Assembly: GCA_017536765.1 (NCBI GenBank)
Contig: JAFXGV010000014.1
Span: 1-36,624, forward strand
Source of the DNA: Bacteroidaceae bacterium
Lineage (GTDB): Bacteria > Bacteroidota > Bacteroidia > Bacteroidales > Bacteroidaceae
Reading direction: 5' to 3'
DNA length: 36,624 bases
Both the position numbers and the translations under genes were made by a program. Position 1 is the first letter of the stretch, and each line of letters opens with the position of its first letter. The notes under the pieces are model-generated. The model did not search any database and was not told where the DNA came from. It saw only the letters and a program-made list of their open reading frames with translations. Shown piece by piece: positions 1-36,624 of the stretch.

Positions 1-15
1 AAATTTGCGTTTAAC

Positions 16-103
16 TCGCTTGCACTATTTTTGCGACGACGGGAATATTCGTGCTAACGAGAGCAGAGGATAAATTTATTTATACTATGCCGAGTGCAGG
101 CGA
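16..103. repeat. Inverted-repeat element with 11-bp arms
   Basis: The arms tcgcttgcact (16-26) and agtgcaggcga (93-103) are inverted copies with one wobble position. Near the left arm lies TTTG (4-7), 18 bases, then TATTTTTG (26-33), which resembles a Bacteroidota promoter pointing right, but no gene follows on the + strand. This may be a mobile or REP-like element or a gene remnant; the sequence alone does not decide. Confidence 0.4.
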
Positions 104-123
104 ATATCGATAAAATCAACTTT

Positions 124-306
124 AGGTCCCCAAAGGAGTACCGAAGGCTACCGCCACGCGGTGGAGGAGATGAGTGAACAAGCATACTCCTCCGTCTTTA
201 CTCGCGTTGCTCGTAAATCCACCTCCTCTACCTGAGAGGAGGAGCTAAAAGCAACAAGCTTATCCGCTTGCAAGAGGAGGTGGCAGCCAAACTGCCAGAG
301 GAGTTT
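124..306. repeat. Non-coding cluster of nested inverted repeats (REP/MITE-like)
   Basis: Several inverted repeats are packed together: ccacctcctct (219-229) with agaggaggtgg (273-283), tggcag (281-286) with ctgcca (292-297), and ggaggag/ctcctcc pairs between about 163 and 198. No convincing reading frame is present. From general familiarity, such ctcctc/gaggag palindromic stretches occur between genes in gut Bacteroidales. The tggcag hairpin lies just past the stop of the BspA-like gene and may help end its transcript. Confidence 0.5.
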
Positions 307-312
307 ACGACA

Positions 313-2379
313 TTACCACACAACCTTTTTACCGTCAATAATGTAAATACCACCCTTGGCAGGCTCGTTTACGGGGCGGCCATAAAGGTCGTACACTGCA
401 CCGCCATCGAAGCCCTCGATGTCATCGGGTGAAATCTCGGTAACGCCGGTGGTGCCACCTATGAATACTCGCAAGTTGGAGTTCTGTGCCGCCGTGCTCT
501 TGAGGTATGCACGATAGGGGCTCACGGTGAGCGTTTTTGTTATGCGGTTAATCTCGTTCCTTGCTGCCGAGTATGCATAATAGTTGCCGCCGGTGCAGTC
601 GATTGTTTGGTTTGTGAACGAGCCAACCAAATCCCAGCTGCCTATTGTGCCATTGGCAATGTCGGCCGCTATGGTTGTTTCGCCACCGGTGATTGATGCG
701 TTCACGCCACCTGCGCGCAGGGTATAAAGGTACGGGGTGTTGACCACGGGTGCGGCAACCTCCTCGAACTTAATATACCCGTCGCCTGCCTCTTTTAGTG
801 TGTAGAAGGCGTAGTTTTGCAGGCTTGCCTCGTCGGGTGCAAAGGGCAGCATAATGGTGCCATATTTATCCTCGCTTATTATGCGAGTGTAACTAACATC
901 GGCATAGGTATTGGCGTTTGCGGTATTGAAATCGGCCGCATCGCTGTCGGTTATTGCAAGGTGACAGATTGCTGCCGAGGGGATAGAATAACCAATTGTG
1001 GGGTTCGATGCAAAGTAGATGTCGGTGAGATTGTCACACTCCCAGAACATACGATCAGGGATATCTGTAACTTTAGGACCTATTATTGTGGTTTTCAAAA
1101 CCGGTTTCGGAGTTGTCCGATAAGAGTTGGAGGAGAATGGCCCATAGACGGCACCTGTTTCAGGATAGTATAAATCGCGACCTATATACAAACGTTCCAC
1201 CCCGGTTTCCCTAAAAAAGCCGTTACCTATACCATCTTCCCTATTATGACCAATACGAAGTCTTTTAGTGCCATCTTCTATAACAACCTCTTTCAATGAA
1301 TAACATTCTCTCAAAGCGAAATCGTCTATGTATATAACACTATTTGGTATAGATATACTTTCAAGCCCCGAATATGCAAATGCATGCACACCGATTTTAG
1401 TAATACTATTTGGGATTGTTACACTTTTACCACTATAACCGATAAAAGCATAATCGTTAATTTGGGTAATTTCTGTCGGAATAACAATATCCGTCAACAA
1501 TTCGCCCTTCAAATACAAATTTTTCGCGTAATACAAAGGATTATCCGACATTGATGAACCAAAAGCAATCTTACACCAAGCTGCGAGGTCGCCTATATGC
1601 ACCGCTGTAAGATTTTTGCAACCATAGAACGCCCAACCTCCTATGCTTGTGACGCTATTAGGTATTGTTACGCTTGTGAGGCCGTCGCAACCATAGAACG
1701 CCTGATAGCCTATGCTTGTGACACCATTAGGAATTTCAATACTTGTGAGGCCGTCGCAATAGTAGAACGCACTTTCACCTATGCTTGTTACGCTATTGGG
1801 GATTGCTGTATTTTTACAACCCAAAATCAAAGTGTTTGTTGCAGTTTCAATAATGGCATTGCAACCCTCGCGACTGTCGTATACATTGTTATTTTCATCT
1901 ATAACAATGTTTGCGAGACCGATGCACCACTCGAACGCACCTTGTCCTATGCTTGTTACGCTATTGGGGATTGTAATGTTTGTGAGGCCGTCGCAACCAC
2001 TGAACGCATCTTCTCCTATGCTTGTAACGCTATTGGGGATTGTAATGCTTGTGAGGCCGTCACAACCTCTGAACGCACCCTTTCCTATGCTTGTTACGCT
2101 ATTTGGAATTTCGATACTTGTGAGGCCGGTGCAATCATAGAACGCATAATCACCAATGCTTGTAACGCTATATGTCACACTATTAGAAGTAACCGTTGAA
2201 GGAATAATCACGTTGCCGGTGTATTTATTTTCTCCGTTAGTCACTTTCACCGTTTTATTTGTTGCATCGGTGATGTTGTAATAGATGCCATCGACTTCAA
2301 AGTCATATGCCCAAACACTGCTTGAGCATAGAATTAGCAGCGCTAACAACGCTCGCTTAAAAATGTTTAAGTGTTTCAT
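313..2379 (-). CDS. BspA-like secreted leucine-rich repeat protein
   Basis: A 688-residue protein starting MKHLNIFKRALLALLILC, a signal peptide of about 24 residues ending SSVWA. Residues about 70-365 are tandem LRR_5 (BspA/TpLRR) repeats of 23 residues with the pattern LTSIxIPNSVTSIGxxAFxxC, broken once near 157-192 and once by an AAWC...NPLYYAKNLYL module (about 266-290). The C-terminal 45 residues contain YDLYGRPVNEPAKGGIYI, like the short beta-rich tails at the end of many Bacteroidales surface proteins. The family is extracellular, often in adhesion or host contact; the ligand is unknown. The frame stays open upstream to 2658, with a second possible start at 2463 (AAGGAG nearby) giving another hydrophobic leader. 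I chose 2379 because it gives one ordinary signal peptide. Confidence 0.85.
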   Translation of the reverse strand: MKHLNIFKRALLALLILCSSSVWAYDFEVDGIYYNITDATNKTVKVTNGENKYTGNVIIPSTVTSNSVTYSVTSIGDYAFYDCTGLTSIEIPNSVTSIGKGAFRGCDGLTSITIPNSVTSIGEDAFSGCDGLTNITIPNSVTSIGQGAFEWCIGLANIVIDENNNVYDSREGCNAIIETATNTLILGCKNTAIPNSVTSIGESAFYYCDGLTSIEIPNGVTSIGYQAFYGCDGLTSVTIPNSVTSIGGWAFYGCKNLTAVHIGDLAAWCKIAFGSSMSDNPLYYAKNLYLKGELLTDIVIPTEITQINDYAFIGYSGKSVTIPNSITKIGVHAFAYSGLESISIPNSVIYIDDFALRECYSLKEVVIEDGTKRLRIGHNREDGIGNGFFRETGVERLYIGRDLYYPETGAVYGPFSSNSYRTTPKPVLKTTIIGPKVTDIPDRMFWECDNLTDIYFASNPTIGYSIPSAAICHLAITDSDAADFNTANANTYADVSYTRIISEDKYGTIMLPFAPDEASLQNYAFYTLKEAGDGYIKFEEVAAPVVNTPYLYTLRAGGVNASITGGETTIAADIANGTIGSWDLVGSFTNQTIDCTGGNYYAYSAARNEINRITKTLTVSPYRAYLKSTAAQNSNLRVFIGGTTGVTEISPDDIEGFDGGAVYDLYGRPVNEPAKGGIYIIDGKKVVW

Positions 2380-2723
2380 AAAATTCTCCCGCACCTGCGG
2401 CTCTGCGGTGCAATAAAATGGTAATAGAATAAGGAGGCATAAAAAGAAAGTGGAGCCTGCCATAGCTTTATCTCCTTGTAGGGCTTGGACTCCCGTATAA
2501 TAGATAAAGGTAATACGACCCCACTTGGAATGTATTTCGACAGATACAAATACAATCCAAGAGAGCGTTCTTCCCAATATTCCAATTATACGTTGCAAAG
2601 TGTCCAAGTTTACAAGGTGGAATAAAGCGAGTGCGCTTTCTAAAATATGTCTGCACACGCTATTTGCGTATGCAGTGCAAAGGTAATAAAAATTTTGTGA
2701 ACAAACGAGTTAAGAGTATTATT
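2380..2723 (-). promoter_or_regulatory. Long leader and promoter of the BspA-like gene
   Basis: This 344-base gap has no separate convincing gene. On the - strand TACCTTTG (2678-2685) matches the -7 consensus TAnnTTTG and has a TTTG 16 bases before it, slightly closer than usual. Initiation near 2671 would give a leader of about 290 nt. The leader contains a 14-bp stem with one mismatch (arms 2524-2537 and 2548-2561). An in-frame ATG at 2463 follows AAGGAG and opens a hydrophobic stretch that runs into the accepted start. Confidence 0.5.
2678..2685 (-). promoter_or_regulatory. Bacteroidota -7 promoter element (TACCTTTG)
   Basis: Exact match to TAnnTTTG on the - strand, with TTTG 16 bases upstream. 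It is the best candidate promoter for the BspA-like gene. Confidence 0.5.
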
Positions 2724-3644
2724 TCATTTCTTCCCCCTGTTTATTATATAAATACCGCAAGTGGCAAGCAAGGCTGCAACCATATACTTCCAGTAGAAGG
2801 GCTCGGCAAGGCAGAGGCACGATGTTATTGCCCCCACAACGGGTATTAGTGAATTGAAGATAGCAACCTTGCCAACAGGGTTGCAGCTGATGAGTTTGTT
2901 GTAGAGTGTGAAGCCCATTGTGGATATACCTACAAGCATAATGAGGATAGCAAGGCCCCACCAAGTGACAACGGGTAATGTGCCGCCAAGCAACAGACCG
3001 GGAATAATGAGCAGCACCCCACCCGATGCGAGGCTGTAGCCGGTGCCCACAAAGACATCGACACGCTTGCCAAGGCCGCGTGTCATAAGGCCCGCGAATG
3101 CCGAGCATAACGCATTGAGGATTATCATACCATCGCCCATAAAGGAGAAACTGCCACCCCCTGCACCGCCTATATTCAACGACAATATGCCTGCAAAGCC
3201 CACTACACAACCAAGCAGTTTGCGGGTGGTGAATTTGTCGCTCTTGAAGAAGAGGCAGGCAAGCATCACAAGCAGGAACACGCCAAGCGAGTTCAGTATG
3301 GCTGCGCGGGCGCCTTGGCTGTGGGAGAGGCCTATATAAAAGAATGTATAGTGCAGCGTGGTGTTCAGCAGGCCGTATGCAAGCACATACCCTGCTGCGG
3401 CAGGCGATGCCACGGCAAAACGACGTTTGGTAACTGCGGCAACAGCCAAAATAATGATGCCCGATATTGTAAAGCGTATGCCGGCAAAGAGCATTTTGCT
3501 ACCGGTCATATCGGCAGTGATGGCAAACTCGTCGAAGCCGAGTTTAATGAGCGGGTAGGCCCAACCCCACGCTATTGCTGCCGAGAGGGCAAAAAGAGTC
3601 ACCCACAGCGGGCGTTGGAATATGCTTGTTCTTTCGGTGTTCAT
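2724..3644 (-). CDS. EamA-family (DMT superfamily) membrane transporter
   Basis: A 306-residue, very hydrophobic protein with about ten predicted transmembrane segments in two similar halves, the layout of EamA/RhaT-type drug/metabolite transporters. Typical features are the N-terminal AIAWGWAYPLIKLGF segment, LLNTTLHYTFFYIGLSHSQGARAAIL in the first half, and a C-terminal PVVGAITSCLCLAEPFYWKYMVAALL segment. It should sit in the inner membrane and export or import a small metabolite; the substrate cannot be told. The start at 3644 is supported because its ATG overlaps the TGA of the upstream lipoprotein gene (ATGA), which implies translational coupling. A longer in-frame start at 3698 would lie well inside that gene. 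Confidence 0.85.
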   Translation of the reverse strand: MNTERTSIFQRPLWVTLFALSAAIAWGWAYPLIKLGFDEFAITADMTGSKMLFAGIRFTISGIIILAVAAVTKRRFAVASPAAAGYVLAYGLLNTTLHYTFFYIGLSHSQGARAAILNSLGVFLLVMLACLFFKSDKFTTRKLLGCVVGFAGILSLNIGGAGGGSFSFMGDGMIILNALCSAFAGLMTRGLGKRVDVFVGTGYSLASGGVLLIIPGLLLGGTLPVVTWWGLAILIMLVGISTMGFTLYNKLISCNPVGKVAIFNSLIPVVGAITSCLCLAEPFYWKYMVAALLATCGIYIINRGKK

Positions 3645-4309
3645 TTGCGTGCCGTTATATGGAAACAAGCCTGTTTTACCTCGTGCTTCACGTAGCAACG
3701 GCCCTGTGCCTTGAGGTCGCGCAGCACCTCGCCAAGAACAGCCTTCAGCTTGGCCTGCGAGGTTTCGGCCTCATCGTCATCGAGGCGTTGGAAGCGTTTG
3801 TACGTCACATCCACGGTGGTGCCATAGCAGTGCACCGAGCGTTTCGATACATTTATATTGCGGCGCGACAGGCCTTTGACATCCTCATCGGTGCGCAATA
3901 CCGATGTTACAATAATTTTATATGGCGAATAGTGATGGCGCACAAGGGAATCCTGGAAGTTCTCGCCTATATCCTTGAGCAGCGCTGCCGCCTCGGGCAC
4001 AAGCAGGGGCGACGAGTGCGCGAGCGGCTCCACATCGTATGCAGGACAGCTTTCTATATACACAAGCTCGCGCGATGCGTTTTCAACGTCGGCACGGGTG
4101 GCCAACGGCTCTATGCCTATTGCCTGTGCCGCGGCCAGATGCGTGTCGTTCATATCGTTGAAGGCACGGCCATATTTTACGTAATTCAGGCGGGTGGGTT
4201 TTTCGGGGCGCTCCACGCGTGGCTTGTATCGTTCCACATTGCTGCAGCTGCACGCTGCAATCAACAGGGTAACCACCGAGAAAAGGAGTATTTTTGCTAT
4301 GTTTTTCAT
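3641..4309 (-). CDS. DUF5715-type lipoprotein, peptidase M15-like
   Basis: A 222-residue protein. The first 20 residues form a lipoprotein signal peptide with lipobox LIAAC (Cys20), so it should be anchored in the envelope. The second half has VTSVLRTDED (about 134-143), SVHCYGTTVDVTY (158-170) and a final CFHI (215-218). This matches the S-x-H-xx-G-xxx-D and C-terminal histidine pattern of zinc-dependent D,D-carboxypeptidase-like M15 folds; His160, Asp167 and His217 are the likely metal ligands. A role in peptidoglycan trimming is inferred, not shown. I start at 4309 rather than the in-frame ATG at 4351 because only the shorter form has a clean signal peptide. It is 42 bases downstream of the GH43-like gene and overlaps the EamA gene. 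Confidence 0.75.
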   Translation of the reverse strand: MKNIAKILLFSVVTLLIAACSCSNVERYKPRVERPEKPTRLNYVKYGRAFNDMNDTHLAAAQAIGIEPLATRADVENASRELVYIESCPAYDVEPLAHSSPLLVPEAAALLKDIGENFQDSLVRHHYSPYKIIVTSVLRTDEDVKGLSRRNINVSKRSVHCYGTTVDVTYKRFQRLDDDEAETSQAKLKAVLGEVLRDLKAQGRCYVKHEVKQACFHITARK

Positions 4310-4351
4310 TGTGTTTAACAAGAGTATTTTATATTGTCGGATATATTGCAT

Positions 4352-5467
4352 TTACAACTGCCAATTGAACTGCCACTCAATAACCGGCATTCCATATTTG
4401 AAGCGTAGCGGCAGCCATATATAACGGCTGTCTATGGGATTGTAATGGCGCCAATTGTCGGCCATAAAAATATAGGTATCGGGCATACCGTTTACGGGGA
4501 ACACATATGTACCGCGCGAATTAAAAGTTTTTGAGGCGGTCTTTCCCTTGCAAGGGCCCAGGCGAGGCTCCCACGGCCCCCAAATGGAGGGGGCGGAAAA
4601 GAGGCGCGTAGCGCCGTGGTGCCAGGCCGACGAGCTCGACGTTAGGAGCCAATAGAGGCCGTCGCTCTTGAAGAGTATGGGCGCTTCGTTCTGCCCTGTG
4701 GGGTCGACACGCATATATCGCCCTGTGCAGTCGAGGTAGTCATCGGTGAGTTCGGCAATGTGCAGTGCCAGACCATCCTCCGACGAATATACAAGATAGC
4801 AGCTGCCATCGTCGTCGGTAAAGAGGGTAATATCGGAGCACTGCTGCCCTACCCTGAAGTCGCGGCGCACAAAGAGGCCGTTTGTAACAGCATCGTGCCA
4901 TCCCTCGGCCCACTTTTTGTTGCTCAACTCTTTGTCGGCTTTGGTGTATTCGCCGTGTTTCACATTGCCGTTCATTGGCCACTGCCCTGCATTCACCCTA
5001 CCGTGTTTTACAAGTTTGTACGGGCCTGTAACGCTTTTGCTCACAGCCACGCCCACACAACCGCTTTGCTGCCCGCCTGCGGGCTCCAAGTGGAAATACA
5101 TTACAAAATTGTTATTCTTTTTATTATATACCACACGGGGACGTTCTATAAGCGCCCCCACGGCCAGCGGGGAATTTTTGTCTTTTGACACGGGAAGCAC
5201 TATTCCCTCATTCTCCCAATTGAGCAAATCGACCGAAGAGTAACAGGAGACGCCCGCTAACGTTTCTGTGGTAAATTCCTCGCGATGTTCGCCAAACCAA
5301 TAGTACCTACCCCGGTGAAAGAGCACGCATCCGCCGTGTGCATTTATCACGCGCCCTTCGGTATCGAACCATAATGTGCCGGGCCTGAACTTGGTGTAGT
5401 GCGGCTTTTGTGACGCAAGCGGCAGGGATAGAAGAACAAGCAGCAGTATTGGTAGAACTCTTTTCAT
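4352..5467 (-). CDS. Secreted glycoside hydrolase family 43-like protein
   Basis: A 371-residue protein with an N-terminal signal peptide (MKRVLPILLLVLLSLPLAS). The motif INAHGGCVLFHRGRYYWFGEH (about 41-61), the SDITLFTDDDG blade (211-221), the EAPILF motif (261-266, Glu261 the likely acid) and SRYIWLPLRF near the end are typical of GH43 five-bladed propellers of the galactanase-like subgroups. The usual N-terminal catalytic-base Asp motif of arabinanases and xylosidases is not evident, a trait also known in exo-beta-1,3-galactanases. It probably removes sugars from plant or mucin glycans in the periplasm or outside; the substrate is open. It starts 18 bases after hydF, an odd neighbour for a hydrogenase maturase. 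Confidence 0.8.
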   Translation of the reverse strand: MKRVLPILLLVLLSLPLASQKPHYTKFRPGTLWFDTEGRVINAHGGCVLFHRGRYYWFGEHREEFTTETLAGVSCYSSVDLLNWENEGIVLPVSKDKNSPLAVGALIERPRVVYNKKNNNFVMYFHLEPAGGQQSGCVGVAVSKSVTGPYKLVKHGRVNAGQWPMNGNVKHGEYTKADKELSNKKWAEGWHDAVTNGLFVRRDFRVGQQCSDITLFTDDDGSCYLVYSSEDGLALHIAELTDDYLDCTGRYMRVDPTGQNEAPILFKSDGLYWLLTSSSSAWHHGATRLFSAPSIWGPWEPRLGPCKGKTASKTFNSRGTYVFPVNGMPDTYIFMADNWRHYNPIDSRYIWLPLRFKYGMPVIEWQFNWQL

Positions 5468-5485
5468 AGGCAGGCGTTTGTCAGG

Positions 5486-6667
5486 TTAATAAACAATGTC
5501 GGGGAGAATTCCCGTGAGGGCAGCTATTGCAATACCGTAATTTGTGATGGGCACGCCTTGTGCACGCGCCTGACGTACACGCGACAGCACGTGGCGGCGG
5601 GTGAACATACAGGCACCGCAGTGTATCACTATATCATAAGGAGAAAGGTCGGCCGGAAAATCGTTGCCCGACACTATATCCACTTGCAAATTGTCGCCAA
5701 AGCGTTTACGAAGAAGGCGGGGGAGCTTCACGCGCCCAATATCTTCGTTGGCGGGAATATGGGTGCAGGCCTCGGCTATGAGCACACGACTGTTGCCACC
5801 CAATGCAAGCAGACGGGTTGCGCCTGCGCGGAAAGTGTCGATGTCGCCTTTGTGGCGCGCCATAAGCACAGAAAAGGATGTGAGGCGTGTGCCTTGCGGT
5901 ATCTGCTGCTTCACTTGTGGGAACACCTGCGAGTCGGTTATCACCAGTGCAGGAGGCTCCTTGAGCGAGGATAGCAGGCGTGGCAGTTCCTCGGGAGCGC
6001 AGCACACGGGCATACAATGTTTGTCGAGCAGGTTACGCAGTGTCTGCACCTGCGGCATTATAAGGCGACCTGTGGGAGCTTGGGCATCCTGAGGCATCAC
6101 CAACAGAACCACATCGCCTGCCTTCACAAGCGAGTGTGTTATATCTTCTATATTGGCATCGTTGCTGTGGCAGGCGGCTATGCGCTCGAGCAACTGTGGC
6201 AACCCCTCGCCTGTAACGGCAGAAACGGGAATGACATCGGCCGACAATGCACTGCCCCACTCCTGTAATGCAGTTGCGCCCTCGTCGCTACGGGCAAGCA
6301 GATATATCACGGGCACATCGGCTTTGGCAAACAGCTGCTGCCACTCCTTTTCCACCGCCGCATCGGCAGGGTTGCCACTGAGCAGCACTAATGCGAGGTC
6401 TATGCGGGCAATGGCACGGCGAGTGCTATCGACACGCATATCCCCAAGCGGGCCGCAATCGTCGTAGCCCGCAGTGTCGCCAATTACGGCAGCGCCTATG
6501 CCGGGGAGTTCTATGTTTTTCCACACCACATCGGTGGTAGTGCCTGCCACATCGCTCACAATGGATACCTGTTGCCCCGTGAGGGCGTTTATGAGCGAGG
6601 ATTTTCCGGCATTGCGGCGGCCGAAAATTCCTATATGGTAGCGTGAGGAGCGGGCTGTGGTTATCAT
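5486..6667 (-). CDS. hydF: [FeFe] hydrogenase H-cluster maturation GTPase HydF
   Basis: A 393-residue scaffold protein that receives the diiron subcluster made by HydE and HydG and delivers it to apo-HydA. The N-terminal G domain has the P-loop GRRNAGKS (16-23), switch DVAGTTTD and DTAGYDD. The C-terminal third has the cluster-binding pattern: a His in EACTHIP, then about 50 residues later HCGAC, as in the family's H-x(44-53)-HCxxC motif. Length is normal for HydF. It follows hydG by 12 bases on the same strand, so the two should be co-transcribed. Confidence 0.95.
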   Translation of the reverse strand: MITTARSSRYHIGIFGRRNAGKSSLINALTGQQVSIVSDVAGTTTDVVWKNIELPGIGAAVIGDTAGYDDCGPLGDMRVDSTRRAIARIDLALVLLSGNPADAAVEKEWQQLFAKADVPVIYLLARSDEGATALQEWGSALSADVIPVSAVTGEGLPQLLERIAACHSNDANIEDITHSLVKAGDVVLLVMPQDAQAPTGRLIMPQVQTLRNLLDKHCMPVCCAPEELPRLLSSLKEPPALVITDSQVFPQVKQQIPQGTRLTSFSVLMARHKGDIDTFRAGATRLLALGGNSRVLIAEACTHIPANEDIGRVKLPRLLRKRFGDNLQVDIVSGNDFPADLSPYDIVIHCGACMFTRRHVLSRVRQARAQGVPITNYGIAIAALTGILPDIVY

Positions 6668-6679
6668 AGGGCCAAAGTG

Positions 6680-8098
6680 TTAGAAACGGAAATCGCGCTC
6701 GCCATTCTCTATGGCATCGAGATACTTGGCTGCCGTGGCGCGGGCCTTTTCGTTAGGCACATCATTCAACAGCCTTTTTATCATAGCCTCGCCCTTGGCA
6801 CGTGTTTCGGGCGATGCGTAGTCCTTCAGATACTCTTTGAGCGTGAGCAGTGCGTTGGGCAGGCAGCAGTTCGATATCTGCCCGTTTTTAAGCAATGTCA
6901 TAAAACGGTCGCCAGTGCGCCCCTCGCGGTAGCAGGCTGTGCAGAACGAGGGAATATGGTCGAGGTCGAGCAACCAACCCACCACCTCGTCGAGCGAGCG
7001 ATGGTCGGCAATGTCGAACTGCGCGGAGTTTTCCTCCTCGCTCTCCTCGGTAACGTAACCGCCCACACTTGTGCGCGAGCCACCGCTTATTTGCGATATT
7101 CCAAGCTCCAGCACCTTCTCGCGGCTCTTCACACTCTCGCGTGTGGAAATAATCATACCGGTATATGGCACGGCTATGCGTATAATGGCCACTATCTTGT
7201 GGAAAATTTCGTCGGGCACCGCGTTCTTGAAATCGGCGGTATCGATGTCGTCGGCTGCGCACAGGCGGGGAACACTTATAGTGTGCGGGCCCACACCGTA
7301 TGTTGCCTCAAGATGCTCGGCGTGCATAAGCAGACCGATGAAATCGTAGCGATAGGTTTCCAGGCCAAAGAGCACACCAATGCCCACATCGTCTATGCCA
7401 CCCTGCATTGCACGGTCCATAGCCTCGGTGTGGTAGGCATAATCTTTTTTGGGGCCTGTGGGGTGAAGCGCCTCGTAGTTTACCTTGTTATATGTCTCCT
7501 GGAACAGGATATATGTGCCAATGCCGGCCTCTTTAAGGCGGCGGTAGTTTTCAACCGTGGTGGCGGCAATGTTCACATTCACACGGCGTATCGCACCATT
7601 CTTGTGCTTTATGCTATATATGGTTTTAATACTCTCCAGGATATATTCGATGGGGTTCATCAAAGGATGCTCGCCCGCCTCTAATGCCAAACGCTTGTGC
7701 CCCATATCCTGCAGGGCTATCACCTCGGCACGTATCTCCTCCTGGGTAAGTTTCTTGCGATGTATGGTTTTGTTCTTTGCGTGATAGGGGCAATATACGC
7801 AGCCGTTAACGCAGTAGTTCGACAAGTAAAGAGGAGCAAACATCACTATGCGATTGCCATAGAACTTATGCTTTATCTCACGCGCAAGCGCATACATCTG
7901 CTCTATCAAATCGGCATCGGTGCACTCGAGCAGAACGGCAGCCTCGCGGTGGGTAATACCCTTGCAGGCACGCGCCTTTTCCAAAATACTTTTCACCAAT
8001 TCCCTGTCACCGGCCTTGTCGGCTGCATACTCTATTGTGGAGCGAATCTCACTGTCGCTTATGAATTCTTCGGCTTTTAATGATTTTGCGTTATACAT
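6680..8098 (-). CDS. hydG: [FeFe] hydrogenase maturase HydG (radical SAM tyrosine lyase)
   Basis: A 472-residue radical SAM enzyme that splits tyrosine to give the CO and CN ligands of the H-cluster. The SAM-cluster motif CxxxCxxC is at Cys96, Cys100 and Cys103 (CVNGCVYC). The C-terminal auxiliary cluster has Cys386, Cys389 and Cys412, the exact Cx2Cx22C spacing of HydG that separates it from ThiH. Length is as expected. It is first in a - strand run with hydF 12 bases downstream, and hydE lies 214 bases upstream on the same strand. Confidence 0.96.
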   Translation of the reverse strand: MYNAKSLKAEEFISDSEIRSTIEYAADKAGDRELVKSILEKARACKGITHREAAVLLECTDADLIEQMYALAREIKHKFYGNRIVMFAPLYLSNYCVNGCVYCPYHAKNKTIHRKKLTQEEIRAEVIALQDMGHKRLALEAGEHPLMNPIEYILESIKTIYSIKHKNGAIRRVNVNIAATTVENYRRLKEAGIGTYILFQETYNKVNYEALHPTGPKKDYAYHTEAMDRAMQGGIDDVGIGVLFGLETYRYDFIGLLMHAEHLEATYGVGPHTISVPRLCAADDIDTADFKNAVPDEIFHKIVAIIRIAVPYTGMIISTRESVKSREKVLELGISQISGGSRTSVGGYVTEESEEENSAQFDIADHRSLDEVVGWLLDLDHIPSFCTACYREGRTGDRFMTLLKNGQISNCCLPNALLTLKEYLKDYASPETRAKGEAMIKRLLNDVPNEKARATAAKYLDAIENGERDFRF

Positions 8099-8167
8099 AT
8101 CTTCCCCGTTTTACGGGCACCGCACCCGCCTGCAAGGCACGCCGACACCCTCTTCTAAAATTGAGGT

Positions 8168-8175
8168 GCAAGTTA
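8168..8175 (-). promoter_or_regulatory. Possible promoter of hydG-hydF
   Basis: TAACTTGC on the - strand is close to TAnnTTTG, and no clear TTTG is found at the -33 distance. It lies 70 bases before the hydG ATG in the 214-base hydE-hydG gap, which holds no gene. Confidence 0.3.
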
Positions 8176-8312
8176 CATATTTTTTTTGAAAAAGAACCGC
8201 AGAAGGGGGAATTATCTTAGAAATAAACGGCCGAGAGCGGTTGTAAAGCGCCACTCCTGACAGTAATAACACCTTTTGATGCAAAAAAATGCGGCAACAA
8301 GCCCACCATTCA

Positions 8313-9365
8313 TCACGCAGGGAAATCCCCCCTGCCGTAATCTATGTGGTACCCTATTTCTCCAAGACGGGCGGCAAGCAGTTGCAGGCTTTGAGCCGAC
8401 TCGCTGCCGCTGCTTTTTTTATTGTTGTATATGGAATATTTGTCGCGCACATCCATTGGTGACAGGTTGGGCATCACCACGTTGGCACCGGCCAGGATGC
8501 CACGCTCCATTCCGTCGGTCAGCAGGGTGGCAAGGGCTGTGGTGGCGGGAATGAGGGCTTTAGGGAAACGCAAGCGCAGGAGCGAGAGCAGCAACAGGGT
8601 AAGTTCGGCACTGCCTGCCGGTGATGTGGCGAAGGGGGTGCCTGCAGCGGGAATAAAGGGCCCTATGCCTATCATTTGCGGCTGCAATTTATCAAGAAAA
8701 ACGAAATCCTCGGCTATGTGTTCGGGCGTTTGCCACGGGGAGCCTATCATCATACCGCTGCCCACCTGGTAGCCGAGTTCTTTCAGCGTGAAAAGAGAGT
8801 GCTTGCGGTGCGCGTCACTCATTGAGGCCGGGTGCAGGCGGGCATAATGGGAGGGAGAGGCCGTTTCGTGGCGCAAAAGATAGCGCGCGGCGCCGGCTGC
8901 GCGAAAGGCGGCATAGGCTTCACGGCTGCGCTCGCCCACCGATAGTGTGATTGCTTTTTCGGGGTATTCACGATGGATGGCTGCCACCACATCGGTTATG
9001 AAGCGGTCGGTTTGCAGGGGGTCCTCACCACCCTGCAAAACAAATGTATTGAAGCCGAGTTCCGCACCCTGCCTGCAGCAGGCAAGTATCTGTTCCTTGG
9101 TGAGGCGGTAGCGCGATGCCTCTTTGTTGGCACAGCGCAGGCCGCAGTAGTAGCAGTTGTTCTTGCAGTATGAGCTTATCTCCACGAGCCCGCGCACAAA
9201 AACACCGCGACCAAAGTGCTCGCGGGCCACAGTGGCGGCAAGGGTGGCAAGGGCTGCACGCTCCTCGCCTGCGGGGAGCGAGAGGAGGGAAAGCCAATGG
9301 TGCTTTTCCATTATTTCGCCTGCCGTGAGGCGCTCCATTATGGCCGAAAACTCCGTTTTATTCAT
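8313..9365 (-). CDS. hydE: [FeFe] hydrogenase maturase HydE (radical SAM)
   Basis: A 350-residue radical SAM protein of the HydE/BioB-like group, needed to build the bridging dithiolate part of the H-cluster. The iron-sulfur motif is CKNNCYYC (Cys67, Cys71, Cys74), followed by GLR. Downstream are LQGGEDP, the HETASPSHYARLHP region and the MIGSPWQT motif typical of HydE. The optional C-terminal second-cluster cysteines of some HydE proteins are not seen. It is divergent from the hydrogenase gene across 164 bases, so all three maturases and their target lie within 5.5 kb. Confidence 0.94.
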   Translation of the reverse strand: MNKTEFSAIMERLTAGEIMEKHHWLSLLSLPAGEERAALATLAATVAREHFGRGVFVRGLVEISSYCKNNCYYCGLRCANKEASRYRLTKEQILACCRQGAELGFNTFVLQGGEDPLQTDRFITDVVAAIHREYPEKAITLSVGERSREAYAAFRAAGAARYLLRHETASPSHYARLHPASMSDAHRKHSLFTLKELGYQVGSGMMIGSPWQTPEHIAEDFVFLDKLQPQMIGIGPFIPAAGTPFATSPAGSAELTLLLLSLLRLRFPKALIPATTALATLLTDGMERGILAGANVVMPNLSPMDVRDKYSIYNNKKSSGSESAQSLQLLAARLGEIGYHIDYGRGDFPA

Positions 9366-9395
9366 TTTTTTTACTTTTCGCGAGAAACATTATTG

Positions 9396-9403
9396 CAAAA
9401 ATA
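9396..9403 (-). promoter_or_regulatory. -7 promoter element of hydE (TATTTTTG)
   Basis: Exact match to TAnnTTTG on the - strand, 31 bases before the hydE start. No TTTG is visible at the ideal -33 distance. Confidence 0.5.
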
Positions 9404-9441
9404 CAAGAAACAAAGTTTTTTTAACTATTTTTACAGCAAAT

Positions 9442-9476
9442 TTTGGAACTGTGTATTTAATCGGGCAGATGATTTG
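9442..9476 (+). promoter_or_regulatory. Weak candidate promoter of hydA
   Basis: TTTG (9442-9445) is followed 23 bases later by ATGATTTG (9469-9476), which matches TAnnTTTG only in its last part. It lies in the hydE/hydA divergent gap, 53 bases before the hydA start. Confidence 0.25.
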
Positions 9477-9529
9477 CGCGTGGCAGTTCCCTTTAACGGC
9501 ATATAAAAACACATTTATTCTTAAAGACT

Positions 9530-10969
9530 ATGGCATATAATAATAATGTTATGTTTGTAAGATATCGTCTTTTGGCAGAATTGGTATCTATGTGGAAGAA
9601 CGACGAACTCGTTGAGAAGATAGACCGCCTACCCTACCTGCTTCATCCCCGTAACCAAAAGCCGCAAGGCCGTTGCTGCATACACAAAGAGCGTGCGGTT
9701 ACGAAGTACAAAACAATGGCTATGCTCGGTTTCTCGATGAAAGACGAGTATGACGAAATAGATTCTCTGCAGCACTACGCGCAGCGTATGATGGACCGCG
9801 AGAACATTTCGCAAGGGAAGGACATTCTGCACGTGATGGACGAGGCTTGTTCATCGTGCATCAAGACAAACTATGAAGTGTCGAACCTGTGTCGCGGTTG
9901 CGCTGCACGCCCCTGCTACACCAACTGCCCCAAGGATGCCATCTACTACGACAACGACGGCAAGGCTCACATTGACCACGACAAATGTATAAGCTGTGGC
10001 AAGTGCCACCAGGTGTGCCCCTACCACGCAATCATTTATATGCCCGTACCTTGCGAGGAGGCGTGCCCCGTGAAGGCCATCTCAAAGGACGAGTATGGCG
10101 TGGAGCACATAGACCCCGAAAAGTGCATCTACTGCGGCAAGTGCCTCAACGCCTGCCCGTTTGGTGCCATATTCGACAAATGCGAGGTGTTCGACGTTCT
10201 CAAGCGCATACGCAGTGGCGAGAAGGTGATTGCAATGGTTGCCCCCGCCGTGCTTGCACAGTTCGGCCAGCCGAGCGAGCAGGTTTACGGTGCCCTCAAA
10301 GCCATAGGCTTCAGCGATGTGATTGAGGTGGCATATGGTGCCGAGGAGACAATACGCCGCGAAAGCGAGGAGTTGAAGGAGAAGATTGAGGAGGGCGCTG
10401 CGTTTATGACAACAAGCTGCTGCCCCGCATATGTGAACCTTGCACGCAAGCACATACCCGACCTTGTGAAATATGTATCGTCAACAGGTTCGCCTATGCA
10501 CTACACCGCCGAGTATGCCAAAGAGAAATTCCCCGGCTGCGTAACGGTGTTCATAGCCCCCTGTGCATCGAAGAAAGCCGAGGGTATAGAGGATGCCAAT
10601 GTGGATTTCGTGTGGACCTTCCGCGAGCTCGACTCGGTTATCCAGGGTATGGGCGTGGATATTGAAACATCCATCCCCTACACACCTACCGAGGTTGCAT
10701 CGAAGGATGCTCACAATTTTGCAAAGACAACCGGTGTATTCACTGCCGTGAAGAACTACATAGGCCAGGCCGAACTGGAGGGGACGGTTATTGCCGACCT
10801 CAACAAGAAGAACATTGCCCTGTTGCGTGCATATGCAAAAACAGGCAAATGCCCCACAAAGATGGTGGAGGTGATGTCTTGCCCGGGTGGTTGCATCACA
10901 GGCCCCTGCTCTTGCAGCCAGGGCGGCGAGGCTGCACGCCGATTTGAGGCCGAGGTTAAACGCAAATAA
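9530..10969 (+). CDS. [FeFe] hydrogenase, group B type
   Basis: A 479-residue cytoplasmic iron-only hydrogenase. The N-terminus NNVMFVRYRLL with downstream RCCIHKERA is typical of group B. Residues about 105-215 carry cysteine-rich ferredoxin-like clusters (CRGCAARPCYTNCP, CISCGKCHQVCP, CEEACP, CIYCGKCLNACP). The H-cluster domain has L1 TSCCPAY (295-301), L2 PCASKK (344-349) and L3 EVMSCPGGC (447-455), giving all four H-cluster cysteines. The L2 and L3 variants (PCASKK rather than PCxxKxxE, GGCITGPC rather than GCxxGGGQP) place it in group B, whose physiological partner is unsettled; H2 evolution from or uptake to ferredoxin is inferred. It is divergent from hydE and followed after 21 bases by phoH. 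Confidence 0.93.
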   Translation: MAYNNNVMFVRYRLLAELVSMWKNDELVEKIDRLPYLLHPRNQKPQGRCCIHKERAVTKYKTMAMLGFSMKDEYDEIDSLQHYAQRMMDRENISQGKDILHVMDEACSSCIKTNYEVSNLCRGCAARPCYTNCPKDAIYYDNDGKAHIDHDKCISCGKCHQVCPYHAIIYMPVPCEEACPVKAISKDEYGVEHIDPEKCIYCGKCLNACPFGAIFDKCEVFDVLKRIRSGEKVIAMVAPAVLAQFGQPSEQVYGALKAIGFSDVIEVAYGAEETIRRESEELKEKIEEGAAFMTTSCCPAYVNLARKHIPDLVKYVSSTGSPMHYTAEYAKEKFPGCVTVFIAPCASKKAEGIEDANVDFVWTFRELDSVIQGMGVDIETSIPYTPTEVASKDAHNFAKTTGVFTAVKNYIGQAELEGTVIADLNKKNIALLRAYAKTGKCPTKMVEVMSCPGGCITGPCSCSQGGEAARRFEAEVKRK

Positions 10970-10990
10970 TTGAAGGAGGGCAGCCGTTAG

Positions 10991-11959
10991 ATGATTGAAC
11001 GTCACATAATACTCGATGGCATAGACCTCGTTGGTTTCTATGGTGCAGGCAACACACACCTGCAGATGCTCAAAAAATTGCACCCCAAGTTGCGCATAGT
11101 GGCACGCGACAATGTGATAAAAGCCATTGGCGACGAGGAGGAACTGGAGCGCTTTGTAAAGGTGGTGGAGAGGCTCACAGAGTACTGCACCAAATACAAC
11201 AGCCTGAGCGAGGAGACCATAATAGATGCCGTGAACGGCAAAAAGAGTGACAAAGGCAACGACAGCAATGTTATCGTTTACAACATAAACGGAAAGCCCA
11301 TATACCCACGAAGCGAGAACCAGTGCCGTCTGGTAGAGGAGTTCAAGAAGAACGATATGCTGTTTGCAGTGGGCCCTGCCGGCACCGGAAAAACCTACAC
11401 GGCAATAGCCCTTGCAGTGCGCGCACTCAAGAACAAGGAGATAAGGAAAATAATACTCAGCCGCCCCGCAGTGGAGGCAGGCGAGAAACTGGGGTTCCTG
11501 CCGGGCGATATGCGCGACAAGATAGACCCCTATCTGCAGCCCTTGTACGATGCCCTGGAGGATATGATTCCAATGGCAAAGCTCAAGGAGTTTATGGAGA
11601 TGAACGTAATACAGATAGCGCCGCTTGCATTTATGCGTGGCCGCACCCTGAACGATGCCATTGTGATACTCGACGAGGCGCAGAACACCACCCCGCAGCA
11701 GATAAAGATGTTCCTCACCCGTATGGGCAGCAACACTAAAATGATTATCACGGGCGACCTCACGCAGATAGACCTGCCGCAGCACCAGAACTCGGGCCTT
11801 GTGCAGGCAACAAAGATTCTGAAGGATGTAAAAGGCATAGGGTTCGTCACACTTGGCAAGAAGGATATTGTGCGCCACAAATTGGTGACACGCATTGTGG
11901 ATGCATACGAGAGCTACGAAAAGAGACATAAAGAGGATAACAAACCCACCGAACAATAA
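10991..11959 (+). CDS. phoH: PhoH-like ATPase
   Basis: A 322-residue PhoH/YbeZ-family ATPase. The Walker A is GPAGTGKT (128-135), with Walker B VILDEAQN near 225-232, followed by QIKMFLTRMG and ITGDLTQIDLP, all characteristic of the family. These proteins are linked to RNA metabolism and usually act with the YbeY endoribonuclease, which is not in this window. The start at 10991 is preceded by a GGAGG-like stretch about a dozen bases upstream. Spacing to hydA (21 bases) and purC (15 bases) suggests one transcript; a functional link to hydrogenase is not implied. Confidence 0.92.
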   Translation: MIERHIILDGIDLVGFYGAGNTHLQMLKKLHPKLRIVARDNVIKAIGDEEELERFVKVVERLTEYCTKYNSLSEETIIDAVNGKKSDKGNDSNVIVYNINGKPIYPRSENQCRLVEEFKKNDMLFAVGPAGTGKTYTAIALAVRALKNKEIRKIILSRPAVEAGEKLGFLPGDMRDKIDPYLQPLYDALEDMIPMAKLKEFMEMNVIQIAPLAFMRGRTLNDAIVILDEAQNTTPQQIKMFLTRMGSNTKMIITGDLTQIDLPQHQNSGLVQATKILKDVKGIGFVTLGKKDIVRHKLVTRIVDAYESYEKRHKEDNKPTEQ

Positions 11960-11974
11960 AAACATATATACATT

Positions 11975-12919
11975 ATGGCAAAAGCATTAACTAACACCGA
12001 GTTTCACTTTAAGAAACAAAAGAGTGTATATCACGGAAAAGTGCGTGATGTTTACGATATCAACGACGAGAAATTGGTAATGGTGGCCACCGACCGCATT
12101 TCGGCATTCGACGTGGTGCTGCCCAAAGGCATCCCCTTCAAAGGACAGGTACTGAACCAGATTGCAGCCACCTTCCTCGATGCAACAGCCGACATTGTGC
12201 CCAACTGGAAACTTGCCACTCCCGATCCTATGGTGACCGTGGGAATAAAGTGCGAGGGATTCCGCGTGGAGATGATTATTCGCGGCTACCTCACCGGCAG
12301 CGCCTGGAGAGAGTACAAGAATGGTTGCCGCTCGCTCTGCGGCGTGGCACTGCCCGACGGTATGCGCGAGAACGAGAAGTTCCCCACCCCCATTATCACC
12401 CCCACAACCAAAGCCGATGAAGGCCACGACGAGAATATCTCCAAAGAGGAGATTATTGCACAGGGCATCGTGAGCAAGGAGGATTACGAGCAGTTGGAAA
12501 AATACACATATGCCCTCTTTGAGCGCGGCAGCCGGATGGCAGCCGAGAAGGGCCTCATCCTTGTAGATACAAAGTACGAGTTCGGCAAACGCGATGGCAA
12601 AATCTACTTGATAGACGAGATTCACACCCCCGACTCATCACGCTATTTCTATGCCGACGGTTACGAGGAGAAGTTCGAAAAGGGTGAGCCGCAGAAACAA
12701 CTGTCGAAGGAGTTCGTGCGCCAGTGGCTCATAGACAACGGCTTTATGGGGCGCGATGGCGAGCAGGTGCCCGAAATGAGCGACGAATATGTAAAGAGCG
12801 TATCGGAGCGTTACATTGAGCTATATGAGCACATTGTGGGCAAGCCTTTCGTAAAGGGCGACACCGACCACATTGAAGAACGCATAGAGCAGAACATAAA
12901 GGATTACCTGGAGCGTTAA
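11975..12919 (+). CDS. purC: SAICAR synthase (purine biosynthesis)
   Basis: A 314-residue phosphoribosylaminoimidazole-succinocarboxamide synthase, which joins aspartate to CAIR using ATP in de novo purine synthesis. Recognisable motifs are GKVRDVYD near the N-terminus, [13 protein letters not shown], the [16 protein letters not shown] segment, the [13 protein letters not shown] loop, and [14 protein letters not shown], which binds substrate. Length fits the longer PurC type usual in Bacteroidota. It follows phoH by 15 bases and is followed by a hairpin and aroE. Confidence 0.95.
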
Positions 12920-12945
12920 TCCTGTTAACAGAATATTATGATAAC

Positions 12946-12978
12946 ACAACGAGGGCGGCTGAATGCCGCTCTCGTTGT
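12946..12978 (+). terminator. Hairpin between purC and aroE
   Basis: A 14-bp stem with one G-U pair (arms 12946-12959 and 12965-12978, loop tgaat), followed by TAAAAATGAAG rather than a T-run. It may be a weak terminator or attenuator for purC; the aroE start is 14 bases beyond it. Confidence 0.45.
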
Positions 12979-12991
12979 TAAAAATGAAGTT

Positions 12992-13744
12992 ATGGAGAAA
13001 AAAGAGTATGGAATAATCGGCTACCCTCTTGGACAATCGGCCTCACCCGCTTTCTTCAACAAGAAATTTGCCGACGAAGGGATAAACGCCGAATATATTC
13101 CGTTTGAAATAGAGTGCATAGAGGATTTGCGCGAGGTATTGAAGAGCCACCCGCAGTTGCAGGGATTCAATGTGACCATACCATACAAACTGCAGGTAAT
13201 GCGCTTTCTTGAGGGGTTGAGCCCTGCCGCCGAAGGGATACAGGCTGTAAACGTGGTGAAGGTGGAGCACGATGCCGACGGCACACCGCACCTCTACGGG
13301 CACAACAGCGATGTGATAGGCTTTACACGCTCATTAGAGCCGCTCACAAAAGGCAAGCACACAAAAGCGCTTATCTTGGGCACAGGCGGAGTGTCAAAGG
13401 CTGTTGCCTACTCGCTAACGCAGATGGATATTGAGTATATTTTTGTTTCGCGCAAGGCAAGCGAAAAGGCTATTGCATACGAGCAGCTCACCGAGGAGAT
13501 TATGCGCACCCATACGCTCATAATAAACTGCACACCGCTTGGAATGGTGGGACACGGCATAGACCAATGCCCTGCAATCCCTTATGAGCAACTGAACGAG
13601 AGTCATCTGCTATACGACATTGTATATAACCCCGAAAACACCCTGTTCTTGCAAAAAGGAGCAGCGCAGGGCGCCGCCACCAAGAGCGGGTACGAAATGT
13701 GGTACCTGCAGGCGTTGGCTTCGTGGGAGATTTGGAACAAGTAA
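12992..13744 (+). CDS. aroE: Shikimate dehydrogenase
   Basis: A 250-residue NADP-dependent shikimate 5-dehydrogenase of the aromatic amino-acid pathway. The N-terminal half has YGIIGYPLGQSASP (substrate-binding Ser pair) and GFNVTIPYK (catalytic Lys). The C-terminal half has the dinucleotide loop ILGTGGVSKAV, then INCTPLGM and a final GYEMWYLQA. I start at 12992 rather than the in-frame ATG at 12938, because the extra 18 residues would be encoded by the hairpin between the genes and do not match the family. A strong terminator follows. Confidence 0.93.
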   Translation: MEKKEYGIIGYPLGQSASPAFFNKKFADEGINAEYIPFEIECIEDLREVLKSHPQLQGFNVTIPYKLQVMRFLEGLSPAAEGIQAVNVVKVEHDADGTPHLYGHNSDVIGFTRSLEPLTKGKHTKALILGTGGVSKAVAYSLTQMDIEYIFVSRKASEKAIAYEQLTEEIMRTHTLIINCTPLGMVGHGIDQCPAIPYEQLNESHLLYDIVYNPENTLFLQKGAAQGAATKSGYEMWYLQALASWEIWNK

Positions 13745-13751
13745 CTTAACA

Positions 13752-13787
13752 CAAAATAGGCTGCTAAATTTTTAGCAGCCTATTTTG
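13752..13787. terminator. Bidirectional terminator between aroE and the SpoT-like gene
   Basis: A perfect 17-bp inverted repeat (13752-13768 with 13771-13787) and a 2-base centre. The arm ends are rich in T on each transcript side. It serves the two convergent genes. Confidence 0.85.
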
Positions 13788-13807
13788 CAGGGAGATGAAC
13801 GACAGCA

Positions 13808-15673
13808 CTACTCTATTCGCTGGCTCACCTCATCCACACCGTCGATGTCGGAAATATTCGAGATTACCTCTTGCAGTTCGGCCGAGGAGTGTACCGAGAA
13901 GGTTGCCGAGCAGGTCACAATCTCATCGACACACTCGGTTGATATGTGAGAGAGGGATAGTCTTAGTTTGTTTGTTATGCACTCCACAATATCTATGAGC
14001 AGGTGATAGCGGTCAACAGCCTTGATATTGATTTTTACGGGGTAGAGAAAATCGTTGTCCTCCTCGAAATTTACAGGGATGATATCGTCGCCGTGCTGCG
14101 ATGCAAGCCTGATTGCCGATTTGCAGTCGCGGCGGTGCACTATGATGTTGCCATCCTCTTTCTTGAAGCCTATCACCTCGTCGCCCGGCAACGGGTGGCA
14201 GTTTTCGCAACGCTCGTATGGCAGTTTGCGCTGTTTGTTGAGTATGCTGTTTAGGCGCGATTTTGCTTTGTAGGTTGATACGTGTTGCAGCCAGTCGCTT
14301 TTGGGAACCACTTTCTCGCTTTGCCCTATCTCCACACAATCGCCGCGCTTGAGAACAGTCTTTATGGAACAGAGGGTTCCGTTAACGCGGGCATATTGGG
14401 CGTGGGCGCCAAGCTCGCTATGTATTTCGAATGCAAAATCGAGGGCTGTGGCACCGGTGGGCAGAATCACACAATTGCCTTTAGGGGTGAACACCATAAT
14501 GTCGTCGTTGTAGAACGAGGATGTAACACCCTCCATATACTCAACCTCCTTGCCGTGGAAGGCTATATCCTGAAGCACAAGTTTGAATTTTTCGAGCCAA
14601 TTGGTGATGTTGCTCTCGGAGCTCTCGGCCACACAACCGAACTGCGACTTTCGCACCATACGTTCCGATGATATATGTACCTCTTCCCAGGAGCCGTGGG
14701 CGGTGAGCAGCTTCACGTGGAAGCTCTGGTAGCCGTTCTCCTTGGGAGAGTCTATGAAGTTGGCTACCGATGCCGGTTTCTCCTTGAAGGTATCGGTGAG
14801 CATTGAGTATATTTTAAGGCTCATATCCTTTTCGGAGTAGTCGTGGGTGTTTGGGTATATTATGCGTATATAGAATTTACCCTCCACGTGCTTGAAGTCG
14901 CAACCCGATGCGTGCATCTTCTTCCAGGTGTTATACGGGCCACGGCAAATGAGCTCGGTGCGGCCCATATATATGCCGCTGCGCTGCAACATCTCCTCTA
15001 TTTTTTGCACAAAGGGAGCAAGGGCCTGCTCTTTTTGAGCCTGTTCTTCGGCAAGAAGGCGCTCAATGAGCTCATACTCGCGCGGGCAACGATAGCGGAA
15101 GGAGAGGTTCTCAAGCTCGCGTTTTATATGGTAGAGGCCCAAACGATGGGCAAGGGGGGCATAGAAATAGTCGGTTTCTCCGGCAATCTTCATCTGCTTG
15201 TCGGGGCGCATACTGTCGAGCGTGCGCATATTATGCAGGCGGTCGGATAGTTTAATGAGCAGGGCACGGATATCGTAGTGGATGGAGTCGAGCATCTGCT
15301 TGTAGTTGTCAATCTGCTTCGACGAGTCGTAGTGCTGTTTCTTTTTCTTCGTTATAACATTTACAAGGAAAGCCACATCGGCACCAAAACGCTCCTCTAT
15401 GTCCTCTATTGTGTAGGGGGTATCCTCAACCACATCGTGCAGGAAAGCCGCTATTATGGGGTTGGCACCCAGGCGCAACTCATCGGCCACAATACGTGCT
15501 ACGGCTATGGGGTGTATAATGTATGGCTCGCCCGACTTACGACGCTGTTCCTTGTGGGCCTCGCGTGCAAGTTCATAGGCTGCTCTGATTCTGCCGATAT
15601 CCTCGGTTGAAAGACGGCGCGACAGCGTTGCCAACAAATCTTCAACGCCATTGTCAATTTCCTTGTATTCCAT
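13808..15673 (-). CDS. RelA/SpoT homologue, probable (p)ppGpp hydrolase
   Basis: A 621-residue long RSH protein with HD hydrolase (about 30-180), synthetase-like (about 235-345), TGS (about 390-450) and C-terminal ACT-like parts. The hydrolase metal-site residues look intact: His54 (HPIAVA), His79-Asp80 (FLHDVVEDT) and Asp144 (LSDRLHNMRTL). The synthetase half is divergent: the usual DLLAVRVI with catalytic Asp reads EGKFYIRII (264-272), the RxKxxxSIxxKM motif reads CRGPYNTWKKM, and the EVQIRT strand reads EVHISS (331-336). I infer a hydrolase-biased SpoT-like enzyme with weak or no synthesis. The start at 15673 fits the family; an upstream ATG at 15751 adds an unlikely 26-residue extension. 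Confidence 0.88.
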   Translation of the reverse strand: MEYKEIDNGVEDLLATLSRRLSTEDIGRIRAAYELAREAHKEQRRKSGEPYIIHPIAVARIVADELRLGANPIIAAFLHDVVEDTPYTIEDIEERFGADVAFLVNVITKKKKQHYDSSKQIDNYKQMLDSIHYDIRALLIKLSDRLHNMRTLDSMRPDKQMKIAGETDYFYAPLAHRLGLYHIKRELENLSFRYRCPREYELIERLLAEEQAQKEQALAPFVQKIEEMLQRSGIYMGRTELICRGPYNTWKKMHASGCDFKHVEGKFYIRIIYPNTHDYSEKDMSLKIYSMLTDTFKEKPASVANFIDSPKENGYQSFHVKLLTAHGSWEEVHISSERMVRKSQFGCVAESSESNITNWLEKFKLVLQDIAFHGKEVEYMEGVTSSFYNDDIMVFTPKGNCVILPTGATALDFAFEIHSELGAHAQYARVNGTLCSIKTVLKRGDCVEIGQSEKVVPKSDWLQHVSTYKAKSRLNSILNKQRKLPYERCENCHPLPGDEVIGFKKEDGNIIVHRRDCKSAIRLASQHGDDIIPVNFEEDNDFLYPVKINIKAVDRYHLLIDIVECITNKLRLSLSHISTECVDEIVTCSATFSVHSSAELQEVISNISDIDGVDEVSQRIE

Positions 15674-15844
15674 AATTCCTCCCTTTTTGTAAAACTTTCT
15701 CCGAAAATGCGAATTTGATAAAAAAATATCAATAAGCAAACTCTTTTGCACATTTTGTGGGGATTTTCAGAAAAAAAGCGGAATATAGGCTTAATTTGAG
15801 GAAATAAAATCGGGGTGGTTATTCATATTTTCGGCATAATTGAC

Positions 15845-15852
15845 TACATTTG
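15845..15852 (+). promoter_or_regulatory. -7 promoter element of pheS (TACATTTG)
   Basis: Exact match to TAnnTTTG, 73 bases before the pheS start. It predicts a leader of about 65 bases. Confidence 0.55.
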
Positions 15853-15925
15853 CAAAACTATTGCGGTTCGGTGTTGTTATGCGCCACCGCACAATGAACT
15901 TTTTTGAAATTATAAAATAACAGAT

Positions 15926-16945
15926 ATGTTAGAGCAGATAAATTTATTGCTTGAGGAGATTAAGGGCGTGACAGCTGCCAATGCCGAGGAATTGGAGGCG
16001 CTACGCTTGAAATATTTGAGTAAGAAAGGTATTCTCAACGGCCTTATGGCACAGTTCCGCGAGGTACCTGCCGAGCAGAAGAGAGAGGTGGGTGTGAAAC
16101 TGAATGAGCTCAAGACCGCTATTCAGGAACACATAAACAGCCTTAAGGAGCAGCTTGAGACAAGCGACGATGAGCAGTGCGAAATAGACTTAACACGCCC
16201 CGCCTACCCCGCTACGCTTGGCACACGCCACCCATTGACTATTGTAAAGAACGAGATTGTGGATATTTTTGCCCGTCTGGGATTCTCCATTGCCAATGGC
16301 CCCGAGGTTGAGGACGACTGGCACGTATTCTCGTCGATGAACTTTGCCGAGGACCATCCCGCACGCGATATGCAGGATACATTCTTTGTGGAGGCTCACC
16401 CCGACATAATTCTGCGCACCCACACCAGTAGCGTGCAGAGCCGCGTGATGGAGGCAAGCAAGCCCCCTATCCGCATTATGGCACCCGGCCGTGTATATCG
16501 CAACGAGGCCATCAGCTACCGTGCACACTGTTTCTTCCACCAGTTGGAAGGCTTGTATATAGACAAAAACGTGTCGTTCACCGACCTTAAGCAGGTGCTC
16601 TTGCTCTTTGCGCAGGAGATGTTCGGCAAGGATACCAAGATACGCCTGCGCCCCTCGTACTTCCCCTTCACCGAGCCCAGCGCCGAAATGGACATCAGCT
16701 GCAACATCTGCGGTGGCAAGGGTTGCCCCTTCTGCAAAGGTACAGGTTGGGTGGAGATTCTTGGTTGCGGTATGGTGGACCCCAACGTGCTTGAACTTTG
16801 CGGCATAGACAGCAAAGAGTATTCGGGCTACGCATTCGGTATGGGTATCGAGCGTATCACCAACCTCAAATATCAAGTAAAGGATTTGCGACTCTTCAGC
16901 GAGAACGATGTCCGATTCTTGAAACTTTTTGAAAGCGCTAATTAA
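15926..16945 (+). CDS. pheS: Phenylalanyl-tRNA synthetase alpha subunit
   Basis: A 339-residue alpha chain of the alpha2-beta2 enzyme that charges tRNA-Phe. The N-terminal coiled coil (about 1-85) binds tRNA. The class II catalytic core follows with HPLTIVKNEI, RTHTSSVQSRVM, motif 2 around CFFHQLEGLYIDKNVSFTDLK, and motif 3 GYAFGMGIERI (about 306-316). The FPFTEPSAEMD segment and the C-rich insert CNICGGKGCPFCKG are usual in bacterial PheS. pheT is not adjacent. A strong terminator lies 15 bases past the stop. Confidence 0.97.
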   Translation: MLEQINLLLEEIKGVTAANAEELEALRLKYLSKKGILNGLMAQFREVPAEQKREVGVKLNELKTAIQEHINSLKEQLETSDDEQCEIDLTRPAYPATLGTRHPLTIVKNEIVDIFARLGFSIANGPEVEDDWHVFSSMNFAEDHPARDMQDTFFVEAHPDIILRTHTSSVQSRVMEASKPPIRIMAPGRVYRNEAISYRAHCFFHQLEGLYIDKNVSFTDLKQVLLLFAQEMFGKDTKIRLRPSYFPFTEPSAEMDISCNICGGKGCPFCKGTGWVEILGCGMVDPNVLELCGIDSKEYSGYAFGMGIERITNLKYQVKDLRLFSENDVRFLKLFESAN

Positions 16946-16959
16946 AAAACAGAATAAAG

Positions 16960-16996
16960 AGTCGGCACCAAAACAAAACGGTCGCCGACTTTTTTT
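16960..16996 (+). terminator. Intrinsic terminator of pheS
   Basis: A 7-bp stem (AGTCGGC with GCCGACT, 16960-16966 and 16984-16990) is directly followed by T6-7, just after the pheS stop. Confidence 0.8.
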
Positions 16997-17016
16997 ATAA
17001 ATCACAAAAACGCACT

Positions 17017-17517
17017 ATGAGCACGACACTATACCTTGTACGCCACGGCGAAACCATAGAGAACTCAAAAGGCTTGTTCCAAGGGCAAACCCCCGGGCAC
17101 CTGTCGGAAAAGGGCAAAGAGGAGGCATTGAGCCTGCGCCCCCGCCTTGCAAATATGACTTTCGACGTGGTGCTGTGCAGCGACCTTAAACGCTGCTTGG
17201 ACACGGCCGAGATTGCCCTCGACGGAATTGAGTGCACATTCATAAAAGAGCCGCTGTTGCGCGAGCGCGACCTTGGCAACCTTGCAGGAACACCCATTAA
17301 AGGAGCCGTGCTAAACGAAACGGTGGAGACCGAGGAGTCAATGACACAAAGGGCACAAGCCTTCCTTGAGAAGGTGCGAAAGGAGTACCCCGGAAAGAGG
17401 GTACTTGCCTTCAGCCACGGTTTCTTCTGCCGCATTATGCAGGCGGGGCTTGAGGGTGTGACACACCGCGACGTTACGCTTATGGGCAACTGCGAGATAA
17501 GAGAATTTACTATTTAA
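17017..17517 (+). CDS. Histidine phosphatase family protein (phosphoglycerate mutase-like)
   Basis: A 166-residue small histidine phosphatase. The phosphorylated His lies in LVRHGET (RHG at 9-11), with Glu near RERDLGNL (82-89) and the second catalytic His at AFSHGFF (His134). It belongs to the phosphoglycerate mutase-like branch that includes GpmB and CobC. The exact substrate, whether phosphoglycerate, alpha-ribazole phosphate or another phosphomonoester, cannot be read from the motifs. No cobalamin genes lie nearby. It is separated from pheS by a terminator and from nth by a hairpin. Confidence 0.8.
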   Translation: MSTTLYLVRHGETIENSKGLFQGQTPGHLSEKGKEEALSLRPRLANMTFDVVLCSDLKRCLDTAEIALDGIECTFIKEPLLRERDLGNLAGTPIKGAVLNETVETEESMTQRAQAFLEKVRKEYPGKRVLAFSHGFFCRIMQAGLEGVTHRDVTLMGNCEIREFTI

Positions 17518-17525
17518 TCATTTGC

Positions 17526-17559
17526 ATTATGGCTGTTTGCGATTGCAAGCAGCCATAAT
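17526..17559 (+). terminator. Hairpin after the histidine phosphatase gene
   Basis: A 15-bp stem with one G-U pair (17526-17540 with 17545-17559) and loop gatt, followed by ACTTTAT. It lies between the stop at 17517 and nth. Confidence 0.65.
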
Positions 17560-17575
17560 ACTTTATAGAATAATT

Positions 17576-18214
17576 ATGAAAACCGCCGAACTATATAAAA
17601 AGGTAATAGAGTACTTCGAGGTGGCTATGCCCATAGCCGAAACCGAGCTCAACTACTCCACCCCGTTTGAACTGCTCATAGCCGTGATACTGTCGGCACA
17701 ATGCACCGACAAGAGGGTGAATATGGTTACGCCCGACCTCTTTGCACGCTACGACACTCCCCGGGAACTGGCAGCCGCCCACCCCGACGAGGTTTTCAAC
17801 TACATAAAAAGCATATCGTACCCCAACAACAAGGCAAAGCATCTTGTGGGTATGGCGCAAAAGCTGTGCAGCGACTTTGGCGGTGAAGTGCCCGCCACAC
17901 TGGAGGAGCTCGTAACGCTGCCCGGCGTGGGAAGGAAAACAGCCAATGTAATACAGGCCGTGGTGTTCAACAAGAGCGCTATGGCGGTAGATACCCACGT
18001 GTTCCGCGTGAGCCACCGCATAGGGCTTGTACCCAAGCGCTGCACCACCCCCTACAGCGTGGAAAAAACGCTTATGAAATACCTGCCCGCGGATATTGTG
18101 CCCAAGGCACACCATTGGCTCATACTGCACGGGCGATACACCTGCAAGGCACGCACACCGCTGTGTGGCGAGTGTGGACTCAAGGAGTTTTGCAAAGAGT
18201 ATCAAAAAGGCTAA
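17576..18214 (+). CDS. nth: Endonuclease III (DNA glycosylase/AP lyase)
   Basis: A 212-residue base-excision repair enzyme that removes oxidised pyrimidines. The helix-hairpin-helix LPGVGRKTANVI carries the catalytic Lys, and AVDTHVFRV gives the catalytic Asp. The C-terminal 4Fe-4S loop is CKARTPLCGECGLKEFC, with the exact Cx6Cx2Cx5C spacing. I start at 17576 since the upstream ATG at 17522 lies before the hairpin and adds a non-family extension. It is the last GC-richer gene before the AT-rich restriction island. Confidence 0.96.
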   Translation: MKTAELYKKVIEYFEVAMPIAETELNYSTPFELLIAVILSAQCTDKRVNMVTPDLFARYDTPRELAAAHPDEVFNYIKSISYPNNKAKHLVGMAQKLCSDFGGEVPATLEELVTLPGVGRKTANVIQAVVFNKSAMAVDTHVFRVSHRIGLVPKRCTTPYSVEKTLMKYLPADIVPKAHHWLILHGRYTCKARTPLCGECGLKEFCKEYQKG

Positions 18215-18231
18215 GAGAAGGTATATTTATT

Positions 18232-18262
18232 TTTGCCTATTATCGTTTTATTTATAAATTTG
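18232..18262 (+). promoter_or_regulatory. Canonical Bacteroidota promoter of the restriction-modification operon
   Basis: TTTG (18232-18235), 19 bases, then TAAATTTG (18255-18262): a full match to TTTG-N19-TAnnTTTG, the best promoter in the window. Initiation about 7 bases further gives an almost leaderless transcript, as the methyltransferase ATG is at 18271. A second -7-like TATTTTTG overlaps at 18228-18235. Confidence 0.6.
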
Positions 18263-18270
18263 TATTCACT

Positions 18271-19059
18271 ATGAGCAACGAAATAAATATCGAAAATTGG
18301 AAGCAAACCGACATGAATGTAGATAGCTTGTGGATAATACCCGAAAGGGCTAAAGGAGGCAAGCACAAAAATATATACCACGGCAATTTTGTTCCTCAAA
18401 TTCCCAATCAATTAATACGACGATATACTAATATTGGCGACACGGTTTTGGAATTGTTTTCAGGGAGTGGGACCACTCTTTTTGAATGCGAAAATCTTAA
18501 AAGGGATTATATAGGTTTTGACATAAACGAAAAAATCATAAAATATGTGAACGACACAATGGGCGATAGTCCTGCCATTGATTATGAAATCAAAAACGCA
18601 GATGTAACAGATTCAAATGATTTTGCTACAAACATTGAGAATTGGCTTGCCAAGAGAAACAAATCACAAGTTGATTTTATGATAGCCCACCCGCCATATT
18701 TAGATATCGTAAAATTTACTGATGATGAAAGAGACTTATCAAACATTTCTAAAATAGATTTATTCATAGAAAAAGTAACTGATGCCATATGCAATGGCTT
18801 TCAATATTTAAAAAAGAATAGTTATTTTGCAGTTGTAGCAGGTGACGTATATAAGAAAAGCGAAGTTATTCCTCTTGCATTCCTCATTATGAACTCCATT
18901 CGGCAAAAACTAAAGGTAAAAATGAAAGGTATCATTATAAAGAACATTGAAGGGAACAGAGGAAAGTTAGGAACACAAGATATTTGGAAATATCGAGCTC
19001 TTAAAAGTGATTATTTTTTATTTAAACACGAATACATTTTTGTATTCAAGAAAATATAG
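18271..19059 (+). CDS. DNA methyltransferase (N4-cytosine/N6-adenine type), first gene of R-M operon
   Basis: A 262-residue SAM-dependent amino methyltransferase. It has NIYHGNFVPQIPNQLI (34-49), which looks like motif X, then motif I ELFSGSGTT (61-69), FDIN, and the catalytic motif IV HPPY (140-143, AHPPYLDIV). The order X-I-IV with no large insert is unlike classical beta-class enzymes. xPPY does not settle whether cytosine N4 or adenine N6 is modified. The specificity part probably lies in the C-terminal third. The start at 18271 follows a promoter; an upstream frame into nth is excluded. It is AT-rich unlike nth, and the HNH gene starts 3 bases past its stop. Confidence 0.85.
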   Translation: MSNEINIENWKQTDMNVDSLWIIPERAKGGKHKNIYHGNFVPQIPNQLIRRYTNIGDTVLELFSGSGTTLFECENLKRDYIGFDINEKIIKYVNDTMGDSPAIDYEIKNADVTDSNDFATNIENWLAKRNKSQVDFMIAHPPYLDIVKFTDDERDLSNISKIDLFIEKVTDAICNGFQYLKKNSYFAVVAGDVYKKSEVIPLAFLIMNSIRQKLKVKMKGIIIKNIEGNRGKLGTQDIWKYRALKSDYFLFKHEYIFVFKKI

Positions 19060-19062
19060 AAT

Positions 19063-19743
19063 ATGACAAAAACCGAATTATTCATAAAACTGGCAAGCCC
19101 AAACGAAAAAGGAGAAAGCAGATGGGTTCGTTCTACCGAGTTTACAGGAGAATATACCGATTTACAGTTAGGGAATGGGGGTAGCTGGTGTAGGGCAAGT
19201 TCAGCCTTAGCAAAAAAATATAATTTAGAATTTGACAAATCTATCACAAGCGGAAACTCTATCGACGCTATTAGATTAGCCGGATTTAGAACCGATAAGA
19301 CATTTAATCAAAACATTCGTAAAGATATAAAAGATTTTTACAAGACACAACGATGTGTTATGTTGGGTGTTTGTGGATTCTCCGAAAACACAAAAATTGA
19401 AATTGACCATAAAGATGGCAGAAAAGTAGATTGGCGTGTTTCCAATCCTTCAACACAACATATTAACGACTTTCAGCCATTATGTAAGGCTGCAAACGAC
19501 GTAAAGCGCCAAATATGCAAAGAGTGTAAACAAACCGGAAAAAGATGGAATGCGCAAAATATTAAAGGTAACCCGTATCCCTTCTACGAAGGTGATGAAA
19601 AATACACCGAAGATTTGGGCTGTGTAGGATGCTATCAATACGACCCTGTTGCATATAGAAAAGAGTGCGTTGCAAGAGTTTCAAAGGAATCTTCTGAGCA
19701 TACGGCTGAATTTATAATGAAAAAGCTGTATCCAACTGAATAA
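19063..19743 (+). CDS. HNH-type restriction endonuclease
   Basis: A 226-residue probable Type II restriction enzyme. The central HNH (beta-beta-alpha metal) nuclease signature is IEIDHKDGR (112-120) with a following Asn in CKAANDVK (about 145). Two cysteine pairs, CKEC (152-155) and CVGC (187-190), probably hold a structural zinc. The N-terminal 90 residues have no motif I recognise and may help read DNA. Its position between two methyltransferases resembles Type IIS systems that cut with HNH enzymes (HphI, MnlI); family membership is inferred. Recognition sequence unknown. Confidence 0.78.
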   Translation: MTKTELFIKLASPNEKGESRWVRSTEFTGEYTDLQLGNGGSWCRASSALAKKYNLEFDKSITSGNSIDAIRLAGFRTDKTFNQNIRKDIKDFYKTQRCVMLGVCGFSENTKIEIDHKDGRKVDWRVSNPSTQHINDFQPLCKAANDVKRQICKECKQTGKRWNAQNIKGNPYPFYEGDEKYTEDLGCVGCYQYDPVAYRKECVARVSKESSEHTAEFIMKKLYPTE

Positions 19744-19755
19744 GTAGAGAATTTT

Positions 19756-20886
19756 ATGACTACCCATGTTTTTATTGTAGATGAACAAAGTTTCAAAGTA
19801 CATTTGAAATATATGTTCGTTGGTACAGGTTCTAAGGAGAAAGATATAGATTTCAATGGGGGTGCCGGTTCTCGATTACACCCGCAGACTGAAAATGGCT
19901 TAGTGTCTATGATGGCAGATTTTAGTCGGGTACGAATTGGCGACTTTGTAATATTCTACGTTCAAGCCACAAAAGGGAGGGAAGGTAAATTTTATGGTAT
20001 ATATGAGATAAGCAGTTCTCCATTTCATGAACCAAGCGGGGCTGCACAGTATTTATTCAATGAGTTAGGCAAAAATTTGACTTTTAGGGCAAGAATTAAA
20101 CCATATAAAGTGTATTCCGAAGGTGTTACAGAATGGGAAGCATTAGATGAAATTAAAGGAATAATTGCTCCTAATCAAATGTTGTGGAGTTTAATCTATA
20201 GGAAGCTAAAAGGTAATCGCGGAAACACGATGATTACCATATATGAAGCCGAACGATTATTTGGGCTTATTAGAGCAAAGAACAGCAACCAACATATTGT
20301 TGGTAATAGTTACTCTTATAGCAACAACAAACAAATTGCACTCGACACGCAACCAAGTAATTATACAGGTGATACACATATCACATTTAACATATTACCC
20401 AGATTATTAAACAAAAAAGCTAATAACAAAGCATACGAATCACACTTGCAAATGTTTATTACCCAAAATTTGGGCAACCACAAATCTCTCGATACAGCTC
20501 TAAATACAACCCATCAGGTTATAGAATGGCTGGGCAATGAGGTATCTTGTGGTGTTGGAATGCAAAGAATAGATATTATGTTCTCCAAAAGGAACGATGA
20601 TATAGATAGAGAGATAGTACCGATAGAATTAAAAGCACGACCGGCATCAGCTGACAACATAAGGCAAATTTCTCGTTATATAGATTGGATACAGCAATAT
20701 TATATCTCTAACAGGCCGAGCACAATTCGTCCTGTATTAATCTGCGCAGCTTCAAACCTAAGCCGGGTTACAAAACAAGCATTTTATAATTTTAACGCTC
20801 AATACAATGGAATCTGTTTGCCATTAGAATATATAGAAGTTACAGATAATGGGAACGATTTGATATTCACAAATACGCCGTATTAA
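19756..20886 (+). CDS. PUA/EVE-like domain fused to a PD-(D/E)XK-like nuclease
   Basis: A 376-residue protein. The N-terminal part (about 1-165) has RIGDFVIFYVQATKGREGKFYGIYEI (60-85), which fits a PUA/EVE-like barrel of the kind that reads modified bases. The C-terminal part (about 220-350) has Asp272-Ile (RIDIMF, 271-276), then IELKA with Glu291 and Lys293, and QISRYIDWI: a PD-(D/E)XK pattern similar to NucS-type nucleases. I do not recognise a named enzyme. It could be a modification-dependent nuclease, a second restriction subunit, or a partner of the HNH enzyme. It starts 12 bases after the HNH gene and ends 3 bases before the D12 methyltransferase. Confidence 0.7.
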   Translation: MTTHVFIVDEQSFKVHLKYMFVGTGSKEKDIDFNGGAGSRLHPQTENGLVSMMADFSRVRIGDFVIFYVQATKGREGKFYGIYEISSSPFHEPSGAAQYLFNELGKNLTFRARIKPYKVYSEGVTEWEALDEIKGIIAPNQMLWSLIYRKLKGNRGNTMITIYEAERLFGLIRAKNSNQHIVGNSYSYSNNKQIALDTQPSNYTGDTHITFNILPRLLNKKANNKAYESHLQMFITQNLGNHKSLDTALNTTHQVIEWLGNEVSCGVGMQRIDIMFSKRNDDIDREIVPIELKARPASADNIRQISRYIDWIQQYYISNRPSTIRPVLICAASNLSRVTKQAFYNFNAQYNGICLPLEYIEVTDNGNDLIFTNTPY

Positions 20887-20889
20887 ATA

Positions 20890-21891
20890 ATGAACTACAT
20901 TGGCTCGAAATATTCACTGCTCGACTTTATTGATAAAGCCATAAAAAGTATTGTTGGTGACGATCTTTCGCAACTTGTGTTTTGCGATCTATTTGCAGGC
21001 ACAGGTATTGTTGGTCGTCATTTCAAGACACAGGTACGCAAAGTAATTTCGAACGACATTGAATATTATAGTTATGTTCTAAACCGCAATTACATTGGCA
21101 ACCATAAAGATTTTGAAGGCAAAGATGAATATATAAACAAACTTAATTCACTTGAAGGAATAGAGGATGGTTTTATATATACTCAATATTGTTTTGGTGG
21201 GGGCAATAACAGACAATACTTCTCTGACGAGAATGGGAAGAAAATAGATGCGATAAGAACTACTATTGAAAACTGGAAAATTAACGGAGACATTTCAGAC
21301 GATATATACTATTTTCTCATATGCAGCTTGATTGAATGTGCGGATAAGATTGCAAATACCGCATCTGTGTATGGTGCATTTCTTAAACACCTAAAGAAAT
21401 CGGCACAAAAGAAACTTGTTATGCAACCCGCCTATTTTCAACTTAATTGTAATGAACACGAGGTTTACAAACAGGATGCAAACCAATTAATCAAACAAAT
21501 CAAGGGAGATATTTTGTATCTTGATCCACCATACAACGCAAGGCAGTATGGTGCCAATTATCATTTACTAAATACAATCGCCGAATATAAGCCATTTGTA
21601 CCTAAGGGTAAAACAGGATTGAGAGAATACAACAAATCTAATTATTGCAGTAAAGCCGGAGTACAGAAATCATTTGAAAATTTAATTCGTGATGCACAAT
21701 TCAAATATATTGTTCTATCATATAACAATGAGGGATTGATGCCTGTTGAAACCATTAAGCATATAATGAGTAAATATGGTCAATATCAAGTATTTCAAAA
21801 AGAGTATCAGAGGTTTAGAGCCGACAAAAAGGAAAATCGCAATCATTTGGCAGACTCTACCGTTGAATATCTACATATATTAACAAAATAG
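20890..21891 (+). CDS. D12-class DNA adenine-N6 methyltransferase
   Basis: A 333-residue amino methyltransferase of the D12 (Dam-like, alpha) class. MNYIGSKYSLLDFI opens the protein (motif X), FCDLFAGTG (31-39) is the SAM-binding motif I, and LDPPYNARQYG with DPPY at 212-215 is motif IV. The region between, about 55-200, is the likely target-recognition part. It should methylate adenine in one strand of the site whose other strand is modified by the first methyltransferase, as in asymmetric Type IIS systems (inference). It is the last gene of the AT-rich operon. Confidence 0.9.
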   Translation: MNYIGSKYSLLDFIDKAIKSIVGDDLSQLVFCDLFAGTGIVGRHFKTQVRKVISNDIEYYSYVLNRNYIGNHKDFEGKDEYINKLNSLEGIEDGFIYTQYCFGGGNNRQYFSDENGKKIDAIRTTIENWKINGDISDDIYYFLICSLIECADKIANTASVYGAFLKHLKKSAQKKLVMQPAYFQLNCNEHEVYKQDANQLIKQIKGDILYLDPPYNARQYGANYHLLNTIAEYKPFVPKGKTGLREYNKSNYCSKAGVQKSFENLIRDAQFKYIVLSYNNEGLMPVETIKHIMSKYGQYQVFQKEYQRFRADKKENRNHLADSTVEYLHILTK

Positions 21892-22029
21892 AGTTTTACG
21901 AAACTATTACAGCCAAAAGAATTAATAAATTTAGTGTAAATGTAAATTGTTATAAATTATGTGATATGATTTCAAAAATTCTTTTATAATTTTTATTACC
22001 ATTTATTACCTCATTTATAATAAAAACAC

Positions 22030-22037
22030 TATTTTTG
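22030..22037 (+). promoter_or_regulatory. -7 promoter element of pgk (TATTTTTG)
   Basis: Exact TAnnTTTG in the AT-rich 217-base gap after the island, 72 bases before pgk. A small tggc/gcca hairpin lies in the leader just after it. The rest of the gap holds nothing I recognise. Confidence 0.55.
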
Positions 22038-22108
22038 CAAGGAATGGCCTTGTGCCAGGTAAGTGTGAATATAGATAATATTACTAATCATATTAAATTT
22101 CAGTAACT

Positions 22109-23359
22109 ATGACAATTGACCAGTTTAATTTCGCCGGAAAGAAGGCAATCGTTCGCGTTGACTTTAACGTACCTTTGAACGAAGAGGGCAAGATTACCGA
22201 TGATACACGTATCCGCGGTGCACTCCCCACACTCAAGAAAGTATTGGCCGATGGTGGCGCGCTCATCATCATGTCGCATATGGGCAAGCCCAAAGGCAAG
22301 GTTAATGCAAAATACTCTTTGAGCCAGATTGTTGATGCAGTATCCGAGAAATTGGGTGTTGCAGTTCAGTTTGCTCCCGACTGCGCAAAGGCTGCCGAGG
22401 CTGCCGCTGCTTTGAAGCCCGGTGAGGTGCTTATGCTCGAGAACCTCCGTTTCTATCCCGAGGAGGAGGGCAAGCCCGTTGGCATTGACAAGGAGGACCC
22501 CGCATACAACGATGCAAAGAAGGCTATGAAGGAGTCGCAGAAGGAGTTCTCAAAGACTCTCGCTTCTTACGCCGACTGCTACATCAACGATGCTTTTGGT
22601 ACAGCTCACCGTCGCCACGCATCTACAGCCGTTATCGCCGACTACTTCGATGCCGATAACAAGATGCTCGGTTACCTTATGGAGAAAGAGGTGCAGGCTG
22701 TTGACAACATCCTCAAAGATATCAAACGCCCCTTCACAGCCATTATGGGTGGTTCAAAAGTTTCTACCAAGATTGGTATCATCGAGAACCTTATGGACAA
22801 GGTTGACAACCTCATCCTCTGCGGTGGTATGACATATACATTTGCAAAGGCTCAGGGTGGACAGATTGGCCGCTCTATCGTTGAGGACGACAAGTTGCAG
22901 CTGGCTCTCGACATCATTGAGCAGGCTAAGGCCAAGGGCGTGAACCTTGTTCTTGCTACCGACTGCGTTGCTGCCGACGACTTCTCTAACGATGCCAACA
23001 CACAGGTATGCCCCGCAGGTGCAATTCCCGAGGGTTGGGAAGGCCTTGATGCAGGCCCAGAGGCACAGAAGGCTTTTGCAGCAGCTATCGTTGATGCAAA
23101 AACCATTTTGTGGAACGGCCCCGCAGGCGTATTCGAGTTCGATAACTTCACAGCCGGTTCACGTGCCATTGCCGAGGCTATCGGCAAGGCTACCGCCAAC
23201 GGTGCATTCTCGCTCATTGGCGGTGGCGACTCTGTAGCTTGCATCAACAAGTTCGGTATGGCCGACCAGGTGTCTTATATCTCAACAGGTGGTGGTGCTC
23301 TTCTCGAGGCTATCGAGGGTAAAGTGCTCCCCGGTGTTGCAGCCATCAAAGGCGAATAA
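22109..23359 (+). CDS. pgk: Phosphoglycerate kinase
   Basis: A 416-residue glycolytic enzyme that transfers phosphate from 1,3-bisphosphoglycerate to ADP. Family motifs are RVDFNVPL at the N-terminus, [19 protein letters not shown], the catalytic-loop [29 protein letters not shown] and the C-terminal LIGGGDS and [11 protein letters not shown]. Length is normal. Codon use is typical of a highly expressed gene and GC rises again from the AT-rich island before it. A 15-bp hairpin lies just past its stop. Confidence 0.97.
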
Positions 23360-23381
23360 TTATTTATTCAAATAACAACCT

Positions 23382-23415
23382 ACATAAACAGCGTGGTTTT
23401 CCGCGCTGTTTATGT
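23382..23415 (+). terminator. Terminator hairpin of pgk
   Basis: A 15-bp stem with one G-U pair (23382-23396 with 23401-23415), loop tttt, followed by TTATAATC. The downstream gene starts 20 bases beyond it. Confidence 0.7.
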
Positions 23416-23435
23416 TTATAATCACAGGGCATATA

Positions 23436-25643
23436 ATGGAAAAGGAACGTATTGCGGAGATTAACCGCTTGGTTATGTCTTATATAGACAAAGGAAGACT
23501 AAAGGAGGCTATCGACACCCTTAAAGAGGATATCGAGGAGCTGCAGGACTGGTCTTTGCGCACACGTTTCACCCAGATGGAGACATCGTATAACTATATG
23601 CTCGAATACTTGCGCGAAGGCACCCCCGACCCCACGAGAGAGGCTATGTACCGCAGCCTCACGGGCGAATGCGTGCTGCTGAACGACCTTATAGCCGTTG
23701 CCCGCCACACGGAGCACAGCACCACCGTCTATTACCAGAACCGCCGCAAGTACAAAAACCTCGATAAACTTGAAAGGGTTTATGCAGCACTTTGCGACAA
23801 CACCGAAAAAAGGGAACTCGCATCAATGATGAAGGGCGACGAGGCCGGCAACAGCGAGGCCGAGGAGGAGCACGAACGATTGCTCGACACCCTTTTTCAT
23901 ATGATATGGTGCAGCACCAACTGGCGTAAAGGTGACAGCGAACTCCTTGTTAGAATTATAGAGGACATTGCATTGAACGTGAACGACCGTGCCATTGTGA
24001 TAAGCGCCATCACTATGAGCCTGCTCAAATGTTTCGAGCCCATAAAGGCATTGACGCTTATTACAGCAACAACAAACGACGAGATGATGCTGGCAGTGAG
24101 AGCCACCGTGGGCGCTGTAATTGCCTTGCAAGAGAATCACAGAAAAATTGGCTACTACCCCGAACTTGTTGCCGCCATAGAGAGTATGGGCGACAATGAA
24201 GGCACAAGGCGCTTTGTGGAAAATGCGCAGATACAGTTACTGCAATGCCGCGAAACTGCCAAAATAGACCGCAAGATGCGCGAGGAGATTATACCGGCAA
24301 TGCTCAAGAACCCCAACCTGGGCAAGGACAAATTGGGAATAGACATTGTGAGCGAGAGCGTAGGTGACGAGGACAAGAACCCCGAGTGGGAAAAGTGGCT
24401 CGAAAGCAGCAACATAAAAAAGAAGATTGAGCAGATGAGCGCCTGGCAGAGTGAGGGTGCCGATTTGTATATGACCACATTCTCGCAACTGAAAAGATTC
24501 CCATTTTTTAGCGAGATGAAGAACTGGTTGCGCCCATTCTCGCCTCACATCCCGGCAATGGCAAAGGCATTGCCCGCGGGCATTATGAGCAAGAATTCTA
24601 TACTGAAGAACATATTTGCATCGTCGGTATTCTGCAACAGCGACAAATTCTCCTTCTGCCTCACATTCCAAAGCATACCAAAGGAGCAGATGAAGATGCT
24701 GAGCGAGGAGATGATGGGCAACGACGACAGCAACAGCGCAATGGGCATCACGCCCAAAGAACTGCCCACTGAGGAGGCACAGAGCATAAGCAATATGTAC
24801 ATACAGGATTTGTACCGTTTCTTCAAATTGTCCGATTTTCGCAGGGAGTTCCACGACCCCTTCGGTACATCGCTCAATCTGTTGGAGAGTGAACATCTTG
24901 CATTGCTCACAAACTCGCCCGAGGCTTTGATGCGCATATTCACCCACCTCACCAACAAGGGTTACTACAGCGAAGCTATCGAGGCAGGCAGGCTATACGA
25001 GAAGGCCATAGGAGAGGGGTTATGCGAAGGCAGCGCCCTATTCTATCAGGAACTCGGTTACTGTTTGCAAAAAGAGGAGAGATACAAAGATGCCGTTGAC
25101 TACTACACTCGTGCCGACATCATAAAGCCCGACAATGTGTGGACACTGCAACACATTGCCCAGTGCCACCGCCTGCTTGGCAACCCCGAGGAGGCATTGA
25201 GTTTCTATCTTACTGCCGAGGAGGTAACACCCGAATCGCTGCCTCTGCTGCGACAAACAGGCGAATGCCTTGTTGCGCTAAAACGATATGACGAGGCGTT
25301 TGCACGTTTCTTCAAGGTGGAATATCTGAACCCCGGGAATATAAATGCCTTGCGTGCCATTGCCTGGTGTTCGTTTCTCACAGGCAAGGAGGAGCAGGCA
25401 CGCAACTGCTACAATAAGATTTTCGAACAGCCAAAGGCCACATACATAGACTATATGAACGCGGCTCACGTGGAGTGGATTGCCGGCAGCAACAGGCGTG
25501 CCTCCGAATTGTATGGCAAGGCAAGGGAGCTATGCGGCAACGACGAAAAATTCCTTATAACATTCGACAAGGATTGCGCAACATTGCTGGAACGCGGAGC
25601 AAAACCGCACGAACTGAACCTGCTGCGCGACATCATAATGTAA
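23436..25643 (+). CDS. Large tetratricopeptide repeat protein
   Basis: A 735-residue protein without a signal peptide, so probably cytoplasmic. The first 460 residues are helical and charged with no family I can name; there is a glutamate-rich stretch near 133-143. From about residue 500 to 720 there are consecutive TPR-like units ([32 protein letters not shown] is one), so it should scaffold protein contacts. Partner and role are unknown. I start at 23436, since the frame opens only 24 bases earlier inside the pgk terminator. A clear terminator follows. Confidence 0.75.
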
Positions 25644-25665
25644 CTCTTTTTGTTTTTATTACAGG

Positions 25666-25697
25666 CGGTACCAAGAACCTTTGGTACCGTTTTTTTG
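25666..25697 (+). terminator. Intrinsic terminator of the TPR gene
   Basis: A 9-bp stem (cggtaccaa with ttggtaccg, 25666-25674 and 25681-25689) followed by a run of seven T. It ends the transcript before aspT. Confidence 0.85.
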
Positions 25698-25723
25698 TTT
25701 CCATTCATAATAATTATAATTTT

Positions 25724-27442
25724 ATGAATTGGATAATAGAACTATTACGTTCCCACCCCGAAACAGCAATATATCTTACTATTGGTGTGGGATTTCTCAT
25801 TGCGAAGATACGCATAAAAGGGTTCAGCCTCGGTATTGTAACAAGTGTGCTGCTTGTGGGTGTTGTAGTGGGACAGCTGCACATACCCATAGGCAACACA
25901 CTCAAGCCCGTCGCTTTCCTTATGTTTCTTTTTGCCATAGGTTATAAAGTGGGGCCGCAGTTTTTCAGCGGACTCAAAAAGGAGGGATTGCCACAGATAT
26001 ATTTTGCCGTGGTTATGTGCTTTTTAATACTCCTTTCCACCTGGATTATTTCGCTCATTATGGGCTACAGCGCAGGAGAGGCCGCAGGCCTGTTGGCAGG
26101 TTCGCAGACCATAAGCGCGGTTATAGGAGTGGCCGACGACACCATACGCGGGCTCGGCGTGGATGCAGCGGCCAAAGAGAAAATGGTGAATATAATACCT
26201 GTGGCCTACGCGGTGACATATATATTCGGTACAGCAGGCTCGGCGTGGATTATCGCAAGATTAGGGCCGCGTCTGTTGGGCGGCTTCGACAAGGTGCGCG
26301 CTGCCTGCCGCGAACTGGAAAAGAGCCTTGGCAGCGACGACAGCGAAAAGCCCGGGTTCGTAACCGCCAAACGCCTCGTGGAGTTCCGTGCCTACAAGGT
26401 GGCGAACGAGTGGTTTGTCGATGGGCGCAGTGTGGAGGAGCTGGAGAGGTTCTTCAAGCAGCAGGATAAACGTCTTTTTGTGGAGCGCATAAGAAAGGAT
26501 GGAAAAATAATCGACAGCATAAGCCCGCACGAGATGTTGCGCATAGGTGACGAGGTGGTGCTCAGCGGCCGACGAGAATATACCATAGGCGAGGAGAAAT
26601 GGATAGGCAGCGAAGTGAATGACGATGCCATATTGGAGTTCCCGGTTATGGTGATAAGAACACGAGTGGCCGCAAGCAGCCGCAAGCGCGCTATGAGTTT
26701 TAACGGCAAGAGTGTGGGCGAACTGCGCGCACAACCCTTTATGCACGGCGTGAGTATACAGAAGATTATGCGTATGGGAGTGAACATCCCCATATTCAAC
26801 GGTACCAAGCTGAACACGGGCGACGTGATTGAGATTGTGGGCAAGAAATTCGAAGCCGAGCCTGCAGCCAAGGAGATTGGCTACCCTGCACCAAGCAGCG
26901 AAACAACCGATGTGGTGTTTATGAGTATGGGTATTCTCATAGGTATCATTGTGGGCAGCCTTGCACTGCACATAGGCGGTGTGCCCATAAGCCTCAGCAG
27001 CAGCGGCGGCGCACTCATAGCCGGCTTGGTGTTCGGCTGGTGGCGGTCGCACCACCCCACAATAGGTACAATACCCGATGCTGCCCTGTGGGTATTCAAC
27101 AATTTGGGGCTTAACATATTCATAGCCGTTGTGGGCATTACCGCGGGCCCGGGATTCATCGAAGGGTTCAAGGAGGTGGGCCTCTCACTCTTTATCGCAG
27201 GAATTTTTGCAAGCAGCATACCACTATTGTTAGGCATATACATTGCATCGCACTGGTTCAAGTTCCACCCCGCCATCACACTTGGCTGCTGCGCAGGGGC
27301 ACGCACAACCACTGCCGCTCTTGGCGCGTTGCAGGAGACGATAGGCAGCGACACCCCCGCGCTTGGCTACACGGTTACATATGCAGTGGGCAACACGTTG
27401 CTCATCCTGTGGGGAGTGATTATAGTGTTGTTATGTCAATAA
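25724..27442 (+). CDS. aspT: Aspartate:alanine antiporter AspT family
   Basis: A 572-residue inner-membrane exchanger of the AAEx family. Two blocks of about five to six hydrophobic helices (1-185 and 395-572) flank a cytosolic part (about 215-375) with two RCK_C/TrkA-C-like domains. Each block has a GSQTISAV- or GARTTTAAL-type loop typical of this family. It should import aspartate and export alanine; with AsdA this consumes a cytosolic proton and exports net charge. I start at 25724, after the upstream terminator; a frame open to 25475 runs back through the TPR gene. asdA follows after 179 bases containing a repeat. Confidence 0.9.
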
Positions 27443-27488
27443 CTATATAATAAAGACGGTTATATACGATATTACACTAAATACAAAA

Positions 27489-27577
27489 TTGTCATCCCGA
27501 CAGAGCGAAGCGACGAGGGAACTCAAAACATCGTGGAATATGAGATTTCTCCTCCCGCGCGGTCGTCGAAATGACAA
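27489..27577. repeat. REP-like inverted-repeat element between aspT and asdA
   Basis: The ends ttgtcatcccgac (27489-27501) and gtcgaaatgacaa (27565-27577) are inverted copies with two mismatches. The middle has gagcgaagcgacgagggaa and ttctcctcccgcgcgg. From general familiarity this matches the widespread GTCATCCCGA...GCGAAGCGACGAGG type of intergenic repeat in bacteria. It carries no gene. Confidence 0.7.
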
Positions 27578-27621
27578 CCTTGTGTAAACTACGATATAAA
27601 TACCTTAATAAATATACTATT

Positions 27622-29280
27622 ATGAACAGATTACTGACACAGAAGAGCTATGCTCCCGACTTTGAGAAGGAGATGGAGAAGATAAGCCCGTTTGAACTGA
27701 AGAACCGCCTTATAGAGCTGGCCGACGAGAGCATACGCAAGATGACGCGCACGCTTTTGAACGCAGGCCGTGGCAACCCCAACTGGGTGGCTATCCTGCC
27801 ACGCGAGGCATTCTTTCTGCTTGGAGAATTCGGCATAGAGGAGTGCCGCCGCAGCGGCAACAGCCCCGAAGGGCTTGCATGGCTGCCACAAAAGCAGGGC
27901 TGTGCAAGCCGGTTTACACAATTCATTGCCGGCAAGCAAAAGAATGAAGGTGCCATATTCCTACAAAAGTGCTACGATTATATGATTGAAGAGCACAAGG
28001 CCAATGCCGATGAACTGGTTCACGAATGGGTAGAGGGAATAATAGGTGACCAATACCCCGTGCCCGACCGCATACTCAAGCACTGCGAGATTGCGGTAAA
28101 CGACTATCTTGCACAGGAACTGTGCGCGGGAAGGCCTCCACAGGGCGAAACCGACCTTTTCGCAACCGAAGGCGGCACGGCAGCAATGTGCTATATATTT
28201 GACAGTCTGCAGCAGAACTACCTGTTGCAGAAAAGAGATAAGATAGCGCTGATGACACCGGTGTTCACCCCATACATAGAGATTCCGCAATTGAGACGAT
28301 ACAGATACGACGTAACCAACATACCTGCCAACAAGATGGACAAGGATGGGTTGCACCTGTGGCAGTATGACGAGCGCGAGATAAACAAACTGCGCTCCAC
28401 CGACTACAAGGCGCTGTTCATTGTGAACCCGAGCAACCCACCAAGCTATGCCATAAGCAGCGACACTGTGGCGCAACTGGTTGATATTGTAGAGAGGTGG
28501 AACCCCAACCTGATGATTGTGACCGACGATGTGTATGCAACATATGTCCCGGGCTTCCAATCGCTCTATGCAGCCCTGCCACATAACACCATATGCGTAT
28601 ATTCGTTCTCCAAATATTTCGGTGCCACAGGCTGGAGGCTTGCCGTGACCGCTCTGCACCGCGACAACATCTTTGACACCTTGCTCAAACGACTCCCGCG
28701 CAAGCGCAAGGGAGAATTGCAGGAGCGCTACGGTTCAATAAGTCACAACGTAGAGGAGATGCGTTTCGTAGACCGTATGATTGCCGACAGCCGCCAGGTG
28801 GCACTGAACCACACAGCGGGGCTGTCGCTGCCGCAGCAGATGCAGATGACACTCTTTGCGCTCTACTCCATAATAGACAAGCGCGAGGGGGACAAATTCC
28901 GCGAGAATATGTACAGCATTATTCAAAAGCGGTTGCACACGCTGTGGGAGAGTATGGGATTCACCCTGCCGCCCGATACCCTGCGCGCAGGCTACTATTC
29001 CGAGATAGACCTGATTGTGTGGGCCCAAAAGTTTTATGGCAACGATTTTGCCGACTACCTGCGCCTCAACTACAGCCCGCTCGATATTGTCTATCGCCTT
29101 GCCACGGAAACATCGCTCGTGGTGCTCAACGGTGGCGGGTTCGACGGCCCCGAATGGAGCATACGCGTGTCGCTTGCCAACCTTAAGGAGGAGGACTACG
29201 CCACCATTGGACGATGCGTTAGAGGCATACTCGACTCGTATGCCGAGCGGTGGAAAAAGAGCCTGCCGATGGTAGAATAA
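27622..29280 (+). CDS. asdA: Aspartate 4-decarboxylase (bifunctional aspartate aminotransferase)
   Basis: A 552-residue PLP enzyme that converts aspartate to alanine and CO2. It is longer than ordinary aminotransferases. GRGNPNW (49-55), EGGTAAMC (183-190), VNPSNPPSY, TDDVYATYV (about 301-309) and the lysine motif SFSKYFGATGWR (Lys331, Schiff base) mark the AsdA family. With aspT upstream it forms the known aspartate-alanine decarboxylation cycle. I start at 27622; the frame opens at 27571 inside the repeat and adds a non-family N-terminus. A perfect bidirectional terminator follows. Confidence 0.93.
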   Translation: MNRLLTQKSYAPDFEKEMEKISPFELKNRLIELADESIRKMTRTLLNAGRGNPNWVAILPREAFFLLGEFGIEECRRSGNSPEGLAWLPQKQGCASRFTQFIAGKQKNEGAIFLQKCYDYMIEEHKANADELVHEWVEGIIGDQYPVPDRILKHCEIAVNDYLAQELCAGRPPQGETDLFATEGGTAAMCYIFDSLQQNYLLQKRDKIALMTPVFTPYIEIPQLRRYRYDVTNIPANKMDKDGLHLWQYDEREINKLRSTDYKALFIVNPSNPPSYAISSDTVAQLVDIVERWNPNLMIVTDDVYATYVPGFQSLYAALPHNTICVYSFSKYFGATGWRLAVTALHRDNIFDTLLKRLPRKRKGELQERYGSISHNVEEMRFVDRMIADSRQVALNHTAGLSLPQQMQMTLFALYSIIDKREGDKFRENMYSIIQKRLHTLWESMGFTLPPDTLRAGYYSEIDLIVWAQKFYGNDFADYLRLNYSPLDIVYRLATETSLVVLNGGGFDGPEWSIRVSLANLKEEDYATIGRCVRGILDSYAERWKKSLPMVE

Positions 29281-29320
29281 AAAAAGAGTTCGCAATTTCA
29301 GAATTGCGAACTCTTTTTTT
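29279..29320. terminator. Bidirectional terminator between asdA and maeB
   Basis: A perfect 19-bp inverted repeat (29279-29297 with 29302-29320), loop tcag, with seven T at the right end and seven A at the left, so it works on both strands. It overlaps the asdA stop codon. Confidence 0.92.
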
Positions 29321-29333
29321 AGATTATAGATGT

Positions 29334-31613
29334 TTATTTTCTCTTATTCACCATAGCATCGATGGCTGCCACGGCTGTCACGTTAAGGATTTCCTGAACC
29401 GAGCTCTCAAAATCTATAAAGTGGATGGGCTTGTTCAATCCAATCTGAATGGGACCGATAATCTCGGTGTCGGGACTCAGGGCCTGCAACATCTTGTATG
29501 ATGAGTTGGCCGAATTGAGGTTGGGGAACACCAGAGTGTTCACCTCCTCGCCTTTGAGTTTGTTAAAGGGATATTTGTTGTCGCGCAACTCGCGGTTCAT
29601 AGCCACGTTCACCTGCATCTCGCCGTCGATTTTCCAATCGGGGAACTCACGGTGCATATACTCAACGGCTTTTTGCACATTTTCGGCGCTACCACCCTTG
29701 TCGGTGCCGAAGTTTGAGTACGATACCATTGCAATCTTGGGCTCGTGGTTGAAGAAGCGCACCGATTTTTCGGCCAGGCGTGCAATGTCAACAAGTGTAT
29801 CTGTTGTGGGTGCACGGTTGATGAGGGTGTCGGCAACAAAGTATGTTCCTTTCTTTGAGTTAAGGATGTGCATAGTGGCAAAATGGTTAAAACCAGGCTG
29901 CACACCAATAACCTCCTTAGCCACCTTGATGGTATTTGAGTATTTTGTGTAGAGACCGGTTACGAATGCATCGGCATCGCCTGTTTCCACCATCATCATA
30001 CCAAAATAGTTGCGTTCGAACATCTTATCGTTGGCCTCCTCAAAGGTGTAGCCCTTGCGCTGGCGCTTGTCGGCAAGTATTCTTGCATAACGCTCGCGAC
30101 GAGGAGCTTCGTTGGGGTGACGCAGATTCACCACCTCTATTCCCTCGAGGCTCAAACCGAGTTCTTTTGCAATTTTTGCTATAATCTCGTCGTTTCCAAG
30201 AAGAATAGGTTGGCAGATGCCCTCCTCTTTTGCTTTTACGGCAGCCTTCATCATAGATGCGTGGGCACCCTCGGCAAATACAACACGCTGCACATCGGTG
30301 CGTGCCATTTCGTAAATCTGCTGTGTGAGTTTCGACTCGCGGCCCATAAACTCGAGCAGATGCTCTTTGTAGGCATCCCAGTCGGTGATAGTTTTGCGGG
30401 CCACGCCACTCTCTATGGCCGCTTTGGCCACTGCTGTGGATACCTCAACAAGCAGACGAGGATCGACAGGTTTGGGTATAAAGTAGTCACGGCCGAATGT
30501 GAGGTGGTTTACGTGATATACCTTGTTCACAATTTCGGGAACAGGCTGTTTTGCCAAATCGGCTATGGCACGCACGGCGGCAAGTTTCATCTCCTCGTTA
30601 ATGGCCACGGATGCGGTGTCGAGCGCACCACGGAATATATAGGGGAAGCCTATTACGTTGTTTATCTGGTTGGGATAGTCGGAACGACCGGTGCTCATAA
30701 GCACATCGGGGCGGCTCTCCATTGCATCCTCGTATGTGATTTCGGGTGTGGGGTTGGCAAGCGCAAACACAATGGGGTCCTTGGCCATTGAGCGTACCAT
30801 ATCTTTTGACAGCACGTTGCCCTTTGAGAGGCCCAAGAACACATCGGCACCCTTCACTGCCTCCTCGAGTGTGTTTATATCGGTGCGCGATGTAACGAAC
30901 TCCATTTTCTCGGGGGTGAGGTTGGTGCGGTTGGTGTTGATGACACCGCGGCTGTCGAGCATCACCACATTCTCTTTCTTCACACCAAGTGCAATATAAA
31001 GTTTGGTACAAGATATAGCAGCGGCACCGGCACCGTTCACCACAACCTTTACCTCGGAAATATTCTTGCCGTTCACCTCCAATGCGTTCAAAAGACCTGC
31101 TGCCGATATGATGGCTGTTCCGTGCTGGTCGTCGTGCATCACGGGGATATCGAGTTCCTCTTTAAGGCGGCGTTCGATTTCAAAGCACTCGGGTGCCTTT
31201 ATATCCTCTAAGTTTATACCACCGAATGTGGGTGATATTGCCTTAACGGCCTCTATGAACTTGTCGGGATCGGTTTCGTCAACCTCGATATCGAACACGT
31301 CGATACCTGCATATATCTTGAACAAGAGGCCCTTACCCTCCATCACGGGCTTGCCGCTGAGTGCACCAATATTGCCAAGACCAAGCACCGCGGTACCATT
31401 TGATATAACGGCCACAAGGTTACCTTTATCGGTATATCGATATGCATTTTGAGGATCCTGCTGAATTTCAAGACAAGGCTCTGCTACACCGGGTGAGTAG
31501 GCAAGGCAGAGGTCGGCCTGTGTGAAATAGGGTTTTGTAGGTACTACCTCTATCTTTCCCGGGCGTTTGCCCTCGTGGTAGTTAAGAGCATCTTCTTTAT
31601 TTATCTTTGCCAT
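29334..31613 (-). CDS. maeB: NADP-dependent malic enzyme with phosphotransacetylase-like domain
   Basis: A 759-residue enzyme that oxidatively decarboxylates malate to pyruvate. The malic domain has Tyr39 in AYSPGVAEPC, the Lys94 region (EGKGLLFKIYAGIDVFDIEV), HDDQHGTAI (160-168) and the NAD(P) loop NGAGAAAI (193-200). From about residue 430 the chain continues as a phosphate acetyl/butyryltransferase-like domain (AEGAHASMMKAAVKAKEEGI onward), as in MaeB; this part is usually regulatory rather than catalytic. Length fits the fused form. It lies 46 bases downstream of the TIGR02757 gene, with a palindrome between. Confidence 0.95.
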   Translation of the reverse strand: MAKINKEDALNYHEGKRPGKIEVVPTKPYFTQADLCLAYSPGVAEPCLEIQQDPQNAYRYTDKGNLVAVISNGTAVLGLGNIGALSGKPVMEGKGLLFKIYAGIDVFDIEVDETDPDKFIEAVKAISPTFGGINLEDIKAPECFEIERRLKEELDIPVMHDDQHGTAIISAAGLLNALEVNGKNISEVKVVVNGAGAAAISCTKLYIALGVKKENVVMLDSRGVINTNRTNLTPEKMEFVTSRTDINTLEEAVKGADVFLGLSKGNVLSKDMVRSMAKDPIVFALANPTPEITYEDAMESRPDVLMSTGRSDYPNQINNVIGFPYIFRGALDTASVAINEEMKLAAVRAIADLAKQPVPEIVNKVYHVNHLTFGRDYFIPKPVDPRLLVEVSTAVAKAAIESGVARKTITDWDAYKEHLLEFMGRESKLTQQIYEMARTDVQRVVFAEGAHASMMKAAVKAKEEGICQPILLGNDEIIAKIAKELGLSLEGIEVVNLRHPNEAPRRERYARILADKRQRKGYTFEEANDKMFERNYFGMMMVETGDADAFVTGLYTKYSNTIKVAKEVIGVQPGFNHFATMHILNSKKGTYFVADTLINRAPTTDTLVDIARLAEKSVRFFNHEPKIAMVSYSNFGTDKGGSAENVQKAVEYMHREFPDWKIDGEMQVNVAMNRELRDNKYPFNKLKGEEVNTLVFPNLNSANSSYKMLQALSPDTEIIGPIQIGLNKPIHFIDFESSVQEILNVTAVAAIDAMVNKRK

Positions 31614-31629
31614 AATGTTCTTGTTTGTT

Positions 31630-31647
31630 TAATGCCCGCGGGCATTA
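31630..31647. promoter_or_regulatory. Perfect 18-bp palindrome upstream of maeB
   Basis: taatgcccgcgggcatta is its own reverse complement, in the 46-base gap between the TIGR02757 stop and the maeB start. It could be a repressor site for maeB or a terminator stem without a T-run; the sequence does not decide. Confidence 0.4.
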
Positions 31648-31659
31648 TGTTTATACTTT

Positions 31660-32433
31660 TTATAATTGTTTGAAGAACTCGTCGCCTGCTACCCCCACCC
31701 CGAAGAGTGCGAAATCGTAGCGCACGGGATCGTTTGGGCAGAAGGCACGCAACTGTGCCGTGAGTTCTTCCACTGTTTTCCTGTCGTTTTGCGTGCGGTT
31801 GATGAGCCCCAATGCCCGCCCCGTGCGTGCCACGTGTACGTCTAACGGTATCATTAGCTTTGAAGGGGCAACATCGTGCCATATTCCCAAATCCACTATG
31901 CCATCCTGGCGGCAGAGCCAGCGCAGCATCATATGCAGGCGTTTGCAGGCGCTTGCAGGCTTACCCTTGGCTGCCACGGGGTTGGAAATATGCTTGGTAT
32001 ATGTACTTTCATTGGCTGCCGACAACTCGCCACGCAGCAACGAGAGCCCACCCCAAACATCATCGCACTGTGTAAAAAGCGGCTCCATAGAGCCATACTT
32101 GCTGTATATATTCTGCAATCCGTTGCACAGATAGACAAAATCTCTAACAAAAAATGTGCGGTGTATGTTATCGGTTCCGCACAAGGAGCGGAATTTGCCA
32201 CTCATTATATAGTCATAGGGCTTACCTTCCATAATGCCGAAAAGCATTTTGTTGCCCGAGTTTATAATCATACGGCGGTTGCCCCAAGCGATGACCGATG
32301 CGAGCAATGCCGCAATCTCAATATCGCGTTTGTCACTGAATTGGTGCGGGAACTGCACGGGATCGTCTTTTATAAACTCCTTGCAGTTGTACTGTTCAGC
32401 TTTTTCGTCGAGCAGCCGTTTGAGCCTTTCCAT
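31660..32433 (-). CDS. TIGR02757 family protein (DUF2400)
   Basis: A 257-residue protein recognised as the TIGR02757 family, common in Bacteroidota. Characteristic stretches are DPVQFPHQFSDKRDIEIAALLASVIAWGNRR, RLHMMLRWLCRQDGIVDLGIW, and LMIPLDVHVARTGRALGL near the C-terminus. The helical layout and the PLDVHVAR motif recall HhH-GPD DNA glycosylases such as the nth product in this window, but no catalytic Lys or iron-sulfur cysteines are seen, so activity is unknown. It starts 12 bases after dapA, so it is likely co-transcribed with it. Confidence 0.82.
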   Translation of the reverse strand: MERLKRLLDEKAEQYNCKEFIKDDPVQFPHQFSDKRDIEIAALLASVIAWGNRRMIINSGNKMLFGIMEGKPYDYIMSGKFRSLCGTDNIHRTFFVRDFVYLCNGLQNIYSKYGSMEPLFTQCDDVWGGLSLLRGELSAANESTYTKHISNPVAAKGKPASACKRLHMMLRWLCRQDGIVDLGIWHDVAPSKLMIPLDVHVARTGRALGLINRTQNDRKTVEELTAQLRAFCPNDPVRYDFALFGVGVAGDEFFKQL

Positions 32434-32445
32434 TCTATTTCTTAT

Positions 32446-33327
32446 TTATAGTGCCTCTATAGCCTTGACCATTTCCACGGCAACTGCCGATGATGCGGGT
32501 ACGAGGGGCAGACGGAGCACATTTTCGCACTTGCCCAATATATTGAGGGCGAGCTTTGCTCCGGCAGGGTTGCCATCGACAAAAAGCAGGCGATAGAGTT
32601 CCTGATATTTGCTGTTCAGGTGGCGTGCCTCTTCGGTGTTGCCTGCCTGCATTGCGCGTACCAGTTTTATAAGTTCGACAGGGAAGGCGTTTGAGAATAC
32701 CGAAATTACGCCTACACCGCCCATCTTCATTATATCCACGGTGAGAGCATCGTCGCCCGAGAGCACATCAAAACCTGCCGGTTTGATATCCATTAGATGC
32801 GATATCTGCTGCAGATTGCCCGATGCCGCCTTAAGACCTACAATATTCTTACATTCGCGTGCCAGACGCACGGTTGTTTCGGGGAGCATATTCACTCCTG
32901 TGCGACCGGGAACATTGTATAGATATATGGGAAGCTCGGTAGCTTGGGCTATTGCCTTGAAATGGCAATACATACCCTCCTGGGTGGGTTTGTTGTAGTA
33001 TGGTACTATTGAGAGGATGGCATCGATGCCGGTGAGGTCCTCTGTCTGCAATTCGTTTACAACTGCATATGTATTGTTACCGCCCACGCCAAGCATTATG
33101 GGAATGCGGCCGTTCACCTGTTTTATGATGCGCTTTCGGGTTTCACGTTTTTCCTCTATTGTGAGTGTGGGTGTTTCGCCTGTTGTACCGTGAACGCAAA
33201 GGAAATCGGTACCGCAATCGAGGTGCATCTGCACCAAGGCTTCAAGGGCGGGATAATCTACCTCGCCTGTTTGCGTGAAGGGTGTGACTATGGCAACACC
33301 CGCTCCGGTAAGTCTTTTTTGCATCAT
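32446..33327 (-). CDS. dapA: 4-hydroxy-tetrahydrodipicolinate synthase
   Basis: A 293-residue TIM-barrel enzyme of the lysine/meso-diaminopimelate route; it condenses pyruvate with aspartate semialdehyde. HGTTGETPTL (about 46-55) binds substrate, Tyr137 (LYNVPGRTG) and Lys166 (GLKAASG) are the catalytic tyrosine and Schiff-base lysine. The start could be 33327 or the next codon 33324, both ATG. The product feeds cell-wall and lysine synthesis. It lies after ligA across a 176-base gap with its own -7 element. Confidence 0.95.
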   Translation of the reverse strand: MMQKRLTGAGVAIVTPFTQTGEVDYPALEALVQMHLDCGTDFLCVHGTTGETPTLTIEEKRETRKRIIKQVNGRIPIMLGVGGNNTYAVVNELQTEDLTGIDAILSIVPYYNKPTQEGMYCHFKAIAQATELPIYLYNVPGRTGVNMLPETTVRLARECKNIVGLKAASGNLQQISHLMDIKPAGFDVLSGDDALTVDIMKMGGVGVISVFSNAFPVELIKLVRAMQAGNTEEARHLNSKYQELYRLLFVDGNPAGAKLALNILGKCENVLRLPLVPASSAVAVEMVKAIEAL

Positions 33328-33352
33328 AAATTACTATAAAAATTTTTCGTCG

Positions 33353-33360
33353 CAAAATTA
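33353..33360 (-). promoter_or_regulatory. -7 promoter element of dapA (TAATTTTG)
   Basis: Exact TAnnTTTG on the - strand, 26 bases before the dapA start. The rest of the 176-base ligA-dapA gap shows no gene and no clear ligA terminator. Confidence 0.55.
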
Positions 33361-33503
33361 CATCAAATATTGCCAATTACAGCATTTTTCAATAACAAAT
33401 ATTAGGCAAAATATAAATTTCTATAAAATAATTTCCAAAATTGCAAACATATTATCATTCCGCACATATACGCCGGGAAGGAGATTGTTTGGGCTAAAGA
33501 GCG

Positions 33504-35516
<2,013 letters not shown>

Positions 35517-35571
35517 CTATAATTATTTAATGCAGCGAAGCGCCATTGCACCCCACTCTGTTTTGGTTGCG

Positions 35572-35579
35572 CGAATTTA
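35572..35579 (-). promoter_or_regulatory. Probable promoter of ligA (TAAATTCG)
   Basis: TAAATTCG on the - strand is one base from TAnnTTTG, with TTTG 23 bases upstream. It lies 59 bases before the ligA start. Confidence 0.4.
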
Positions 35580-35642
35580 CTAATTTATTTACAGCAAGCG
35601 AACAAAAGCAACCATTTATTTGCAACTACCGGTATAAAAAAA

Positions 35643-35668
35643 CAGGCTCCATTCGCGAATGGAGCCTG
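35643..35668 (-). terminator. Terminator of the small lipoprotein gene
   Basis: A perfect 13-bp inverted repeat (35643-35655 with 35656-35668) is followed on the - strand by seven T. It lies 23 bases past the stop at 35691 and separates that gene from ligA. Confidence 0.85.
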
Positions 35669-35690
35669 CAAATATTTGCGTATATATATA

Positions 35691-36104
35691 TTACTGCAAC
35701 ACAGTGCTGGTAAATGTAATTACAATATACTTTTCACCGGCAGGAGACGAAGCAGCATTGTATGTAATACCGGCATTCTTGTCTATCTTCACATAGCCCT
35801 TGCCCACCTGTGAGAAACCTGCTCTCAGGAGTTTTGCACCATACTCAGCCCAAGTTGCATCTGTAGCAGAATAGAGATAGGAGATTGAATACTCCGATGC
35901 CAGATAAGCCTCGGCGGTGAGGTCGAGAGCGGGGAAAGCCTGCATAAGGGGAGCCATAGCAACCTGCTGCTCGGGAGTGAGCCGGCCAACAATGTAGCCC
36001 TTCTTCTCCAAATTTTTGAATACCATACCCTGCATACTGCACGAGGTGGTGAGTGTTGCGACAAACATCATTGCCACCAAAGAAAAAAGGAAAAATCTTT
36101 TCAT
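35691..36104 (-). CDS. Small lipoprotein of unknown function
   Basis: A 137-residue protein with a lipoprotein signal peptide and lipobox LTTSC (Cys22), so it should be anchored in the envelope. The mature part of about 115 residues has no motif I recognise. It ends with KYIVITFTSTVL, a likely beta strand, and a central LYSATDATWAEYGAKLLRAGF helix-like stretch. It has its own promoter element and terminator, so it is a single-gene unit. I give no function. Confidence 0.75.
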   Translation of the reverse strand: MKRFFLFSLVAMMFVATLTTSCSMQGMVFKNLEKKGYIVGRLTPEQQVAMAPLMQAFPALDLTAEAYLASEYSISYLYSATDATWAEYGAKLLRAGFSQVGKGYVKIDKNAGITYNAASSPAGEKYIVITFTSTVLQ

Positions 36105-36152
36105 AACCTATAAATTAAAATAAATATTTAGTCATACTTTCGTTAGTGATTG

Positions 36153-36160
36153 CGAAGATA
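36153..36160 (-). promoter_or_regulatory. Probable -7 element of the lipoprotein gene (TATCTTCG)
   Basis: TATCTTCG on the - strand is one base from TAnnTTTG, 49 bases before the start codon. Confidence 0.45.
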
Positions 36161-36224
36161 ATGCAAATTGCTTGTTTGAGCAATATAAAAATCACAAAAA
36201 GAATACAAATATTAAAACTATTTG

Positions 36225-36232
36225 TATTTTTG
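36225..36232 (+). promoter_or_regulatory. -7 promoter element of the last gene (TATTTTTG)
   Basis: Exact TAnnTTTG, 38 bases before the ATG at 36271, in the gap divergent from the small lipoprotein gene. Confidence 0.5.
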
Positions 36233-36270
36233 TAAAAATCGCACTAACAACAAATAACAGCGGTTGTAAT

Positions 36271-36624
36271 ATGAAAAAAGCTATATTTTTCTTTACTGCA
36301 ATATTGCTTTCTATTGCTCTGTACGCACAAGAAACGGAGCAGGCGGGTGCCACATACCGCTATAACGGCAAGGAGCAGCGCACATCCATTGGCCGAGTGT
36401 ATGTAAAAAGCACATCATCGCCCAACGGGGTGCTCAGCGACAGCATAGACGGAACATTTTCCATCACCCTGCCAGGCCTGAAAATGGGCGACAGGATAGG
36501 CAGCGTCACCATCACCAAAAAGGGGATGATGATTTTCAACAAACAGGCGGTGGAGGAATGGAGCGTGCGCAAGGAGCCTTTGGTTATCATTCTATGCGAT
36601 GTCGCGGAGTTCGAGAACAGGAAA
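36271..36624 (+). CDS. Secreted protein, N-terminal part only (cut by window end)
   Basis: The frame is open for 118 codons to the end of the window, so the gene is partial. It starts MKKAIFFFTAILLSIALYAQ, a signal peptide with cleavage after YAQ likely. The visible part has VYVKSTSSPNGVLSDSIDGTFSITL (about 43-67) and MMIFNKQAVEEW (about 86-97), then EPLVIILCD. This resembles the small beta-sandwich (CarboxypepD_reg-like) start of Bacteroidales periplasmic proteins that often continue into TPR units; the continuation is a guess. Preceded by a -7 element at 36225. Confidence 0.7.
   Translation, partial: MKKAIFFFTAILLSIALYAQETEQAGATYRYNGKEQRTSIGRVYVKSTSSPNGVLSDSIDGTFSITLPGLKMGDRIGSVTITKKGMMIFNKQAVEEWSVRKEPLVIILCDVAEFENRK

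Follow-up and report, generated by a model that had tools for sequence, protein, structure and literature searches.

A horizontally acquired four-gene restriction-modification island between nth and pgk in a Bacteroidaceae bacterium, with an EVE-nuclease as a candidate second CATG endonuclease

The interval between nth and pgk in a Bacteroidaceae bacterium (GCA_017536765.1, contig JAFXGV010000014.1) encodes two methyltransferases and two putative nucleases, which raises the question of whether all four serve one target sequence and whether the second nuclease acts on unmodified or on modified DNA. The window analysed was the whole stretch of 36,624 nucleotides.

Gene content and insertion of the island

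An ORF check of the window showed that the nth-pgk interval carries four intact ORFs (g1 to g4) on one strand, closely spaced with intergenic gaps of 3, 12 and 3 bp for g1-g2, g2-g3 and g3-g4 respectively, in agreement with the arrangement proposed in an earlier note on this DNA. The features were as follows:

18203..22013, + strand: full insert as judged against sister genome G562, whose nth-pgk site is empty (alignment to L134 breaks off near 18202 and picks up again near 22014)
18271..19059, + strand: g1 (M1), N6_N4-type methyltransferase with HPPY, 262 aa (PF01555, 1e-21; PDLC03351, 6.8e-75)
19063..19743, + strand: g2, IceA/NlaIII-type HNH restriction endonuclease, 226 aa (PF05315, 7.3e-115; alignment)
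19756..20886, + strand: g3 (R), EVE domain (residues ~1-177) and NucS/EndoMS-like PD-(D/E)XK domain (~222-370), 376 aa (predicted fold)
20890..21891, + strand: g4 (M2), D12-class m6A methyltransferase with DPPY, predicted Cm6ATG, 333 aa (PF02086, 7.3e-51; PDLC03257, 4.4e-136; C. jejuni methylome)

The start of g1 is the ATG at 18271; the listed TTG start at 18115 falls inside nth. Among the sequences passing the length filter, HPPY was present in 65 of 65 g1 sequences and DPPY in 39 of 39 g4 sequences, which upheld the assignment of the two methyltransferases to the HPPY and D12 DPPY types. Among solved structures, M1 best matched a cytosine-N4 methyltransferase, the similarity being confined to the region of motif I (5.6e-7), and by this sequence match M1 could be an m4C enzyme. 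The g2 product scored 382 bits against the ICEA profile PF05315 (cut-off of 24); it is thus a nuclease as the earlier note had proposed, but one of NlaIII type and not an unassigned, generic HNH protein. The D12 m6A methylase cognate to g2 lies beside it, with g3 sitting between the two in the window. For g3, the predicted fold joined an EVE domain and a nuclease domain in one protein and supported its description as a PUA/EVE-like and PD-(D/E)XK-like protein. A housekeeping role for g3 was ruled out, as the gene is single-copy in its own genome and had matches in just 2 of the 44 genomes of the genus.

The insertion was observed directly, since nth and pgk are adjacent in G562, which therefore holds an empty site. 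The left edge of the insertion lies within the final codons of nth. The GC content was 0.32-0.38 in 1-kb windows mostly within the island and 0.48-0.52 in neighbouring windows, as expected from the lower GC noted earlier. A mobile-element search of 18100-22200 found no long terminal repeats. Promoter-like matches were at chance level (20 against 18.2), and there were 5 terminator-like matches against 2.6. The island host is a gut bacterium. With an empty site in the sister genome and the same genes found together at other loci elsewhere, the four-gene island is a horizontally acquired restriction-modification cassette.

Linkage and exchange of the genes in other genomes

Relatives of g3 ranged from Helicobacter to Patescibacteria. 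M1 and/or M2 were located within 3.5 kb in 75 of 78 g3 loci, the remaining three being cut by contig ends. All four genes were found together in 14 of these loci, 11 of them in the order of the window, and a further three held the first three genes followed by a contig end. The association is therefore not due to chance, and the possibility that the four genes do not co-occur elsewhere could be set aside. The full order was present in C. volucris (L078) with R split into two ORFs. The commonest arrangement was M1-R (32 of 78 loci, including nine cut by contig ends).

The genes were also observed to be exchanged. Among the best 30 M2-bearing loci of Helicobacteraceae, IceA adjoined M2 in 19 (some of them fragments), g3 in three, both in none and neither in eight. 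Three R-M2 loci had full upstream context; L029 was not counted with them, its R starting 404 bases from a contig end. No M1 was found elsewhere in the genomes of the Helicobacter with R-M2. In addition, M1-IceA-M2 occurred without R, and single-methylase versions occurred with either M1 or M2. The distances of M1, M2 and R co-varied while those of IceA did not clearly co-vary with R.

A search for g3 relatives in phages returned no match. Two g3 loci were found on viral contigs, one with M1 adjoining R and the other without M1 or a credible M2. The plasmid search gave one remote match (24%, Halobaculum), with no DNA methylase annotated nearby in 10.8 kb. No measured specificity was found for any g3 relative.

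CATG content of the genomes

The own genome contained 128 CATG against 2814 expected (both strands, 348 kb; observed/expected 0.045), and the window contained six against a shuffle mean of 200. Three of these six lie within the island:

18312..18315, + strand: CATG site
19765: CATG site
20026: CATG site

However, CATG avoidance was not accepted as proof of function because the sister genome G562 (86% complete), with no match for M1, IceA, R or M2 and with 0 CATG against 85 in 20 kb, was likewise depleted. In the genus, 3 of 3 genomes with M2 were depleted compared to 6 of 16 without M2 (p 0.087). A D12 match was present in only one (G574) of the six depleted genus genomes without M2, so that D12 methylases fail to explain the others. 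In Helicobacteraceae, 9 of 13 genomes with a nuclease and M2 were depleted, 3 of 10 without M2 and 0 of 7 with M2 alone, lineage being uncontrolled in this comparison and the depletion cut-off of 0.3 having been set after inspection of the data. CATG was not depleted in G440 (0.99), which carries R and M2, and ranged from 0.42 to 1.15 for the nine Patescibacteria M1-R-M2 loci. Depletion thus follows the cassette only loosely, which counts against CATG as its target. The H. typhlonius methylome report lists CATG among its motifs (PMC4705304).

Target and role of the second nuclease

Overall, the reading favoured with moderate confidence is a modular Type II cassette for CATG in which two methylases accompany two interchangeable nucleases, g3 being a Type II partner and not a free Type IV enzyme. 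M2 would methylate the adenine of CATG on both strands, and the IceA/NlaIII-type g2 would cut CATG when unmethylated. The g3 protein would act as a second restriction endonuclease tied to the same mark: its EVE domain belongs to the base-flipping folds of the PUA superfamily and may use its pocket to inspect one base of the site, and the NucS-like PD-(D/E)XK domain would then cleave CATG if the site is unmethylated. M1 would be a second methylase protecting CATG, just as DpnII-type systems guard GATC with two methylases; loci with R and M1 only and with R and M2 only suggest that it is isospecific with M2. Methylation and cleavage of CATG by the g4 and g2 of the window are predicted by analogy, as the methylome is that of the C. 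jejuni counterpart, where the published account credits Cm6ATG to the M2 counterpart (PMC8743553).

A possible but rather unlikely alternative is that two independent pairs are interleaved, IceA-M2 for CATG and M1-g3 for another sequence. IceA-M2 is indeed a complete known pair, and both the frequency of M1-R and the distances of IceA, which do not clearly follow those of R, are consistent with such pairs. However, R would then be left unprotected in the Helicobacter R-M2 genomes lacking M1, M1 would be left without a nuclease in M1-IceA-M2, and the co-variation of M1, M2 and R would not be expected. The C. jejuni methylomes also speak against such pairs, as no m6A motif is assigned to the M1 counterpart, although one bipartite motif is unassigned (PMC8743553).

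The earlier note had raised a combined system for invading DNA of both kinds, unmodified and modified. A role of g3 as a Type IV (modification-dependent) nuclease catching phages whose modified bases block IceA was judged quite unlikely. EVE-PD(D/E)XK fusions elsewhere are predicted to be Type IV (PMC7641849), and the remote Halobaculum relative without a nearby annotated methylase fits this role. A methylase is superfluous for a Type IV enzyme, yet one lies near 75 of the 78 g3 loci, the others being cut by contig ends, an arrangement that speaks against an enzyme acting alone without a cognate methylase, and g3 replaces IceA beside the CATG methylase in Helicobacteraceae; a Type II role is therefore more likely. 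In addition, the 45-75% identity of g3 to 50 relatives of many phyla suggests one fixed target. The asymmetric Type IIS site previously suggested by the presence of two methylases, with one strand-specific enzyme for each strand and one nuclease, is very improbable. The two methylases do differ in class, but both the NlaIII type of g2 and the motif credited to the M2 counterpart point to the palindrome CATG, for which one methylase is enough, and single-methylase versions exist with either enzyme.

The nearest known systems were compared with this Type II cassette. In DpnII-type systems, a D12 and an N6_N4-type methylase accompany a nuclease for GATC. The same two Pfam classes are present here, but the window has a second nuclease, and M1, in which motif I precedes HPPY, matches the DpnA structures only around motif I. 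A DpnA-like action of M1 on single-stranded or hemimethylated DNA is conceivable. The window resembles NlaIII and IceA1-HpyIM (CATG) in its ICEA-family g2 and in g4, which is 54-62% identical to the IceA-adjacent D12 methylases of the Helicobacteraceae loci read, and differs in adding M1 and the EVE-nuclease within an operon-like unit, where R separates IceA from its methylase. The C. jejuni ST-677/HS:19 cluster (cjj5070_14950c-14910c; CjjRM3420_1722-1718), similar by description only, comprises a methylase, an iceA-type/restriction enzyme, intervening ORFs and a hpyIM-type D12 methylase; the available part of its published account presents it as iceA1/hpyIM plus an orphan methylase and does not name the two hypothetical ORFs as nucleases. 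The predicted Type IV EVE-PD(D/E)XK enzymes (Bell et al. 2020, PMC7641849) have the domain types of g3, whereas g3 is linked to methylases and can take the place of a Type II enzyme. Finally, UpaP162 of Ureaplasma parvum is a two-gene methylase-nuclease operon whose enzyme lies outside recognised families and cuts CATG bluntly (CA^TG) (PMC6191088); its likeness to M1-R as a gene pair is by description only and the relation is a lead.

Judged by title and abstract, none of the papers among the matches listed in the open-licence literature presents an EVE nuclease as a Type II enzyme for CATG. It is conceivable, though unlikely, that g3 founds a new Type II class whose EVE/YTH-type reader would flip the CATG adenine and sense its N6-methyl state to tell self from foreign DNA, thereby putting to the opposite use a fold that modification-dependent nucleases and m6A readers employ; together with IceA, two unrelated nucleases would operate under one mark, and a phage evading one would meet the other. 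If the Type II cassette reading is right, one family of EVE-nuclease fusions, of the kind now predicted as Type IV, would prove to be a Type II partner whose target, CATG, can be predicted, one methyl mark could serve two unrelated nucleases, and the two hypothetical ORFs of the C. jejuni ST-677/HS:19 cluster would gain a possible annotation.

Gene content and composition of the island

Four forward-strand genes were found between nth and pgk:

18271-19059 (+), g1, HPPY-type methylase (M1)
19063-19743 (+), g2, IceA/NlaIII-type HNH protein
19756-20886 (+), g3, EVE plus NucS-like PD-(D/E)XK protein (R)
20890-21891 (+), g4, D12 methylase, DPPY type (M2)

This layout, with spacings of 3, 12 and 3 bp, was as placed by the earlier note, and the low GC it described was also recovered (0.32-0.38 in those 1-kb windows that fall mainly in the island vs 0.48-0.52 in adjoining windows). 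The g1 start is most plausibly the ATG at 18271. A tRNA search of the window found none. Both g2 and g4 can be firmly assigned to families: g2 matched ICEA, which we take to be the NlaIII family, over its entire length (7.3e-115), and g4 matched MethyltransfD12 (7.3e-51) and PADLOC PDLC03257 (4.4e-136), with no solved structure at 0.01. g1 matched N6_N4_Mtase (1e-21) and PADLOC MTase_II PDLC03351 (6.8e-75). Its best structural match was a cytosine-N4 methyltransferase (5.6e-7, residues 44-98) around motif I, where MboIIA and DpnA also matched more weakly. For g3, EVE (1.5e-4) and NucS_C (1.4e-3) were both under the Pfam cut-offs, and an NCBIfam search of the island proteins gave no match above cut-offs.

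In the sister genome G562, nth adjoins pgk directly (Nth 98.6% and Pgk 99.5% identical to those of the own genome, G000); its homology to the window stops at about 18202, in the last codons of nth, and restarts at about 22014. M1, ICEA and M2 occurred together in 3/44 genomes of the genus (G000, G608 and G599) and R in two (G000 and G608). In G599, IceA is followed directly by M2 without R between, and M1 and the IceA start lie on a separate contig, IceA being apparently broken. G573 had a remote M2 match (34%).

Recurrence, gene order and co-inheritance

A pattern scan of genome contigs using g3 produced 78 loci with g3 relatives.

Gene orders among loci with g3 relatives (same-strand genes ≤3.5 kb from R; edge, <400 bases from a contig end)
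M1-R: 32 loci, 9 edge
M1-R-M2: 16 loci, 1 edge
M1-ICEA-R-M2: 11 loci, 1 edge
R-M2: 5 loci, 1 edge (L029 just outside the edge limit by a few bases)
M1-ICEA-R: 3 loci, all edge
M1-R-HNH: 3 loci, 1 edge
R alone: 3 loci, all edge
R-M1-ICEA-M2: 2 loci
M1-R-ICEA-M2: 1 locus
M1-HNH-R-M2: 1 locus
M2-R: 1 locus, edge

L065, L074 and L081 have only a partial M1. The HNH protein scored as a weak ICEA relative in L047 (3.3e-7), L058 (0.0042) and L061 (0.00056), and the partial sequence searched from L056 had no ICEA match. Gene order is thus variable, varied HNH proteins accompany the unit, and IceA looks like an added module. Common flanking gene clusters were shared by only four pairs of the 17 IceA-bearing loci (L004/L005, L008/L028, L044/L073 and L057/L078), and neither nth nor pgk was found in the 13 kb of any of four loci tested (L004, L006, L007 and L064).

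Distance matrices correlated for M1-M2 (r 0.78, 30 loci), R-M2 (r 0.67, 36 loci) and M1-R (r 0.58, 60 loci), each with 0/500 permutations as high. Values for IceA, whose set also counts the divergent L047 and L056 HNH proteins, were r 0.43 with M2 (16 loci, 9/500), 0.33 with M1 (20 loci, 4/500) and 0.16 with R (19 loci, 91/500). Correlations of this kind can likewise arise from a common host phylogeny.

Several variant forms were also observed. In Campylobacter volucris (L078, 6001-7130), R is split into two ORFs (about 197 and 198 aa) that correspond roughly to its EVE and nuclease halves. M1 of L010, L012, L021, L034, L049, L052, L058 and L061 is longer at the N-terminus by about 110-120 aa, an extension absent from the window's M1 and seen in many loci without M2. 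A viral contig from IMG/VR (L217) holds an M1-R pair. A Halobaculum plasmid (L082, 4737-5909) encodes a distant relative of g3 (24%), possibly a stand-alone form, with no DNA methylase annotated in the 10.8 kb read.

Partner exchange and CATG depletion

M2 was found at E≤1e-40 in 71/121 Helicobacteraceae genomes. Within flanks of about 1.5 kb, a search that farther or more divergent partners would escape, the best 30 M2 loci had IceA (some only fragments) adjoining M2 in 19, R in 3, both in none and neither in 8; full M1 was also present in 2/19 IceA-M2 loci. M1 was sought in five of the six R-M2 genomes and found in none. M2 was sought in 35 genomes, several incomplete (29 of the 32 M1-R loci, three M1-R-HNH and three R-alone); 27 had no match at 1e-15 (25/32 of those with M1) and eight had one, the closest in G405 (57%) and G402 (43%). 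Provided that R cleaves unmethylated DNA, its site must be open to protection by M1 and by M2 alike.

A 348-kb sample of the own genome, made up of 20 stretches and the window minus the island, gave observed/expected values under an order-2 Markov model of 0.045 for CATG, 0.033 for CTAG and 0.152 for GATC; the remaining 13 palindromic tetramers gave 0.68-1.09. The island has 3 CATG vs 10.5 expected from its own composition. G562 was equally CATG-depleted without a cassette match, so the depletion probably predates this insertion.

CATG scarcity was bimodal among congeners. Values <0.3, a threshold chosen post hoc in statistics that ignore lineage, occurred in 9/19 genomes (3/3 with M2 vs 6/16 without, p 0.087; stretches ≥14 kb from 18 relatives and the own genome, two relatives <2.5 kb dropped). 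Neither this cassette nor D12 methylases account for the scarcity among congeners. Helicobacteraceae stretches (L181-L216) were also strongly bimodal (0.00-0.25 or 0.35-1.37). By the same threshold and statistics, and with four no-M2 genomes <1.4 kb dropped, depletion was found in 9/13 with nuclease and M2 (R 3/4, IceA 4/7, M1 plus IceA 2/2), 3/10 without M2 and 0/7 with M2 but no IceA or R nearby (p 0.074 vs no-M2; p 0.006 vs both other groups pooled). Three genomes of this set without an M2 match were nearly CATG-free.

Published counterparts and assignment

Cluster X of C. jejuni HS:19 is described in the order sensor protein/putative methyltransferase, restriction endonuclease, two hypotheticals and DNA methyltransferase 1718, the counterpart of M2, to which a REBASE query credited CATG methylation (Cm6ATG; 99.1 and 99.6% in two strains) (PMC8743553). 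Two other m6A motifs were detected, RAATTY, likely made by the Cj0208 homologue, and a bipartite motif with no gene assigned (PMC8743553). The ST-677 counterpart is given as iceA1/hpyIM plus a further methylase (PMC4658567, PMC4687069), with the name iceA1/nlaIII also used and hpyIM termed CATG-specific (PMC4687069). UpaP162 of Ureaplasma parvum, a CATG enzyme without a recognised domain in a methylase-nuclease operon, resembles M1-R by description only (PMC6191088). EVE-PD(D/E)XK fusions were predicted to be Type IV (PMC7641849).

For g3 and M1, linkage and swapping are the basis of a putative Type II role and CATG target. Overall, the island is probably a modular CATG Type II cassette that combines NlaIII-type and EVE-NucS-type nucleases with two methylases.
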